Positions 1 through 64,000 of a stretch of 64,000 nt of DNA are shown here, one piece after another (positions within the stretch are counted from its first letter, which is position 1; every line of letters begins with the position of its first letter). The stretch is taken from contig JAUTXP010000052.1 of the NCBI GenBank assembly GCA_030837965.1, positions 33,625 to 97,624 on the forward strand, in the 5' to 3' direction. The notes below the pieces were generated by a model that had not been told where the DNA came from, ran no database searches, and worked only from the letters and a program-made list of their open reading frames with translations. This stretch comes from Acidimicrobiaceae bacterium (GTDB lineage Bacteria > Actinomycetota > Acidimicrobiia > Acidimicrobiales > JAUTXP01). The translations under genes and the position numbers were made by a program.

Positions 1-333
1 GTTCGAGCCTGCCCTTCGGCAGTGCTCCTCCCACGCCGCGTCGAGGACGGTGCGCAGTTCCTCGTCGTTGAGCTTGGGAAGCGCGGGGAGCACGATCCCG
101 ACACCGCTTTCGATGTCGTCACCGTCCCCGAGGTACCCGGCCAGATGCAACAGGTCCCCCCGGTTCATCCCGAGGGCCTTGGCCAACTGGGCCACCCTGT
201 CGGGACGGGGAAGGGCGGTGCCGCTCTCCCACCGCGAGACCGTCTGTTGCTTCACCCCCAGCTGCGCGGCGAGGTCGCGTTGGTTCATCCGCATCTCGCT
301 GCGCCGCGATCGCAATGTCTCGGCAAAAATCAC
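1..333 (-). CDS. XRE-family helix-turn-helix regulator (partial, C-terminus outside window)
   Basis: The reverse strand is open from position 333 to the window edge (111 codons, no stop), although the ORF track does not list it. The translation begins MIFAETLRSRRSEMRMNQRD and continues with LAAQLGVKQQTVSRWESG, a textbook XRE/Cro helix-turn-helix, followed by PRPDRVAQLAKALGMNRGDL. The domain is therefore a DNA-binding regulator. The GTG at 333 is chosen because it gives the usual short lead-in before the first HTH helix; an internal ATG at 300 would cut into that helix. An 8-bp-arm palindrome lies 13 nt upstream. About 130 nt separate it from the response regulator gene upstream on the same strand, so it may have its own promoter. 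Its target genes are unknown. Confidence 0.85.
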   Translation of the reverse strand, partial: MIFAETLRSRRSEMRMNQRDLAAQLGVKQQTVSRWESGTALPRPDRVAQLAKALGMNRGDLLHLAGYLGDGDDIESGVGIVLPALPKLNDEELRTVLDAAWEEHCRRAGSN

Positions 334-345
334 GTCTGTGCTTCT

Positions 346-363
346 ACCCCCCAAATGGGGGGT
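346..363 (-). promoter_or_regulatory. GC-arm palindrome in the leader of the XRE gene
   Basis: ACCCCCCA-AA-TGGGGGGT forms a perfect inverted repeat with 8-nt arms, ending 13 nt before the GTG start of the XRE gene. It could be an operator for the regulator itself or an mRNA hairpin that hides the G-rich ribosome-binding stretch. The sequence does not distinguish these. Confidence 0.45.
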
Positions 364-465
364 TCGCAAATCAATGGGACGGAACGACACAGCACGGGAC
401 ACCACCAGACAACATGTGTGGACACGTCAGAATCGACAACTTCGACCACCTTGTCGAATGTTTCT

Positions 466-1308
466 CTACGCATTTCTTTCGTTTTCCACGGGTTGACCCC
501 ATTGGCCTCGCAGGGACTCGACCAGGTCTTGGGTCGATTCGTGGCGGGCCAGGGCGTCCATCACTGCGCCGGTGAGGGCATGGAAGAAGGGCTCTCCCTC
601 GGGCGGCGACCAGGCGCAGCCGAGGGCGGCGATGGTCTCGTCGGGCAGCGCGTCGATGGCGGCCCAGGCCTCGATCAGCAGGCGCGCGCTCTCGGGGTCA
701 GCGCCCGCGGCCCAGTAGAACTCGTCCTGGGCCTCGGCCACGGCCAGCCAGGCCGCGAGGTACTGGAGGAACAGGTCGTAGACGCGGTCGGGCAGGTCGA
801 GCCCGGTCTCGGCCGGGTGGTCGCGCACGGCGGTGACGATGGCCGTGGTATTGCGGATCCACACCCGCGCCGCCGACGAAGGCAGCGGGCCCAGGCGCAG
901 GGCGAGGCGGTCGCCCTCTCGGTCCAACCGGTCGAGCAGGGCGCCCGCCAGCTCGTCGGCCATGTCGGGCAACGGGACCTCGAGCTTGGACCACACCCGG
1001 TCGGCCCCGGCCGACAAGGCCAACTGCTGGACGGCCTCGTCGGCGTGGGCCGTGAACAAGAGGATCACGGCGTCGGGACAGACCTGGCGGATGAGGGGCA
1101 GGGCCTGGACGCCGTCGAGTACCGGCATCTGACGGTCGAGCACGACGATGTCGGGCTTGAGGTCGCGGGCCTGGTCGATGGCCTCGGCCCCGTTGGCCGC
1201 CTCGCCCACCACGTCGAAGCGGTCGTCGGTGGACAAGGCGATGCGCAACAGCAGCCGGACGTCGGGCGTGTCGTCCACCACCAGCACGCGGGCGGTCGAC
1301 CCGGCCAT
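466..1308 (-). CDS. Response regulator with receiver domain and uncharacterised helical C-terminal domain
   Basis: Residues 1-120 are a CheY-like receiver. VLVVDDTPD gives the acidic pair D12/D13, DIVVLDRQMP gives phospho-acceptor D58, and FTAH (T86) and SK (K108) complete the switch residues. The remaining 160 residues hold no HTH, GGDEF, HD or kinase motif that I recognise. They are predicted helical and rich in W, A, D and E (for example QDEFYWAAGADPESARLL), so the output is unknown. A GGAGG lies 4 nt before the ATG. The methyltransferase gene stops 8 nt upstream, so this is the last gene of the oxidase-glycosyltransferase-methyltransferase operon. A regulator at the end of a biosynthetic operon could mediate feedback or be coincidental. 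Confidence 0.85.
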   Translation of the reverse strand: MAGSTARVLVVDDTPDVRLLLRIALSTDDRFDVVGEAANGAEAIDQARDLKPDIVVLDRQMPVLDGVQALPLIRQVCPDAVILLFTAHADEAVQQLALSAGADRVWSKLEVPLPDMADELAGALLDRLDREGDRLALRLGPLPSSAARVWIRNTTAIVTAVRDHPAETGLDLPDRVYDLFLQYLAAWLAVAEAQDEFYWAAGADPESARLLIEAWAAIDALPDETIAALGCAWSPPEGEPFFHALTGAVMDALARHESTQDLVESLRGQWGQPVENERNA

Positions 1309-1316
1309 GACGCCTC

Positions 1317-2105
1317 CTATCGGCCGACCGCAGGGCCGGACAAGCGGTACACCGACACGTGGCCCGCGCTGGCCTCGGTGAAGGGTGCCTTGCGCCAGTC
1401 GGCCCAGCGGTGCTCCAGGGCCATGCCCGCCAACCGGGCCATGAGGTCGAGCTCAGCGGGCCAGGCGTAGCGGTGGTTGGCCGGGTGCAGCCGGACTTGG
1501 CCGTCGCTGAGGCTGACCTGGGTGGTCTGCATGCGCTGGGTCACGGGGTCGATGCGGGCCACGTCGAGGGAGACGTGGTCCTCGGACAGGTGGCGCAGCA
1601 GCACGGCCTCCCCCTTCGCGTCGAAGCGCTCGGGCTGCGGGACCCAGGCCTCGACCACGAAGCGCCCGCCGGGGGCGAGGTGGCGGGCCGTGTTCTGGAA
1701 GCAGCGCACCTGGGCGTCCTGACTGGGCAGGGCGAAGACCGTGTTGAAGGCGAGGACGGCCAAAGCGAAGGGGCCGCCGTCGACGTGGGCGCACTCGAAA
1801 TCGCCTTGGCTGGTGCGGACTCGCTCGCCGCCCGGCTTGGTGTGGAGGCGGTCCAGCATGTCGGGCGACGAGTCCAGCCCATGCACGGCCAGGCCCCGCT
1901 GGGCCAGGGGCACGGCCAGTCTCCCGGTGCCCACACCCCATTCCAGTACCGGGCCCGCGCCTGCCAGTTCGGCGAGGAGGGCCACGGCGCCCTCGGTGTC
2001 GAGCGTGTCCGTGTACAGCCGGTCGTAGTCGTCGGCGATGCGCGCGCCGTAGGCCGTGGGGTCGTGGAGGTCGTGGTCTTCTTGGGCCTTTTGGGCGTCG
2101 GTCAT
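1317..2105 (-). CDS. SAM-dependent class I methyltransferase
   Basis: A 262-residue protein with the Rossmann SAM site VLEWGVGTGRLAVPLA (motif I, residues 53-68), the following acidic loop GLDSSPDML (77-84) and motif IV-like FALAVLAFNTVFAL. The pattern is that of small-molecule methyltransferases (Methyltransf_25/11 type) rather than rRNA or DNA enzymes. The ATG at 2105 begins inside the stop of the upstream glycosyltransferase gene (ATGA overlap), so the two are translationally coupled. The longer ORF in the track (1317..3053) is an out-of-frame extension into that neighbour. The substrate is unknown; its operon partners suggest modification of a glycosylated or oxidised metabolite. Confidence 0.88.
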   Translation of the reverse strand: MTDAQKAQEDHDLHDPTAYGARIADDYDRLYTDTLDTEGAVALLAELAGAGPVLEWGVGTGRLAVPLAQRGLAVHGLDSSPDMLDRLHTKPGGERVRTSQGDFECAHVDGGPFALAVLAFNTVFALPSQDAQVRCFQNTARHLAPGGRFVVEAWVPQPERFDAKGEAVLLRHLSEDHVSLDVARIDPVTQRMQTTQVSLSDGQVRLHPANHRYAWPAELDLMARLAGMALEHRWADWRKAPFTEASAGHVSVYRLSGPAVGR

Positions 2106-3085
2106 GCGGCCGGGGCCAGGCGGTCGGCCAGTTCCGGCGTCGGGGTGGCGGCGCGGGTCAGGCGGCGGCCCCCATACCGGCAGCCGCCGGTCAGGCGTTG
2201 GACGACGGCCAGCCACGCGCACACGCCGCGTTCCAGCACCCACACGGGGGCAAACAGGGATGCCACGGCGGGGAACACGCGGGTGCCGCCCTCGGCCCGT
2301 CGCCCCGCCTCGGCCGCGGCCATGGTCGCGGTGGCGAAGGCGAGCACGACCCCGATCCGCGTGCGCCTGCGGCTGGTGGCCACCCGGGCGACGGCGGGCA
2401 GCACAGCCAAGGCCGCAGCCAGTCGGGCAGGCCGGGCCCACTCGTCGTAGGCCTGCCTGGGTCGTTGCGACCAAAACCTTCGGGCCGTCGGGGGCAGGCG
2501 GGGCACGAAGCAGTCGTTCAGGCGATGGACGCGTCCGCCCGCGGCCTGCACCGTGCGCAGCAGCTCGAGGTTCTCGAACAGCACGTTGCCGTCGTAGCCG
2601 CCCACACCGAGCAGGAGGTCGCGGCGCACGCCGAGCGTGCCGGGGAAGTCGCCGCCCGTGGCCCGGGCCAGCAGGGTGCGGGCCGTGTCCCACACCGCGT
2701 GCCAGGGCATGGGCCGGAAGTAGTTCTGGGGCACGACGACATCGGCCCAGTCGAGGGCGGCGGCCACGCAGGCCAGGTCCGGGCCGTCGTAGCGCACGTC
2801 GTCGTCGGCCACCACGACCTTGTCGTGGCGGGCCAGGCGCAGGCCCGTGATCACGCCGTTGACCTTGCCGTTGGCGAAGTCGAGGTCGGGGTCGGGTCGA
2901 ACGTGGCGAAGGCTGGCGGGCAAGCGCTCGGCCACGTCGGAGAAATGGGGCTCGGGGGACCCGTCGACCACCAACACGTCGTCGGTCTGGCCCCGGTCGA
3001 TGAGCGTGCGGAGGTAGGCGGCCAACTCGTCGGCGTCGAGGTCGGGCGACCACCGCAGGGGCAGGACGTAGGAGCAGGGGCCCAC
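2102..3085 (-). CDS. GT-A family glycosyltransferase (family 2-like)
   Basis: About 327 residues from a GTG at 3085, which lies 2 nt beyond the stop of the upstream oxidase gene. The N-terminal half is a GT-A fold: LVVDGSPEPHF (nucleotide side), FANGKVNGVITGLRLA (the Lys-x-Asn-Gly helix) and the metal/nucleotide-diphosphate acidic cluster VVVADDDVRYDGPD (DDD near residues 94-96), then GVRRDLLLGVGGYDG and FENLELLRTVQAAGGRV acceptor-side motifs. The C-terminal 110 residues hold hydrophobic stretches compatible with membrane association. The track ORF runs to 3910 only because the antisense frame is open. Donor and acceptor are unknown. The operon links it to an oxidase and a methyltransferase. 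Confidence 0.85.
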   Translation of the reverse strand: MGPCSYVLPLRWSPDLDADELAAYLRTLIDRGQTDDVLVVDGSPEPHFSDVAERLPASLRHVRPDPDLDFANGKVNGVITGLRLARHDKVVVADDDVRYDGPDLACVAAALDWADVVVPQNYFRPMPWHAVWDTARTLLARATGGDFPGTLGVRRDLLLGVGGYDGNVLFENLELLRTVQAAGGRVHRLNDCFVPRLPPTARRFWSQRPRQAYDEWARPARLAAALAVLPAVARVATSRRRTRIGVVLAFATATMAAAEAGRRAEGGTRVFPAVASLFAPVWVLERGVCAWLAVVQRLTGGCRYGGRRLTRAATPTPELADRLAPAA

Positions 3086-3087
3086 GG

Positions 3088-4182
3088 TCAGCGGGGGAGC
3101 GGCGTCAGAAGGGACGTGCGGCCTTGGCCCCAGCAGTCCAGGACCCGTTGGGCGAAGCGGCCTTCGACGGCCAGCGCAGCTCGGGCGCCGAAGACGACGT
3201 CGTCTGCCAGCGCGGGCTCGGCCCGGGCCAGGCCGCCCGCCAACGCGTCGAGGGCCACCACTTGGTGGGTCTCGTCGGCGTCGACGTGGACGTCGTAGAA
3301 CCGCCGGGCCTGGTGGAAGCCGAGGCGGGCCAAGGCCCGGCTGTAGCGGGCCATGGGCACGACCGACGTGGCCTCGAACAGGGCCAAGTGCCCCACCAGC
3401 GCGCCGCGAAGTCGACGGTGCAGGCCGAAGTAGGAGATGAGATTGACCGAGCCGAGGGTGGCCGCGGGCAGCAGGTCGAGGTAGGCGCCGTAGGTCGAGT
3501 CCAGCCCGAGCAGGTCCATGGTGCGGGCGAACAGGCGGGCGTGCATGTCTGGGGCCACGCCGTCGCCGTACTCCTCGGACTGGATGTGCACCAGCGCGGC
3601 CTTGGGCCCGCCGCTGAGGCGGGGGATGGCCCACGTGTGGGGGTCGGCCTCCTTCAACTGGTAGGCCGAGCGGTGGACGGTGAACTCGCGCATCTGGGCC
3701 GACGTGCCCTGGCCTTCGAGGTAGGCGGACAGGGATGGGCCTTCGGCCTCCGCGATGGCGGCCCGGATCTGGTCGGGCACGGGGATGGGGTCGGGCCGCG
3801 GCGTCGGCGGCGGCGGTGGCGGCCCTGTGTGGGAGCCGACCAGGTCGTGCAGGGCGGCGTCGAACCAGCGCTCCAAGTCGGCCCGGACTCGGAGCAGGTC
3901 GGGGTCCCACTCCCAGGCCTCGTCCACCCCCTGAAAGCCCCGGTAGTGCAGCTCATAGCAGCAGTACAAGGCCAGTTGGAGATCCTCGTCCTCCCACGAC
4001 GTGTGGTTGGCCGGGATCACCGGCGTGGGCGCAACGGGCCGCGACCCCGGCGGCTTGGTCAGCGCGCTGAGCAGGGCGGCCGAAACAGGGCCGCGGGCGG
4101 CGGGCAGCGGCGGGGGGACGTCGACCCGGACGTCGCTGTCGACACCGGGCAGGTCGAAGGCGAGCGGCGCAACGGCTTGCAT
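3088..4182 (-). CDS. Heme-oxygenase-like diiron oxidase (iron-containing redox enzyme family)
   Basis: A 364-residue protein. The signature E-Y-G-x-G....H..LF...M..LGLD is present as EEYGDGVAPDMHARLFARTM, and a later helix has FYDVHVDADETHQVVALD. Together these provide Glu/His/Asp ligands typical of the heme-oxygenase-like diiron oxidase/oxygenase (HDO) superfamily, whose members cleave C-C or C-N bonds or N-oxygenate small substrates. The family assignment is from motif; the reaction is not predictable. The ATG at 4182 is preferred over the track's upstream GTG because AAGGAAG lies 5 nt before it. A Pro-rich linker (GPPPPPPTPRPDPIPVP) joins an N-terminal region to the core. It is the first gene of a four-gene operon, about 95 nt downstream of rnpB. 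Confidence 0.82.
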   Translation of the reverse strand: MQAVAPLAFDLPGVDSDVRVDVPPPLPAARGPVSAALLSALTKPPGSRPVAPTPVIPANHTSWEDEDLQLALYCCYELHYRGFQGVDEAWEWDPDLLRVRADLERWFDAALHDLVGSHTGPPPPPPTPRPDPIPVPDQIRAAIAEAEGPSLSAYLEGQGTSAQMREFTVHRSAYQLKEADPHTWAIPRLSGGPKAALVHIQSEEYGDGVAPDMHARLFARTMDLLGLDSTYGAYLDLLPAATLGSVNLISYFGLHRRLRGALVGHLALFEATSVVPMARYSRALARLGFHQARRFYDVHVDADETHQVVALDALAGGLARAEPALADDVVFGARAALAVEGRFAQRVLDCWGQGRTSLLTPLPR

Positions 4183-4277
4183 GAGGGCTTCCTTACCCAC
4201 CCCGCGGTTGTTGCAGAACCGCCGCCACCCTGCTGCCGTCGGTCGCGCTGGTTGCGCGGTTGCACCGGACGGTCGGT

Positions 4278-4657
<380 letters not shown>

Positions 4658-4663
4658 CCCACC

Positions 4664-4669
4664 AGTATC
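4664..4669 (-). promoter_or_regulatory. -10 element of rnpB
   Basis: GATACT on the minus strand lies 6-7 nt before the predicted 5' end of rnpB, the right distance for a -10 hexamer. I see no good TTGACA-type -35 at 17-18 nt upstream. Confidence 0.5.
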
Positions 4670-4828
4670 GCACCACCACCCACGCACCCGCCCGCCCGCC
4701 GCCAGCCCGTTCTCGGCACGGTCAGTTCGACCTCCAGGCCGGCGCTCCTGACCAGAACGGCCACGTGGCCCGGCCGGCCCCCACACGGCATGACCCGAAC
4801 GGACGCGGCCCGGCCCGGCCCGGGGCGG

Positions 4829-7444
4829 TCAGCGGGCCAGCTTGACCACGTGGGCCGCACCGACATGGCGGTACCGCTCGGGCAGGCAGGTCAGCACCAC
4901 GACCTGCGCATCCTGGGCGGCCATGGACAGCACCGCCCCCAACTTCTCCAGTCGCTTGCTGTCCGACCAGCCCAGCGCGTCGTCCAGGATTACCGGCACG
5001 CCCCCATCCGGGGCCACGATGGCCGCGCAGGCCAGCCTGCTGATCACGCAGAGCTGCTCGCGGGCACCGGTGCTGAGCTGGTCGAACTCGACAGTGACGC
5101 CCCGCAGCGTGCGGCTGGCGATGCGGAGGTCCTCGCCCAGCTCCACGGTGAAGTCGTCGCCGAACACGACCCGGCCGAAGGCCTCGACCTTGGCTTTCAA
5201 CGGAGCCATGTAGGCCCGCCGGGCCTGGCCCCGGCACCGCTCCAACGTCTCGTACAGCCGTCGGGCCGCGGCCGCCCGCCGCTCGGCGGCCCGCCGTTGC
5301 CTGCTCCGGTGCTCCAAGTCGGCCTCGGCCTCGCCCAGCCGGTCGTGCAGGCCTTCCTGCCCCCACAGGGAGAGTCGCTCGCGCACTCGCACCTGTTCTT
5401 CGGCCGTTCCTCGTCGCTCGGCTTCGAGCTTGTCGAACACGGCGGTGGCGTTTTCGAGCGCGCCCTTCAACTCTTCGGGGCGGGCCTTGTCGGCGGCGGC
5501 GTCGGCGTGGGCCAACGCCGCGTCCGCCTTGGCCACCGCCTTCGCGGTGGCGTCCACCCGGCCCGCCAGCACGCCGTCGGGCACTCGCGCCCGCGCCGAC
5601 TCCAAGTCGTGCCGGGCCGACTCCACCTGTCGATGGGCCAACTCCACCTCACGCTCAGCGGCGTCGAACCTGGCCCTTGCCCGCTGCTCGTCACGTCGGC
5701 GCAGCTCGACCTCGTGATGGGCCTCCCGAAGCAGCTCCAAGGCCGCGCCCGCACCGGCTTCTGCCTCTTCGACCAGCCCTCGCGCCGTATCGAAGTCCAA
5801 GGGCGGGCGGGGATCCTCGGCGAGGCGCGCCCGCAGCCGCTCGACCTTGCCCGCCAACCTGTCCGGCGTCAGGTCCCGCAGGTCGGCCGCCATCCGGGTG
5901 GTGAGGCCCTCGCGCTCGAAGGCCGCCTCTCGCCGGGCCGCGGCCGCCGTCTTGGCCTCGCCTACATCGGCCACGCCTGCGGCCGTGCACAGGTCGGCCA
6001 ACCGTCGCTCCGACGCCGCCAACGAGGCGACCAACTGCCCGGCTTCACCCCTCCCCCTGACGGCGATCCGCGCCACCCCGCCCAACTCCATGGCCGACGA
6101 CGGGCCCATGGCCACCGTCGTACTGCCCCCGGCGGGCAAGGCCTCGACCCCGTCGCCCACCCGGATCTCCAATGGCCGCAGCGCCTCCACCTCGACCAGC
6201 GGGCTCTCGCCTTCCAATCGGACTCGGCCCTGCACGACGGCCAAGTGGGCGTCCTCGATGTCCTCCAACACTTCCGGGCCGACACGGTTGTCCTCCAGCA
6301 GCGTGTCGAGCGCCTCCAACGCGGCTTCGGCCTTGCGCACCCGATCCAGCCGTTCGGTCATCTGGGCCAAGTCCAGGCTGTCGCGTGCGAACGTGAAGTC
6401 GGCCTGGGCAGCAGCCAGCCCCGCTTTCGCGGCCTCACCTCGCTCGCTGGCCTCGGCCAGCCGCTCTTCAGCCGCCTGCACCGCGGACACGGCCGACTCC
6501 AACCCAGGACGATGCCGATCCCGCTCCCGCCCGAGCTCCCGGTGCCTGCCCTGGGCCCGATCCAGCGCCTCCACCAAGGCCTGCCGCCGGCTCTGCTCGT
6601 CACACGCGGCCCGATGGTCGGCCGCGGCCAGGTCGGCGGCCAGCTTGGCCTCGGTGACGTCTCGCAAGAGCGCATCGACCGACGCCCACTTCCGCCGGTA
6701 CTCATCCACGCGCCGACCCTGTGCCTCGAGCTCCTCGGCCAAGCCGCCCATATGCCTAGCCAGGTCGGCTGCGTACTCCACGTCGTCTTCCAACTCGGCC
6801 AGGCGACGGCGCAGTTCCTCGACCCTGTTCGCCGCGTCTTGCTCGGCCCGCTGCAGGTCGGCGATCTCGGCTTTGAGCTTGCGCCCCGGCGTGTGGAACC
6901 GGTCGAGCTCGGCCCGGGCCAAGTCGATGAGGGTGGCCTCGCGGTCACCGGCCAAGGTGCCGGCCGATGCGGTGTCGAGTGCGGCGGCCAACGACGTCTG
7001 TTCTGACAGGTCGGCCTGGTCGGGCCGGACGCCCTGCTGGAGGCGCAGGGCCCGCCAAAGGGGAAGGTCGACGGCCTCGTGGAGGATGGCCAACGCCCGC
7101 TCGTGGGCTTCTCGCCCGGTGTGGTTCTCGGGCCGTGGCGCGTGCACGACCAAGGTGGTGGACCGTTCCCGATGGAACCGCTTCGAGTAGGTGAAGCGAT
7201 ATGCCCCCGCCTCGATGTCGACCTCGATCTCGCTTCCCGCGTCCTTGTGCACGGGCTTGACCGCCTTGACCGCCTTGTTCGTGCTGGTATCGAGGTAGTC
7301 GAACAGCAGGTCGAGGGCCTCGGCCAGGCTGGTCTTGCCCACCTCGTTGTCGCCCTCCACCACGGTGACGCCGGTGGCCGGCAGGCGCACCTCGTGCGCC
7401 TCGATGCCGCGGTAGTTGCGCAGCCGGATGCGGGTGATCCTCAT
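4829..7444 (-). CDS. SMC/SbcC-like (YhaN-type) AAA ATPase, DNA-end processing partner
   Basis: 871 residues. The N-terminus MRITRIRLRNYRGIEAHEV leads to Walker A GDNEVGKTSL (31-40). Long Ala/Glu/Arg-rich coiled coils flank a central beta-rich insertion (around LRPLEIRVGDGVEALPAGG). The C-terminus carries the ABC signature LSTGAREQ and Walker B VPVILDDALGW. There is no CxxC zinc hook at the coil apex, unlike classical SbcC/Rad50, so it fits the YhaN-type or mycobacterial Rv1278-type proteins. The start overlaps the stop of the metallophosphoesterase gene (ATGA), and the pair presumably forms a nuclease complex that acts on DNA ends. The promoter sits upstream of the partner gene. Exact substrates are not predictable from sequence. 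Confidence 0.88.
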   Translation of the reverse strand: MRITRIRLRNYRGIEAHEVRLPATGVTVVEGDNEVGKTSLAEALDLLFDYLDTSTNKAVKAVKPVHKDAGSEIEVDIEAGAYRFTYSKRFHRERSTTLVVHAPRPENHTGREAHERALAILHEAVDLPLWRALRLQQGVRPDQADLSEQTSLAAALDTASAGTLAGDREATLIDLARAELDRFHTPGRKLKAEIADLQRAEQDAANRVEELRRRLAELEDDVEYAADLARHMGGLAEELEAQGRRVDEYRRKWASVDALLRDVTEAKLAADLAAADHRAACDEQSRRQALVEALDRAQGRHRELGRERDRHRPGLESAVSAVQAAEERLAEASERGEAAKAGLAAAQADFTFARDSLDLAQMTERLDRVRKAEAALEALDTLLEDNRVGPEVLEDIEDAHLAVVQGRVRLEGESPLVEVEALRPLEIRVGDGVEALPAGGSTTVAMGPSSAMELGGVARIAVRGRGEAGQLVASLAASERRLADLCTAAGVADVGEAKTAAAARREAAFEREGLTTRMAADLRDLTPDRLAGKVERLRARLAEDPRPPLDFDTARGLVEEAEAGAGAALELLREAHHEVELRRRDEQRARARFDAAEREVELAHRQVESARHDLESARARVPDGVLAGRVDATAKAVAKADAALAHADAAADKARPEELKGALENATAVFDKLEAERRGTAEEQVRVRERLSLWGQEGLHDRLGEAEADLEHRSRQRRAAERRAAAARRLYETLERCRGQARRAYMAPLKAKVEAFGRVVFGDDFTVELGEDLRIASRTLRGVTVEFDQLSTGAREQLCVISRLACAAIVAPDGGVPVILDDALGWSDSKRLEKLGAVLSMAAQDAQVVVLTCLPERYRHVGAAHVVKLAR

Positions 7445-8562
7445 GCCGCCCCCCTCGCCAGCCGGTACAACAGCGACAGGGCGTCGCGCGCCTCTTCGTC
7501 CCCGGCGCGGCCCGCGGTCTCCAACTCGGCCAACGCCTCATGGGCGAAGCCGGCCAGGCCCAGCTCAGACAGGTCGGCCTCGTCGGGCAGAACCACGACA
7601 CCGCCTGCGGGCTCCCACACGTCGAGCGCTCCAAATAAGGGACGGGCCTGGTCCAGAACCGCGTCGAGCCGTACCCGCTCGGCCAGGCTGACGCCGCCCG
7701 CCAGATCGAGCCGGACCACGGTGTCGGCCTTGTCCGGTCGACCGGCGAGCCAGGCGGCCAGGGCGTGGATGTCCTCGGGCCCGTCGACCGAGAAGGGCTG
7801 GCGCACGAACCGCCATCGCCCGATGTGGTGGGACGTGACAACGGGTGCGCCCGTGTCCGCTGCGTCGATCTCGACGACGAGGGCATTGCCGGGGTCAAGC
7901 TCGTCGAAGTCGGTGGCCTCCGGCGCGCCCGAGTACCAGATGCGCCCTGTCTTGCCGACGGACGTGGTGGAGTGGCGGTCGCCCAAGGCCACGTAGTGGA
8001 CGGCGGCCCGCTCGAGCGCGTCGACGGAGATGAGGGCGGGGTTGTCCCGATCGGGCGAGAGCGAATCGACCGCCCCATGGCCGACCGCGATGCGGACGGT
8101 TCCTGGAGATGGCGGACCGAGGTCGCTCACCGCGGCACCGAGCAGGTCGTGCAAAGGCCGTTTCGACGTCCATGGGGCGGCGACGAGCTCCACGCCAGGC
8201 CTGACCTGGTGCACGCCCGCGCCGCGCAGGATGGACACGTTGGGGGGTGGGTGTTCGAAGGCGGGTGAGGAGTAGATGGAGCCTGCATCGAGCGGGTCGT
8301 GATTGCCAGGCAGAAGGAAGATGGGCACAGGCACGTCGGCCAGGGCCTCGACGGCGCGGCCCACGACTTGGCGGTCGAGTTGGTTGGCCTCGAACACGTC
8401 CCCGCACACGACGATGAACTCGCAGTCGTGGGCTTGGGCCAGCCGTCCAAGGGCGCGCACCGCCTCGATCCGGGCCTGGGAGAAGCGGGCCTGCGCCTCC
8501 GGTGTGAGGAAGCGCCTGCTCATCCCCAGTTGGAGATCGGCGGTATGGACGAATCTGACCAC
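7441..8562 (-). CDS. Metallophosphoesterase, SbcD/YhaO-like nuclease subunit
   Basis: From GTG at 8562 the protein is 373 residues. It has calcineurin-like motifs VRFVHTADLQLG, VVCGDVFEAN, LPGNHDP and VALGDRHSTT. The first block reads D-L-Q where SbcD has D-W-H; as I recall, the same Gln occurs in the mycobacterial Rv1277 group, so it may be a subfamily trait rather than damage. The track start at 8592 (TTG) falls inside the promoter. The GTG at 8562 begins 7 nt after the -10 TACCGT, so the mRNA would be leaderless. The gene is coupled to the SMC-like ATPase by a 4-nt overlap and lies divergent to pafB. Confidence 0.87.
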   Translation of the reverse strand: MVRFVHTADLQLGMSRRFLTPEAQARFSQARIEAVRALGRLAQAHDCEFIVVCGDVFEANQLDRQVVGRAVEALADVPVPIFLLPGNHDPLDAGSIYSSPAFEHPPPNVSILRGAGVHQVRPGVELVAAPWTSKRPLHDLLGAAVSDLGPPSPGTVRIAVGHGAVDSLSPDRDNPALISVDALERAAVHYVALGDRHSTTSVGKTGRIWYSGAPEATDFDELDPGNALVVEIDAADTGAPVVTSHHIGRWRFVRQPFSVDGPEDIHALAAWLAGRPDKADTVVRLDLAGGVSLAERVRLDAVLDQARPLFGALDVWEPAGGVVVLPDEADLSELGLAGFAHEALAELETAGRAGDEEARDALSLLYRLARGAA

Positions 8563-8569
8563 GAGTTCG

Positions 8570-8592
8570 ACGGTACCGAGGGGGTGTAACAA
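8570..8592 (-). promoter_or_regulatory. PafBC/RecA-NDp-like promoter of the nuclease operon
   Basis: The minus strand reads TTGTTACAC, then 8 nt (CCCCTCGG), then TACCGT, followed by 7 nt and the GTG start. The known mycobacterial RecA-NDp/PafBC promoter is TTGTCRGTG-N8-TANNNT. Spacing and -10 match exactly, while the first box keeps TTGT but diverges afterwards. The pafB-pafC genes lie immediately divergent. A copy with one mismatch in 23 nt occurs at 34424-34446. Confidence 0.65.
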
Positions 8593-8651
8593 CTACGTGG
8601 ACCCTTGGCCCGAGTGCGATGCTGTCGGCTCCGCCCGCATGGAGGTCGCCC

Positions 8652-9593
8652 GTGGCCGATCGCCTGGCCCGGCTCACCAACTTGGTCGCCCTGCTGCTCA
8701 ACGCCCCTCGGCCGTTGACGCTCGATGAGGTCGCGTCCGAGTTGGAGCCTGAGTCCGGTTATCCGGCCGGTGACGAGGCTCGGCGGCAGGCGTTCGAACG
8801 GGACAAGCGGGTGTTGCGGGAGGAGGGCATACCCGTCGAGGCCGTGTTCCTCGAGGGCGAGGGGGGCAAGGTCGGCTACCGCATCCCGCCCGACGACTAC
8901 TACCTGCCCGATCTGGCCTTGACCGACGACGAACGGGTCGCGCTGCATCTGGCGCTGGCGGCTGTGCCGTTGGACTCGGGGTGGGGCGCGGAGGCCAGGT
9001 GGAAGCTGGGTGACGTGTCGGGCGCGGACGCCTCGCCCCTCGCCGCACTGCCGTCGGTCGAGGCCCTGCCGCTGCTCTTCGAGGGCTGGCGCCGGCGGGC
9101 ACCGGTCGAGTTCGGGTACGGCGGGTCGCCCCGGCTGGTCGAGCCGTACGGCCTGTTGTTCAGGGAGGGGTTCTGGTATGTCGTGGGGCGGGACCGCGGC
9201 CGTGGGGACTTGCGGCGGTTCCGGGCCGATCGCATCGAGGGCCGGGTCACGCTGGGGGAGGCGGGCTCGTTCGAGCGGCCGGAGGGGTTCGACCCAGCGG
9301 CTGCGTTGGCCAGTCAGCCGTTCATGATCGGAGAGGGCTCGTCGGAGCGGGTGCTGGTCCTGGTCGACGCGGTGCTGGCCGACAAGGTGGAAGGCGAGTT
9401 GGGACCGGCATCCGTCGCCGAACGGCGAGACGACGGCTCCGTGGTCGTGGATGTGGAGGTGACCAACCGGGTCGGACTGCGGTCGTGGGTGTTGGGGATG
9501 CGCGACCACGCCCTCGTCTTGTCGCCGCCTTCCGTGCGCGATGACGTGGTGGAGTGGCTGCGGGCCATGGCCGGCGCGGGCGCGGGCGAGTGA
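8652..9593 (+). CDS. pafB: WYL-domain transcriptional regulator PafB
   Basis: 313 residues from GTG 8652, which has GGAGG 6 nt upstream; the track start at 8619 is too early. An N-terminal helical HTH (RLARLTNLVALLLNAPRPLT) is followed by FERDKRVLREEGIPVEAVFL and GYRIPPDDYYLPDLALTDDE, all characteristic of PafB. A WYL fold follows (PVEFGYGG, VEPYGLLFREGFWYVVGRDR). PafB and PafC act as a pair that activates LexA-independent DNA-damage genes in mycobacteria. Here they overlap by 4 nt (GTGA) and sit divergent to a nuclease operon rather than beside Pup-proteasome genes, as seen in many relatives. Confidence 0.85.
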   Translation: MADRLARLTNLVALLLNAPRPLTLDEVASELEPESGYPAGDEARRQAFERDKRVLREEGIPVEAVFLEGEGGKVGYRIPPDDYYLPDLALTDDERVALHLALAAVPLDSGWGAEARWKLGDVSGADASPLAALPSVEALPLLFEGWRRRAPVEFGYGGSPRLVEPYGLLFREGFWYVVGRDRGRGDLRRFRADRIEGRVTLGEAGSFERPEGFDPAAALASQPFMIGEGSSERVLVLVDAVLADKVEGELGPASVAERRDDGSVVVDVEVTNRVGLRSWVLGMRDHALVLSPPSVRDDVVEWLRAMAGAGAGE

Positions 9594-10717
9594 GCCCTCG
9601 GGCCAATCCGGGTGAGCGGCTCCGCAGGCTGTTGGCTGTCATTCCGTGGCTGGCAGCTCGGGGCACGGCGTCGTTGGAGGAGATCGCCGAGCGGTTCGGG
9701 GTGGACGTGGCCACTGTGGAGGACGAGCTGTTGTTGGCGGCCTGCTGCGGGCTCCCGCCGTATTCGCCGGACCAGCTCATCGAGTTGGTGGTGGACGACG
9801 ACGGTGTGACGGCCAACGTGCCCGACTATTTCCGGCGGCCGCTGAAGCTCACCGCCGCGGACGGGTTTGCCATCCTGGCCGCGGGCCGGGCCTTGTTGGC
9901 GGTGCCCGGCTCCGACCCGACGGGGCCGCTGGCCACCGCGCTCGACAAGTTGGCCGGCGTCTTGGGCGGGCCTCGGGGGGTGACGGTCGAGTTGGACGCG
10001 CCTGCCCGGTTGCACGACTTGCGGGACGCGGTGGCGGCGTCGGAGCGCGTGGCCGTGGAGTACTACTCGGCATCGCGGGACGAGGTGACGAGCCGGGAGA
10101 TCGACCCGCTGTCGGTCTTCGCCGACCGGGGGCGGTGGTATGTGGCCGCGTACTGCCATCGGGCACAGGACGTGCTGACGTTCCGGGTGGACCGGGTGCG
10201 GTCGCTGCGGCGGACGGGGGAGACCTTCGATGCGGTCCGGGTGGGCGAGGCGCGCCGGTCGGGTGCGGGCGGGGGAGGCGGCGGCGGAGGCGGGGGATTG
10301 CACATCGCCTCGCTGGGCCCGGACCTGCAACATGTGACCTTGCTGCTTCCGGCCGAGGCCCGGTGGGTGGCGGAGGCGTACCCGACGACGTCGGTTGAGG
10401 ATCTGGGCGATGGTCGGCTCCGCGTCCGATTGGCCGTGACTGGCCTGCCTTGGCTGGAGCGGCTGCTCCTGCGGGTCGGGCCTGAGGTAAGGGTGGAGGA
10501 GCCTCCCGAGTTGGTTGCCGTCGGGCGCGAGGTGGCCCGGCGGCTGTTGGGCCGCTATCTGGCGGACGAGGCAGTTGGTGCTGCCGCTGCGGGCGGTGGT
10601 GCTGGCGACGGCGGCGGCGGGGCTGACGGTGGGGGCGGGGGCGGCTCAGCCGGCGAGTCGGGCGTGTCCGAGCCTGGTCGAGCGGACGCCGCGTCCACCA
10701 AAGGCAGCACGCGGTAG
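9590..10717 (+). CDS. pafC: WYL-domain transcriptional regulator PafC, with low-complexity tail
   Basis: 375 residues from GTG 9590, whose bases overlap the pafB stop. The HTH region ERLRRLLAVIPWLAARG, the PafC-type block CGLPPYSPDQLIELV and the WYL segment VAVEYYSASRDEVTSREIDP with GRWYVAAYCH are all present. A seven-Gly run (GGGGGGG) occurs near residue 225. The last 55 residues are a Gly/Ala-rich tail that overlaps, antisense, the tail of the convergent Lrp gene by 163 bp. The function is inferred from homologues: heterodimeric activation of the DNA-damage response, probably through ligand sensing by the WYL domain. Confidence 0.83.
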   Translation: MSPRANPGERLRRLLAVIPWLAARGTASLEEIAERFGVDVATVEDELLLAACCGLPPYSPDQLIELVVDDDGVTANVPDYFRRPLKLTAADGFAILAAGRALLAVPGSDPTGPLATALDKLAGVLGGPRGVTVELDAPARLHDLRDAVAASERVAVEYYSASRDEVTSREIDPLSVFADRGRWYVAAYCHRAQDVLTFRVDRVRSLRRTGETFDAVRVGEARRSGAGGGGGGGGGGLHIASLGPDLQHVTLLLPAEARWVAEAYPTTSVEDLGDGRLRVRLAVTGLPWLERLLLRVGPEVRVEEPPELVAVGREVARRLLGRYLADEAVGAAAAGGGAGDGGGGADGGGGGGSAGESGVSEPGRADAASTKGSTR

Positions 10718-11175
10718 GCGATCTGTTCGGTGAGGGCGATCACCGTGGTCGCCCGGTCGATGCCCTGCACCTCGAGGATGCGGTTGATCACGACTTGGAG
10801 ATGGTCGTTGCTGCGGGCGACGACTCGGCAGTGGAGGTCTCCTTGGCCGGTGGTGGCGTGGGCTTCCTGTACCTCCGGGATGGCCCGAAGGTGCTCGACC
10901 ACGTCGTGCAGCCGGCCTTGGGCGATCTCGAGCGTGGTGAAGGCCAAGACGTGGTAGCCGAGGCCGCGCACATCGAGGTCGGGACCGAAGCCGGTGACGA
11001 CGCGCCGACGCTGCAACTTGTCGAGCCGGGCCTGCACCGTGCCCCTGGCCACACCCAGTTGCCGGGCCAACTCCATGACTCCGGCGCGGGGCGAGTCGGC
11101 CATGGCCCGGATGAGGCGGCGGTCCAGAGCGTCGACTGCTCCCGCGGGTTCGGCGGGCGAGGTGGTGGTCAACAT
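10555..11175 (-). CDS. Lrp/AsnC-family regulator with Pro-rich C-terminal tail
   Basis: 206 residues from ATG 11175. The N-terminal winged HTH (VDALDRRLIRAMADSPRAGV, then LARQLGVARGTVQARLDKLQ) is followed by a RAM/ACT-like ligand domain (HVLAFTTLEIAQGRLHDVVE, EVQEAHATTGQGDLHCRVVA). A Pro/Ala tail of about 45 residues is unlike Lrp proteins and lies antisense to the pafC tail. A TACGGT hexamer 6 nt before the ATG suggests a leaderless transcript, and TGACCAA repeats overlap this start. It diverges from the oxidase-HPPD operon and is the likely regulator of it and of itself. An amino acid such as tyrosine or phenylalanine is a plausible ligand. Confidence 0.85.
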   Translation of the reverse strand: MLTTTSPAEPAGAVDALDRRLIRAMADSPRAGVMELARQLGVARGTVQARLDKLQRRRVVTGFGPDLDVRGLGYHVLAFTTLEIAQGRLHDVVEHLRAIPEVQEAHATTGQGDLHCRVVARSNDHLQVVINRILEVQGIDRATTVIALTEQIAYRVLPLVDAASARPGSDTPDSPAEPPPPPPSAPPPPSPAPPPAAAAPTASSAR

Positions 11176-11260
11176 GACCAAACCGTACTGCCAATCGGCC
11201 CACTGATTGGTCAATCTGCTATGGGCTTTTCCAATCACTTGACCAAATCGATGCGACCAA
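11174..11260. promoter_or_regulatory. Phased TTGACCAA operator cluster between lrp-like gene and oxidase-HPPD operon
   Basis: Copies of one motif are spaced about 32-33 bp apart: ATGACCAA at 11174-11181, the inverted TTGGTCAA at 11207-11214 and TTGACCAA at 11239-11246, plus a half copy GACCAA at 11255. The spacing is three helical turns. Lrp-type octamers bind arrays like this. The first copy covers the Lrp start region, which fits autoregulation. Confidence 0.6.
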
Positions 11261-11305
11261 TGAAGCTGAGCGCTACAGCCTGTTCAGCTGCAAGGGGGAA
11301 GCACC

Positions 11306-12178
11306 GTGACGGTGACGGAAACGCGAGGCCAGCGGGGCGCCGTTCGGGACCTGCCTGCCTTCCAGGCGCGGGTGGACGAAGTGGTCGGGACACATCCGGT
11401 CGTGGTCGACAACCGCTACACGAAGTGGTTCGCCGCGGGCACGGCCACTTTGGACGAGGTCCGCCACTTGACGGTCCAGTTCTCCGTGTTCAGCCACCTG
11501 TTCGTCGAGGCGCAGCTCCGCAAGGTCATCAACGCCGCGGACATCGACAGCTATCGGGCGGGCAAGGAGATCCTGATGAACGAGTTGGGTGTGGTCTTCA
11601 ACGGCCGCACCGACGACGAGGGGATCGCCACCGAGGGGACGGTCGACGGGAGCCGCTACCGGCATCCGGCCGCCCACTTCGAATGGCTTGTGCGTTTTGC
11701 CCGCCCGCTCGGGCTGGGCTTTGAGGATCTGGGCAAGCGCCGCCACGGCACTCCATCCACCTTGTTCTTCTGCGACGAGCTCCTGCGGGTCTACGGCCAC
11801 CAGGACGCGTCGATCGCCGAGGGGGCCTCGTACGCGGTCGAGCACTGGGCCGCGGCGGGCTTCTGGAAGGAGCTGATCGCGGGCCTGAAGGCGTTCAAGG
11901 CGAGGGAGTGCGCCGAGCTGCACCTCGGCTTTTGGACCTGGCACGACAAGGTCGAGGACCAACACGCGGCCCATACCGCCGACGAGCTGGCCGAGGCCTT
12001 CTACAACGAGGACTTCGATGAGGAGCTGTTCCTGCAAGGCGCCCGCGAGATGCTCGACGGGGTGAAGGCGTTCTGGGACGGGCTGGAGGCCGACCGCGCC
12101 GCCGGCGTGGGGGCTGGGGCGCTCGGCGGCCTTTCGGGTTTTCGGGCGGACGCGAGCGAGGAGGGCGGGCGGCAATGA
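11306..12178 (+). CDS. Heme-oxygenase-like iron oxidase (TenA/PqqC/CADD-like fold)
   Basis: 290 residues, all-helical, with ligand-type segments VFSHLFVEAQLRK, IAEGASYAVEHWAAAGFW and TWHDKVEDQHAAHTADEL. These Glu, His and Asp-x-x-His residues match the HDO superfamily (iron-containing redox enzymes). The GTG start has GGGGGAA 5 nt upstream. The stop overlaps the ATG of the HPPD gene (ATGA), so both are made together under the divergent Lrp regulator. Members of this superfamily can act on tyrosine-derived or fatty substrates. The link to HPPD suggests the aromatic product homogentisate, or its precursor, as substrate, which is inference. A low-complexity tail ends the protein. Confidence 0.8.
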   Translation: MTVTETRGQRGAVRDLPAFQARVDEVVGTHPVVVDNRYTKWFAAGTATLDEVRHLTVQFSVFSHLFVEAQLRKVINAADIDSYRAGKEILMNELGVVFNGRTDDEGIATEGTVDGSRYRHPAAHFEWLVRFARPLGLGFEDLGKRRHGTPSTLFFCDELLRVYGHQDASIAEGASYAVEHWAAAGFWKELIAGLKAFKARECAELHLGFWTWHDKVEDQHAAHTADELAEAFYNEDFDEELFLQGAREMLDGVKAFWDGLEADRAAGVGAGALGGLSGFRADASEEGGRQ

Positions 12179-13383
12179 CGTCGACCATCGACGAAGGACA
12201 TGCGGTTGGGACCGGGGCGACGTCTGGCCCGGCGCCAGCGGGCGGGCCTGCGCCCGTCCGGGCGGGGGCGCCTGCCCCCGTAGAAGGGCCTGCGCCCGCC
12301 GAGTTGTTCCTGGGATGGGACCACTTGGAATGGTGGGTCGGGAACGCCCGTGCGTTTGCTGCGTACATGTGCGCCTCGTTCGGGTTCCAGGTCGTGGCCT
12401 ACGCCGGGCCCGAGACTGGGATCACCGACCGGGCCTCGTATGTCTTGGAGCAGGGCGGGATCCGATTCGTGGTGAGCGGCGGGCTGTCGCCTGCCTCGCC
12501 CATTGCCGCATCCGTTCGTGATCACGGCGACGGCGTGCACGACGTGGCCATCGCCGTGACCAGCGCGCAAGGGGCCTATGACGCGGCCCTCGCCAGAGGG
12601 GCCGTCGGCCTCATGGCTCCGACCGTGGAGGAGGACGACAGTGGGAAGCTCGTCCGCGCCTCTATTGCTGCGTATGGAGATACGCAGCACTCGTTCATCG
12701 AGCGTGCCGCGTACAGCGGCCCCTTTGCACCTGGGTACACCACCGAGAACCTGCCACCGCTGTCCGCGGCACACCCGACCAACCTGCGGCTGATCGACCA
12801 CTGTGTCGCCAATGTCGCCAAGGGCGAGCTTGACGGCTGGGTCGACTTCTACCGCAGGACGCTTGGCTTCGATCAGCTCGTCCACTTCGATGACGAGCAG
12901 ATCTCGACCGAGTACTCAGCTCTCATGTCGACCGTCGTTTGGGACGGCTCGAAGATCGTGCTTCCGATCAACGAGCCTGCCGACGGCCTTCGCAAGAGCC
13001 AGATTCAGGAGTACCTCGACTACTACGGCTGCGCCGGCGTGCAGCACGTGGCCATGCGGACGGACGACATCGTGTCGACCGTGAGTGCGCTCCGAGCTCG
13101 AGGGGTCCGGTTCTTGCGGGTCCCCGACGCGTACTACGAGGACGTGCGGGCCCGTTTGCACGACCTCGACTTGCCGTGGGACCGGCTTCAGGAGCTCGGC
13201 ATCCTGATCGACCGGGACCACGACGGGTACCTGTTGCAGATCTTCACGGAGATGGTGACGGACAGGCCAACGATTTTCTTCGAGGTCATCCAGCGCCAAG
13301 GGGCCAAGGGCTTCGGGGCCGGGAACTTCAAGGCCTTGTTCGAGGCCATCGAGCGGGAGCAGGCCCGCCGGGGCAACCTCTAG
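12175..13383 (+). CDS. hppD: 4-hydroxyphenylpyruvate dioxygenase
   Basis: 402 residues. Two vicinal-oxygen-chelate domains are present, with the Fe(II) facial triad H209 (IDHCV), H291 (VQHVAMR) and E370 (FFEVIQRQG). The C-terminal gate helix GFGAGNFKALFEAIE is typical of HPPD. The enzyme converts 4-hydroxyphenylpyruvate to homogentisate. The first 43 residues form an unusual Gly/Ala/Pro repeat (APAGGPAPVRAGAPAPVEGP) not needed for the fold. No homogentisate dioxygenase, fumarylacetoacetase or tyrosine aminotransferase is in the window. The gene is coupled to the upstream HDO by an ATGA overlap. 4-Hydroxymandelate synthase is a close alternative, but the C-terminus looks like HPPD. Confidence 0.92.
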   Translation: MTSTIDEGHAVGTGATSGPAPAGGPAPVRAGAPAPVEGPAPAELFLGWDHLEWWVGNARAFAAYMCASFGFQVVAYAGPETGITDRASYVLEQGGIRFVVSGGLSPASPIAASVRDHGDGVHDVAIAVTSAQGAYDAALARGAVGLMAPTVEEDDSGKLVRASIAAYGDTQHSFIERAAYSGPFAPGYTTENLPPLSAAHPTNLRLIDHCVANVAKGELDGWVDFYRRTLGFDQLVHFDDEQISTEYSALMSTVVWDGSKIVLPINEPADGLRKSQIQEYLDYYGCAGVQHVAMRTDDIVSTVSALRARGVRFLRVPDAYYEDVRARLHDLDLPWDRLQELGILIDRDHDGYLLQIFTEMVTDRPTIFFEVIQRQGAKGFGAGNFKALFEAIEREQARRGNL

Positions 13384-13410
13384 CTAGACGAGCGGCCTCG
13401 CGGCCAAACA

Positions 13411-13435
13411 GGACTGCGCGGCGCGCCGCGCTGTC
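13411..13435. terminator. GC-rich hairpin between convergent genes
   Basis: A perfect 16-nt palindrome, GCGCGGCGCGCCGCGC, with near-matching flanks lies between the stop of HPPD and the stop of the convergent zinc-ribbon gene. It has no U tract, so the termination role is inferred from position. Confidence 0.35.
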
Positions 13436-13516
13436 AGCCGGCGTCCACCTCCAATTGAGCGCAGTCTCCCCGACTCTGCCGTCGCGCCCCTCGCCCGACC
13501 ACTCGGCCTCACGGCC

Positions 13517-14131
13517 TCACGGGTGGCAGAGGTTCGTGAGCTCGCTCGTGGCAGCCATAACCGAGTCGGGGTCCGACGCGCGGGACGCGGCCAGGAGTCG
13601 GCTCGCCGCGCCCCGCACGTCGGTTGAGGCCGAGGCCGCGTTTCGCACCACCTCCTCCGGCGACGCGGCCTCGCCTGCCAACGATCTCGACCGGTAGTTG
13701 CGGAAGGCGGCACACGCGGCGCCCCCACTGCCACCACCGCCGACACCACTGCCACCAGCGCCACCGGCAGTGCCCCCGCCGTCCAGTCGCGCCAGGGAGG
13801 CCCGCCCCAACGTCAGGCCCAACGCCACCACCACGACCACGGCAACAGCCGCCAGCACGCGGCCCGACGCGCGGGGGAGCAGCCGGGCTTCCTCCGCGCG
13901 CCGAGCCGAGACGATGGCGGCATCGGCATCGCGTGACGCGGTTCGCCACCACGAACGGTTGGCCGCGCCGCAGCCGCAGCGCCAGGACTCCAAAGAGTCG
14001 GGCACTCGTTGCATGGCATCGCAGCGCGCGCACAGCGCCCACCACCAGACCTGTCCGCACGACTGGCACCGGTGCGACACGGACTGCTCGCCGACTTGTT
14101 GCGCAGTGGCACACCACGGGCACCTGACCAT
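13517..14131 (-). CDS. Zinc-ribbon membrane protein, last gene of the pseudopilin operon
   Basis: 204 residues from ATG 14131. The N-terminus has paired cysteines CPWC...CQSC and CARC...CGCG, which would form zinc ribbons. One transmembrane helix follows (RVLAAVAVVVVVALGLTLG, about residues 90-110), then a Gly-rich spacer and an extracytoplasmic helical region. The start overlaps the stop of the pilin-like gene upstream by one base (TGATG). I recognise no family. Position and coupling suggest a role in assembling or regulating the pseudopilus. The track ORF to 14281 is an over-extension. Confidence 0.7.
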   Translation of the reverse strand: MVRCPWCATAQQVGEQSVSHRCQSCGQVWWWALCARCDAMQRVPDSLESWRCGCGAANRSWWRTASRDADAAIVSARRAEEARLLPRASGRVLAAVAVVVVVALGLTLGRASLARLDGGGTAGGAGGSGVGGGGSGGAACAAFRNYRSRSLAGEAASPEEVVRNAASASTDVRGAASRLLAASRASDPDSVMAATSELTNLCHP

Positions 14132-15333
14132 CAGAAACCCACCGAAGAGGACGGAACCTCGTGCCAATGGCTCACCGTCCAGTTGCGGACCAGCTCGGCC
14201 GACAGGTTCTGGTCGTAGCCCAGGGTGAAGTTGGGGGCGCCGTTGACCTTGACAGAGTTGACGGTGATGGACCCGAACCACGTGGCCCCGCCATTCAGCG
14301 TCAGCTCGCTGGCGGGCGCGTACAGAACGGCCGTCGTCGTCGTGGCGTGCGAGCCATTGCCGAAGTCGAGCGCCCCGCTGCCCGCCTTGTAGATCTGCAG
14401 GTCATTGCCGCGGCCGCCTTGGTTGACGGTGCTGTCGGCCATGGTCAGCCGGTGGTCGGCCGTGACGTACACGATGGCGGGCGGGTTGATGACGGTCACG
14501 TTGCCCACGAACGACACGTCGTGATCGCACACGACAGGCACCCCGCTCATGCCGTTGATCACCGTTGTGAACGCCCCCAACGGCGGGCAGGTCTGCACGC
14601 CGATGGTGGGGACCACGATCGGGTCGAGGACGTACGGCCCCTCCTGCGCCAACGGGTTGGGGCAGCCGATGCACGAGCCCGCGGGCGAGTAGTAGTCCTG
14701 GTAGTCGCCCGCGCCCGAACCAGAGTTGACCACGATGCTTCGGTTCGAGCCGAGATGGGCTTTTCCGGTGTGCGGCCCGCCCGAGGTCGAGTACGAGTAG
14801 ATGTTGAGGCCGCCGTTGCCGTTCAACGTCAGGCCCTGGTTGGAGAACAATGCGTACGGGAACTTCTGGCGCCGCGACACCGTCGCCTCCACGGCATGGG
14901 CCGAGCCGTTGATGACGCCCTTCACCTTCACCACGTAGCGGTCGTCGCTCTGTCGTGTGGCCACGTACTGGAAGGCACCGCCGCCCACCGATCCTGCGCC
15001 TGAGATGTTGGTCGACGCGGCCTGGTCGATGCGGAACAAGGCGTCGGACAGACCGCCGTCGGCCGTGGCCAAGGCGGCGACGAAGTCCTGGCCTCGACGG
15101 ACCTGGTTCAGCGAGACCAGGGACCGGGCCAACACGGCGACCGACAGCGTGCTCAGCACGAGCATGACCATCATGGCCACCGCGATCGAGCCCTCCTCGT
15201 CGATGCCGATACGCCCACAGGAACAGGGCGGCCCACTCTCCGGGCCCGGAGCCCAAAGCCGACCCCTAAGCCGACGCCAAAGCCGATCCCGACGGCACCC
15301 ACGCCCGCGCCGCCCGCACACTGGCCTCAACAT
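14131..15333 (-). CDS. Pseudopilin-like protein (PilX-like position)
   Basis: 400 residues from ATG 15333, with GGAGGGG 4 nt upstream and a 7-nt overlap with the preceding gene. After a basic leader comes a prepilin-like junction, DEEGSIAVAMMVMLVLSTLS, then a long N-terminal hydrophobic helix. The rest is a Ser/Thr/Asn/Gly-rich beta-type domain with four cysteines (CIGC, QTC, VVCDH). The leader is longer than in typical type IV prepilins, so processing is less certain than for the next two genes. It is secreted or surface-exposed, probably a minor pilin. Confidence 0.7.
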   Translation of the reverse strand: MLRPVCGRRGRGCRRDRLWRRLRGRLWAPGPESGPPCSCGRIGIDEEGSIAVAMMVMLVLSTLSVAVLARSLVSLNQVRRGQDFVAALATADGGLSDALFRIDQAASTNISGAGSVGGGAFQYVATRQSDDRYVVKVKGVINGSAHAVEATVSRRQKFPYALFSNQGLTLNGNGGLNIYSYSTSGGPHTGKAHLGSNRSIVVNSGSGAGDYQDYYSPAGSCIGCPNPLAQEGPYVLDPIVVPTIGVQTCPPLGAFTTVINGMSGVPVVCDHDVSFVGNVTVINPPAIVYVTADHRLTMADSTVNQGGRGNDLQIYKAGSGALDFGNGSHATTTTAVLYAPASELTLNGGATWFGSITVNSVKVNGAPNFTLGYDQNLSAELVRNWTVSHWHEVPSSSVGF

Positions 15334-15935
15334 CCGACCCCTCCGGGCAGGCGGTTGCGCAACTCGCCGTCAGACTCGCTGCGGAACGGCTGCGGGCCAG
15401 GCGCGCTGTCGGCGTACAGGGTGATGTGCACGCGGATGGTGCAGTTGGCGAAGTCGGCCGCGGTGGCCGTGGTCGACGTCAGCTCGGTGCCCGCCGAGTT
15501 GTAGTACCGGAACAACGGGATGCCGGCGTCGCCGTTGCGCACGCGGCTCAACGAGTACGTCGTCGCCGTCACCGATCCGCCTGGGGCGGCAAGCGTCTGA
15601 CGGCGCACGACCCCGCTGGCCGACTCGAAGTCCCAACGCACATACGCCTGATGCGATCCGCTGGTCGTCTTCAACTCCAGTTCCATCGTGTCGCGATATG
15701 TCGCGGTCGTGGCCAGAGGAAGGAGGGGATCGGCGGCGCGCACGTCGCGGGCGATGGCGACCAGCGCATACCGGACGTCCTCTTGATTGTCCACGCTGGC
15801 CCGGAGCCTGCGTTCGGCCTTGGTCTGGGTGTTGAGCAGGCCCAACAGCGTGGTGAGGACCACGAGCAACAGCATCGAGGCCGTTGCTGTCTCCACCACC
15901 GTGAACCCGGCTTCACTCGGCCGCGCTGGGATCAT
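15327..15935 (-). CDS. Prepilin-type protein (PilW/PilJ-like minor pilin)
   Basis: About 202 residues from ATG 15935, which overlaps the upstream stop (ATGA). The prepilin peptidase site is clear: SEAGFTVVETATASMLLLVV, with cleavage expected after Gly, Phe+1 and Glu+5. The remainder is the helix DNQEDVRYALVAIARDVRAA followed by a beta-rich head, as in PilW-like minor pilins. The long track ORF (15327..17120) is mostly a shadow of the FN3 pilin gene. An alternative ATG lies at 15941. No prepilin peptidase or pilus ATPase is encoded in the window. Confidence 0.83.
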   Translation of the reverse strand: MIPARPSEAGFTVVETATASMLLLVVLTTLLGLLNTQTKAERRLRASVDNQEDVRYALVAIARDVRAADPLLPLATTATYRDTMELELKTTSGSHQAYVRWDFESASGVVRRQTLAAPGGSVTATTYSLSRVRNGDAGIPLFRYYNSAGTELTSTTATAADFANCTIRVHITLYADSAPGPQPFRSESDGELRNRLPGGVGC

Positions 15936-17113
15936 GGGCATGTCTTCGCGTTGTGGACGCAGACGGTCAGGGTCAAAGCGCCGAGGACGTTGCCGCCGCC
16001 GTCCACGACCTGGACCTGGTGCGTCCCGGTGTCCCACGCCGTCGTGATGCCGTTGACCGTCCCCACCCACACGCCCGTCGTCCCGGCGATGAGGTAGGCG
16101 GTGTTGGTCGAGCCGCTGCGGGCCGAGTACCGGAGTTGCAAGCCCGAGCACACGCCAGTCGCGTTCACGCTGGCCACCGCGTCTGCCGACAGCAGGGTCG
16201 ACGCGCCGTTGAGGCGGTTGACGGCCGAGGGCGTCAACGTGGCCGTGCCCAGTTGGCACACAGTCGCCAGTGTCGAGGTGGTCGTGGCCAGCGCCATCAC
16301 CGACCACGACGACTGAAGCCCGTTGGCCGCCTTGGCCGCCACACGGAACTGGTACGCGGTCGACGCGGACAGGCCGGTCGCCGAATACGAGGTGACCGAC
16401 GCGGGCTGTGTGTCCGTGAGCAGATGGGCAGTGGCGAACGAGTCGGTCGAGAACTGCACCACCCACGTGCTGACCGGCGGGGTGCTGATCGGGTTGGGCG
16501 TCCAGGCCAGGTCCACGGTCGACGCGCCCGAAGCGCCAGTCGGCACCGTCGCGGCGAGGGCCAGCGGCGGCGAAGGGGGCACCGGCGACGCCACCACCGT
16601 CGTCGTGGTCGTCACTCCTCCTTGTGGCCCGGTGTAGACGCCCTGTCCGCCCGGATACACGAACGCCTCTTGCCGCACGGCGTGGGCCATGGCCTGGTCG
16701 CTCCACGTCACGACCACCACCACGCGCTTGTAGGCCTGGGCGTAGCCCGCGGTGGATGCGGCGTCGGCCCACACGACCTGTCGCGCGAACTGGAACGTCA
16801 TCCCGCCCAGCACCTGGTCCGGGCCGAAAGGCTGGACGACCGGGTCGCCCACCACGACGGTGACCGCGCCCTCGAACGCCGGGGTGAAGCCGGCCTGCAC
16901 CGGGCTGAAGCCGAGCCGGTCGTAGGGGACGGCGCGCATGGCCTCCGCCTCCTTGGTGGCCAAGGCCACGGCCCGGGAGCGGTTGTTGCCCTCGCTGGCA
17001 ACGGCGAAGGACGCGTGGAACACATGCACGACGCTGCCGATGCCGATGCTCAGGATGGTCAACGCCATCATCAGCTCCACCAACGTGAAGCCATCGTCGC
17101 GCCGGTCGCGCAT
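15932..17113 (-). CDS. Prepilin-type protein with fibronectin type III domain (PilV-like)
   Basis: 393 residues from ATG 17113, preceded by GGAGG at 8 nt. The prepilin motif RRDDGFTLVELMMALTILSI starts at residue 3. After the pilin helix and a Val-rich segment, a Thr/Pro linker (GVTTTTTVVASPVPPSPP) leads into an FN3 domain with WTPNPISTPPVSTWVVQF, then SYSATGLSASTAYQFRVAA. The final 90 residues look like a further Ig-like domain. FN3 on a minor pilin suggests an adhesive tip. This is the first gene of the four-gene operon and the direct target of the riboswitch in its leader. Confidence 0.85.
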   Translation of the reverse strand: MRDRRDDGFTLVELMMALTILSIGIGSVVHVFHASFAVASEGNNRSRAVALATKEAEAMRAVPYDRLGFSPVQAGFTPAFEGAVTVVVGDPVVQPFGPDQVLGGMTFQFARQVVWADAASTAGYAQAYKRVVVVVTWSDQAMAHAVRQEAFVYPGGQGVYTGPQGGVTTTTTVVASPVPPSPPLALAATVPTGASGASTVDLAWTPNPISTPPVSTWVVQFSTDSFATAHLLTDTQPASVTSYSATGLSASTAYQFRVAAKAANGLQSSWSVMALATTTSTLATVCQLGTATLTPSAVNRLNGASTLLSADAVASVNATGVCSGLQLRYSARSGSTNTAYLIAGTTGVWVGTVNGITTAWDTGTHQVQVVDGGGNVLGALTLTVCVHNAKTCP

Positions 17114-17121
17114 ATGCCACA

Positions 17122-17215
17122 CCTCCAGGCGGCCCGGCCGGCCTTCCCCGTGAGGGGGGTGGGCCCCGTGGCTTTGCGTCCCCGCCTTCCGACGGGTTTG
17201 CCTTTGTTCGGGAGT
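17122..17215 (-). promoter_or_regulatory. Cyclic-di-GMP-I (GEMM) riboswitch before the pseudopilin operon
   Basis: The minus strand reads AGGCAAACCCGTCGGAAGGC and then GGGGACGCAAAGCCACGGGG. These are the GEMM-I signatures GGCAAACC and GACGCAAAGCC. The first helix, CCCGTC/GGCGGG, is closed by the GNRA loop GGAA; the 3' segment GCCGGGCCGCC resembles the conserved terminal strand. The aptamer ends against the GGAGG ribosome site (17122-17126), and a CTCC just 5' of the aptamer could pair with it. Control of translation by c-di-GMP is therefore plausible. Sign and affinity cannot be read from sequence. Confidence 0.85.
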
Positions 17216-17391
17216 CGCCGTCTCTATCGACAAAACCACGCTCTGCGTTATATCGATCCGTGGAAATGGTCCGACCGGGCCAGGAGCCATAGCCCGATGT
17301 GACCCCGCCCGCGGCGACTACGGGCCCAGGCGGAATGACTGCCGGCCGCGTCGGCGGGCGGCCTTCACAACCCGGCTTCTAGGCTGCGGCC

Positions 17392-18324
17392 ATGACCAAG
17401 CCCTTCAGGTTCGGCGTGCAGTCCCAATTGGCCCCGGACGCCAAGGCGTGGCGGGACCGGGCCCGACAGGTCGAGGACATGGGGTACTCGACCTTCTGGA
17501 TTCCCGACCACTTCGGTGAGCAGTGGGGCCCGATCGCGGCCCTGACCGCGGCCGCGGACGCCACCACCACACTTCGAGTGGGCGCCCTGGTCTTCGACAA
17601 CGACTACCGCCACCCGGGGATGCTGGCCAAGGAGATGGCCACCCTCGACATCCTGAGCGAGGGGCGCATGGAGTTCGGCATCGGCGCCGGGTGGATGAAG
17701 AGCGACTACGAGGAGTACGGCCTCGATTACGACTCGCCGGGCGTGCGCATCGACCGCATGGTCGAGGGCCTGGCCGTCATCAAACAGCTCTGGACCGAGG
17801 GCGTGGCCAACTTCGAGGGCAAGCACTACCGCTACACCAATGCCAAGGGCGAGCCCCGGCCGGTCCAGCAGCCCCACCCCCCGGTGCTCATCGGCGGCGG
17901 AGGCAAGCGCATGCTCACCATCGCGGCCAAAGAGGCTGACATCATCGGCTTCAACACCAAGTTGACCGCGGGCTACGTCGGGCCCGAGGCCGCGGCCGAG
18001 GCCACGCCCGAGAAGTTCCGCGAGCGCATCCAGTGGGTGAAGGACGCGGCGGGCGACCGCCTGGACGGCTTGGAGTTCCAATGCTGGTCCGGCTTCTGCT
18101 TCGTCACCGACGACCGCCAAGGCGTGGCCGAGATGATGGGCCCGATGTTCGGCCTCACCCCCGAGCAGGCCCTGCAGGTCCCCATCGTCATGGCGGGCAC
18201 GGTCGACCAGATCGCCGAGTCGCTCCAAGAGCGCCGCGAGGAGTACGGCTTCAGCTATTGGTGCGTGCCCGGCGACGCCTACGAGGCCATGGCCCCAGTC
18301 GTGGCCAAGCTGGCCGGGACGTAA
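17392..18324 (+). CDS. LLM-class F420-dependent oxidoreductase
   Basis: 310 residues with the luciferase-like TIM-barrel pattern: FRFGVQSQLAPDAKAW, FWIPDHFGEQWGPIAALTAA, EMATLDILSEGRMEFGIGAGW and PHPPVLIGGGGKRML. These fit actinobacterial F420-dependent oxidoreductases of the TIGR03621-like group, but the substrate is unknown. TAGGCT lies 6 nt before the ATG, suggesting a leaderless mRNA. nadD begins 7 nt after the stop, so they may be cotranscribed. F420 use is inferred from family, not proven by sequence. Confidence 0.85.
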   Translation: MTKPFRFGVQSQLAPDAKAWRDRARQVEDMGYSTFWIPDHFGEQWGPIAALTAAADATTTLRVGALVFDNDYRHPGMLAKEMATLDILSEGRMEFGIGAGWMKSDYEEYGLDYDSPGVRIDRMVEGLAVIKQLWTEGVANFEGKHYRYTNAKGEPRPVQQPHPPVLIGGGGKRMLTIAAKEADIIGFNTKLTAGYVGPEAAAEATPEKFRERIQWVKDAAGDRLDGLEFQCWSGFCFVTDDRQGVAEMMGPMFGLTPEQALQVPIVMAGTVDQIAESLQERREEYGFSYWCVPGDAYEAMAPVVAKLAGT

Positions 18325-18331
18325 CCGGCAG

Positions 18332-18910
18332 GTGCGCATCGGGGTTCTGGGCGGCACGTTCGACCCCGTCCACGTTGCCCACGTCTTCGCGGGCGTCAGC
18401 GCCCGTCACGCCCTCGGCCTCGACCGCGTGCTTTTCACCGTCGCCAACGCCCCGTGGCAAAAGGCTGACCGCCGCATCACCAGCGCCGAGGACCGCTTCG
18501 CCATGGTGGCCGCGGCATTGGAGGGCGTCGACGGCCTCGAGGCCAGTCGCATCGAGATCGACAGAGGCGGTCCGACCTACACGGCCGACACCATGGCTGA
18601 CCTGGCTGCGGCCCACCCCGGCGCCGAGCTGTTCCTCATCGTGGGGACCGACGTGGCCGACGACCTCCACACGTGGGAGCGCGTTGACGAGCTGCGGGCC
18701 ACCGCGACCCTCGCCATCGTCAGCAGGCCCGGCGCGCCGCCGGTGCCCATGCCGGGCTGGCGCACGGCGACCGTGGAGATGCCGCTGCTCGACGTGTCGA
18801 GCACCGACCTGCGCCGCTGGGTCGGGGAGGGGCGGCCGGTCGACGGGCTGGTCCCGCCCGGGGCGGTCCGCTTGATCGCGGAACGCGGTCTGTACGCTCT
18901 GACTGGATGA
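18332..18910 (+). CDS. nadD: Nicotinate-nucleotide adenylyltransferase
   Basis: 192 residues. The nucleotidyltransferase motif GVLGGTFDPVHVAHV and the C-terminal SSTDLRRWV (the ISSTxIR-type motif) are intact, as is the TYTADTMADL block. It makes nicotinate adenine dinucleotide from NaMN and ATP in NAD biosynthesis. The start is GTG 18332, a few bases after the LLM gene. The stop overlaps the next ATG (ATGA). The order nadD, LytR_C protein, rsfS is standard in Actinobacteria. Confidence 0.95.
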   Translation: MRIGVLGGTFDPVHVAHVFAGVSARHALGLDRVLFTVANAPWQKADRRITSAEDRFAMVAAALEGVDGLEASRIEIDRGGPTYTADTMADLAAAHPGAELFLIVGTDVADDLHTWERVDELRATATLAIVSRPGAPPVPMPGWRTATVEMPLLDVSSTDLRRWVGEGRPVDGLVPPGAVRLIAERGLYALTG

Positions 18911-20148
18911 CGTTGCAGGACGACACGACGGTCGCCGAGGCCCCCGACCTCGACGTCGATGCCATCCACCTTCCTGACGTCACCCGGCGCACCGAGATCC
19001 GTCGGCAAAGGGCCGAGCGGCGTCGGTCCCGTCGCATCCGCAACCTCCGGTACGCGGGCGCCGCCCTCGTCGCGTTGCTGATCGTCGTCCTAGGCGTGGC
19101 GTTGTGGCCGTCCTCCAAACCAGGGCGGGTCTCGACCGCGAAGGGCGCGTCGACGCAAGGCGCGGCCGCCGCCGTCCCGCCCGTGCTGCTCGCCCAACAG
19201 GACTCGACGGGCAAGGCCGTCTCGCTCACCCTGCTGGTCCCCGGCGCGAAGGGCAAGGGCGGCGCCCTCATCCTCATCCCGCCCGGCACCATGACCGAGG
19301 TGGCGTCACTCGGTCTCGAGCCGGTGGGCACATCGCTGGCCCTCGGCGGCGCCCAGCGCCTCGACGCAACCATGGAGAACCTTCTCGGCGTGACCATCGG
19401 CGACGTGCTGGCCCTAGACGACGCCGCTCTGACCGGCTTGGTGCAGGCCGCGGGGCCTCTCACCGTGCGGGTGCCCGAGCGGGTGGAGCAGGTCGACGCC
19501 ACCGGCCGGGTCAACGTGCTCTACGAGCCTGGCCCGCACCGGGTGCCGGCCCAGGACGCGCCAGCCTTTTTGGCCGCAAAGGGGCAGAGCAACGACCTGG
19601 CCCGACTGGCCCGGCACCAGGCCTACTGGGATGCCTGGCTGGCTCGACTGAGGGACCAGCGGTCGGCGGTGCCACAGCAGCCGCCAGGGCTGGCCAAGGC
19701 CGTGAACGCGCTCTTGTCTGGTGGCCCCGACGACGTGGTGACCCGCGTGCTGCCTGTCCAGGCCCTCGGTGCTTCCGGCGAGGACGGCGAGCTGTACCAG
19801 GTCCAGGCCGACGAGCTTCGGCGGATGGTCGGTTCGCTCTTCCCCGGGCCGCGGCCCGGCGCATCCGTGCGCCCCCGGCTGCAGATCCTCAACGGCACTG
19901 GCGCGGTGGGCCTGGCCCAGCAGGTGTCGGACCAGCTCCGGCCCCTCGGCGTGGAGGTCAAGCTGACCGGCAACGCGGGCAGGCTCGACTACACCGAGAC
20001 CCAAGTGGTGTTCTACCGGCGCAGTGACGAGGCTGTGGCCCAGCGGGTACAAAAGGCCTTGGGCGCGGGGCGGCTGGTGTTGAGCCGCAACCCGCTCGAC
20101 GTCGTCGACGTGACCGTCATCGTGGGAAGGGACTACAAGCCGCAGTGA
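18907..20148 (+). CDS. Membrane-anchored LytR C-terminal-domain protein with degenerate LCP-like region
   Basis: 413 residues. A basic cytoplasmic segment (RRQRAERRRSRRIRNLR) precedes one transmembrane helix (AGAALVALLIVVLGVALW). The extracytoplasmic part resembles a weakly conserved LCP domain (GALILIPPGTMTEV, LDATMENLLGVTIGDVLALD), but I do not see the full set of Arg/Asp residues of active LCP enzymes. The last 95 residues are a LytR_C domain (PRLQILNGTGAVGLAQQVSD). It sits between nadD and rsfS, its usual place, and is likely involved in cell-envelope assembly. Confidence 0.82.
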   Translation: MTLQDDTTVAEAPDLDVDAIHLPDVTRRTEIRRQRAERRRSRRIRNLRYAGAALVALLIVVLGVALWPSSKPGRVSTAKGASTQGAAAAVPPVLLAQQDSTGKAVSLTLLVPGAKGKGGALILIPPGTMTEVASLGLEPVGTSLALGGAQRLDATMENLLGVTIGDVLALDDAALTGLVQAAGPLTVRVPERVEQVDATGRVNVLYEPGPHRVPAQDAPAFLAAKGQSNDLARLARHQAYWDAWLARLRDQRSAVPQQPPGLAKAVNALLSGGPDDVVTRVLPVQALGASGEDGELYQVQADELRRMVGSLFPGPRPGASVRPRLQILNGTGAVGLAQQVSDQLRPLGVEVKLTGNAGRLDYTETQVVFYRRSDEAVAQRVQKALGAGRLVLSRNPLDVVDVTVIVGRDYKPQ

Positions 20149-20164
20149 GCAGCGTGAGCAGCAA

Positions 20165-20563
20165 GTGAGCAGCGACAGCCGAGCAACTCGTTCCGTCGAC
20201 TTGGCCGTCGTGGCGGCCAGGGCCGCATCGGGCAAGAAGGCCGACGACGTGATTGTGTTGAAGGTCGGCTCGGTGCTGGCCATCACCGACGTGTTCGTCA
20301 TCGCCTCGGCGGGCAACGACCGTCTGGTGCGCACCATTGCCGACGAGGTCGAGCGCCAGGTGAAAGAAGCGGGCGGGCCGGGGCCGCTGCGGGTCGAGGG
20401 CAAGGCCGACGCCCGGTGGCTGCTGCTCGACTACGGCGACTTCGTGGTCCACGTGTTCCTGGACGAGGTTCGCAAGTTCTACGACCTCGAACGGCTGTGG
20501 TCCGACGCGCCGCGCGTGGACTGGGAAGAGGGCGCCGCGCCCGCAGTCTCTTCGTCGGCCTGA
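20165..20563 (+). CDS. rsfS: Ribosomal silencing factor RsfS
   Basis: 132 residues. Conserved RsfS blocks are present: KKADDVIVLKVGSVLAITDV, FVIASAGNDRLVRTIADEVE, VEGKADARWLLLDYGDFVVH and VFLDEVRKFYDLERLW. The protein binds uL14 and blocks subunit joining in nutrient limitation. The stop of the previous gene is followed by three closely spaced GTGAGCAGC repeats; only the third (20165) is in this frame. A strong hairpin terminator follows. Confidence 0.95.
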   Translation: MSSDSRATRSVDLAVVAARAASGKKADDVIVLKVGSVLAITDVFVIASAGNDRLVRTIADEVERQVKEAGGPGPLRVEGKADARWLLLDYGDFVVHVFLDEVRKFYDLERLWSDAPRVDWEEGAAPAVSSSA

Positions 20564-20572
20564 GCCCAGCCC

Positions 20573-20607
20573 CGCCTTCCCACAGGGACTGGCCCTGCGG
20601 GAAGGCG
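20573..20607. terminator. Bidirectional hairpin terminator
   Basis: CGCCTTCCC-A-CAGGG, a 5-nt loop, then CCCTG-C-GGGAAGGCG forms a 14-bp stem with one mismatched pair. It lies between the convergent rsfS and LPXTG genes and follows the rsfS stop by 10 nt. There is no long U tract, which is common in high-GC genomes. Confidence 0.75.
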
Positions 20608-20625
20608 AGACGTGGCATGGCCGGT

Positions 20626-21504
20626 TCAGGCCGCAGCCGCCCGTGACCTGCGCACCAGGAACGTCCCGGTGCCCAGGAGGGCGACAGCCGCCAGCGCCAG
20701 CGTGAGCAAGTCCGCGCCGGCTCCCGTCAGCGGCAGGGCGGCACTGCCCCGAACCGCTTGTGCGCCCATGACCGCGGTGCCCGAGCCGCCCCCGCCCCGC
20801 GTCTCCGCTGAGGCCAGGACTGCGCCGGATGCCGCGCCCGCCGGCGCGATGTCAGCCCGCTCGAAGCCGACGCCCTCGACCTGGGTGACAATGCAGTCCC
20901 GCGAGTCGATGACCCCGTCCCCGTTGGCGTCGACGGCCATCTGGCCGCCTGCGCACTCGGTTGCAGGCTTGGGTGCGTCGTCGGCCGAGTGGCCGCCCGA
21001 CATCTCGGTGCCGCCGACCACAGGGGGCGGCGTATGGGTGGAGCCCGTCGAGCCGGAGCCGGTCGTGCCGGAGCCCGTCGAGCCGGTGCCCGTCGAGCCG
21101 GAGCCCGTCGAGCCCGTGCGGCAACCGGTGTGGGCCGGGTTGGATCGCCCGACGCCATGGTTGCCATCACACTCATAGCCATTGTTGTGGTCAGACCCGC
21201 CGGGCGCCTGGCCCTTGGGGTTCTTGTTGTCGGCCTTGCCGACACAGCCCGCGCAGGGCTTGCCCTTTGCCTCTCCTCCACCGTTGCCGTTGCCCGACGG
21301 CGAGCCGTCACGGGTGCTGTCGTACGACCCGTGCTGGTTGGCGCCGTGACCTGAGTAGTCGGCGTTGGACGCGGGCTGGGGGGAGGAGGTGTCTGTGTCG
21401 TGCTTGGGGGCGGCCGATGCAACACCGGTCAGTAGGAAGAGGCCAACGGCGACTCCGCAGATGAATGTGACGACGCGTCGAAGACTGGTCGTATTGGTGG
21501 ACAC
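20626..21504 (-). CDS. Secreted LPXTG-anchored surface protein with Ser/Gly/Thr repeat and Ca-loop-like segment
   Basis: 292 residues from GTG 21504, with GGGAG 6 nt upstream. A signal peptide (FICGVAVGLFLLTGVASA) is followed by a Cys-containing module CAGCVGKADNKNPKGQAPGG...NNGYECDGNHGVG, a GSTGSGSTGTGSTGSG repeat stalk, and VDANGDGVIDSRD, which resembles a dockerin/EF-hand calcium loop. The C-terminus is a full sortase signal: LPLTG, then a hydrophobic helix and RRSRAAAA. No sortase gene is in the window. It is expected to be covalently bound to the cell wall. A hairpin in the leader lies 12 nt upstream of the ribosome site. Confidence 0.82.
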   Translation of the reverse strand: MSTNTTSLRRVVTFICGVAVGLFLLTGVASAAPKHDTDTSSPQPASNADYSGHGANQHGSYDSTRDGSPSGNGNGGGEAKGKPCAGCVGKADNKNPKGQAPGGSDHNNGYECDGNHGVGRSNPAHTGCRTGSTGSGSTGTGSTGSGTTGSGSTGSTHTPPPVVGGTEMSGGHSADDAPKPATECAGGQMAVDANGDGVIDSRDCIVTQVEGVGFERADIAPAGAASGAVLASAETRGGGGSGTAVMGAQAVRGSAALPLTGAGADLLTLALAAVALLGTGTFLVRRSRAAAA

Positions 21505-21526
21505 TGCTTGCTCCCGTCCGGTAGAG

Positions 21527-21545
21527 GAGGCGCAGGATGCGCCTC
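21527..21545 (-). promoter_or_regulatory. Leader hairpin of the LPXTG gene
   Basis: GAGGCGCA-TCC-TGCGCCTC (minus strand) is a perfect 8-bp stem with a 3-nt loop, 12 nt before the GGGAG ribosome site. It may stabilise or regulate the mRNA. In the rest of the 21505-21800 gap I see only uncharacterised leader and promoter sequence. Confidence 0.4.
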
Positions 21546-21800
21546 GTGCTGGGCGGGTCGGTCGCGCCACTCACTCCCCGTGCGGTCTAGGCGCCCGCTT
21601 TGTCTCCGTGCCCCTGGCTGGGGCCGGTGAGGATCGCACGGATCAATGCTTCCCTGTCGGGCCTCGCCGCCGGCTCCGGATGCCGCCGTCGTGATCCGAC
21701 GGTGGATACATCGGTCGACCACTCTCCGTGCTTGAGGAGGATGTGGCCCGATTGGGCCAGGCGTGTCACCGCCCGCCTCTGCGCTCTATGCGGTCGGCCG

Positions 21801-22700
21801 TCAGCCGCCGACGGCGATGGGCGCCTCGTGATGGTCGAGCCACTGGGCCGTAGTGGCATAGCCCTGGTCCACGAGTTTGCGGGAGTGGCGGAAGTCGTCG
21901 TAGCGGAGCTTGCCGGGATCGACTCCGGGCAGGACGAGCAGCTCGACGCCTTCGGGCGGGTCGGCCACCTCGCGCAGGAAACGATGGTTGCGGGCGATGG
22001 AAAAGGACTGCACGAGCACGTCGAGCGGCTTGCGGGGCTGGGGCCGAGGCCGCTCGAAGTTGCCCACGTGGAAGACGACGATGCGGGTGCCGCCCAACAC
22101 CAGGCCCCGGGAGATGGGGACGTTGTCGACGACGGCACCGTCGATCAGCAGGTCGTCGCCGATCTGCACGGGCGGGAAGATGGCGGGAAGGGCGGCCGAG
22201 GCCAGGATGGGGTCGACGACAGGCCCGGTGCTGAACCAGCGGTCGTGGCCGGTGGACAGGGACGTGGCCACCACTTGGAACGGGAGCGGGAACTCCTCGA
22301 AGGTCTGCCAGGGGAGGGTGGTCTCGAGCAGCCTGCGCAGGCCGTCGTTGGGTTGCAGGGAATGGCCTCGGTGGGTGAGCAGGCGCAGGCCGGAGAGGCG
22401 TCCGGCCGGGCAGATCACGTCTTCTTTGATGGCCAGCCAGATGTCGGCCAAACGCTCCATGCCGGTGAGCGAGGGGTCGGCCGCCACCGCGGCCGCGTTC
22501 AGGGCGCCGACGGAGCACCCGACCACCGCGTCCGGGACGATGCCGCGCTCGATGACCGCTTTGAGCATGCCCACCTGGATGGCGCCCAGGTTGCCGCCGC
22601 CGCCGAGCACGAAGACCGTGCGCGACGGGTTGCCCTCGCCGTTGCCGTCTGTTGGCGCCTGGTCGTGTCGGCGCACCCATGGAAGGTGAAGGATCGACAT
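21801..22700 (-). CDS. Patatin-like phospholipase (RssA-type)
   Basis: 299 residues. The oxyanion loop GGGGNLGAIQVGML, the nucleophile elbow GCSVGALNAAAVA (Ser in G-x-S-x-G) and the Asp motif IDGAVVDNVPI are all in order, so the Ser-Asp dyad looks intact. It is cytoplasmic or peripheral, with no signal peptide. Family members hydrolyse lipid acyl esters. ATG 22700 has GAAGGGGAA 5 nt upstream. The 410-nt region upstream, shared with a divergent XRE gene, is full of inverted repeats. Confidence 0.88.
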   Translation of the reverse strand: MSILHLPWVRRHDQAPTDGNGEGNPSRTVFVLGGGGNLGAIQVGMLKAVIERGIVPDAVVGCSVGALNAAAVAADPSLTGMERLADIWLAIKEDVICPAGRLSGLRLLTHRGHSLQPNDGLRRLLETTLPWQTFEEFPLPFQVVATSLSTGHDRWFSTGPVVDPILASAALPAIFPPVQIGDDLLIDGAVVDNVPISRGLVLGGTRIVVFHVGNFERPRPQPRKPLDVLVQSFSIARNHRFLREVADPPEGVELLVLPGVDPGKLRYDDFRHSRKLVDQGYATTAQWLDHHEAPIAVGG

Positions 22701-22872
22701 GGGCGTTCCCCTTCTCTGCCCCTGTGTTCGGAGTACGCCCCGCGACCGTTGTCCGGCAATGGCCCGATGTGGTCATTTTGGGCGCAGCCCGTGGCTAGTC
22801 CGGGACGCCTTACGCGGGTTCGTGGGGTTCGGACGGCCCCGAGCTGGACGTGGCCGGGCCCGCGTGGTTTTC

Positions 22873-22923
22873 GCATTTGGGCGCAGTTGACCACCGCCAC
22901 GGTGCACAACTGCGCCCAAATGC
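22873..22923. repeat. 17-bp perfect inverted repeat
   Basis: GCATTTGGGCGCAGTTG and its exact reverse complement CAACTGCGCCCAAATGC are separated by 17 nt. It may be an operator for the adjacent XRE regulator or an RNA hairpin. It differs in sequence from the CTGGAGGACAT element 50 nt away. Confidence 0.75.
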
Positions 22924-22972
22924 CGGCGGGGCCGCGCCCAAATGCCGGGCCGCCCCCGCCGCCCTTGCCGGA

Positions 22973-23015
22973 CTGGAGGACATGGACTGCGGAAACCGCA
23001 GTCCATGTCCTCCAG
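22973..23015. repeat. Dispersed palindromic element, copy 1 (CTGGAGGACAT family)
   Basis: CTGGAGGACATGGACTGCGG, the loop AAA, then the exact reverse complement: a 20-bp perfect stem. The outer CTGGAGGACAT/ATGTCCTCCAG arms are shared with copies at 35307 and 63407 and a half copy at 50505, whereas the inner part differs. Confidence 0.85.
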
Positions 23016-23110
23016 ACGTGCTTGGAGGCGCGCGAAAGCCTGGCGCGGCGGGCCAAAAATCCCTTGGGAGTGTCCCACACGCCGGGTGTCGCACCGACGA
23101 TACTCATAGG

Positions 23111-23401
23111 ATGCAACCCATGGAGATGCCCACCCCCCGGGCCAACATTGTGTTCGGGCAGCGCTTGCGGGCCGTGCGCAAAGATCGGGGCTGGACGCTG
23201 CGCGTCCTGGCCTCGAAGGCCGGCGTGCATTGGACATACCTCGGCCAAGTGGAGCGCGGCGAGCGCAACGTGTCGCTGCTCACCATCCTGCGATTGTCGA
23301 AGGCCTTGGGCATCGACGCAGGCGTGTTGCTCAAGGGCCTGCGGGCCGACGTGGACCCTGGCCATGAGGCCGACCCCGACCAGCCTTCCGACGACGACTG
23401 A
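23111..23401 (+). CDS. Small XRE-family regulator
   Basis: 96 residues from ATG 23111 (in-frame ATGs also at 23120 and 23126). It is a single XRE domain: FGQRLRAVRKDRGWTLRVLA, SKAGVHWTYLGQVERGERN and VSLLTILRLSKALGIDAGVL, followed by a short acidic tail. A GATACT-like sequence 6 nt before the first ATG is compatible with a leaderless start. The inverted repeats upstream are candidate binding sites and would place patatin under its control. Confidence 0.85.
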   Translation: MQPMEMPTPRANIVFGQRLRAVRKDRGWTLRVLASKAGVHWTYLGQVERGERNVSLLTILRLSKALGIDAGVLLKGLRADVDPGHEADPDQPSDDD

Positions 23402-23498
23402 GCCAACCAGGCGGACGCGCAATGCGGACGGGCAGCGCAGGCCTGTCAGTGCGGGCGGACAGTGCGCCACCGCCGCTGGCAAGCCGCACGGCGGGGAG

Positions 23499-23571
23499 TG
23501 GAGCTGATGAGAATCGAACTCACGACCTCTTGCATGCCATGCAAGCGCTCTGCCAACTGAGCTACAGCCCC
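23499..23571 (-). tRNA. tRNA-Ala (anticodon GGC)
   Basis: The minus strand folds as a 73-nt cloverleaf: acceptor GGGGCTG/CAGCTCC, D-arm GCTCAGTTGGCAGAGC, anticodon arm CTTGC-ATGGCAT-GCAAG with anticodon GGC, and T-arm GTGAG-TTCGATT-CTCAT. Discriminator A follows; CCA is not encoded. Confidence 0.96.
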
Positions 23572-23721
23572 GAAGGACGATCAAGATAGCAGCCCCCGTC
23601 GGCGCCCCTCAGACCCGTATGAACCGCCACGGCGCCGCCAATCACCGCCCACGGCGCCCCCCGACGCACCCCCTTCCAATCCAGCCGGGACGCTTCGGCC
23701 GCATCACTACCATCGGCGGCC

Positions 23722-26139
<2,418 letters not shown>

Positions 26140-26143
26140 CCGC

Positions 26144-26614
26144 ATGCCGTTGACTGTGGTCGTCGTGGACGACGAGCCCATGATCCGCGACCTGCTCAGG
26201 CTCAGGCTGCGCCTCGACGGTCGGTTCGCCGTGGTCGGCGAGGCCAACGACCCCGACCACGGCCTCACCCTGGTTCAAGACCATCGCCCCGACGTGGTGC
26301 TGCTCGACGTGCACCTGGCCGAGGACTCCGGCCTGCGCGTGCTGGAGGCCATGGCGGCCCGGTCGCCCGACACCAAGCTGGTGGTCTTCAGCGGAGCGGC
26401 CCAGCCCGAGATGGTCGAAAGGGCCTATCGACTGGGCGCCCACCTCGTCGTGGAGAAGCTGATGAATTCGGACGCGCTGGCCGACGCCATGGCCGCGCTG
26501 TGCACCGCTGGGGGTGCGCCGAGTGACGGCGCCGACAACCCCCGTGAGTCTTTGGGGAAAGAAGCCCGGCATCCGGTAACCGGCCCTGAGGCGAGGCAGT
26601 CGGAGCCACCGTGA
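26144..26614 (+). CDS. Single-domain response regulator
   Basis: 156 residues. A receiver domain fills residues 1-120: VVVVDDEPMIRDLL (acidic pair), DVVLLDVHLAEDSG (phospho-Asp) and VVFSGAA/VVEKLM (Ser and Lys switch residues). The last 35 residues are low-complexity with no output domain. It sits 4 nt after leuS and overlaps the FAAL start (GTGA), so it probably controls or accompanies that gene by protein contact rather than DNA binding. No histidine kinase is adjacent. Confidence 0.88.
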   Translation: MPLTVVVVDDEPMIRDLLRLRLRLDGRFAVVGEANDPDHGLTLVQDHRPDVVLLDVHLAEDSGLRVLEAMAARSPDTKLVVFSGAAQPEMVERAYRLGAHLVVEKLMNSDALADAMAALCTAGGAPSDGADNPRESLGKEARHPVTGPEARQSEPP

Positions 26615-28254
26615 CCACTCTCGTCTCCCGCATCCAGCGCGCCTCGGCGCGTCCCACCGGTGTGACCTTCATCAGCGGAGAGTCCCAGCAGCGGGTGACG
26701 TGGGGCCGGTTCCACGAGGAGGCCACCGCCATGGCCGGCGCCATGCAGGCGCGTGGCGTGGCCCCCGGAGACCACATCGCCCTCCTCGGCCCCACGACCC
26801 GGCCGCTCGTCACCGCCATCCAGGCCGCCTGGTTGACCGGCGCGACAGTGGTGGTGCTGCCGCTGCCCATGCGGATGGGGTCGCTCGAGGAGTTCGTCCT
26901 GCAGACCCGCGCCCGGATGGCCAGCGCCGACGTCACCTTGGCCGTCATCGACCCTGACCTGGCCCCGTTCATCGAGCCCGTCGCGGGCGACCCGCCGATG
27001 GTGCTGTTGTCAGACCTGTCGCAACGAGCGGATGCGTCCCGCTACGAGGAGCCCAAGCTGGGCGGGGACGACCTGGCCGTGCTCCAGTTCACCAGCGGGT
27101 CGACGGCCGATCCCAAGGGCGTCATGCTCCCGCACCGCACGATCCTGGCCAACCTCGACGGTGCCGCGGCCGCGGCCCAGCTCGACCCCGACGACGACGT
27201 GCTCGTGTCCTGGCTGCCGCTGTACCACGACATGGGCCTCATCGGCCTGCTGACCCTGCCCATGGTCACGGGCACGGAGCTGGTGTTGGCCGCGCCGCAG
27301 GACTTCCTCGCCGCCCCGGTCCGCTGGATGGAATGGATCAGCCACTTCGGCGGGACCGCGACGGCGGGGCCCAACTTCTCCTACGCGCTGGCCGCAAGGG
27401 CGCTGACCCGCTCTCCCCAGTTGGACCTGTCTCGTTGGCGCGTCGCCCTCAACGGGGCCGAGCCCGTCAACCCCGCGACCATGGCCGCCTTCTTGGAGGC
27501 GGGCGCCCGCCACGGCTTCCGACCGGGTGCCGCCTTCCCCGCGTTCGGCATGGCCGAGGTGGCCATTGCCGGAACGTTCCCGGAGCCCATGTCCGGCATC
27601 AGGATCGACACCGTCGACCGCCACTCGCTCGAGTCCGAGCACTACGCCGCGCCGGTGGCGGTGGACGATCACCACGGCAAGGCCTTCGCCCTGTTGGGAA
27701 GGCCCGTCCCCGGCTTGGAGATCCGCATCTGCGACCCGGCCACCGGGCAGGTGCGGCGCGAGCGCGAGGTGGGTGAACTGGAGATCAGGGGCACGTCGGT
27801 GACGCCGGGCTACTACAAGCGCCCGGAGGCCACGGCCGCATCGTTCCGAGGCGACTGGCTCCGCACGGGCGACCTGGCCTACACGGTCGACGGCGAGCTG
27901 GTGGTGTGCGGGCGCATCAAGGACGTGATCATCGTGGGCGGGCGCAACGTGTTCCCCGAGGACGTGGAGCGGGCGGCCGAGGCAGTGGACGGGGTTCGGG
28001 CGGGCAACGTGATCGCCTTCGGAGTGGAGAGCAACCGAGGCCGCGAGGGCGTCGTCGTGGTGGCCGAGACCAAGGCCGACGACCCGACCTGCGTGCGCTC
28101 GGCGCTGGCCGAGCGGGTGCGCGAGACAGTCGGCCTGCCCCCGCGGGAGATCGTGCTGGTGACGCCGGGCAGCCTGCCCAAGACATCGTCGGGCAAGCTC
28201 CAGCGCTCGCTCTGCAAGCAGCGCTACTTGGGCTCGGAGCTCCAGCTCGCCTGA
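26611..28254 (+). CDS. Fatty acyl-AMP ligase-like adenylating enzyme
   Basis: 547 residues of the ANL superfamily: LQFTSGSTADPKGVMLPHR (P-loop), VSWLPLYHDMGLIGLL (the FAAL-type YHDMGLIG signature), FPAFGMAEVAIAGTFPEP, WLRTGDLAYTVDGELVVCGR and the C-terminal PKTSSGKLQRSLCK with the catalytic Lys. FAALs make acyl adenylates for transfer to acyl carrier proteins of polyketide or lipopeptide synthases. No PKS, NRPS or ACP lies in the window, so the acceptor is encoded elsewhere. It is coupled to the receiver gene by a GTGA overlap and overlaps the convergent receiver-like gene by 31 bp. Confidence 0.87.
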   Translation: MTTLVSRIQRASARPTGVTFISGESQQRVTWGRFHEEATAMAGAMQARGVAPGDHIALLGPTTRPLVTAIQAAWLTGATVVVLPLPMRMGSLEEFVLQTRARMASADVTLAVIDPDLAPFIEPVAGDPPMVLLSDLSQRADASRYEEPKLGGDDLAVLQFTSGSTADPKGVMLPHRTILANLDGAAAAAQLDPDDDVLVSWLPLYHDMGLIGLLTLPMVTGTELVLAAPQDFLAAPVRWMEWISHFGGTATAGPNFSYALAARALTRSPQLDLSRWRVALNGAEPVNPATMAAFLEAGARHGFRPGAAFPAFGMAEVAIAGTFPEPMSGIRIDTVDRHSLESEHYAAPVAVDDHHGKAFALLGRPVPGLEIRICDPATGQVRREREVGELEIRGTSVTPGYYKRPEATAASFRGDWLRTGDLAYTVDGELVVCGRIKDVIIVGGRNVFPEDVERAAEAVDGVRAGNVIAFGVESNRGREGVVVVAETKADDPTCVRSALAERVRETVGLPPREIVLVTPGSLPKTSSGKLQRSLCKQRYLGSELQLA

Positions 28255-28592
28255 TTCACGCGCGCCTCCAACTGGGAGCGCAACAGCGTCTGCACTCGGG
28301 CCACGACCAGCGAAGGGGTCGTGGCCCGAGTCGCGACCAGCACGAAGGGGATCTGGCCGGTCTCCGGGTCGGGGCGCAGGTCGATGACCAGCTTCTCGAC
28401 CGCGTCGTCGTCCATGGCCGAGTCCACCACCACGCCGGCCAGCCAGCCGTGGGCGATGCGGTCCTTGGCCTGGGCCGCCGAGGCCAGTTGCTCGGCGACG
28501 ATCCCGGCCTCGTGCAAGGCCCAGGCCAGGTCCCAGCGATCGCCGACATTCTCGCCGACGACCAGTATGGGTCGGTTCTTGGGGTCGCTCAC
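28224..28592 (-). CDS. Receiver-like protein lacking a clear phospho-acceptor
   Basis: About 122 residues. It folds like a response-regulator receiver (RPILVVGENVGDRWDLAWAL, LAGVVVDSAMDDDAVEKLVI, IPFVLVATRATTPSLVVARV). The strand-3 Asp may be D in VVVDSAMDD, but the first acidic pair is replaced by GEN, so phosphorylation is doubtful (pseudo-receiver). The start is ambiguous: GTG 28592, ATG 28616 or ATG 28625. The 3' end runs 31 bp into the convergent FAAL gene. A functional link with FAAL is suggested only by proximity. Confidence 0.65.
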   Translation of the reverse strand: MSDPKNRPILVVGENVGDRWDLAWALHEAGIVAEQLASAAQAKDRIAHGWLAGVVVDSAMDDDAVEKLVIDLRPDPETGQIPFVLVATRATTPSLVVARVQTLLRSQLEARVNQASWSSEPK

Positions 28593-28624
28593 GGCGTGTA
28601 CTAGGACGGTTGACATCCGCGGCA

Positions 28625-29305
28625 ATGACGCGGCGTCTCCGTATCCTCGATCCGGTGCGACGACCCGTCCGGGCGCTGATGGCCCTCGCCTTGGCGTTGG
28701 CCGCCCCGGCGCTCGCCGCGTGCCACAAGGGCGACTCGGCCAAGCCCCGTCCCCCGGCCCGCTCGACCAGCACCACGGCCGTCCCCCAGGTCACGGTGAC
28801 GGCCGCATCCGTGGCCGTCGAATCGATGAAGGCGGACGTGGCCAAGCTGCCCGACGACGTGCGCGACGGCGTGGTCGCCACCTTGAACGCGTGGGTGGGC
28901 ACGGGCGTGGTCGCGCCGCTGTTGACGGGCCAGCCACCGGTGGGCCTGGATGCCGTGTTCACGCCCGCGGCCCTGGCCCGTTTGGTGCCGGGCAGTCCTG
29001 ACCGGGCCTCCCTCTTGGAGGACACCCGGCCCGGAGAGGGCGTGGTCCAGCCCGAGAAGGCGGCAGTGTCGTTGACCGGGCTGGTGGGGGAGAAGGGCGA
29101 CGTCGGGCTGGTGACGGCCGGGCTGGACGTGTCCGTCGTCTTCGTCAGCGCGGCCGGGGGCTCGTTGCGGATCGCCCGCACCGGCGAGGTGGTCCTGGTG
29201 CCCATGCCCGGTGGGTGGCGGATCGACAGCTACGACGTGGGCACGGCGCGCGACACCCTCCCGCCGCCGCCCGCCACCACCACGACCGGGAAGAAGAAGA
29301 AGTGA
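28625..29305 (+). CDS. Secreted lipoprotein of unknown function
   Basis: 226 residues from ATG 28625. The signal peptide ALMALALALAAPALAACHKG ends in the lipobox LAAC, so the mature protein is lipid-anchored. A Ser/Thr linker follows, then a mixed alpha/beta domain (MKADVAKLPDDVRDGVVATL; GGSLRIARTGEVVLVPMPGG) and a Thr-Lys tail. I recognise no family. The stop overlaps the LCP start (GTGA), so the two are coupled and may cooperate at the envelope. Confidence 0.72.
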   Translation: MTRRLRILDPVRRPVRALMALALALAAPALAACHKGDSAKPRPPARSTSTTAVPQVTVTAASVAVESMKADVAKLPDDVRDGVVATLNAWVGTGVVAPLLTGQPPVGLDAVFTPAALARLVPGSPDRASLLEDTRPGEGVVQPEKAAVSLTGLVGEKGDVGLVTAGLDVSVVFVSAAGGSLRIARTGEVVLVPMPGGWRIDSYDVGTARDTLPPPPATTTTGKKKK

Positions 29306-30231
29306 GACGTGCTGGCCGCTCGCGGTCGCGTTCGTGGTCGCGGTGGTCTGTGGCCGGCTTGCTGTTGGCGGGCGTGTTGGCCGTGGGCGGCGCGCCTCTG
29401 GCATGGGCCGCGGCCCAGACCCCGCCGGTCATCGAGGTGCACAAGGTGGACGAGGGGCACTTCGCGCCCCACCCTGGCGAGCCCGTGTTCATGCTCGCCC
29501 TCGGCATCGACGGGCGGGCGGGCATCGACTCGGACCGGGCCGATGCCATCCACATCATCGGCGTCAACCCGGGTGCGGGGTCGGCCGTGATCCTCAACAT
29601 CCCGCGTGACACCTATGTCGACATCCCAGGGCACGGCCGGTCCAAGATCAACGACGCCTTCACCTTCGGCGGCGCCGATTTGCAAGCCCAGACGGTGAGC
29701 AGGCTCACGGGCGTTTCCATCCGCTTCGTGATCACGACGACGTTCGCGGGCTTCCCCCGCATGGTGGACGAGTTGGGCGGCCTGCCGGTGGGCGTGCCCT
29801 TTGCGATGAACGACAAGTTCTCGGGCGCCAACTTCCCGGCCGGGATCGTGCAGATGAACGGGGCCCAGGCCTTTGCCTTCGCCCGCAACCGCCACATCCC
29901 CGACGGCGATCTGGCCCGCACCCAGGACCAGGGCGCGCTGATCATCGCCGCCCTGTCCAAGCTTCGGGGCCAGGGGGTTGGCGCCAATCCCTCGCGCACG
30001 TTCAAGGCGCTGGCCGTGCTGGGGCGCAACTCACGGCTTTCAGGGGTCGGGCTGGTCGACCTCTACAACCTGGGCAGGCTGGGCCTGTCCATCGACCCGG
30101 CCCGGGTGCGCAACGTCACCATGCCCGCCACCATCGGGATGGCGGGCAGCGCGTCCGTGGTCTTCGTGGCCCCGGCCGCAGGCAGCCTCTTCGCCGACTT
30201 CCGCGACGACGCCCTGCTGCAAGCGCACTAG
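29302..30231 (+). CDS. LytR-CpsA-Psr (LCP) family cell-wall ligase
   Basis: 309 residues from GTG 29302. An N-terminal membrane or signal segment (SVAGLLLAGVLAVGGAPLAW) precedes an LCP domain: RADAIHIIGVNPGAGSAVIL, NIPRDTYVDIPGHGRSKIND (with the Arg-Asp-Thr motif), GLPVGVPFAM and the Arg-rich AFAFARNRHIPDGDLARTQD. LCP proteins transfer wall polymers from lipid carriers to peptidoglycan. The track start at 29215 is too early. It is coupled to the lipoprotein gene. Confidence 0.88.
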   Translation: MRRAGRSRSRSWSRWSVAGLLLAGVLAVGGAPLAWAAAQTPPVIEVHKVDEGHFAPHPGEPVFMLALGIDGRAGIDSDRADAIHIIGVNPGAGSAVILNIPRDTYVDIPGHGRSKINDAFTFGGADLQAQTVSRLTGVSIRFVITTTFAGFPRMVDELGGLPVGVPFAMNDKFSGANFPAGIVQMNGAQAFAFARNRHIPDGDLARTQDQGALIIAALSKLRGQGVGANPSRTFKALAVLGRNSRLSGVGLVDLYNLGRLGLSIDPARVRNVTMPATIGMAGSASVVFVAPAAGSLFADFRDDALLQAH

Positions 30232-30283
30232 CTAGGGCCTGCTGGCTGTGGCCCTGGCGGGCGTGAGTTGGGAGGCGGCCGGG

Positions 30284-31300
30284 TCAGGCGGCGCGGAGCT
30301 CGGAGACGATCGGGTGCCACAAGTCGGCGCCTGCCGAGTAGGGCGCGTAGAACGAGAGCCGGTCGACGGCGTCGCCGAAGCGCATCAGCAACTGCTTGGC
30401 CACGTCGGGGGGCTCGGCCACGATGGCGAACGTGGACAGGATCTCGTCGGTGATGAGGTCGCCCATCTGCTGCCACTCGCCTCGCTTCGACAGCCCGTTC
30501 AACTCGGTCTGCAACTCGCCCCAGCCATGCAGGTCGAGCACCCCCCGATAGGCGGGGGTCGATCCGTAGAACGCGATCTGCTGGCGTACCGATGCGGCCG
30601 CCTTGTCGGTCTCCTCGGCCGTGCGTCCGGTGACCACGAAAGCCGGAAGGGAGAGTTGGAAGTCGGCTCCGGTCTTGCCTCCGCCCGCCGTCGACCAGCC
30701 CCGCTCCAGCGCCGGGATGGTGACCTCGCGGAGGTAGCGCTCGGTGGTGAAGCCGTGGACCAGCATGCCGTCGGCCACCTCGCCTGCGACCTCCGTCATC
30801 TTCTCGCCCACGGCGGCGAGGAAGACCTTGGGCACGCCGAACTCGCTCGGGCCTGGGTGGAAGAACGGGGTCATCAGCGTGTGGGAGTAGAAGTCGCCGC
30901 GGAAGTCCAGCTTGGTGTCGTTCATCCAGCAGTCCCACACGGCGCGCATGGCCAGGATGAACTCGCGCATGCGGGCCGCGGGATGCGACCACGGCATGGC
31001 GAAGCGCTTCTCGATGTGGGGCTTGATCTGACTGCCGAGCCCGAGCATGAACCGGCCTTGCGAGAAGCGCTGGAGGTCGTAGCCCTGGTACGCCGTGGTC
31101 ATGGGGTTGCGGGCGAAGGCGACGGCGATCCCCGTTCCCAGCTCCAAGGATGCGGTGTGCTCGGCGGCCAACAGCAGCGGGAAGAACGGATCGTGGCTGG
31201 TCTCGGCCGACCATACGCCGGAGTAACCCGCGGTCTCGGCGTCCTTGGCCTCCTGCGCGGCTCGCTCCAACGTGAACCCGATGCCTCCGTCGACCTTCAT
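30284..31300 (-). CDS. LLM-class F420-dependent oxidoreductase
   Basis: 338 residues. The luciferase-like pattern starts MKVDGGIGFTLERAAQEAKD and continues GYSGVWSAETSHDPFFPLLL, TGIAVAFARNPMTTAYQGYD and LGLGSQIKPHIEKRFAMPWS. This fits the TIGR03617-type F420 oxidoreductases; the substrate is unknown. TAACGT lies 6 nt before the ATG, another likely leaderless start. It is only distantly similar to the LLM protein at 17.4 kb. Confidence 0.87.
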   Translation of the reverse strand: MKVDGGIGFTLERAAQEAKDAETAGYSGVWSAETSHDPFFPLLLAAEHTASLELGTGIAVAFARNPMTTAYQGYDLQRFSQGRFMLGLGSQIKPHIEKRFAMPWSHPAARMREFILAMRAVWDCWMNDTKLDFRGDFYSHTLMTPFFHPGPSEFGVPKVFLAAVGEKMTEVAGEVADGMLVHGFTTERYLREVTIPALERGWSTAGGGKTGADFQLSLPAFVVTGRTAEETDKAAASVRQQIAFYGSTPAYRGVLDLHGWGELQTELNGLSKRGEWQQMGDLITDEILSTFAIVAEPPDVAKQLLMRFGDAVDRLSFYAPYSAGADLWHPIVSELRAA

Positions 31301-31414
31301 GGGGCGACGTTAGCCCTGTGTGATGACTCGCCCATCGGTGACTCGGGCCTGCGGGCTCAGCCTGCGTCGTCGCCTGACGAGAACAGGTAGCGCTGGAGCT
31401 CGGCCGCGATCTCG

Positions 31415-32239
31415 TCACCCGTGGGCAGGTTGCCCAAGTCCAGGGCGGGTGTCGGCCGCGTCCTCCTGCCGTTCCATCTGGTCGACCATGGCCCGGTGCT
31501 CGTCGCTGCCCGCGATTAGCGCGTCGATGCGCTCGTTGGTGAGGGCCGCCGCGGCCTGAAGGTCGTCGGTGCGCACGACGATGCCGGCCAGGTCGCGCAG
31601 CCCTTCCAACAGGGCCAGGCTCGCCGCGGGGTAGGGCATGCCGGACACATAGTGCGGCACGCGCGCCCACATACCGACGGCCGGGATGTCGACTTCGGCA
31701 AACCCCCGCTCCAGCGAGGCGTGGATGCCGGAAGGGACGTCGATGGCGCCGGGGAGGAAGCCCACGCGCGAGGCCAACTCCGGCGTGGTCGCGGTGGCCG
31801 CCAGCCGCACGGGCCGGGTGTGGGCCGCGGGCCCGGGGAAGGCGCCCAGCCCGATCACGAGCCGCACGCCGAAGCGCTGGGCCAGTCGGACCACGTCGGC
31901 CGTGAACCGGTGCCAGCGGATGTCTGGCTCAGGGCCCACCAGCACCAGCAGGTCGTGGCCTTCGCGGTCGAGGCCGTGGCGCACGTGGATCTCAGGCCAC
32001 GAAAGCCCGGTGTTGATGCCGTCTTGGATGCGCATCACCGGACGACGGGCCCGATGGTCGACCAGCTCGTCGGCGTCGAACTCGGCCACCACCTCGGTGG
32101 GCACGTTCTCCAGCAGCGCGGCCATGGCCGCGCCCGCGCCGATGCCCGCGTCGATCCAGCCGTCCATGCCGAGGACGAGCACGGGCGCGTTGACCTCGGG
32201 CTCGGAGACAAGCCGGTACAGCGGCTCGGGATCGGCCAC
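31415..32239 (-). CDS. PAC2-family protein with C-terminal frameshift
   Basis: 274 residues as read. The PAC2 fold is clear (APVLVLGMDGWIDAGIGAGA, LLVLVGPEPDIRWHRF, PAVGMWARVPHYVSGMPYPA). In-frame the protein ends ADTRPGLGQPAHG. Removing one C from the CCC at 31447-31449 restores DTALDLGNLPTGDEIAAELQ and then RYLFSSGDDAG, the kind of ending PAC2 proteins have, with a stop at 31357-31359. The allele is therefore truncated, frameshifted or mis-sequenced. GTG 32239 has GGGAG 7 nt upstream and overlaps the stop of the phosphotransferase gene by one base. PAC2 proteins resemble proteasome-assembly chaperones; their bacterial role is uncertain. Confidence 0.85.
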   Translation of the reverse strand: MADPEPLYRLVSEPEVNAPVLVLGMDGWIDAGIGAGAAMAALLENVPTEVVAEFDADELVDHRARRPVMRIQDGINTGLSWPEIHVRHGLDREGHDLLVLVGPEPDIRWHRFTADVVRLAQRFGVRLVIGLGAFPGPAAHTRPVRLAATATTPELASRVGFLPGAIDVPSGIHASLERGFAEVDIPAVGMWARVPHYVSGMPYPAASLALLEGLRDLAGIVVRTDDLQAAAALTNERIDALIAGSDEHRAMVDQMERQEDAADTRPGLGQPAHG

Positions 32240-33276
32240 TACAGGCTCCCTGCCGCTTCCTTGGACGCCTCGGCCAGCATCTGCACCTGCTGGGCGAACA
32301 GCTCGAAGCCCGACTGGTCGCCCCCTCCCGCCCCGCCTGCGTACCGGGAGTAGACCCCTTCGAGGATGCAGGCCAGCTTCCAGTAGCCGAACGAGATGTA
32401 GAAGTCGAGTTGGGACAGGTCGCGGTCGCTGCGCGCCGCGTACCTGCGCTTCATCTCCTCGCGGCTCGGGAAGCCGGGGACGGTGGTGGGCGCGGCGCCG
32501 AGCGCAGTGTGCTGGTCGCCCGGCTCGGCCCAATAGACCATCAGCAGGCCAACGTCGGCGAGGGGGTCGCCCAGCGTGCAGATCTCCCAGTCCAGCACGG
32601 CGGCGACCCTGCCGTCGTCGCCCAGCATGGTGTTGTCCAAGCGGTAGTCGCCGTGGACGATGGCCGCCGCCCCCTGCTCCGGGACGCGGGCCTGAAGGAA
32701 GTCGTGCATCTCGTCGACCACGGGGACGCTGCGGTCCTGCAACGCGGCTGACTGCTGGAACTGGCCGTACCAACGCTTCAGTTGGCGCTCGATGTAGCCC
32801 TCCTTGCGGCCCAACTCCCCCAAGCCGACCGCGTCGACGTCGACGGCATGGATGTCGGCCAGCACATCGGCCAGGTGCTCGCCCGCCCGCCGCCTTCCCG
32901 CCTCGTCGAGCACCTTCTCCGCGGTCGGCGCGTCCCGCAGGACATGGCCGTCCACGTAACCCATCACGTAGAACGGCGCTCCATTGACCGCGGGGTCGTC
33001 GCAGAACCCGACGCTCGGGGCCACCGGGACCGGCGTGTCCTGCAAGGCGCTGATGATGCGGTACTCCCGACCCATGTCGTGGGCCGTGGGCAGGACGTGG
33101 GACACGGGCGGACGACGCAGTGCATAGGTCTTGCCCGCCGCGTCGGTGACCTTGAAGGTGAGGTTCGAGCGGCCGCCCGCGATGAGCTCGAAGGCGAGGG
33201 GCGGGGTTGCGCCCGGCACGTGCTGCTCGAACCAACGGGTCACGTTGGCGGCGTCGACGCCCTCGATCGATTGCAT
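32239..33276 (-). CDS. Phosphotransferase-family (APH/ACAD10-like) protein
   Basis: 345 residues from ATG 33276. The kinase-like fold has GGRSNLTFKVTDAAGKTYAL, the catalytic VHGDYRLDNTMLGDDG (HGDxxxxN) and the metal motif VLDWEICTLGDPLADVG. It matches the phosphotransferase family related to the N-terminus of ACAD10, often linked to acyl-CoA metabolism, not to aminoglycoside resistance. TACGGT lies 8 nt before the start. This -10 overlaps the -10 of the divergent thioredoxin gene, and the intergenic gap is only 25 nt. The track start at 33570 lies inside the divergent gene. Confidence 0.86.
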   Translation of the reverse strand: MQSIEGVDAANVTRWFEQHVPGATPPLAFELIAGGRSNLTFKVTDAAGKTYALRRPPVSHVLPTAHDMGREYRIISALQDTPVPVAPSVGFCDDPAVNGAPFYVMGYVDGHVLRDAPTAEKVLDEAGRRRAGEHLADVLADIHAVDVDAVGLGELGRKEGYIERQLKRWYGQFQQSAALQDRSVPVVDEMHDFLQARVPEQGAAAIVHGDYRLDNTMLGDDGRVAAVLDWEICTLGDPLADVGLLMVYWAEPGDQHTALGAAPTTVPGFPSREEMKRRYAARSDRDLSQLDFYISFGYWKLACILEGVYSRYAGGAGGGDQSGFELFAQQVQMLAEASKEAAGSL

Positions 33277-33284
33277 GGAGGCAA

Positions 33285-33294
33285 ACCGTAGACT
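33285..33294. promoter_or_regulatory. Overlapping divergent -10 elements
   Basis: ACCGTAGACT contains TACGGT (minus) and TAGACT (plus), sharing the central TA. TAGACT is 7 nt before ATG 33302 and TACGGT is 8 nt before ATG 33276. Both transcripts would be leaderless and their polymerases would compete for one site. Confidence 0.6.
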
Positions 33295-33301
33295 CGGGCC
33301 G

Positions 33302-34081
33302 ATGCTCGACGTAACCGACGCCACCTTTGAAGACCTCGTCGTCAAGCGGTCGAGCGAGGTGCCCGTCGTCGTCGACCTGTGGGCGCCATGGTGCGGTCCG
33401 TGCCGCACGCTCGGTCCCATTTTGGAAACCGTTGTGGCCGACACGGACGGCAAGGTCGAGTTGGCCAAGGTGAATGTGGACGAGAACCCTTCGATCTCCT
33501 CCGCGTTCCGGGTGCAGTCGATTCCCGCCGTGTTCGCGGTGGTGGACGGCCGGGCCGTCGACTCGTTCATCGGCGCCCTGCCCGAGCATCAGGTGCGGGC
33601 GTGGGTCGAAGCGCTGGTGCCGCAGGAGTCCGACGCCGACCGGCTGGTTGCGGTGGGCGACGAGGCCTCGTTGCGCCAGGCCTTGGAGTTGGAGCCCGGT
33701 CATGAGGGCGCGGTTGTGGCCTTGGCCGAGCTGTTGGTGGCGCGGGGCGACAACGACGAGGCACTGGCCTTGCTGGCCCGGGTGCCCGAGACCGGCGAGG
33801 TGCGGCGGGTGGCCGCGTTGGCGCGGGTCGGGGTGGGGCTTGTGGGCGGCATCGGCGCGGGTGGCGCCGGTGGCGCCGGGGATGGGGAAGCGGCGGGTGG
33901 GGATGGCGAGGCGGCGGGTGGGGCGGGCGAGGCCATCGTGGCCGAGTTGGACTCGCTGCTGGACCGGGTGAAGGGCGACGACGAGGCCCGGCAGCGGTTC
34001 TTGGACCTGCTCGAGGTGCTGGGCCCCGACGACCCGCGTACGGCGTCGTACCGCAAGGCGCTCACGGCCCGGCTGTTCTGA
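33302..34081 (+). CDS. Thioredoxin-TPR fusion (CnoX/YbbN-like)
   Basis: 259 residues. The thioredoxin domain has an intact WCGPC (residues 30-34) in DLWAPWCGPCRTLGPILE and the cis-Pro loop QSIPAVFAV. The C-terminal part has TPR-like helices (LRQALELEPGHEGAVVALAE, LLVARGDNDEALALLARV), as in CnoX chaperedoxins that protect proteins from chlorine stress. A Gly/Ala-rich insertion (GGIGAGGAGGAGDGEAAGG) interrupts the helices. The ATG is chosen because a TAGACT -10 lies 7 nt upstream; the track start at 33131 is inside the divergent gene. Confidence 0.88.
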   Translation: MLDVTDATFEDLVVKRSSEVPVVVDLWAPWCGPCRTLGPILETVVADTDGKVELAKVNVDENPSISSAFRVQSIPAVFAVVDGRAVDSFIGALPEHQVRAWVEALVPQESDADRLVAVGDEASLRQALELEPGHEGAVVALAELLVARGDNDEALALLARVPETGEVRRVAALARVGVGLVGGIGAGGAGGAGDGEAAGGDGEAAGGAGEAIVAELDSLLDRVKGDDEARQRFLDLLEVLGPDDPRTASYRKALTARLF

Positions 34082-34137
34082 CCCTGCCCCGGCCGGCCCG
34101 GCTGGCCCGGCCTTATCGGCTGTGGGTCGGCGGGCCC

Positions 34138-34443
34138 GTGCCTCCGGGTGCCGACGCCTGGACGCTGGGGTCGCTGGTCATCGTGCGCCGCCGTTCGGCG
34201 GACGACGAGCGCTTGTTGGCGCACGAGGCGGTGCACGTCGGGCAGTGGCGGTCCCTGGGTGTGGGGCTGTTTCTTTGGCGATACGTGGGCGCCTACCTGC
34301 GCTGGCGGCTGGCCGGGTACCCGCATGTGGGCGCGTACCGGCGCATCCCCTTGGAGGTCGAGGCCACCTGGTCGGCCCGCAATCCGACCGTTGCCGGCGG
34401 CCGGGCCGACAATCCGGGGGTTGTTGTTACACCCCCTCGGTAA
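34138..34443 (+). CDS. Small HExxH protein (DUF4157-like mini-protease fragment)
   Basis: 101 residues as tracked. It contains RLLAHEAVHVGQWRSLGVGL, i.e. HEAVH, a zincin-type HExxH motif, in the short context of DUF4157-like proteins. The coding frame stays open upstream to the stop of the thioredoxin gene (LARPYRLWVGGPVP), so the true start may be earlier, perhaps overlapping that gene. No signal peptide is seen. Whether it is a peptidase is uncertain, because the third metal ligand is not obvious. Its last codons form part of the PafBC-like promoter of comEA. Confidence 0.6.
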   Translation: MPPGADAWTLGSLVIVRRRSADDERLLAHEAVHVGQWRSLGVGLFLWRYVGAYLRWRLAGYPHVGAYRRIPLEVEATWSARNPTVAGGRADNPGVVVTPPR

Positions 34444-34446
34444 CGT
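34424..34446 (+). promoter_or_regulatory. PafBC/RecA-NDp-like promoter upstream of comEA
   Basis: TTGTTACAC-N8 (CCCCTCGG)-TAACGT. It is identical to the site at 8570-8592 apart from one base in the -10 (TAACGT against TACCGT). The predicted transcription start is near 34453, giving a leader of about 50 nt to the comEA GTG at 34503, which has an AGGGGG ribosome site. The 5' half of the site is within the last codons of the HExxH ORF. Confidence 0.6.
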
Positions 34447-34502
34447 TCGCCCTGCCACTTCCCCCTGGTCGTCGGACGTCGTCATCGTCCAGGGGGTCTT
34501 CC

Positions 34503-35252
34503 GTGCCCGAAAACCAATCTGTTCTCGCCGCGCCCGTGGGCGCGCCATCTGTCCGTGAGCGGCTGACCGCGGTGGCCGACGCGCTCGGCACCACGCCGGG
34601 GCGTGTGGTCGCAGGGATGGCCGTGGCCGTGGTGCTGGCCGTGGCCTCGGGGTGGACGTTGCTGGCCTCGCCTGCGTCGGTGGCTTCCGTGGGCGCGGGC
34701 GGTGGCGATTCCGGAGGTGCGGGCGCGGGCGATGGGGCCTTGCCCCGTGCCGTGCCTTCTGCGCCCTCGTTAACAGATGCCGCTGAGGCGGCATCGGGCG
34801 GGCCCGCGTACGTCTACGTCACCGGCGCGGTGGCCCAGCCGGGCGTGTACCGGGCCCCGCCCGATGCCCGGGTGGCCGACGTGCTCGATGCCGCGGGCGG
34901 GCCCGCGCCCGACGCCGACCTGGTGCAACTGAACCTGGCCGCGCCGGTCAGCGACGGCGAGCGTGTGTACGTCCCGCGCAGGGGCGAGCCTCCACCTGCG
35001 GGGGTGCCATCGGGCGTAGCCGCGGGTGCCGGCCTTGTCGGCGGGGCCGTCCCGGCTGGGCTGCCCGTCAACCTGAACACGGCCACGGCCGAACAGCTCG
35101 ACGCCCTGCCCGGCGTGGGCCCGTCGACGGCGCGCGCCATCTTGGCCTGGCGCCAGCAGCACGGCCGCTTCAAACGGGTCGACGACCTGTTGCACGTCCG
35201 CGGCATCGGGCCAGCCAAGCTCGAGGCCCTGCGCACCGAGGTGCGGGTGTGA
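34503..35252 (+). CDS. comEA: ComEA-like DNA-binding competence protein
   Basis: 249 residues from GTG 34503, with AGGGGG about 6 nt upstream. One transmembrane helix (VVAGMAVAVVLAVASGWTLL) anchors it. An SLBB domain follows (YVYVTGAVAQPGVYRAPPDA) and then a C-terminal helix-hairpin-helix pair (PVNLNTATAEQLDALPGVGP; RVDDLLHVRGIGPAKLEALR). It captures double-stranded DNA outside the membrane and hands it to ComEC. It is the first gene of comEA-comEC-folP2-holA and has the PafBC-like promoter upstream, so DNA uptake may be induced by DNA damage. Confidence 0.92.
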   Translation: MPENQSVLAAPVGAPSVRERLTAVADALGTTPGRVVAGMAVAVVLAVASGWTLLASPASVASVGAGGGDSGGAGAGDGALPRAVPSAPSLTDAAEAASGGPAYVYVTGAVAQPGVYRAPPDARVADVLDAAGGPAPDADLVQLNLAAPVSDGERVYVPRRGEPPPAGVPSGVAAGAGLVGGAVPAGLPVNLNTATAEQLDALPGVGPSTARAILAWRQQHGRFKRVDDLLHVRGIGPAKLEALRTEVRV

Positions 35253-35306
35253 TGCCTGCCCCGCCAGCGCGCTCCACGTCTCGCGCGCCCCGCGCCCTTC
35301 GGCGAT

Positions 35307-35350
35307 CTGGAGGACATAGGCCCGCGTTTTGCGGGGGCTATGTCCTCCAG
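35307..35350. repeat. Dispersed palindromic element, copy 2 (between comEA and comEC)
   Basis: CTGGAGGACATAG and its reverse complement CTATGTCCTCCAG enclose GCCCGC-GTTTT-GCGGGGG, which extends the stem. It ends 5 nt before the comEC ribosome site, so the hairpin could affect comEC expression. Confidence 0.85.
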
Positions 35351-35367
35351 AGTCGGAGGTCACGGCC

Positions 35368-36729
35368 GTGACCGACCGGTGGACCGTCGTGCTGGCCCTG
35401 GCCGCGGCCACCGGTGCGTTCGCGGCCCGGCCCGTGGCGTTGGCCCTGCTGGTCCCGGTGGCCGTCGCCGCGTTGGGTTGGCGCGTGCCCGCGCTGGTCT
35501 GTGTGGCCGTGGGACTGGCGGCGTCGATCCTTGCCGCCCGGGCCTGGGCGGGCCTCGACCAGCCCTCGCTGACAACGTGGTCGGGGACCGCGGTCCTCGT
35601 CAACGACCCGGCCCGCCAGCATGGCGCACTCCGGTTCGAGGCCCGCGTGGGCGGCCGCCGGGTCGAGGCCTGGGCCCGGGGCGAGCCGGGCTGGCGGCTG
35701 GCGCCGCGGTTGGCGGGCGAGCGGGTGGAGCTGGCAGGCCGCCTTCGCCCTGTCACCGGCCGCAGCCGCGCCTATCTGGCTCATCGCCACATCGCGGCCC
35801 GGCTCGACGTGCAGTCCGTCGGCCGGACCACTCCCGCGCCCTTGCCGCTGCGAGCGGCCAACGCGGTGCGCCGCCTGATCCTGCACAGTGCCCGTACCCT
35901 GCCCGACCAGACCCGGGCCCTGTTCGCGGGGTTCGTGCTGGGCGATCAGCGGTTCGAGTCCGACCAGACCCGTCAGGACTTCCGCCACTCCGGCCTGAGC
36001 CATCTCCTGGTGGTGTCGGGCGAGAACGTGGCCTTCGTCTTGGCCTTGGCTCAACCGGCCTTGCGCAGGCTGCGGCTCGGCCCCCGGTTCCTGGTCGCCC
36101 TCGGCATCCTCGGGTTCTTCGGCCTGCTGACCAGAGGCGAGCCGTCCGTCCTGCGGGCCGAGGCCATGGCCGCCATCGCCGTGCTCGCCGCCACCTTGGG
36201 CAGACCGGTGTCCACCCAGCGGCTGCTGTGCCTGGCCGTCACCGGGCTGGTCTTGGTCGACCCCATGCTGGTCGGGTCCGTGGGGTTCTTGCTGTCGGTC
36301 GCGGCCACCGCGGGCATTGCCTGGCTGACGCCTCCGCTGCAACGTCGGCTGCCCCTTCCGGTCGCCGTGGCCGTGGCCGCCCAACTGGGCGTCACCCCCG
36401 TGCTGATCCCCGTCTTCGGCGGCCTGCCCGCGGCCTCGCTGCCCGCCAACCTCCTGGCCCTGCCCGCTGCGGGCCCGGTGATGATGTGGGGCCTGGCCGC
36501 CGGGCTTCCCGCAGGCCTGCTCCCTGCGCCCATCGCCGCCGTGCTCCACCTGCCCACCCTCGTGCTGGTGGACTGGGTGGCATTCGTGGCCCGTCGCGCC
36601 GGCAACGGTCCGCTGGGCAGACTCATGATCGGCGGACCCGCGCTGGCCGGACTGTTGGCGGGTGTCGCCGTGACGCGCGTGGGGCGGCGGATAGCGTCCA
36701 AGCGTGCGGCTCGCGCTCGGTCCCCTTAG
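35368..36729 (+). CDS. comEC: ComEC-like DNA channel without metallo-beta-lactamase domain
   Basis: 453 residues from GTG 35368, with GGAGG 8 nt upstream. An N-terminal helix pair and an OB-like DUF4131 region (ARVGGRRVEAWARGEPGWRL) precede the Competence domain with LFAGFVLGDQRFESDQTRQD and GLSHLLVVSGENVAFVLALA. The family usually has 700-800 residues and ends in a periplasmic nuclease-like domain; this one stops after the transmembrane domain. The channel would translocate single-stranded DNA, while strand degradation would need another protein. The stop overlaps the folP2-like gene. Confidence 0.88.
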   Translation: MTDRWTVVLALAAATGAFAARPVALALLVPVAVAALGWRVPALVCVAVGLAASILAARAWAGLDQPSLTTWSGTAVLVNDPARQHGALRFEARVGGRRVEAWARGEPGWRLAPRLAGERVELAGRLRPVTGRSRAYLAHRHIAARLDVQSVGRTTPAPLPLRAANAVRRLILHSARTLPDQTRALFAGFVLGDQRFESDQTRQDFRHSGLSHLLVVSGENVAFVLALAQPALRRLRLGPRFLVALGILGFFGLLTRGEPSVLRAEAMAAIAVLAATLGRPVSTQRLLCLAVTGLVLVDPMLVGSVGFLLSVAATAGIAWLTPPLQRRLPLPVAVAVAAQLGVTPVLIPVFGGLPAASLPANLLALPAAGPVMMWGLAAGLPAGLLPAPIAAVLHLPTLVLVDWVAFVARRAGNGPLGRLMIGGPALAGLLAGVAVTRVGRRIASKRAARARSP

Positions 36730-37534
36730 TCACGACATCACCACGCGCGCCCTTGTCATGGGCATCCTCAACCGCACGCCCGACTCGTTCTACGACCGCG
36801 GCGCCTATTGGGACTTCGACGCCTTCCTGCGCCAGGCCGACGCCCTGGTGGAGGAGGGGGCCGACCTGCTCGACGTGGGCGGGGTCAAGGCCGGTCCTGG
36901 TCCCGAGGTGTCCGAGGCCGAGGAGTTGGAACGGGTCGTGCCCGCCATAGAGGCGCTGCACGCGCGCTTCGACGTCCCGCTGTCAGTGGATACGTGGCGG
37001 GCCTCGGTGGCCAAGGCGTGCTTCGACGCGGGCGCGGTGGTCGGCAACGACATAAGCGGGTTCGCCGATCCCGAGTACCTCACGGTCGCGGCCCAGGCCG
37101 GCGCAACAGTGGTCGCCACCCACATACGGCTCGCTCCTCGGGTCCCTGACCCCGAGCCGCACTATGACGACCTGGTCGGGGCCGTGTGCGCGTTCCTGGT
37201 CGAGCGCGCCCGCGGGGCCGAGCAGGCCGGGCTTCGGCCCGACCAGATCGTGCTCGACGCCGGGCTCGATCTGGGCAAGACGGCCGCGCAGTCGCTGGTG
37301 CTGCTGCGCGAGTCGGCTCGCTTCGCCGCGCTCGGCTATCCGCTGCTCCTGTCCGCGTCCAACAAGCGCTTCTTGGGCGAGGTGCTCGGGCTCGAGATCG
37401 GGGACCGGCGAGAGGCGTCCTTGGCCGCGGCCGCGTTGGGCGTTGCCCGCGGGTGCAGCATCGTGCGGGCCCACGACGTCAAGGGGACCAGACGGGCGTG
37501 CGCAGTGGTGTCGGCCATCTTGGAGGCGATGTGA
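36704..37534 (+). CDS. folP2: Dihydropteroate synthase-like protein, FolP2 type
   Basis: 276 residues, TIM barrel. It has MGILNRTPDSFYDRGAYWDF, LLDVGGVKAGPGPEVSEAEE and SVDTWRASVA, then LSASNKRFLGEVLG and RAHDV. The loop 2 sequence GGVKAGPG replaces the Ser-Thr-Arg-Pro-Gly of true dihydropteroate synthases and, as I recall, matches the mycobacterial FolP2 (Rv1207) paralogue, which is not thought to make dihydropteroate. The function is therefore unsure. It overlaps comEC by 26 bp and holA by 4 nt (GTGA), an unusual insertion between competence and replication genes. Confidence 0.82.
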   Translation: MRLALGPLSHDITTRALVMGILNRTPDSFYDRGAYWDFDAFLRQADALVEEGADLLDVGGVKAGPGPEVSEAEELERVVPAIEALHARFDVPLSVDTWRASVAKACFDAGAVVGNDISGFADPEYLTVAAQAGATVVATHIRLAPRVPDPEPHYDDLVGAVCAFLVERARGAEQAGLRPDQIVLDAGLDLGKTAAQSLVLLRESARFAALGYPLLLSASNKRFLGEVLGLEIGDRREASLAAAALGVARGCSIVRAHDVKGTRRACAVVSAILEAM

Positions 37535-38529
37535 ACGCGTGGTACGTGAAGGGCGACGACGAGTCGCTCGTACGCCAACGCGTCTCCGATCTGGTGGGGG
37601 AGCTGACCCAGGACCCGTTCGCGGTGGAGGACTTCGGGGGCGAGGACTACGAGATCAATGCGGTGCTGGACGCGTGCGCCACGCCGCCGTTCCTGGGCGA
37701 CCGGCGGGTGGTGGTGGCCCGCGGTGTGGGCCGGTTCCGGGCCGAGGAGTTGGCGCCACTGCTGGGCTGGCTGGACGACCCATTGCCCACCACGTCGCTC
37801 ATCTTGGTGGCGGGCGGGGGCACGGTGTCGCAGAAGCTGGTGAACGCGGTGAAGAAGGTCGGCAGCGTGGTGGACGCCAGCGCGGGCACGGGCAAAGCCC
37901 GCACGTCGTGGCTGGTCGCCAAGCTGAAGGACGGTCCTGTCGTGCTCGACGCGGCCGCGGGCAACCTGCTGTCCGAGCATTTGGGGGAGGACGTGAGCAG
38001 GCTGGCGGGGCTGCTGGACGCGCTGGCCGCGGCCTACGGCGAGGGGGCCAGGGTCGGGGTGGAAGAGGTGGCGCCATTTCTCGGCGAAGCCGGGGCGACT
38101 GCGCCATGGGACCTCACCGACGCCATCGACCGGGGCGACACCGAGGGCGCGCTGACCCACCTGCACCGGATGATGCGGGCGGGCGAGCGGCATCCGCTGG
38201 TGATCATGGCCACGTTGCAGCGCCACTTCGCCGCCATGTTGCGCCTCGACGGGGCCGGGGTGGCGGGGGAGCAGGAGGCGGCCGCCCTCGTGGGCATGGC
38301 GCCCTATCCGGCCAAGAAGGCGCTGAACCAGTCCCGCAAGCTGGGGTGGTCGGGCGTGAGCCGGGCCATCACCTTGCTGGCCGATGCCGACCTGGCCCTG
38401 CGGGGCGCGGCGGGCTGGCCGGAGGAACTGGTCATGGACGTGCTCGTGGCCCGGCTCAGCAAGCTGGCCCCGGGCGGCGCCCGGTCCAAGGCCCGTCCCG
38501 CGCCCTCGTCATCGGCCGCGGCCCAATGA
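37531..38529 (+). CDS. holA: DNA polymerase III subunit delta
   Basis: 332 residues from GTG 37531, with TTGGAGG upstream inside the previous gene. The delta fold is recognisable: AWYVKGDDESLVRQRVSDLV, FLGDRRVVVARGVGRFRAEE, KTSWLVAKL-type domain II (as ARTSWLVAKLKDGPVVLDAA) and the helical collar (HPLVIMATLQRHFAAMLRLD). It loads the beta clamp as part of the clamp loader. Its location next to comEA/comEC and upstream of rpsT is standard for bacteria. The tail is Ser/Ala-rich. Confidence 0.93.
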   Translation: MNAWYVKGDDESLVRQRVSDLVGELTQDPFAVEDFGGEDYEINAVLDACATPPFLGDRRVVVARGVGRFRAEELAPLLGWLDDPLPTTSLILVAGGGTVSQKLVNAVKKVGSVVDASAGTGKARTSWLVAKLKDGPVVLDAAAGNLLSEHLGEDVSRLAGLLDALAAAYGEGARVGVEEVAPFLGEAGATAPWDLTDAIDRGDTEGALTHLHRMMRAGERHPLVIMATLQRHFAAMLRLDGAGVAGEQEAAALVGMAPYPAKKALNQSRKLGWSGVSRAITLLADADLALRGAAGWPEELVMDVLVARLSKLAPGGARSKARPAPSSSAAAQ

Positions 38530-38698
38530 GGCTCGACGGCGCGCTCGCTGCCGCGACAACCGCGTCAGAGCCGACAACCACGTCAGAGCCGAGAGCAACG
38601 CCGACGACCGTGACTGCATGGCCGAGCACGCAGACATCCAACCGCCTACCCTTCCCGCGTGTGAACCGGCCCGAGGCGGGCGGACGAGGGGGTCGGTC

Positions 38699-41600
38699 GT
38701 GACCGGACTGCTGTCGTGGTGCAAATCCCATCGGGCGACGGTCACCCTCGCGCTGGTGGCCTTGACGGTAGGCCTGGTCCTGACTCTGCACCACGTGTCG
38801 CCCGACCTCCCCGACGCCCAGCGGGCCACGGCGGGCACGCTCAAGAACTACGACGCCGACAAGGTGCGCACCGGCGCCTACCTCGACTATGCCTTCATGG
38901 TCGCCTACGCGGCATTGGGCTGGGCGCTGTTCTCGCTCATCCGGTCGCCCCACGACAAAGGCCAGCGCCACCCGGCGGCATGGGCAGGCACGTTCCTCGT
39001 GCTCGGCGCGGCCGCGGCCGACGCCGTCGAGAACCTCTTCCTGTTTCGGGCCCTGGGCCATGCGGCCAAGAAGGCCGGATCGGACCTGGGCACCATGCGG
39101 GCCGCAGGCATGGTCAAGTGGTCGCTGTTGCTGGCCGCTGCAGTCACGCTGGCCACGCTGTGCCTGCTGCGGTCGTGGCGCCCGCGGCTCAAGGTGGGTC
39201 GTCCCACGGACAGGCCGGTGCCCCAGCCCCTCGTGGCCGAGCACCACCAGTGGGAGCCGCCGCCCGTGGAAGGCGCCCCCCGGATCGGCGTGTGTCTGTC
39301 GGGTGGCGGCATCAGGGCGGCCGCCTTCTCGCTGGGCGGGCTGCAAGCCCTGCGGGCCAAAGGCAGGCTGGACAAGGCGAACTACCTCACCGCCGCGTCG
39401 GGGGGCGGGTACCTGGCCGCGGGTTGGGCCTTGTCGGACGCCGGGCCGCCGGGGGACCTGGACGCCAACCCGAACAGCGCACCCAGGTGGGACCCGGGCT
39501 CACCCGAGGAGCGCTGGTTCCGGGACCACGCCTCCTACCTGATCCCCGACCTCAAGGGCGGGCTCACCGGATTGTTCCGACTGCTGGCGGGCGTGGTCAT
39601 CAATGTCTTGGTGATCGCCCTCGTGCTGTTCGCGGCGTCGCGCCCAGTCGGGTGGACGTTGCACGCTTTGCACCCGCGCCTGCGGGCCACCGATCCGACG
39701 GTGTTGATCAGGGACACGGCGGGCGACATGAAGGTGAGCGCCATTCGCAGGGTCGGGACGGTGGACACCGGCGGCAACCAAGGCACCATCACCCGCTTCG
39801 CCGTCACGCTGGCGCCCGACCTGACCGTCAAAGACGCGAAGGACCCGCCGCCCAACGAGGCCTGCTTCGACCTGTGGCCCTACAAGCCCAAGCAGCGCGA
39901 CGTGTGCGTCGGGGTGGTGCAGGAGGAGTCGAGGCCGGGGATCGTCGAAGTGCAGAACGGTCGGGCCAAGGTCGTGACCCAGCCCCGAGTCAAGGTCGCC
40001 TATCCCGACCCCGATCCCAACCCGGCTTGCGGGGCCACGTGCCTCACGGTGCGCAAGGCGGCGTTGATCCAGAAGCAGCCTGGCCTGGGCGTCGAGGACG
40101 ACTTGGTGGTCGACGGGGAGCAGCCGACCCTCAGGCAGTTCAAGGTCGAGCACCAGCCCAAGGTCAGCATCAAGACGGGCTTGGCCGCCATGAGGTATCC
40201 CCAGTATCGGTGGTGGATGTGGGAGTTGGTCGGCGGGCTGTTGGCCGCGGGCCTGCTCGTGGCGCTGGCCGTGATGACCGTGCGCCTTCGGGGACAAAGA
40301 GCGGAGGTGGCGCGGTCCTTGGCCCGGGCGCTGGCGGGCACCGGGCTGCTGGCCTTCATCGTCATCGTCGGCCTGCCCTGGCTGGTGGTATGGCTGCCCG
40401 CCACGCTGTCGGCCGCGGCCAACGCGGGCACCAAGTCGGCATCCGGGTCAGGCATTCAGGACTACCTCGTGCCCAGCGGCGGACTGCTCGCGGTGGTGGC
40501 TGCCGCAGCCCGTCAGTTCCTGGCCGGGTCAGAGGGCAAGACGGGGGCGGGCACCGGTCCCAGCCTCCCGTGGTACCGCCGGACGTGGAACGCGCTCACC
40601 AAGCGGTCGGCCCAGTTGAAGTGGTACGAGTCGAGCCCGAGCAAGATCCTGCTCTTCATCATCTCGGCCGCGGCCATGACCGTGGTCTTCGTGAACGCGT
40701 TGCAGTTCGCCACCGCTAACGGCACCCACGGCCGGCTGATGGGCTTCGCCTTCGTCCGCGACTTCCTGCCCGGCTGGGCCTTCGTGCCCGACTGGTGGAA
40801 GCTGGTCGCGGTCGTGGTCGGACTGGCCCTGTTCGGTTGGGCGGCCGACGCACAGTCGTGGTCGCTGTACCCGTTCTACAAGGCCCGCCTCTCGTCCGCT
40901 TTCCTGCTGCGCCGCATCGACGCCCATCACGCCGAGCCCGTCCCCTACGACGAGCTGATCCCCTTCCACGAGCACATGAAGAAGCCGGGCGAGGGCATGC
41001 AACTGGTGGCCTGCTGCTCGGTGAACCTCAGCGACTACGGCGCCGTCCCGCCCGGAAGGCGCGCCGCTTCGTTCACGTTCAGCAGCACGGAGATCGGCGG
41101 CCCGCTGGTCGGCTATGCCACGCCGGAGGAGTATTGGAACCTGCCGTTGAGCAGGCGCAGGGATGTGACGCTGCCTTCGGCCATGGCCATCTCGGGCGCC
41201 GCCTTCTCACCGGCCATGGGCAAGTTCAACCTCGGCCCCATCGGCGGCTTGCTGGCCCTGGCCAACCTCAGGCTGGGCGTGTGGATCCCGCATCCTCGTC
41301 GAGTGCGCGACTGCGGGCCGAGCGAGTGGACGTGGTGGCGCCTGCGCCGCCCGCACTGGGTCTGGTTCCTGCGCGAGCTCACCAACAAGTACGCCTTCAA
41401 CCGCCGCTATCTCTACGTGTCCGACGGCGGCCACTGGGACAACCTCGGCCTGGTCGAGCTGCTGCGTCGCGGCTGCACCGAGATCTACTGCATCTCTGGT
41501 GCGGGCGACGGCGCCGTGTCGTTCGGCACCATCGGCGAGGCCATCGCGCTGGCCCGCGAGGAGCTGGGAGTGGAGATCGACTTGGACCCCTCGCCGCTGC

Positions 41601-41926
41601 GGTCGGCCACCAAGGCGCCCACGCCCGCTCCCGACCGGGAGCTGCGGCGGGAGGGGTCGAAGGACAAGGCCAGCGTCTACGCGGCCGCCGCGGCCAAGAA
41701 GGGCACCTTCCGCTACACGCGCAATCCAGGGGCCGCGCCGGGGGTCATCTACTACGTCGAGGCCGACCTGACTGCGGACATGCCCTTCGACGTCCACTCG
41801 TTCGCGGAGGCCGAGTCGCCCTTCCCTGACGACTCCACCGGCGACCAGGTTTTCAACCACCGCCAGTTCGAGTCCTATCGGGCGCTTGGATACCACCAGG
41901 CGATAAAGGCGGTGGAACTGCCGTAG
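38699..41926 (+). CDS. Large multi-spanning membrane protein with patatin-like domain
   Basis: 1075 residues from GTG 38699, with GAGGGGG 6 nt upstream; ATG 38618 is an alternative. Four N-terminal membrane helices precede the patatin oxyanion motif IGVCLSGGGIRAAAFSLGGL (201-210 core) and the Ser elbow TAASGGGYLAAG. A long insert with four to five more membrane helices and an extracytoplasmic domain with four to six cysteines interrupts the fold. The catalytic Asp motif YVSDGGHWDNLGLVEL returns near residue 910. The active site is thus assembled from segments 700 residues apart. It is a probable membrane lipid hydrolase of unknown substrate. Confidence 0.8.
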   Translation: MTGLLSWCKSHRATVTLALVALTVGLVLTLHHVSPDLPDAQRATAGTLKNYDADKVRTGAYLDYAFMVAYAALGWALFSLIRSPHDKGQRHPAAWAGTFLVLGAAAADAVENLFLFRALGHAAKKAGSDLGTMRAAGMVKWSLLLAAAVTLATLCLLRSWRPRLKVGRPTDRPVPQPLVAEHHQWEPPPVEGAPRIGVCLSGGGIRAAAFSLGGLQALRAKGRLDKANYLTAASGGGYLAAGWALSDAGPPGDLDANPNSAPRWDPGSPEERWFRDHASYLIPDLKGGLTGLFRLLAGVVINVLVIALVLFAASRPVGWTLHALHPRLRATDPTVLIRDTAGDMKVSAIRRVGTVDTGGNQGTITRFAVTLAPDLTVKDAKDPPPNEACFDLWPYKPKQRDVCVGVVQEESRPGIVEVQNGRAKVVTQPRVKVAYPDPDPNPACGATCLTVRKAALIQKQPGLGVEDDLVVDGEQPTLRQFKVEHQPKVSIKTGLAAMRYPQYRWWMWELVGGLLAAGLLVALAVMTVRLRGQRAEVARSLARALAGTGLLAFIVIVGLPWLVVWLPATLSAAANAGTKSASGSGIQDYLVPSGGLLAVVAAAARQFLAGSEGKTGAGTGPSLPWYRRTWNALTKRSAQLKWYESSPSKILLFIISAAAMTVVFVNALQFATANGTHGRLMGFAFVRDFLPGWAFVPDWWKLVAVVVGLALFGWAADAQSWSLYPFYKARLSSAFLLRRIDAHHAEPVPYDELIPFHEHMKKPGEGMQLVACCSVNLSDYGAVPPGRRAASFTFSSTEIGGPLVGYATPEEYWNLPLSRRRDVTLPSAMAISGAAFSPAMGKFNLGPIGGLLALANLRLGVWIPHPRRVRDCGPSEWTWWRLRRPHWVWFLRELTNKYAFNRRYLYVSDGGHWDNLGLVELLRRGCTEIYCISGAGDGAVSFGTIGEAIALAREELGVEIDLDPSPLRSATKAPTPAPDRELRREGSKDKASVYAAAAAKKGTFRYTRNPGAAPGVIYYVEADLTADMPFDVHSFAEAESPFPDDSTGDQVFNHRQFESYRALGYHQAIKAVELP

Positions 41927-41946
41927 GCGGCGCGGGGCGCGGCGGC

Positions 41947-41994
41947 GAGGCGACGGCGGCAGGACGGAGAGGCGACGGCGGCAGGACGGAGAGG
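41947..41994. repeat. Tandem repeat, 22-bp unit, just over 2 copies
   Basis: GAGGCGACGGCGGCAGGACG plus GA is repeated head to tail at 41947 and 41969, with the start of a third copy. It lies between the convergent patatin and rpsT genes; no function is evident. Confidence 0.75.
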
Positions 41995-42022
41995 TGGGGC
42001 GCAGTGGCAGCCCCGGGCGGGC

Positions 42023-42295
42023 CTACTCGGCTGAAGCGGTGAGCTTGCCGAGGCGCTTCATAAGGCGGGACTTGCGATTGGCGGCCTGGTTCTTGTGGAT
42101 CATGCCCTTGGCCGCGGCCTTGTCCAGCTTCTTCACAGCCAGGCGCAGCGTCTCCGCCGCGTCCTCGGCGCCCGTCTCGGTTGCCTGCACCGCGTTCTTC
42201 ACGCGGGTGCGCAACTCGGAGCGGACGGCCTTGTTGCGCAGGCGTCGGCCCTCGTTCTGCTTGTTGCGCTTGATCTGACTCTTGATATTTGCCAC
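42023..42295 (-). CDS. rpsT: 30S ribosomal protein S20
   Basis: 90 residues from GTG 42295: [20 protein letters not shown], then [36 protein letters not shown] and a short tail. This is the complete, all-helical, Lys/Arg-rich S20. The track ORF extends to 42868 only because the antisense of the dehydrogenase gene is open. TACCCT lies 9 nt before the start. Its position after holA (with the patatin gene between) and before lepA matches the common bacterial order. Confidence 0.95.
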
Positions 42296-42351
42296 GGAGC
42301 GAAGAGGGTAGCAGCCGACGCCTGGCGATCCCCAGCCGTACGCTCCCACGT

Positions 42352-43353
42352 GTGGCCGACGCCCCCATGATCGCCCTCGGTCCCGGTCCCATGCGGGGCT
42401 GGCTGCGCCGCCTGCTTGAGCCCACCGGGTGCGTGCCTGCCGACGACCCGGCTCAGGCCGACGGACTCGTGTGGATCGACGCGCACGACCCCCAAGGCCT
42501 GGCCGACGTATTGGCCCGAGCCCCCAAGGTGCGCTGGGTCCAGTTGCCCTCGGCCGGGGTTGAGCGCTGGGTGAAGGCCGGCATCCTGCGAGGGACGGAC
42601 GAAGGCCCGGACCGGGTCTGGACGGCGGCCAAGGGCGTTTACGGCAACCCGGTCGCCGAGCATGTGCTGGCCCTGCTGCTCGCGGGCCTACGGCACCTGG
42701 ACGAACGGGTGGGCGCCACGTCGTGGGGCGGGCTTGCGGGCCGGACCCTGTTCGGGGCCAACGTGGTGGTCCTGGGCGCGGGCGGGATCGCCCAGAGCCT
42801 GCTGCGGCTGCTCGAACCCTTCCGCGTTCAGGCAACACTCGTCCGCCGACAGGCCGATCCACTCGCACGTGGGGCAGGCCACGGCGACGGGCCTGCTGGT
42901 GGCGCGGCCGACGCCGCCGCCGCTACCGCTGAACTGCGAACGGTCGGACGCGACCGGCTGCACGACGTCCTGCCCGAGGCCGACGCGGTGATCCTCGCGT
43001 TGGCCCTCACCCCGGAGACGGCGGGCATCATCGCGGAGCCCGAGCTGCGGCTCATGAAGGATGACGCCTGGCTGGTCAACGTGGCCCGCGGCGGCCATGT
43101 CGTCACCGACGACCTCGTTCGCGCCCTGCGCGAGGGCTGGATCGGCGGGGCCGCCCTCGACGTCACCGACCCCGAACCGCTGCCGGACGGGCATCCCCTT
43201 TGGGTTGCGCCGCGCTGCATCATCACGCCGCACAGCGCGAGCCCCGACTGGATGGCCGGGCCGCTGCTGATGGCCCGCATCGCCGACAACGCCAGCCGCT
43301 TCGCCGAGGGCAGACCCCTGCTCGGCCTGGTCGACCTCGACAACGGCTACTGA
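42352..43353 (+). CDS. D-isomer-specific 2-hydroxyacid dehydrogenase
   Basis: 333 residues from GTG 42352, 7 nt after the -10 TACGCT (leaderless). The NAD-binding site [20 protein letters not shown], the central [20 protein letters not shown], the catalytic-Arg block [20 protein letters not shown], the Glu region [15 protein letters not shown] and the His motif [10 protein letters not shown] are all in order. It would reduce a 2-keto acid or oxidise a D-2-hydroxy acid; the substrate is unknown. A Gly/Ala-rich insertion follows the nucleotide-binding beta strand. A long antisense ORF overlaps its 3' two-thirds. Confidence 0.9.
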
Positions 43354-43935
43354 CCCGAGCGATCCGACCTCAATCGAGGTGGACGAGTCGGCCCTGCGCC
43401 ACAGCCGGGAGCGGCAGACCCGATGGGCGCCGAGCACCCCACCCATCACGATCAAGACGTCGCCCACGCTGAACACGTTGGCCAGCGGCAGCGGTCGAGG
43501 CAGAGACCACACGTCGCCCAGGAAGCCAAGGGCGGGGTGGGCCAGCAGAGCGGAGTTCACAAAGCGGCCCGAACCGCTCGCGCCACCGGTCTCCAGGGCC
43601 AGGCCGGCGCTGCGCAAGGCGGCCCGGCCCGCGGGCATCACCCCGCCGTTGGCCAAGAGCGCGGTCAGGTTGGCGCCCGCGCCCAGGCCGATGAGGCGCA
43701 TCCCGGGCACCTCGAGGTTGGCCAGCACGTACCAACAGCCGAGCAGATACGACGCCACGTTGGCCCCCGCAGCCAGGCCGTGGGCAAGGGGCGCCTTGAG
43801 CGCGACGAGCTGCACGAAAAGGGCGGCGGTCAGCACGCCGCCGCGACGCAGCCGAAGGCCGGCCAGAAGGCGGAGTCGGCCCCGGGCGAGGGGCACGGTG
43901 GCCAGGCCCAGCGCGAACAGGGCGACCAGTAGCAC
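42688..43935 (-). CDS. DUF5317-like membrane protein with run-on antisense extension
   Basis: The first 185 residues are a coherent membrane protein. They include [38 protein letters not shown], a Gly-rich loop [20 protein letters not shown] and [20 protein letters not shown], resembling DUF5317. The frame then stays open for 230 more codons, antisense to the 2-hydroxyacid dehydrogenase. Those residues are charged and show no domain. The natural stop was probably lost or frameshifted near 43380, or the tail is real but untested. The conserved part is about 43380-43935. The GTG start has only a very close AAGAAGG. Confidence 0.55.
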
Positions 43936-44097
43936 GCCTTCTTATCGACGGCGCCCCCGGCGCCCTGAGCGGCCGGCAATCCGGGCCGTGGGTGACTAGC
44001 CCGATTTGACGGTGGCGCTCTCAAGGAACTCGGCCAGTCCGCCGATCAACCGGAAACGGCACCCAGCGTGGGCGCCGTCACCTGAGGAGGAGGTTCC

Positions 44098-44184
44098 GTG
44101 AAGGCTCGTCTGTACCGCGCCGCGTGCGGCATCGCGGGCCTCGTCGCCACGGTGGCGCTGCTCGGCGCCCCGCGGAAGTGGTAG
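44098..44184 (+). CDS. 28-residue membrane-type small peptide with strong ribosome site
   Basis: Too short for the ORF track. GTG 44098 follows GAGGAGG at 4 nt, the strongest ribosome site in this part of the window. The product KARLYRAACGIAGLVATVAL then LLGAPRKW has a basic N-terminus, one hydrophobic helix with a single Cys, and a basic end. It precedes the GGDEF-EAL gene by 75 nt. It could be a leader peptide, a small membrane regulator or a secreted signal precursor. No family is recognised. Confidence 0.5.
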   Translation: MKARLYRAACGIAGLVATVALLGAPRKW

Positions 44185-44259
44185 CTGCGGCACTCCCGAT
44201 CACCGAGCGCACCGGGTGAGCACACGACCCGGGTCGCACCTTGTCAGTGGGGTCCACGC

Positions 44260-46257
44260 TTGAGGCTCGTTCGTCTGCAACCGGTTCAGCGATACGTCGG
44301 CGGCGTCATCGTCGTGGGCCTGACCGCGCTCGCCCTCATCGTCGCTTCCGGCTTCAGCCACCTTCTGCACGGGCCCCTCGGCCACGTGGCCGTGTTCACC
44401 CCTCTCGTGGTGCTGGGCGAGCTGGTCCCCATCCGGGTCCGCCGCCACGACGTGGAGGAGGAGGTCACGGTCTCCACGCCGTTCGCCTTCACCTTGCTGC
44501 TCACGTCCGGGCCCGCGGCCGCGGCCCTGGCCTTGGCCGTGGCGTCATGCGTGGCCGACATGGCCGGGCGCAAGCCGCTGTGGAAGGCCTTGTTCAACAT
44601 GGGCCAGTTCTCGCTTTCGGTCGGTGCGTCCGGGGCCGTGCTCACCGGGCTGGGAACCTTCGGCCCGCACCACCACCTGACTCCTGACCAGTTGCCGGTG
44701 ATCGGCGTGGCCGCGGCCGTCTTCTTCGCCGTCAACAACGTGGTGACGGGCACTGGCATCGCGCTGGCCGCCAAGAAGAACGTGGCCGAGTTCCTCCGGC
44801 GCGACCTGCTCTTCCAAATGGGCACCACGGGCGTGCTGTTGACGCTGGCGCCCATCGTGATGTCCGCGGCCGACGACACGCTGCTGCTCGTCCCCCTGCT
44901 CCTTCTGCCCATCGCCGCCGTGCACACGTGTGCGTCGACCTTGTTGGCCAAGGAGTACGAGGCCCTGCACGACCCGCTCACCGCGCTGGCCAACCGGCGG
45001 CTGTTTCGGGACCGGACCATCGAGGCCCTCGACGAAGCGGCCCGAACCAAGACCGTCACCGCGGTCATGCTCATCGACCTCGACCGGTTCAAGGAGGTCA
45101 ACGACACGCTCGGCCATCACATGGGCGACGTGCTGTTGCAGCAGATCGGGCCGCGCCTCTCCGGTGTGCTGCGCGAGTCAGACACCATCGCCCGACCGGG
45201 CGGCGACGAGTTCGCCGTGCTCCTGCCCGACGTCCAGGGGGAGCTGGCGGCCATGGAGATCGCCGACCGCATGCTGGAGGCGCTCGAACAGCACTTCACG
45301 TTGCCCGAGGTCCTGCTCGACATCGACGCCAGCATCGGCATCGCCTTGTCGCCCGTGCACGGCATGGACGTGGACACGCTGATGCAGCGGGCCGACGTGG
45401 CCATGTATCTGGCCAAGGAGACGAAGAGCGGCTACCAGGTCTACGCACCCGAGCGCGACCCGTACAGCCCCAAGCACCTTCGGCTGCTGCACGACCTGCG
45501 CCATGCCATCGAGTCAGACCAGTTCGTGCTGCACTACCAGCCCAAGGCCGCGCTGGGCAGCGGGTCGATCATCGGCGTGGAGGCCTTGGTGCGCTGGCAG
45601 CATCCTGAGCAAGGCCTGATCCCGCCGGACGACTTCGTCCCGTTGGCTGAGCGAAGCGGGCTGTCCCGGCCTCTGACCCTGTTCGTGCTCAACGAGTCGC
45701 TCCGCCAGTTGCACGAGTGGCGGAAGGAGGGCATTCACCTGCGCGTGGCCGTCAACCTGACGGGGCGCAACCTCCACGACCCCAACTTCCCGATCGACGT
45801 GGCCAAGCTCCTCGAAGCGTGGGACATCCCCGCGGGCGACCTGCTGCTCGAGATCACCGAGAACAGCGTGATGTCCGACCCGGCGCGCGTCCTCGGCGTG
45901 CTGAAGGCGCTGCGTGAGATGGGCGTGGAGCTGGCCCTGGACGACTTCGGCACCGGGTACTCCTCGCTCGCCTACCTGAAGCGGCTGCCCGTGCACGAGC
46001 TGAAGATCGACAAGTCGTTCGTGATGAACATGGCGGGTGACGAGAGCGACGCGGTGATCGTGCAGTCGACCATCGGCCTGGCCCGCAACCTCAAGCTGCG
46101 GGTCGTGGCCGAGGGCGTGGAGGACAAGGCCGCGTGGGACGAGCTCGTCGCCCTCGGCTGCGACGTGGCCCAGGGCTACTTCCTCGGCCGGCCCATGGCC
46201 GCGGCGGCCATGACCGAATGGCTGCGGAACGCCGCGGCCGTCGCCGCCGCCCACTAG
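44260..46257 (+). CDS. Membrane GGDEF-EAL protein (c-di-GMP synthase/phosphodiesterase)
   Basis: 665 residues. The N-terminal 230 residues have about seven membrane helices (MASE-like sensor). The GGDEF domain has [35 protein letters not shown] and an intact [13 protein letters not shown]. The EAL domain has [51 protein letters not shown] and [15 protein letters not shown], all catalytic positions present. Both activities are therefore possible, and which one dominates cannot be told. The start is taken at TTG 44260 as in the track. The gene is a natural partner of the c-di-GMP riboswitch at 17.1 kb and the BldD-like protein at 61.7 kb. Confidence 0.92.
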
Positions 46258-46321
46258 GGCCCGCCCGACAGAAGGCGGCGTCGCAAGAAACGCGGCCTGC
46301 ACCCGCGAGAATGGGGCCACA

Positions 46322-48109
46322 GTGACCCCGCTCGACCGCATCCGCAACCTCTCCGTCGTGGCCCACGTGGACCACGGCAAGTCGACCCTTTCCGACCGCA
46401 TCCTCGAACTGACGGGCGCGGTGGACGCCAGGGACATGCGCGAGCAGTACCTCGACTCCATGGACATCGAGCGCGAGCGGGGCATCACCATCAAGGCCCA
46501 GAACGTGCGGGTCACCTGGAAGGACACGATCATCCAGTTGATCGACACGCCCGGTCACGTCGACTTCGGCTACGAGGTGAGCCGGTCGTTGGCTGCGTGT
46601 GAAGGCGTCGTGCTGGTGGTCGACGCGGCCCAGGGCATCGAGGCCCAGACGCTGGCCAACTGCTTCCTCGCGCTGGAGGCCGACCTGGAGATCGTGGCCG
46701 CGCTGAACAAGATCGACCTCCCCGCGGCCGACCCCGACCGCTATGCCGCGGAGATCCAGAACGTGCTGGGCATCCCGGCGGGCGAGATCCTGCGCATCTC
46801 GGCCAAGACGGGCGAGGGCGTGCCCGACCTGCTCGACGCCATCGCCGCTCGCATCCCGCCGCCCAAGGGCGATCCCGACGCGTCGCTGCAAGCGCTGATC
46901 TTCGACTCCTACTACGACCAGTACCGCGGCGTGGTGTCGGCCGTGCGCGTGGTCAACGGCGTGCTGTCGACCGGCGACCGGGTCCGCTTCATGCAGACGG
47001 GCAAGACGCACGACATCGAGGAGATCGGGTTCCGCCTCCCTGTGCCCACACCCGTCGCGTCGCTCGGACCGGGGGAGGTGGGCTATCTGATCGCGGGCAT
47101 CAAGGACGTGGGCGAGGCCCGCTCGGGCGAGACGGTGACATCAGCCTTGCGCTCGGCCCCGTCGCCCCTGCCCGGCTACCGCGAGCCCAAGCCGATGGTG
47201 TTCTGCGGCCTGTACCCGGTGGAGGGCGACGACTTCGCCGACCTGCGCGACGCGCTCGAGAAGTTGCGCCTCAACGACTCGTCGTTCACCTACGAGCCCG
47301 AGACGTCGGGCGCGTTGGGATTCGGCTTTCGCTGCGGCTTCCTGGGGCTGTTGCACATGGAGATCGTGCGCGAGCGGTTGGAGCGCGAGTTCGACCTGGC
47401 CCTCATCGCCACCGCGCCCTCCGTGGAGTACGTGGCCCACTTGATCACCGGCGAGGTCGTCGAGGTCGACAACCCGAGCGTCATGCCCGACGCCCACAAG
47501 CTCGACTACGTCGAGGAGCCTTACCTCACGTGCACCATCTTGTTGCCCACCGAGTACACGGGCACGGTGATGGACCTGTGCCAGACCAGGCGGGGCGAGA
47601 TGGTGAAGATGGAGTACCTCTCGCCCGAGCGGCTCGAACTGGTGTACCGCATCCCGTTGGCCGAAGTGGTCATCGACTTCTTCGACCAGCTCAAGTCCCG
47701 CACCAAGGGTTACGCCTCGCTCGACTACGAGCCCGCGGGCTACGACCGGTCGAACCTGGTGAAGATCGATGTGCTGTTGAACAACGTCCCCGTCGACGCC
47801 TTCTCCACGATCATGCACAAGACCAAGGCCGAGGAGTACGGGCGCAAGATGACGTCCAAGCTGCGCGAGCTGATCCCGAGGCAGTTGTTCGACGTGCCCA
47901 TCCAGGCCGCCATCGGCGGGCGCATCATCGCCAGGGAGACGGTGAAGGCCAAGCGCAAGGACGTGTTGGCCAAGTGCTACGGCGGTGACATCACCCGCAA
48001 GCGCAAGCTCCTCGAGAAGCAGAAAGAGGGCAAGAAGCGGATGAAGAACATCGGGCGGGTGGAGGTGCCTCAAGAGGCGTTCATCAGCGCCCTGCGCTTG
48101 GAGGAGTAG
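46322..48109 (+). CDS. lepA: Elongation factor 4 (LepA)
   Basis: 595 residues. The GTPase motifs [16 protein letters not shown] (G1), ERGITIKAQ (G2), [12 protein letters not shown] (G3) and NKIDLP (G4) are intact. The LepA-specific C-terminal domain is present ([39 protein letters not shown]). It back-translocates or remodels ribosomes under stress. The start is GTG 46322, 64 nt after the GGDEF-EAL stop. In many Actinobacteria lepA is followed by hemW and hrcA; here 10 kb of other genes intervene. Confidence 0.98.
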
Positions 48110-48186
48110 CGGTCGGATCTGGATAGAGGCAGAGCCCGGTTTGCCGCATGTCCGGTTCGATGACCGGTTGGGGTAGAAATGCGGTC

Positions 48187-48804
48187 ATGACTGTGGGACT
48201 GCTCATTCTTCGACTGGTGGTCGGGCTCGGCCTGGCCGCTCACGGGTGCCAGAAGCTGTTCGGCTGGTTCGGCGGCGGCGGCATTGCAGGGACGGGTGCG
48301 TTCTTCGAGAACCACCTCCGCTTGCGACCGGGCCGGGTGCACGCCACCTTGGCCGGCCTCACCGAACTGGGCGGCGGCCTGGGATTGGTCCTCGGCCTGC
48401 TGACGCCGGTGGCGGCCGCGGCGGTCGTCGGCGTGATGCTGGTTGCGGGCGCATCAGCCCATCGGGGCAAGGGCTTCTTCGTCACCCAGGGCGGGTTCGA
48501 GTACACGCTCGTGCTCGGCGCGGTGGGCGCGGCGCTGGCCTACACCGGCCCGGGCCGGGCGTCCATCGACCACGCCCTCGGCTGGGACCTGAACGGCTTC
48601 GTGTGGGGCACGGTCGCCACCCTGTTCGGCATCGTGGCCGGGCTGTGCCTGTTGGCCGGTCGGACCAGGCTGGTGGAGGGTGACACGGCCGTGGCCGGTG
48701 GACGTGAGGCCGGCCTCGAGCGCTCCGAGTCGGCGTCGCATGCCGCGCCGCCGCCGGAAACGGCGTCAGCGTCGGACACCGGGTCACAGGCGGCCGGCCG
48801 GTAA
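48187..48804 (+). CDS. DoxX-family membrane protein
   Basis: 205 residues from ATG 48187; TAGAAA lies 7 nt upstream, so a leaderless start is possible and the track's 48148 is less likely. Four helices carry the DoxX pattern: LLILRLVVGLGLAAHGCQKL, FGWFGGGGIAGTGAFFENHL, LTELGGGLGLVLGLLTPVAA and GKGFFVTQGGFEYTLVLGAV. DoxX-like proteins are linked to redox and thiol-stress responses; the exact role is unclear. A Ser/Ala-rich cytoplasmic tail follows. Confidence 0.85.
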   Translation: MTVGLLILRLVVGLGLAAHGCQKLFGWFGGGGIAGTGAFFENHLRLRPGRVHATLAGLTELGGGLGLVLGLLTPVAAAAVVGVMLVAGASAHRGKGFFVTQGGFEYTLVLGAVGAALAYTGPGRASIDHALGWDLNGFVWGTVATLFGIVAGLCLLAGRTRLVEGDTAVAGGREAGLERSESASHAAPPPETASASDTGSQAAGR

Positions 48805-48846
48805 CCCCTGGCTGACAGGGCTGCGCCTGTCGGCGCCGCGTCGCCG

Positions 48847-49206
48847 TCAACCGGCTGGGTCGGCCCGCCGCCGCAATCGGGGCGGCGCGTCGGGCACGGG
48901 GCTGTCCCTTCGCCGGGACAGCTCGTCGAGCAGGTCGAGGGCGTCGGGCGGCAGCCCTTGCACGATCCCGACCAAGGCCTGGCTGGCATCGGCCGTGTGC
49001 AATTCGATCATCTCCAACAGCTCCAAGCGCCGTGGCGCGCTGAGGCCGTCCCACTCGGTGCGCAGCAGTTGGGCCGCCCCTGAGATCACGGTCATGGTGT
49101 TGAGCAGGCCGTGGGCCACCACGCCGGCCGCGTTGTCGAACAGGCCTGCGTCGGTCGGGGCCACGCCCTCCTCCAGCTCGATCGAGGTCGTGTCGGGAAC
49201 GTCCAC
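48847..49206 (-). CDS. DHp-like protein with no catalytic kinase domain
   Basis: 119 residues from GTG 49206, with AAGAAAG 7 nt upstream. The segment AAGVVAHGLLNTMTVISGAA resembles the phosphorylatable H-box helix of histidine kinases (His within AHGLLN). The next helix, LSAPRRLELLEMIELHTADA, would complete a two-helix dimerisation/phosphotransfer hairpin. No HATPase domain follows. It may be a histidine phosphotransfer protein or a kinase remnant. It diverges from the PucR-like regulator across 70 nt. Confidence 0.6.
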   Translation of the reverse strand: MDVPDTTSIELEEGVAPTDAGLFDNAAGVVAHGLLNTMTVISGAAQLLRTEWDGLSAPRRLELLEMIELHTADASQALVGIVQGLPPDALDLLDELSRRRDSPVPDAPPRLRRRADPAG

Positions 49207-49276
49207 AAATGGACTTTCTTACGGAATCGACCGACCCCACAAGCCGAGATCGGCGGCAACCCGTAAAGTCGCCCCC

Positions 49277-50491
49277 GTGCGAGCGACTGAAGGCTCTCTC
49301 GCGGCTCGTGTGCAGTCCCGCACGGACGTGTTGGCCCGGCGCATGCTCGACGCCTTCATCGAGCAGATTCCGCTGTATGGGCACTTGCCGCGCGAGCAGC
49401 TTGAAGGCGAGATCCTCGACATCCTGCGCCACAACCTGCGCATCTTCTTCAGCTTCCTCGAGGAAGGCCGCGAGCCCAGCGACTACGAGATGGCCACCAT
49501 TCGGGCCAGCGCGGCCCGCCGGGCCGAGGAGCGCATCCCGCTCGATGCCGTGCTCACCGCGTACCACCTCGGCGCGTTGATCGGCTGGAGCGCGCTGCGG
49601 GAGGAGGCCGAGCCGGACGAGGCGGCCGAGGTGCTCGACATCGCCGAGCGGGTGCTGCTCTACATGCAGGCGGTCACGTCCGCGGTAGCCGAGGCCTATG
49701 TCGAGGAGCGCCAGGCGATTTACGGCGAGGAGCGCGACGCCCGCCGCACCCTGGCCGAGGCCCTGCTGTCGGGCATGTCGGTCAAGGGCATGGCCGAGCG
49801 GGCCGGGCACGAGCCCGCGCCCGCGTATGTGGTGATCGCGTTGGAGATCGGGACCAGCCCGGACGAGACCGACGTCGGCGTCGAGGGTGCGGTGGCGTCC
49901 CGAAGGAAGCTGCGCAGGCTGGAGGGCGAGTTGGAGGCCCGCACCGCCGGACAGGCCCTGCCCATGCTCACGCCCGCGGGCGGGATCGTGCTGCTGGCCA
50001 CGCTGCCGGAGGACTGCGTGGAGGTGGTGGCCTCGTCGCCCAAGCTGGTGGACGCGCTGTCTGCCGCGGCAGGCGCCGAGGTGGTCGCGGGCGTCTCGTG
50101 GCGTGAGACGGCAGAGGTCCCCGCAGGCGCGGATGAGGCCAGGGAGGTCGTGCGTCTGGCCGTCGAGCAGGGCCGCCGCACCGGTGCCTACACGCTGGAC
50201 GACGTGCTGTTGGAGTTCTTGTTGACCCGCCCTTCTCAGGCCGCCGAGCGACTCGAGCGGGTGCTCGACCCCCTGGCCGACGGGCCCGAGCTGATCGCCA
50301 CCTTGGAGGGCTACTTCGCGGCCGACTTCGACCGGCGCCGGGCCGCGGCCAACCTCCACATCCACCCCAACACGCTCGACTACCGGCTGCGCCGGGTGTC
50401 GGAGCTGACCGGGCTGGCCGTGGGGACGGCCAAGGGCGTGCAGGTGCTGGGCGCGGCCCTCACCATCCGTCGCATGCGCTCCGAACCCTGA
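49277..50491 (+). CDS. PucR/CdaR-like helix-turn-helix transcriptional regulator
   Basis: 404 residues from GTG 49277, 7 nt after TAAAGT (leaderless). The N-terminal RsbRD-like helical domain (RMLDAFIEQIPLYGHLPREQ) and a central GGDEF-related, non-catalytic region (YVVIALEIGTSPDETDVGVE) lead to the C-terminal PucR HTH: LEGYFAADFDRRRAAANLHI then HPNTLDYRLRRVSELTG. It likely responds to a metabolite or stress. The divergent DHp-like gene may be a partner. The track start at 48680 is too early. Confidence 0.88.
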   Translation: MRATEGSLAARVQSRTDVLARRMLDAFIEQIPLYGHLPREQLEGEILDILRHNLRIFFSFLEEGREPSDYEMATIRASAARRAEERIPLDAVLTAYHLGALIGWSALREEAEPDEAAEVLDIAERVLLYMQAVTSAVAEAYVEERQAIYGEERDARRTLAEALLSGMSVKGMAERAGHEPAPAYVVIALEIGTSPDETDVGVEGAVASRRKLRRLEGELEARTAGQALPMLTPAGGIVLLATLPEDCVEVVASSPKLVDALSAAAGAEVVAGVSWRETAEVPAGADEAREVVRLAVEQGRRTGAYTLDDVLLEFLLTRPSQAAERLERVLDPLADGPELIATLEGYFAADFDRRRAAANLHIHPNTLDYRLRRVSELTGLAVGTAKGVQVLGAALTIRRMRSEP

Positions 50492-50504
50492 TTTTCCCGC
50501 CCGC

Positions 50505-50520
50505 CTGGAGGACATAGAGG
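50505..50520. repeat. Half copy of the CTGGAGGACAT element
   Basis: CTGGAGGACATAGAGG begins 14 nt after the PucR-like stop. No matching CTATGTCCTCCAG arm follows, so this is a degenerate or broken copy. In the rest of the gap to 50700 I see only GC-rich short repeats. Confidence 0.6.
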
Positions 50521-50712
50521 GCGAGCCGATAGGCGAGCCCGTGGCCCGAGCGGCCCGGCGGCGAAGCCGCCAAGAGCGGGGAGGGCAGCGGCCATCGCCC
50601 GGAGGCGGACGCCGGAGGGCGGGTACGGCGTGACCTATCCGCGCCGCCTCATAGGTACCGACTGGGTGTGCCCATGTCCCCAGTCGCGGGTGCGCGGGGT
50701 AGAACGGGCGGC

Positions 50713-51681
50713 GTGCGTCGGCGCCGGGTTGCCCCCTCCCTTGTGATCGTGCTGTGCGCCGCCGTTGTCTCGAGTGGCTGCGCGGGCGGCGGCAAGGGCG
50801 CGGCCATACCGTCCACGTCGCGGCCGAAAGCAGGACCCGGCACGAGCACGAGCACGAGCACCAGCACCACATCGACGACCGCGCCGCCGCCCCCGGCCGT
50901 GCTGCTGGCCGCGGGCGACATCGCCACCTGTCCCGGCCGGGACGACGAGGCCACCGCCGACCTGTTGGCTGCACAGTTGACCGAGCATCCGGACGCGGTC
51001 ATCGCCGCGGTGGGCGACTTGGCCTACGAGCGGGGCACGGCGGCCGATTTCAAGCAGTGCTTCGCGCCGAGCTGGGGCCGTTTCCACGACCGCATCCGGC
51101 CCGCGGCGGGCAACCACGAGTACGGCACCGGTGTGGCCACCGACTACTTCGACGAGTGGGGTGACCGGGCCGGCCCCGCGGGCAAGGGGTGGTACAGCTA
51201 CGACCTCGGGGCTTGGCACGTGGTGGTGCTGAACTCGAACTGTGGCGTGCCGTCGGTGGGCGGGTGCGGCCCCGACTCCGAGCAGGGCAAGTGGCTGGCC
51301 GCCGACCTGGCTGCACATGCCAACCGATGCTCGCTGGCCTACTGGCACCACCCCCGTTGGAGCTCGGGTCTCCACGGCAGCCAGCCCTCCGTCGATTCGT
51401 TCTGGCAGGCCATGGTGGCGGCCCACGTCGACGTCGTGGTCAACGGCCACGACCACCACTACGAGCGGTTCGCGTCTGTGTCCGGCGTGCGCGAGTTCGT
51501 GGTGGGGACAGGCGGTGCGCCGCGCTATCCCGTGGCCGGGCCGGAGGCCAACAGCGAAGTATGGCACTCGGGCACGCCCGGCGTGCTGCGACTCACCTTG
51601 CATGCCGCCTCGTATGACTGGCGCTTCCTCGCCGCGGCCGACGGTGCGTTCACGGATGAGGGTTCCACGCCCTGCACCTGA
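50713..51681 (+). CDS. Secreted metallophosphoesterase lipoprotein
   Basis: 322 residues from GTG 50713; TAGAAC lies 7 nt upstream. The signal SLVIVLCAAVVSSGCAGG has a lipobox (SSGC). A Ser/Thr repeat linker (GTSTSTSTSTTSTTAPPPP) precedes a calcineurin-like fold: LLAAGDIATCPGRDD, AAVGDLAYERGTAADF, PAAGNHEYGT, YWHHPRWSS and VNGHDHHYERFA, giving all metal ligands. It is similar to purple acid phosphatase-like surface enzymes and probably releases phosphate outside the cell. The track start at 50668 would add 15 residues before the signal peptide. Confidence 0.87.
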   Translation: MRRRRVAPSLVIVLCAAVVSSGCAGGGKGAAIPSTSRPKAGPGTSTSTSTSTTSTTAPPPPAVLLAAGDIATCPGRDDEATADLLAAQLTEHPDAVIAAVGDLAYERGTAADFKQCFAPSWGRFHDRIRPAAGNHEYGTGVATDYFDEWGDRAGPAGKGWYSYDLGAWHVVVLNSNCGVPSVGGCGPDSEQGKWLAADLAAHANRCSLAYWHHPRWSSGLHGSQPSVDSFWQAMVAAHVDVVVNGHDHHYERFASVSGVREFVVGTGGAPRYPVAGPEANSEVWHSGTPGVLRLTLHAASYDWRFLAAADGAFTDEGSTPCT

Positions 51682-51725
51682 CCTGGCCTGACCGCGCCTC
51701 GCCGCGCCGCGGCGTGCGCGACCTA

Positions 51726-52559
51726 CTAGGGCGATCCTGCGCCGGGGACGGCGACTCGGACCGTCTCGATGCGGCCGGGACGGTTGCGCAGGTTCTGCTC
51801 GGGCGGCGCGAGCTCGCCGGTGAGGAGGAACAACGTGCGGCCGTCCTCGCCGCCGAGCGTGCAGGCGAAGCAGCCCTGCTCGGTCGGCACCCGCTCGACC
51901 ACCTCGCCTCCTTCGCGTACGCGCACCGCGGCGTTGGCCACTGGGTCGGCGAACCACACCGCGCCCTCGGCGTCGAGGCAGATGCCGTCGGGCAGCGATC
52001 CTTCGACCGTGGCCCATTGGCGCTTGTCGCGAGCGGGCCCTTCCGGGTCGATGGTGAACGCCATCAGCCCCGCGCCGAAGGTCTCGGCCACGATGAGGGT
52101 CGCGCCATCGGGCGTCACCACGGAGCCGTTGGGAAAGCGCATGGAACCGTCGACCACTACGGCGGTGCCGTCGGGCTCCACCTGGATGAGTTGGGAAGGC
52201 GCGGGCGCGGGGATGCCGCCCACGTCGCACGTGCCCACCCACGCCCGGCCCGTCTGGTCGACCACCATGTCGTTGCACGGGAACGTGGCCATAGCGGTGA
52301 GGTCGGCGTGGATGCTGGCTTCGCCGTCGGCGTCGATGCGCAGGATCTGGGCCGGGTTGCCACGGGCCACCAGCAGCGACCCGTCGGGCAGCCAGCCCAA
52401 GCCGGAAGGGCCGCCGTCGATCTCGGCCACGGTCTTGGTGTTGCCGGCCAGATCGACCGACAGCACCAGGCCTGCGGCCACGTCGGAGAAGTAGAGGCGG
52501 TCGGTGCGCCAGCGCGGGCCTTCAGCGAAGGCCAGTCCGTCGAGAAGGGTTTCGGTCAC
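51726..52559 (-). CDS. SMP-30/gluconolactonase-like beta-propeller protein
   Basis: 277 residues from GTG 52559, whose bases overlap the glgE stop (GTGA). Blades include GLAFAEGPRWRTDRLYFSDV, GGPSGLGWLPDGSLLVARGN, NDMVVDQTGRAWVGTCDVGG, RFPNGSVVTPDGATLIVAET and LPDGICLDAEGAVWFADPVA. They carry the Glu, Asn and Asp metal ligands typical of SMP-30 lactonases. It probably hydrolyses a sugar lactone. Coupling with glgE is unusual and may hint at a sugar substrate. Confidence 0.9.
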   Translation of the reverse strand: MTETLLDGLAFAEGPRWRTDRLYFSDVAAGLVLSVDLAGNTKTVAEIDGGPSGLGWLPDGSLLVARGNPAQILRIDADGEASIHADLTAMATFPCNDMVVDQTGRAWVGTCDVGGIPAPAPSQLIQVEPDGTAVVVDGSMRFPNGSVVTPDGATLIVAETFGAGLMAFTIDPEGPARDKRQWATVEGSLPDGICLDAEGAVWFADPVANAAVRVREGGEVVERVPTEQGCFACTLGGEDGRTLFLLTGELAPPEQNLRNRPGRIETVRVAVPGAGSP

Positions 52560-54490
52560 CCGCCGAGCGTACGCAGGTGGAGGATGTGCGCGGGCTGGAC
52601 CCAAGGGTCGAGGCGCACATAGGGGTTGGCGCCGATCCATTGGAACGACTGCCCGGTGAGTTCGTCGTAGGCCTCATAGGGCCGGTCGAAGGGCAGGGCC
52701 AGCTCGGTGAGGTCGAGCCCGAGCGTGGCCTCCTGCGTGTTCGAAGGATCGAGGTTGACGACGACCAACACGGTGTCGTCCTCCGCGGTCTTGCTGTAGA
52801 CGAGCAGGTGCTCGTTGTCGCACTGGTGGAAGCGGATGTTGCGCAGTCGTTGGAGCGCGGGGTGGCGGTTGCGGATGGTGTTGATCAACGTGATGAACGG
52901 GGCCAGCGAGTGGGGGTCGTCCCAGTCGCGGTGCTTGATCTCGTACTTCTCGGAGTTCATGTAGTCCTCGTTGGCATCCGACATGGGCTCGTTCTCCATG
53001 AGCTCGTAGCCGCTGTAGATGCCGTACGAGGGGACGAGGGTCGCGGCCAGGACCAGTCGCGTCTTGAAGGCCGCAGGCGGGCCGTTGCGCAGCGGTCCGC
53101 TGAGGATGTCGTGGGTGTTGGGCCAGAAGTTGGGCCGCATGAAGTCGGCTTTGCGGGAGTGGGCGATCTCCTCGAGGTACTCGGTCAACTCGAACTTGGA
53201 CGTGCGCCAGGTGAAGTACGTGTAGCTCTGGCTGAACCCGATCTCGGCCAGCTTCGCCATCACCGCAGGGCGGGTAAAGGCCTCGGACAGGAAGATCACG
53301 TCGGGGTTCTCGGACTGCACCTGCGGGATGAGCCAGGACCAGAAGGCGACGGGCTTGGTGTGCGGGTTGTCGACTCGGAAAACTCGCACGCCCTTGTCCA
53401 CCCAGAACTCGAACATGTGCAGGCATGCGTCCCACAGGGCCTGGCGGTCCTCATCGCTCGCGGGCCAGAAGTTCAGCGGATAGATGTCCTGGTACTTCTT
53501 CGGGGGGTTCTCGGCATAGGCGATCGAGCCGTCCGGCCTGCGGTGGAACCACTCGGGATGCTCGGTGACCCACGGATGGTCGGGCGAGCATTGCAGGGCG
53601 TTGTCGAGGGCGATCTCCATGCCCAGGCTCTGGGCCGCGTCGATCAACGCGGCGAAGTCGTCGAAGGTGCCGAGGGCGGGGTCGATGTCGGTGTGGCCGC
53701 CGTCCGGTCCGCCGATGGCATAGACGCTTCCGACGTCGCCGGGCATGGCCTGCGGTGTGTTGTTGCGGCCCTTCCGGGCCGTCGACCCGGTGGGATGGAT
53801 GGGCGTGAGGTAGACGATGTCGAAGCCCATGTCGGCAATGGCGGGGAGCCGCTCGATGACCCCGCGCAGGCCGCCGTAGGAACGCGGGAACAGCTCGTAC
53901 CACGATGCGAACAAAGCCCGAGTGCGGTCGACCCAGACCTGTTGCGTGTCCGACCGGGTGACGTAATCGGGCTTGAGCGGGCCGGCCATCAGCGCGTCCA
54001 TGGTCGGTCCCAACAGGGCCGCGTAGCGCTCGGCCTGCGTGGTCACGTCGTCGCGCAAGGCCTTGGCCACCGAGTCGAGGTGCTTGCGTTGAGGCATGCC
54101 CGTCTCGGCCGCTCTGCGCTCGACGGCCAGCGCCGCCTCAGCCAGCTCGACGTCCACCTCCTGGCCCGCGTCGAGCTTGGCCTTGAGCTTGTGCTTGATG
54201 GTGGCCCACTCGTCGTACCAGGCCTCGACGGCCACCTCGTGCAGGCCGAGCTGCGTGGGCGCGATGGTGGCCGACCACAGGTCCAGGCCCGCCGACTCGA
54301 CGGACATGGCCGCCTCGGCCCACGTCTTGGTATCCGCCGCCCGCCAGCACACCCGGGCGGCCAGCAGGTCGTGGCCGTCTTTGAAGATGATGGCGGTGAT
54401 GTCCAAGGGCTCGGCGATGACCGCCTTGGCCGGGTAGCGGCCGGTGGGTGTGCGGGGCCGGATGTCGTCGATCACGATCCGTTCGAGCAC
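52556..54490 (-). CDS. glgE: Alpha-1,4-glucan:maltose-1-phosphate maltosyltransferase
   Basis: 644 residues from GTG 54490, with AGGA about 8 nt upstream. The N-terminal beta domain (VIDDIRPRTPTGRYPAKAVI) and the GH13_3 barrel are present: YLTPIHPTGSTARKGRNNTP, GMEIALDNALQCSPDHPWV, the nucleophile Asp in VRVFRVDNPHTKPVAFWSWL and the acid Glu in VIFLSEAFTRPAVM. GlgE extends alpha-glucans from maltose-1-phosphate. The usual partners treS, pep2 and glgB are not in the window. The track start at 54607 lies upstream of the -10 region. Confidence 0.95.
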   Translation of the reverse strand: MLERIVIDDIRPRTPTGRYPAKAVIAEPLDITAIIFKDGHDLLAARVCWRAADTKTWAEAAMSVESAGLDLWSATIAPTQLGLHEVAVEAWYDEWATIKHKLKAKLDAGQEVDVELAEAALAVERRAAETGMPQRKHLDSVAKALRDDVTTQAERYAALLGPTMDALMAGPLKPDYVTRSDTQQVWVDRTRALFASWYELFPRSYGGLRGVIERLPAIADMGFDIVYLTPIHPTGSTARKGRNNTPQAMPGDVGSVYAIGGPDGGHTDIDPALGTFDDFAALIDAAQSLGMEIALDNALQCSPDHPWVTEHPEWFHRRPDGSIAYAENPPKKYQDIYPLNFWPASDEDRQALWDACLHMFEFWVDKGVRVFRVDNPHTKPVAFWSWLIPQVQSENPDVIFLSEAFTRPAVMAKLAEIGFSQSYTYFTWRTSKFELTEYLEEIAHSRKADFMRPNFWPNTHDILSGPLRNGPPAAFKTRLVLAATLVPSYGIYSGYELMENEPMSDANEDYMNSEKYEIKHRDWDDPHSLAPFITLINTIRNRHPALQRLRNIRFHQCDNEHLLVYSKTAEDDTVLVVVNLDPSNTQEATLGLDLTELALPFDRPYEAYDELTGQSFQWIGANPYVRLDPWVQPAHILHLRTLGG

Positions 54491-54651
54491 GACGCTGTTC
54501 CTACCACCCCCGCCGCGCTGCGGAAACTGCACCCGCATCCGGGGGAGGCGGTCGGATCGACGCCCAAGTGGTGACTGCTCACAACCGGCGGGGTCAGATT
54601 TCAGCAACGGCCCAGTAGGAAACGCACACGAGTCGTGCGAACAACCCTTGC

Positions 54652-55956
54652 ATGGCCGACGTCACGCGCCGCCGCTTCCTCCAGATCGCCGCGGGCGTGG
54701 GTGCGGTCAGCGCCCTGCCCGGGCTTCCTGGGCTGCGGGCCAGCGCCTTCGGCCTGGGCCAGACGCCGACGACCGGCCAGTGGTTCGCAGGCGACTTCCA
54801 CGTCCACACGACCTATAGCCACGACGTGTGGAGCGGGCCTGATGACGACAACACCACCGACCCGCAGGACTACTACACGTTCGGCTGGACCCCAGCCGAG
54901 CAGATCCGCAACGCCGAGCTGCGGGGCCTGCACTTCGTGGCCCTCACCGACCACAACCGGATCAAGTCGGTGTTCGACGCGGGATGGGCGTCGGACAGGC
55001 TCGTCCTCGTCCCCGGCTACGAGCACAGCCTCAGCGCAGGCCACGCGGGCGTGTTCGTCCCCGACCGCGATGACCTGGCCAAGCTGTTCACGTTCACGGC
55101 CGACGGTGACGATCACGGCAAGGGCTTCGACGGGCCGAGCGGCCTGAAGGCGTTCGCCGACGCGGTCCACGCGGTGGGCGGCATGGCCGTGGTCAACCAC
55201 CCGGCCGCTCCGAACTGGAAGGGTGACCTGCTGGCATCGCAGGCGTTCGACGCGGTCGAGGTCTGGAACACGAGCTGGCTCTCGCGCACCAACACCACCC
55301 GCTTCGTGGAGGCCAACAACCATCTGGCCACCCGCTTTTGGCAGGACAACTTCCTCGGCGCCAACCGCCGCAAGGCGGTCACTGGCGGCAGCGACAACCA
55401 CTGGCGCTCGACGACCGCGGTGCAAGGCGTGGGCCAGCCCACAACGTGGGTCTACGCCGAGAGCGCGTCGGCCGCGGCCATCCTCGAAGGGGTCCGGCTG
55501 GGGCGCACCTTCGTCAGTGCCCAGCCTCCAGCATTCGGCGGCCCTCGGCTGATCCTCAGTGCATCTGAGGACTGGGCCGGCGGCCGGACCCGTGCCGTGC
55601 TCCCGGGCGGTACTGTGCGCCCGTTGGGACGGGCCGCGGTGCAGGTGACCGTCGAGCGCGGCTCCGGCCATCGGCTGCGGATCATCTCCACCGGAGAGGT
55701 GGTGAAGGACCTGGCCGTGACGTCTCCCATTGCCGAGATCACCGTCCCGGTCGTGCTGCCCGAAGCCGGGTGGCTGCGGGCCGAGCTGTACGCCGACCCC
55801 GGCTACGCCATGGCCGCGCTGACCAGTCCGATCTATGCCGACCCGGTCGAGACCGCGCCCGCGTCGGCCCGCAAGGAGCCCACCACCGGTGCGCCCGTCA
55901 CCTACGGCTCGCCGCTCGACATCCCGCTCGACCTTCTAGAGGAGCATGTGCATTGA
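54652..55956 (+). CDS. Tat-exported CehA/McbA-type PHP metallohydrolase
   Basis: 434 residues. The Tat motif [20 protein letters not shown] shows export in folded form. The PHP-type metal motifs are GDFHVHTTYSHD, FVALTDHNRI, GYEHSLSAGH and VVNHPAAPNW, with SDNHW near the end, as in CehA/McbA family phosphoesterases. A beta-sandwich C-terminus follows. Its stop overlaps the TTG start of the next gene (TTGA), so the two exported proteins are coupled, suggesting a shared extracellular substrate. Confidence 0.86.
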   Translation: MADVTRRRFLQIAAGVGAVSALPGLPGLRASAFGLGQTPTTGQWFAGDFHVHTTYSHDVWSGPDDDNTTDPQDYYTFGWTPAEQIRNAELRGLHFVALTDHNRIKSVFDAGWASDRLVLVPGYEHSLSAGHAGVFVPDRDDLAKLFTFTADGDDHGKGFDGPSGLKAFADAVHAVGGMAVVNHPAAPNWKGDLLASQAFDAVEVWNTSWLSRTNTTRFVEANNHLATRFWQDNFLGANRRKAVTGGSDNHWRSTTAVQGVGQPTTWVYAESASAAAILEGVRLGRTFVSAQPPAFGGPRLILSASEDWAGGRTRAVLPGGTVRPLGRAAVQVTVERGSGHRLRIISTGEVVKDLAVTSPIAEITVPVVLPEAGWLRAELYADPGYAMAALTSPIYADPVETAPASARKEPTTGAPVTYGSPLDIPLDLLEEHVH

Positions 55957-58136
55957 GACTCCGCCCGACGTTCGTCGCCCTCACCGCCGCCGGCCTGCTC
56001 GCCGCTGGCACCTTCCCGGCCATGGCCGGGCCACAGACGCCCAAGCCCTATGACCCGGCCGCGCCCGGCCGCGAGACGGAGCCGGTGGTGTTGACCGGCG
56101 CCAACTTCGCGGGCTGGTCCGCGCCCGACGAGGTCACGGCCAAGGTTCCCAACACGGAAGGGGCCCAGTGCCTGGGCGGCACCGCCGCGGCCTGCTCCCA
56201 CAACCGCTATGAGCAGCCCGAGGTCGCCACCGGCGCCGCGCTGGGCCAAGGCGTGCCCGTCGACAAGCTGCTGGGCTACCGCTGGGACGGGACCAAGGGC
56301 TGGGTGCAGATCCCGTTCCAAGTCGACGAGCTGGCCACCCGCTACCTCTCCAACGCCAACTCGGGGTTCGCCTTCTACAGCGAGTCCGACCAGAACCTCA
56401 CCTACGTCTACGACCAGGACCGGTTCAACTGGACGGCCGAGGACCCGGCCGACCCGTGCCACGCAGTACCCCGTGGCGAGCCCTCGTCGCCCGACCCCGT
56501 GCCCGGCCTCGACAACAACGACGAGGTCGCCTTCATGGCGGCCGATGCCGGGCCGCAGGCACCCCTCGACGCGGCCCTGCCCCAGGGCGTGGTGGACTCC
56601 CGCCAGGTCGCCATCACCGATCCCAGCACCGGCCAGCAGTCGTTCGCCTACGTGATGCGTGCGGGCGACGGGGCCGACGCGCCCAAGGCCGCGTTCAACG
56701 CGTCCAACGGCTACGTGCGCTATCTCCCCGACAACGACAGCGACACGTTCTTGTACTCGCAGTCGAGCTACGGCTCCTACGGCGCCACCTTCCAGGGCGC
56801 GTACTTCGATCCGAGCACGGGCCAGTGCATCACGGCCACGCCCAAGCAGCACCGGCCCAAGGACACCGGCTGGGTCAAGACGCCGCGCTACGCCTTCCGC
56901 TACGACGGCCGGTGGTTGATGACGGAGACCCGCGTGGCCAGCACGGCCCAAGAGGCGGCCAACGCGGCGCAGTCCGACCCGGCCAAGTGGCAGTACGGCC
57001 CGGACCTCATCGACCAGTGGAAGGCCCGCGCCTTCCAGCAGCGGCCGGGCGGCGAGACGCCGTGCTGCGGCTACGAGGAAGAGGTCAACAACTGGGGCGG
57101 CTCGTCCATGCTGATGGGCTTTCGGGCCGGGCCGGTGCGGGCCATCCGGGCCAGTTGGGGGGCGGACTCTTCCACCAACAACATCCGCACCGAGATCTTC
57201 TACCGCTCGCAGATGCACGAGATGGACAACCTGCGGGTCCATGTGATCCCGCCGGGCGACGGCATCTACAGCCAGTGGGACTACAACGCGGGCCGCATGA
57301 CCAAGTACTACAACCCGTACGTCCCGCAGGGCGTCGACATCGACGGCCGCAACGACGAGGTCTTCGGCAACGGCCGCATGCACATTGCCGATGACGGCGT
57401 GCGCTACCAGTCCAACGACAAGACCGGCGTCGCACCCGTCGACCAACAGGTGAACCAGGGCGCGGCCGTGGGCACGCCCGCCGACAAGTGCCCGAGCGAC
57501 GGCACTGGCAAGGCGTGCATCAACAACGACGTCGACACGGTCGACCCGACCTTCTCCGGTCCCGCGGGGACGTTGAACTGGGAGCAGACGAGCGGGCCAT
57601 GGGGCACGTTCGTCGACCGCATCACGGTCAAGCAGGTGACGGCGGGCGCGGCCTACTCGCTGTTGACCACGCCCTACTACAGGGACGACTCGTGCTTCGA
57701 CGACGGCACCGGCTCTGACCCGGGCCTGCACGTCAAGCCCAAGCACACCGACGGCGACGTCGACAGCGCGGGCCAACCCCGCGAGTGCTGGAAGCCTGAG
57801 TACGGCGACCCGGTCGCGTACGCAGCCGCCCACAACCTGCCCGCCGACCACTTCTACCAGGGCGACATCGGCACCCACGGCGTGCACATCCTGCTGATCG
57901 CGGACTCGGACAACGGCACCCTCACCGTGCCCGTGGACGAGATCGACTCCGACCAGCGCCGGGTGATCCTGAACGGCGACCCCGGCAACGTGGGCGAGCT
58001 GTACGGACGAGGCCTGGAAAAGCCCGCGGTGGCAACGGTGGTGGTCGAGCACCGCGCCCAGGTCGCGCCCGCGCCGGCGGGATCGAAGAAGGCCAAGTCG
58101 ACCAAACACAGCAAGGCGAACCCGCCCCGCCGGTAG
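55953..58136 (+). CDS. Large secreted protein of unknown function
   Basis: 727 residues from TTG 55953, with AGAGGAG upstream. The signal TFVALTAAGLLAAGTFPAMA is followed by a Tyr/Asp/Asn/Gly-rich extracellular protein with many aromatic and acidic segments (FYSESDQNLTYVYDQDRFNW; DTFLYSQSSYGSYGATFQGA) and pairs of cysteines. The last 25 residues are basic (KKAKSTKHSKANPPRR). I recognise no domain family. It is likely globular and multi-domain, secreted to the medium or surface, and translationally coupled to the Tat-exported PHP hydrolase. The track start at 55770 is too early. Confidence 0.75.
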   Translation: MRLRPTFVALTAAGLLAAGTFPAMAGPQTPKPYDPAAPGRETEPVVLTGANFAGWSAPDEVTAKVPNTEGAQCLGGTAAACSHNRYEQPEVATGAALGQGVPVDKLLGYRWDGTKGWVQIPFQVDELATRYLSNANSGFAFYSESDQNLTYVYDQDRFNWTAEDPADPCHAVPRGEPSSPDPVPGLDNNDEVAFMAADAGPQAPLDAALPQGVVDSRQVAITDPSTGQQSFAYVMRAGDGADAPKAAFNASNGYVRYLPDNDSDTFLYSQSSYGSYGATFQGAYFDPSTGQCITATPKQHRPKDTGWVKTPRYAFRYDGRWLMTETRVASTAQEAANAAQSDPAKWQYGPDLIDQWKARAFQQRPGGETPCCGYEEEVNNWGGSSMLMGFRAGPVRAIRASWGADSSTNNIRTEIFYRSQMHEMDNLRVHVIPPGDGIYSQWDYNAGRMTKYYNPYVPQGVDIDGRNDEVFGNGRMHIADDGVRYQSNDKTGVAPVDQQVNQGAAVGTPADKCPSDGTGKACINNDVDTVDPTFSGPAGTLNWEQTSGPWGTFVDRITVKQVTAGAAYSLLTTPYYRDDSCFDDGTGSDPGLHVKPKHTDGDVDSAGQPRECWKPEYGDPVAYAAAHNLPADHFYQGDIGTHGVHILLIADSDNGTLTVPVDEIDSDQRRVILNGDPGNVGELYGRGLEKPAVATVVVEHRAQVAPAPAGSKKAKSTKHSKANPPRR

Positions 58137-58227
58137 GTGCGTGGCCATGGCGGTCGGCCATGGTTGACTTCTTCGTGGGCGTCTCGGGTAGAGGGGGCGA
58201 AGGCATCCGACGAGTGAAGGAGTCGAC

Positions 58228-58539
58228 ATGGCCGAGGGCCACGAGCAGACGGGCGCGTGGGACGACCACACCCACGACGCCATCGTGCATTCGCACCGCC
58301 ACTACCACGTCACCCACAACCACAATCGGCTGGCGGGCGGTTTCGACCACCTGAGCTCGGAGCACGCGCACGAGCACGATCACGCCGCCCTCACCCACGC
58401 CCACTTCCCACACGAGGACTTCGCCCAGGAGCATGAGGGCGAGGCCCACGACCACGATCACGCCACGCCGGTGAAGAAGGCGACGACGGTCAAGAAGGCG
58501 GCCAAGAAGGCAACGGCTGCGGCCAAGCCGGCCGGGTAG
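58228..58539 (+). CDS. Histidine-rich protein with Lys/Ala histone-like tail
   Basis: 103 residues, with GAAGGAG 5 nt before the ATG. There are 21 His in the first 81 residues, many in HxH and HDH arrays (HAHEHDHAALTHAHFPHEDF), a pattern of Zn/Ni/Cu buffering proteins. The last 22 residues, KKATTVKKAAKKATAAAKPA, resemble the histone-H1-like tails of actinobacterial nucleoid proteins. There is no signal peptide. It may store metal and bind polyanions. I know no named family for this pairing. Confidence 0.75.
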   Translation: MAEGHEQTGAWDDHTHDAIVHSHRHYHVTHNHNRLAGGFDHLSSEHAHEHDHAALTHAHFPHEDFAQEHEGEAHDHDHATPVKKATTVKKAAKKATAAAKPAG

Positions 58540-58630
58540 CGCTCGGGCCTCGTCGGGGTTTCGTGGGGCCGCGATTGGGCCGCATCCGGGCCACGTCTGG
58601 GCCGGCATCTGGGCGGACCGGCCGAAGTGG

Positions 58631-58656
58631 TTAGCACTCGGTAGAATCGAGTGCCA
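58631..58656 (+). promoter_or_regulatory. CIRCE operator with -10 inside its spacer
   Basis: TTAGCACTC-N9-GAGTGCCA matches the CIRCE consensus TTAGCACTC-N9-GAGTGCTAA, with the differences at the end of the second arm. The spacer GGTAGAATC contains TAGAAT, a near-perfect -10. HrcA binding here would directly block polymerase. hrcA begins 2 nt after the operator. Confidence 0.9.
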
Positions 58657-58658
58657 GG

Positions 58659-59657
58659 ATGCTCGATGATCGCAAGGCCGCCATCCTCCGGGCTGTGGTC
58701 TCGGAGTACATCGAGACGGCCCAGCCCGTGGGGTCGCAGCATGTGGCCCGTCAGCCTGGGCTGGCCGTGTCGCCCGCGACCGTGCGCAACGAGATGGCCG
58801 TGCTCGAGCGCGACGGCTACCTCGTCCAGCCCCACACCAGCGCGGGCCGCATCCCGACCGACAAGGGCTACCGCTTCTTCGTCGACCACCTGAGCGCGCC
58901 GGGGCCGCTCGATCCGGCCAAGCGCCAACAGGTGCGCGATTTCTTCAAGGCCGCGCACGGCGAGATCGAGCGCATGCTCGCCGACACCAGCAGGCTGCTG
59001 GCCAACGTCACCGACTATGCGGCCGTGGTGGTCGGCCCGCCGCACGAGGCCGCCCACATCCGGTCGGTGCAGCTCGTCGGCCTGGCCCCGAAGGTGGCCT
59101 TGGTGGTAGCCGTCCTTTCGAACGGGGTGGTCGAGAAGCGCACCTTGGAGCTGACCGAGGAGGCGGGGGAGGAGCGGCTGGCGGCCGTGGGCAGGCATGT
59201 GTCGGCCCATCTGGTCGGGCGCACCCTGGCCGAGCCCGGCACGCCGCCGTCGTCAGGGGACGACGCCACCGACGCCTTGGTGTCCCAGGCCTTGTCGAGC
59301 CTGATCGAGCACGAGGTCGAGTCCGACAGTGTCTTCGTGGGCGGCGCGTCGCGCATGGCCCGGGCCTTCGACGCGGTGGACACCGTGCGCGGCATCCTCG
59401 GCATCCTCGAAGAGCAGTTCGTGGTCGTCGGCCTTTTGCAGGACGTGCTCGACCGCGGCCTGTCCGTGGCCATCGGCGCCGAGCACGGGCTCGAGCCGCT
59501 GTCGGAGTGCGCGGTGGTGGTCGCGCCCTACGAGGTTGAGGGGGAGCGGGCCGGTACCATCGGCGTCTTGGGCCCGACCCGCATGAACTACCCGGAGGCC
59601 ATGGCCGCGGTGGCGGTCGTGAGCCAGCGGCTGGGCCGTCATCTGAGCGAGGGCTGA
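58659..59657 (+). CDS. hrcA: Heat-inducible transcription repressor HrcA
   Basis: 332 residues. The winged HTH MLDDRKAAILRAVVSEYIET and GSQHVARQPGLAVSPATVRN, then AVLERDGYLVQPHTSAGRIP and KGYRFFVDHL, followed by a GAF-like domain ending GVLGPTRMNYPEAMAAVAVV, are diagnostic. It represses its own operon (hrcA-dnaJ) through the CIRCE element that includes the promoter. The ATG at 58659 is 11 nt after the -10, so the leader is very short. Confidence 0.97.
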   Translation: MLDDRKAAILRAVVSEYIETAQPVGSQHVARQPGLAVSPATVRNEMAVLERDGYLVQPHTSAGRIPTDKGYRFFVDHLSAPGPLDPAKRQQVRDFFKAAHGEIERMLADTSRLLANVTDYAAVVVGPPHEAAHIRSVQLVGLAPKVALVVAVLSNGVVEKRTLELTEEAGEERLAAVGRHVSAHLVGRTLAEPGTPPSSGDDATDALVSQALSSLIEHEVESDSVFVGGASRMARAFDAVDTVRGILGILEEQFVVVGLLQDVLDRGLSVAIGAEHGLEPLSECAVVVAPYEVEGERAGTIGVLGPTRMNYPEAMAAVAVVSQRLGRHLSEG

Positions 59658-59662
59658 CGCCG

Positions 59663-60820
59663 GTGGCCACCGACTACTACGAGCTGCTGGGCGTGGCCCG
59701 CAGCGCCACCGAGGACGAGATCAAGCGGGCCTATCGCCAACTGGCCCGCGAGCTGCACCCCGACGCCAACCAGGGCGACAAGGCGACCGAGGACCGCTTC
59801 AAAGAGGTGACGCTGGCCTACGAGACGCTGCGCGACCCCGAGCGGAGGCGGCGCTACGACATGTTCGGGCCCGAGGCCGTGCGGGGCAGCGGGGCGGGCG
59901 GGGGCGGCGGTCCGGGCGGTGCCGGTGACCCCTTCGGGTTCGGCGCGGCCGGCTTCGGCGACATCTTCGAGGCCTTCTTCGGCGGCGCGGGCGGCTCGCC
60001 GTTCGGCGGCGGCCGCGGCGGCCGGGGCGGCCCCGTGCGGGGCAGCGACGCCGAGATCCGCATCGCCCTCGACTTCGAGGAGGCCGTGTTCGGGGCCCAG
60101 AAGGAGTTGGAGGTCCGGCTGCCGGTCGCGTGCACGACCTGCTCTGGCAGCGGCGCCCGTCCCGGCACCACGCCCACCACGTGCTCGCAGTGCGGGGGCG
60201 CGGGTGAGGTGCGGCGGGTGCGCCAGTCCATCCTCGGCCAGATGGTCACCGCGTCGCCGTGTCCGCGCTGTAGCGGTACGGGCGAGGAGATCGCCAGCCC
60301 ATGCGCGGACTGCAAGGGCGATGGCCGCATGGTCGAGGAGCGCACCCTGTTGATCGACGTGCCTGCGGGCGTGGACGACGGGGCCACGCTGCGGCTCACC
60401 GGCCGCGGCGCGGCCGGCCCGCGGGGTGGCCCCGCGGGCGACCTCTATGTGCACGTCACCGTGCGAGCCCACCCCCGGTTCACGCGGAGCGGGTACGACC
60501 TGCTGCACACGCTGCCGGTGCCCATGACCCAGGCCGCGCTCGGGGCCCACCTCACGTTCGAGACGCTCGACGGGCCCGAGGACCTGGTCATCCCCGCGGG
60601 GACGCAGTCGGGCCGGGTGTTCCGGCTGCGAGGGAGGGGCGTGCCCCACGTCGACGGCCGCGGGCGCGGCGACCTCCTGGTGGAGGCGGCGGTGGCCACG
60701 CCCTCCGAGTTGACCCGGGCCCAAGAGGACCTGCTGCGCCAGCTCGCGGCCGAACGCCAAGAGCAGGTCGAGCCCGCCGACTCGGGGCTGTTCTCGAAGA
60801 TCCGCAGTGCCTTCAAGTAG
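59663..60820 (+). CDS. dnaJ: Chaperone DnaJ
   Basis: 385 residues from GTG 59663, 5 nt after hrcA. The J domain (DYYELLGVARSATEDEIKRA with HPD in LARELHPDANQ), the Gly-rich linker, four zinc-binding repeats (CTTCSGSG, CSQCGGAG, CPRCSGTG, CADCKGDG) and the C-terminal substrate domain are complete. It stimulates DnaK. It is in the HrcA-controlled operon, and rsmE follows immediately. Confidence 0.97.
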   Translation: MATDYYELLGVARSATEDEIKRAYRQLARELHPDANQGDKATEDRFKEVTLAYETLRDPERRRRYDMFGPEAVRGSGAGGGGGPGGAGDPFGFGAAGFGDIFEAFFGGAGGSPFGGGRGGRGGPVRGSDAEIRIALDFEEAVFGAQKELEVRLPVACTTCSGSGARPGTTPTTCSQCGGAGEVRRVRQSILGQMVTASPCPRCSGTGEEIASPCADCKGDGRMVEERTLLIDVPAGVDDGATLRLTGRGAAGPRGGPAGDLYVHVTVRAHPRFTRSGYDLLHTLPVPMTQAALGAHLTFETLDGPEDLVIPAGTQSGRVFRLRGRGVPHVDGRGRGDLLVEAAVATPSELTRAQEDLLRQLAAERQEQVEPADSGLFSKIRSAFK

Positions 60821-60875
60821 GGCCGGGGCGGACGTCGTTTCTGGCTCTGGCTCTGGCATGGAGGGCATGGGCGGA

Positions 60876-61601
60876 ATGGCGCGGCGGGGGGCGGCGGCCC
60901 ACGTGTTCGTCGACTCGGTCGATGCGCCTGTGCTCGACGAGATCGACCGCCACCACCTCGATCGGGTCCTGCGCCTGCGGCCAGGTCAGTCGGTCAGCGT
61001 GTCCGACGGGGCCGGCTCATGGAGGCTGTGCGCCTACACAGGGGCAGGCCGGGTCGACCCGGTGGCGGACGTGGCCTTCGAGCCGCGGGTGGAGCCCGCC
61101 ATCACCGTCGGGTTCGCCTTGACCAAGGGGGACAAGCCCGAGTGGGCCGTCCAGAAGCTCACCGAGGTGGGGGTGGACGTGGTGGCGCCCCTGCTGTCGG
61201 CTCGGTCGGTGGTGCGGTGGGAGCCGGACAAGGCGGCGCGAAACTCCGAGCGCCTGGGCCGGGTGGCGAGGGAGGCGGCCATGCAGAGTCGGCGGGTGTG
61301 GCTGCCCGAAGTGCGGCCCGTGGTGCCGTTCGCGGAGGCGGTGGCCGGGGCGGGGGCCGTGGCGGATGGGGTGGCCGCAGCGCCGCCGGCCCTGGCCGAA
61401 CCAGGCGGCGTCGCCCTCTCGCTCGACCACCCCACCGTGTTCGTGGGGCCCGAAGGGGGCTGGTCGGGCGAGGAATTGGACCTCGGACTGGCGAATGTCA
61501 GTGTGGGATCAACCATTCTGCGTGCGGAAACGGCCACTCTTGCTGTTGGCATCGTGCTGACCGCCGTCCGCGGCGGCTTTGTCGGAATTCACGACGAGTA
61601 G
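60876..61601 (+). CDS. rsmE: 16S rRNA (uracil-1498-N3)-methyltransferase
   Basis: About 241 residues from ATG 60876, with GGAGGG 10 nt upstream; ATG 60858 is an alternative. The N-terminal PUA-like part AHVFVDSVDAPVLDEIDRHH LDRVLRLRPGQS and the SPOUT domain with ALTKGDKPEWAVQKLTEVGV, VFVGPEGGWSGEELDLG and ILRAETATLAVGIVLTAVRG are diagnostic of RsmE. It methylates U1498 in the decoding centre. Its placement after dnaJ is standard. Confidence 0.93.
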   Translation: MARRGAAAHVFVDSVDAPVLDEIDRHHLDRVLRLRPGQSVSVSDGAGSWRLCAYTGAGRVDPVADVAFEPRVEPAITVGFALTKGDKPEWAVQKLTEVGVDVVAPLLSARSVVRWEPDKAARNSERLGRVAREAAMQSRRVWLPEVRPVVPFAEAVAGAGAVADGVAAAPPALAEPGGVALSLDHPTVFVGPEGGWSGEELDLGLANVSVGSTILRAETATLAVGIVLTAVRGGFVGIHDE

Positions 61602-61624
61602 TTTCCCGACACCGAGAGTGGGCA

Positions 61625-61630
61625 TACAAT
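61625..61630 (+). promoter_or_regulatory. -10 element of the bldD-like gene
   Basis: TACAAT, followed by about 22 nt including AAGGGGG and then the GTG start at 61653. A matching -35 is not clear. Confidence 0.5.
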
Positions 61631-61652
61631 GGCGGGCGGAAGGGGGTCCTAG

Positions 61653-62198
61653 GTGATCGAAGAGACCATGCCCAGCAACTACGCGCAGCGTGTGGGCGAG
61701 CGGTTGCGGGCGGTCAGGAAGCAGAAGCGGCTGTCGCTGCAGGCTGTCGAGGCTGCCTCGGACCAGGAGTTCAAGGCGTCCGTGCTGGGGGCGTACGAGC
61801 GGGGCGAGCGGTCGATTTCGGTGCCCCGGCTCCAGCGGCTGGCCGACTTCTACGCCGTTCCCGTGGACCAGTTGCTGCCCCGGGACACCTCGGCCGTGTC
61901 GTGGGCGTCCTCGCCTGCCACCAGGGCTGAAGGGGCGGGGCGGGGGGCCGAGGGGACCAGGTCCGGCGATGACGGCCGGGTCACCATCGACTTGACCAAG
62001 CTGGAGGCCGTCACCGCGCCCGAGCGGGACCTGCTGCGGCGGTATCTCGGGATGATCCAGGTGCAGCGTCAGGACTTCAACGGGCGCATGATCACCATCC
62101 GGTCCGAGGACGTGCGGGCCATCGGCTGCCTGTTCGACATGTCGGCCGAGGGTATGCGCCGCCGCCTGGACGACCTGGGCCTGCGCCTCAACGCCTAG
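61653..62198 (+). CDS. BldD-like XRE regulator with modified c-di-GMP motif
   Basis: 181 residues from GTG 61653, with AAGGGGG 6 nt upstream. The N-terminal HTH (YAQRVGERLRAVRKQKRLSL, GAYERGERSISVPRLQRLAD) matches BldD. The C-terminal half aligns with the BldD c-di-GMP domain: RYLGMIQVQRQDFNGRMITI then RSEDVRAIGCLFDMS. The Streptomyces ligand motif RGD-x8-RQDD is RQD-x8-RSED here (residues 139-141 and 150-153). The Arg and Asp anchors are kept, but Gly and Gln-Asp are changed. Binding of c-di-GMP is plausible but untested. It is a candidate global developmental or motility regulator. Confidence 0.85.
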   Translation: MIEETMPSNYAQRVGERLRAVRKQKRLSLQAVEAASDQEFKASVLGAYERGERSISVPRLQRLADFYAVPVDQLLPRDTSAVSWASSPATRAEGAGRGAEGTRSGDDGRVTIDLTKLEAVTAPERDLLRRYLGMIQVQRQDFNGRMITIRSEDVRAIGCLFDMSAEGMRRRLDDLGLRLNA

Positions 62199-62277
62199 CC
62201 GGGCCGCCGGGCCGGTCACCGTCGTCCTTCTGACGAGAAGCGAGCGATGAAGGCGGGGGCGGCGTAGCGTGAACGGC

Positions 62278-63387
62278 GTGGGGGAGGGTGTCGGGCAAGG
62301 CGTGGGGTTCGGCGTCTACGTGCACGTGCCGTTCTGCGCCCAGCGGTGCGACTACTGCGCCTTCGCCACCTGGACCGACCGCTCGCATCTGATGGCGGCC
62401 TACGCCGCTGCGTGCGTGGCCGAAGTGCGGCGGGCCGGCCTGGCGTCAGACTCGGTCACGTCGGTCTTCTTCGGCGGGGGCACGCCGTCGTTGCTGCCCC
62501 CCGGCCTGCTGCTCGACATCCTCTCGGCTGTATCGACGGCTGCGGCCCCGGACGTCGAGGTGACCGTGGAGTGCAACCCCGACACCGTCAGCGCGCCGCT
62601 TCTGGCCGCCTACCGGGCCGGCGGCGTCACCCGGCTTTCGTTCGGCGTGCAGTCGATGGCGCCCCACGTGCTTCGGGCCCTCGGCCGCTCGCACGATCCC
62701 GACAACGTGCGCCGGGCCGTGGCCCTGGCCCGGGCTGCCGGATTCGACACCTTCAACCTGGACCTGATCTACGGCGGCGCGGGCGAGTCGGTCGACGACT
62801 GGGCCCGCACGCTGGCCGAGGTGCTGGCCCTCGACCCGCCACATGTGAGCGCCTACGCCCTCACGGTGGAGCCCGGCACCCCGCTGGCTGCTGACCCGGC
62901 TCGCCACCCCGACGACGACGACCAGGCCGACAAGTACCTCCTGGCTGACGCCCTCTTGGCCGACGCCGGCCTGCGGTCCTACGAGATCTCCAACTGGGCC
63001 CGACCCGGCCACGAGTGCAGGCACAACCTCCTCTACTGGTCGCAGGGCGACTACCTCGGCATCGGATGCGCGGCCCACTCCCACCGACAAGGCCGGCGGT
63101 GGTGGAACGTGCGCACGCCGGAGCGCTACATCGGCCTCATCGAGTCGGGCCAGTCGGCTGTGTCTGCCGACGAAATGCTCGACCCCGAGCAGCGCCGGGC
63201 CGAGGGCCTGCACCTGGCCTTGCGGACGCGCACCGGCGTGCCCGCCGATGCCCTTGGCCTGGACGCGGGCGACGATGGCGACCTGCGCGGCGACTTGCAC
63301 GGCCTGGTCTCGCAGCAGGGCGGGCGCGTCGTGCTGACGCCCCGCGGCCGCCTGCTGGCCAACGAGGTCGCCTCCCGCCTGCGCTGA
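62278..63387 (+). CDS. hemW: Heme chaperone HemW (radical SAM)
   Basis: 369 residues from GTG 62278, which is 7 nt after TAGCGT (leaderless); the track uses GTG 62269, three codons earlier. The radical SAM cluster CAQRCDYCAF is intact, as are FFGGGTPSLLPPGLLLDILS, TRLSFGVQSMAPHVLRALGR and NLDLIYGGAGESVDDWARTL. It has the extra C-terminal domain of HemW, a heme-transfer protein often misannotated as coproporphyrinogen oxidase. Confidence 0.93.
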   Translation: MGEGVGQGVGFGVYVHVPFCAQRCDYCAFATWTDRSHLMAAYAAACVAEVRRAGLASDSVTSVFFGGGTPSLLPPGLLLDILSAVSTAAAPDVEVTVECNPDTVSAPLLAAYRAGGVTRLSFGVQSMAPHVLRALGRSHDPDNVRRAVALARAAGFDTFNLDLIYGGAGESVDDWARTLAEVLALDPPHVSAYALTVEPGTPLAADPARHPDDDDQADKYLLADALLADAGLRSYEISNWARPGHECRHNLLYWSQGDYLGIGCAAHSHRQGRRWWNVRTPERYIGLIESGQSAVSADEMLDPEQRRAEGLHLALRTRTGVPADALGLDAGDDGDLRGDLHGLVSQQGGRVVLTPRGRLLANEVASRLR

Positions 63388-63406
63388 CCCGCCTGCGCTC
63401 ACACGT

Positions 63407-63449
63407 CTGGAGGACATAGGTACCCGTGAGGTGTGCCTATGTCCTCCAG
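63407..63449. repeat. Dispersed palindromic element, copy 3 (between hemW and LysM gene)
   Basis: CTGGAGGACATAGG and CCTATGTCCTCCAG form a perfect 14-bp stem around 15 variable nt. On the minus strand, the TAG stop of the convergent LysM gene lies inside the right arm. It could end transcription from both sides. Confidence 0.85.
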
Positions 63450-64000
63450 TCCGCAAGAGTGGGGAGGGCGAGCTGCTGGCCGACGTAGAGCAGGTCCGGG
63501 TTGCCGGGGTGGGCCAGGTGGGCTCGGTTGGCCGCCATCAGGGCCCGCCAGTACGGGTCGACTTCGGCGTCGGTGGGTCTTCGGCCGAGGCGAGCCGTCA
63601 GCACCGACTCGGCCACCGACCAGAACGACTGCCCCGCCTTCACCCACCACACGTCGGTCACTGGGGGACCGCCCGCCGGTTCCGGGGGCGGCGCGGGTGG
63701 CGCCTGTGGCCGGGCTGCGGGCGTACGGGGGTCGGGTACGGACGGCGCCACCGCATGCGGGGCCGCGGCAACGGGTGGGCCGGTGGGGGCGGTGTGGGTG
63801 GGCGCGGATGGGTTCGGCGCGGGGTCAGCGAGCCGGTGGAGAACGGGTCCACTGGCCGTGGCGGGCGGGGTCGCGGGGAGGGGGCCGGTGGTGGGTGGTG
63901 TCGGAGGAGCGCGGTCGGGTTGGCGGAGGACGGGCGGGTCGGGCACGGGCGGGGCCGCGGCGGGCTCGGGCGGGGCGGGAGGCGGGCCGGTGGTCCCGGT
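63437..64000 (-). CDS. Pro-rich LysM-like protein (partial, N-terminus outside window)
   Basis: The minus frame is open from the window edge to the stop at 63437 (187 codons seen). The N-terminal part visible is a long Pro/Ala linker (PPAPPPEPAGGPPVTD). The C-terminal 75 residues read WWVKAGQSFWSVAESVLTAR, then YWRALMAANRAHLAHPGNPD and LLYVGQQLALPTLADW, which is a LysM peptidoglycan-binding fold. It is probably an envelope protein. The stop codon falls inside the palindromic element, so the last residues (TLADWRT) are partly encoded by it. Confidence 0.75.
   Translation of the reverse strand, partial: TGTTGPPPAPPEPAAAPPVPDPPVLRQPDRAPPTPPTTGPLPATPPATASGPVLHRLADPAPNPSAPTHTAPTGPPVAAAPHAVAPSVPDPRTPAARPQAPPAPPPEPAGGPPVTDVWWVKAGQSFWSVAESVLTARLGRRPTDAEVDPYWRALMAANRAHLAHPGNPDLLYVGQQLALPTLADWRT

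Follow-up and report, generated by a model that had tools for sequence, protein, structure and literature searches.

A PafBC-type promoter before comEA and probable damage-induced competence in an Acidimicrobiaceae bacterium

We propose that a PafBC-dependent sigma-A promoter probably places comEA-comEC of this Acidimicrobiaceae bacterium in a DNA-damage regulon together with comM-dprA, comF, recA, radA, uvrB and sbcCD, giving damage-induced DNA uptake alongside repair. The link to competence comes from three transcription units, of which comEA-comEC is one. Our analysis of the window (the whole stretch of 64,000 nt) and of its source genome yielded the site before comEA, the geometry of the promoter, the genes of the regulator, the content of the regulon and the conservation of sites before comM and comF in relatives.

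A shared site before comEA and sbcD

The features of the window that bear on this proposal are as follows.

34138 to 34443, plus strand: 101-aa open reading frame upstream of comEA (match: eCIS_core-like), whose stop codon and final codons fall within the site
34424 to 34446, plus strand: predicted PafBC-type promoter of comEA, with the -26 element TTGTTACAC (34424-34432), an 8-nt spacer and the -10 element TAACGT (34441-34446)
34503 to 35252, plus strand: comEA, GTG start, HHH_3 and SLBB domains, TIGR00426
35368 to 36729, plus strand: comEC, Competence domain, 453 aa
8570 to 8592, minus strand: second copy of the site, predicted leaderless promoter of sbcD, ending 7 nt before the GTG of the sbcD-like gene
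7441 to 8562, minus strand: sbcD-like nuclease gene, SbcD-type phosphoesterase
4829 to 7444, minus strand: sbcC-like gene (SMC-like ATPase), next after sbcD
8652 to 9593, plus strand: pafB, WYL and WCX domains
9554 to 10717, plus strand: pafC, HTH_PafC (93 bits), WYL and WCX domains; the coordinates are those of the longest open frame, and the true start is possibly further in

The final base of TTGTTACACCCCCTCGGTAACGT (34424-34446, plus strand) lies 56 nt ahead of the GTG of comEA. Compared with TTGTTACACCCCCTCGGTACCGT (8592-8570, minus strand), it has 22 of 23 bases identical with one mismatch and an identical spacer, confirming the near-identical 23-nt site that the preliminary description had placed before comEA, and each copy is oriented toward its own downstream gene, comEA or sbcD. 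The claim that a chance match is unlikely also stands, with 0 matches expected from 100 dinucleotide shuffles of the window and no third match elsewhere within the 64,000 nt when up to 3 mismatches were allowed. We considered whether two such similar sites arose by copying or from a mobile element and ruled this out: the C-tract after TTGTTACAC is common to the sites of the source genome and the spacer shared by the two copies is mostly the consensus of those sites, so that no copying event is needed.

To judge the assignment to PafBC, we compared the site with the published motif of Mycobacterium tuberculosis, in which TGTCGG, TGTCAG or TGTCAC is followed by 10 nt and then TA-3N-T (PMC8151990). 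The comEA site reads TGTTAC, 10 nt, TA-ACG-T, which is the published geometry with a single letter changed (C to T) from the TGTCAC variant, although its -26 letters differ from the mycobacterial TGTCGG or TGTCAG. PafB and PafC are both encoded in the window, on the other side of the sbcD copy, and their closest solved relatives among the PDB matches are PafBC chains from the structures 7p5x, 9fnd and 6sj9. The TGTC-type -26 geometry of a PafBC promoter (RecA-NDp), the two regulator genes and a genome-wide list of sites before DNA-repair genes thus occur together, bearing out the earlier assignment to PafBC, and from these sequence features we regard the comEA promoter as almost certainly PafBC-type. 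The SOS regulator LexA binds a palindromic box of the GAAC-N4-GTTC type; the comEA site is not palindromic, and no LexA-type box was seen by eye at 34400-34502.

The regulator itself carries a change in the part that would read the -26 element. In our alignment, the recognition helix of the window PafB is RRQAFERDK, compared with FSRMFERDK in the M. smegmatis chain, and a Q in the window protein takes the place of one of the two arginines said to be strictly conserved (PMC6789036). This substitution may match the altered -26 element. A short-pattern search of the collected loci for the changed helix in other PafB proteins found the window's own PafB only.

Regulon content and conservation in relatives

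Across the source genome, TTGTTACAC-N8-TANNNT with at most 1 mismatch occurs at 26 sites, compared with 0 for the reversed control, and TTGTYACACC occurs at 23 sites compared with 0. Some of the 26 sites are possibly false, as certain one-mismatch sites lie before a transposase gene or over antisense frames. The downstream genes mostly begin 6-9 nt from the site, as in leaderless promoters. The repair-type targets are recA, radA and uvrB (identified by their sequence), sbcD, an lhr-like helicase, an AddB-like nuclease, two other PD-(D/E)XK nucleases and an SNase-like protein. Three competence units, comEA-comEC, comM-dprA and comF, are also among the targets; comM was recognized as TIGR00368 and dprA, directly behind it, as TIGR00732 (200 bits), while comF has a TIGR00201 match below the cut-off and a PRTase domain, and the -10 element of its site is CATGCT. 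Finding three competence units among 26 sites has a P of about 1e-6 to 1e-4 depending on the assumed unit numbers, a rough figure because the classes of repair genes and competence genes are not independent of each other. With sites before both uptake and processing genes, the regulon has the composition expected of a DNA-damage-induced competence system.

The named relatives of comEA place the source genome in the class Acidimicrobiia. Conservation of the comEA site in relatives, which the preliminary description had named as a check, mostly failed, and the refuting outcome that it had set, relatives without the site, largely holds for this one gene. Among 157 comEA loci (some from other classes, and one locus counted twice), a site within 1 mismatch is present in 4 genomes (the source genome, G078, G256 and G006); apart from the source genome, these are two family f8 species and a single case with 1 mismatch. 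The 85 kb of DNA upstream of comEA at these 157 loci contain 0 antisense matches. As to whether the comEA sites arose once, the comEA tree does not group the source genome with family f8, with weak support.

Because most relatives lack the comEA site, we examined comM and comF instead and found sites before both. A site lies within 500 nt of comM in 25 of 53 Acidimicrobiales genomes compared with 1 antisense match, most often 70-125 nt ahead of where the match begins, and a comF site was found in 17 of 47 Acidimicrobiales genomes compared with 0 antisense matches, mostly in leaderless position. In other classes of the phylum, the mycobacterial motif from the literature precedes comM in 8 of 65 genomes (3 of the 65 being other members of the class) compared with 0, mostly as TGTCGGTG. 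The occurrence of TGTYACAC before comM in one class and of the mycobacterial form in another gives good grounds to think that a single regulator reads the two forms. The earlier suggestion that one regulator governs competence and the SMC-like nuclease gains support from the further sites before comM-dprA and comF, which many relatives share. Genome G158 has the site upstream of comEC instead of comEA, and its comF and Flp-pilus gene cpaB are preceded by sites as well. A divergent SSB gene is preceded by sites in many families.

Two side observations concern further PafBC-type sites. The comM gene of G158 (L193 / L339) is preceded by at least 3 exact and one near-exact PafBC-type tandem sites, about 84 nt apart. 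A small protein with a CDxC...C cysteine pattern, about 66-84 aa in length, has a PafBC-type site in several families (L044:2970-3167, L093, L094 and L306) and, in the source genome, a site whose -10 element is CATGCT; it had no match in Pfam or NCBIfam, and it is possibly a new damage-response protein.

Proposed mechanism and its alternatives

In mycobacteria, single-stranded DNA activates PafBC, which inserts itself between domain 4 of sigma A and the promoter and makes contact with the -26 element (PMC11804915). For the steps of activation by single-stranded DNA and recruitment at the -26 element, our scheme borrows from the mycobacterial papers, and by analogy with them DNA damage or stalled replication would produce single-stranded DNA, which would bind the WYL domains of PafBC and render it active. 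PafB would read the -26 element TTGTTACAC, and active PafBC would recruit RNA polymerase to the promoters of the regulon, upon which the cell would raise uptake (ComEA, ComEC, ComF) and processing (DprA, ComM, RadA, RecA) alongside repair. We infer that this mechanism operates in the source organism and leads to transformation. A wider idea, which we offer tentatively and think less likely to hold than to fail, is that natural competence in Acidimicrobiales forms one arm of the damage response under PafBC, with the imported strand feeding back on the regulator: since single-stranded DNA activates PafBC, the strand brought in by ComEC could keep it active, giving positive feedback from uptake to the competence and recombination genes.

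The main rival to damage-induced uptake accepts induction through PafBC but assigns it to repair: ComM, DprA, ComF and RadA would work in fork restart or recombination repair, and ComEA-ComEC would do no more than scavenge nucleotides. The comM, dprA, comF and radA genes do have repair roles as well, the remainder of the regulon is repair, and of the competence targets it is comM-dprA and comF, not comEA, that are widely conserved. However, the import genes comEA or comEC carry sites in the source genome, in family f8 and in G158, the last with sites before the pilus gene cpaB too, and such targets in two or more families argue against a pure repair function, which we consider rather unlikely. 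The remaining doubts concern the site rather than its purpose. The comEA copy could be a non-functional look-alike, with only the conserved -10 box and the leader being important, as most relatives keep these two without the -26 element; yet the match is perfect, lines up exactly with the conserved -10 box, and recurs in family f8, while the comEA upstream DNA is free of antisense matches, making this reading improbable. A reader other than PafBC, be it another activator or an alternative sigma factor, would fit the -26 letters unlike the mycobacterial motif, given that reading by PafBC is deduced here from sequence, but it has to contend with the spacing, the content of the regulon, the pafBC genes beside one site and the two forms of the comM site in two classes, and we give it very little credence.

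Damage-induced uptake under PafBC, the reading that we prefer, has partial precedents. The mycobacterial PafBC/RecA-NDp regulon (PMC8151990, PMC8223512, PMC11804915) has the same regulator pair, promoter spacing, -10 box and repair targets (recA and uvr genes), whereas the -26 element here is TGTYACAC and the targets here include comEA-comEC, comM-dprA and comF. In the stress-induced competence of Streptococcus pneumoniae (PMC8394987), genotoxic stress likewise turns on DNA uptake and recombination genes, and a separate competence signal is in principle not needed; that system differs in working through the comCDE peptide circuit in a species that lacks SOS, while here a transcription factor activated by single-stranded DNA would act directly on the promoters. 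Micrococcus luteus shares the actinobacterial comEA-comEC uptake genes and their regulated transcription, but its competence depends on density and nutrients, with an upstream regulator stated to be unidentified (PMC12849477, PMC6667448). For Actinomycetota, the competence-inducing signal is stated to be poorly understood and the regulator is described as unknown (PMC12849477).

PafBC and its promoter type are already known, as is damage-induced competence in other phyla through other circuits. We found no description of direct PafBC control of competence genes in open-access text, and the supplementary tables of the mycobacterial regulon may already list comM or dprA. A direct link from a regulator activated by single-stranded DNA to uptake and processing genes would name a regulator, give it a 23-nt site and offer a signal that can be tested. 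If true, it would widen the PafBC regulon beyond repair to include gene acquisition and bear on whether transformation evolved for DNA repair.

The comEA leader and nearby elements

Between the -10 element and the start of comEA, a CTTCCCC box pairs with a G-rich stretch before the start codon.

34458 to 34496, plus strand: comEA leader, with the box CTTCCCCC (34458-34465); CCCCCTGG (34461-34468) pairs with CCAGGGGG (34489-34496), 6 nt before the start codon

The box follows TANNNT at 54 of the 157 comEA loci compared with 2 antisense. The 40 distinct leaders have a mean folding z-score of -2.07, and pairing of the box falls within 18 nt of the start in 33 of them compared with 13.3 expected from shuffles, a contrast that is flattered by the shuffles moving the ribosome-binding stretch. 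A search of Rfam returned no known RNA family in the comEA leader. Similar leaders precede CpaB-like and TadZ/CpaE-like genes of the source genome (the CpaB-like call was made by eye, and Pfam gave no match) and the SSB gene of relatives; the leader loci are L049, L198, L210, L211, L078 and L187. By itself, TANNNT-N6..18-CTTCCCC is not enriched in the source genome (9 matches compared with 15 in the controls), and the 9 matches include comEA and the CpaB-like and TadZ/CpaE-like genes. The pairing suggests translational control of comEA besides its promoter, whichever activator acts there, and the conserved leader is possibly an RNA switch of competence genes in Acidimicrobiia.

Downstream, at 35368-37534 of the window, ComEC is only 453 aa long and the 3' end of its gene overlaps a dihydropteroate synthase gene (Pterin_bind, 36704-37534); the search behind the Competence domain of ComEC turned up no metallo-beta-lactamase part. 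A dispersed palindrome, GGAGGACATAG-N14/15-CTATGTCCTCC, with conserved arms and a variable centre, lies between comEA and comEC (35309-35348) and again at 63409-63447; with about 46 copies in the genome compared with 0 in the control, it is REP-like or terminator-like.
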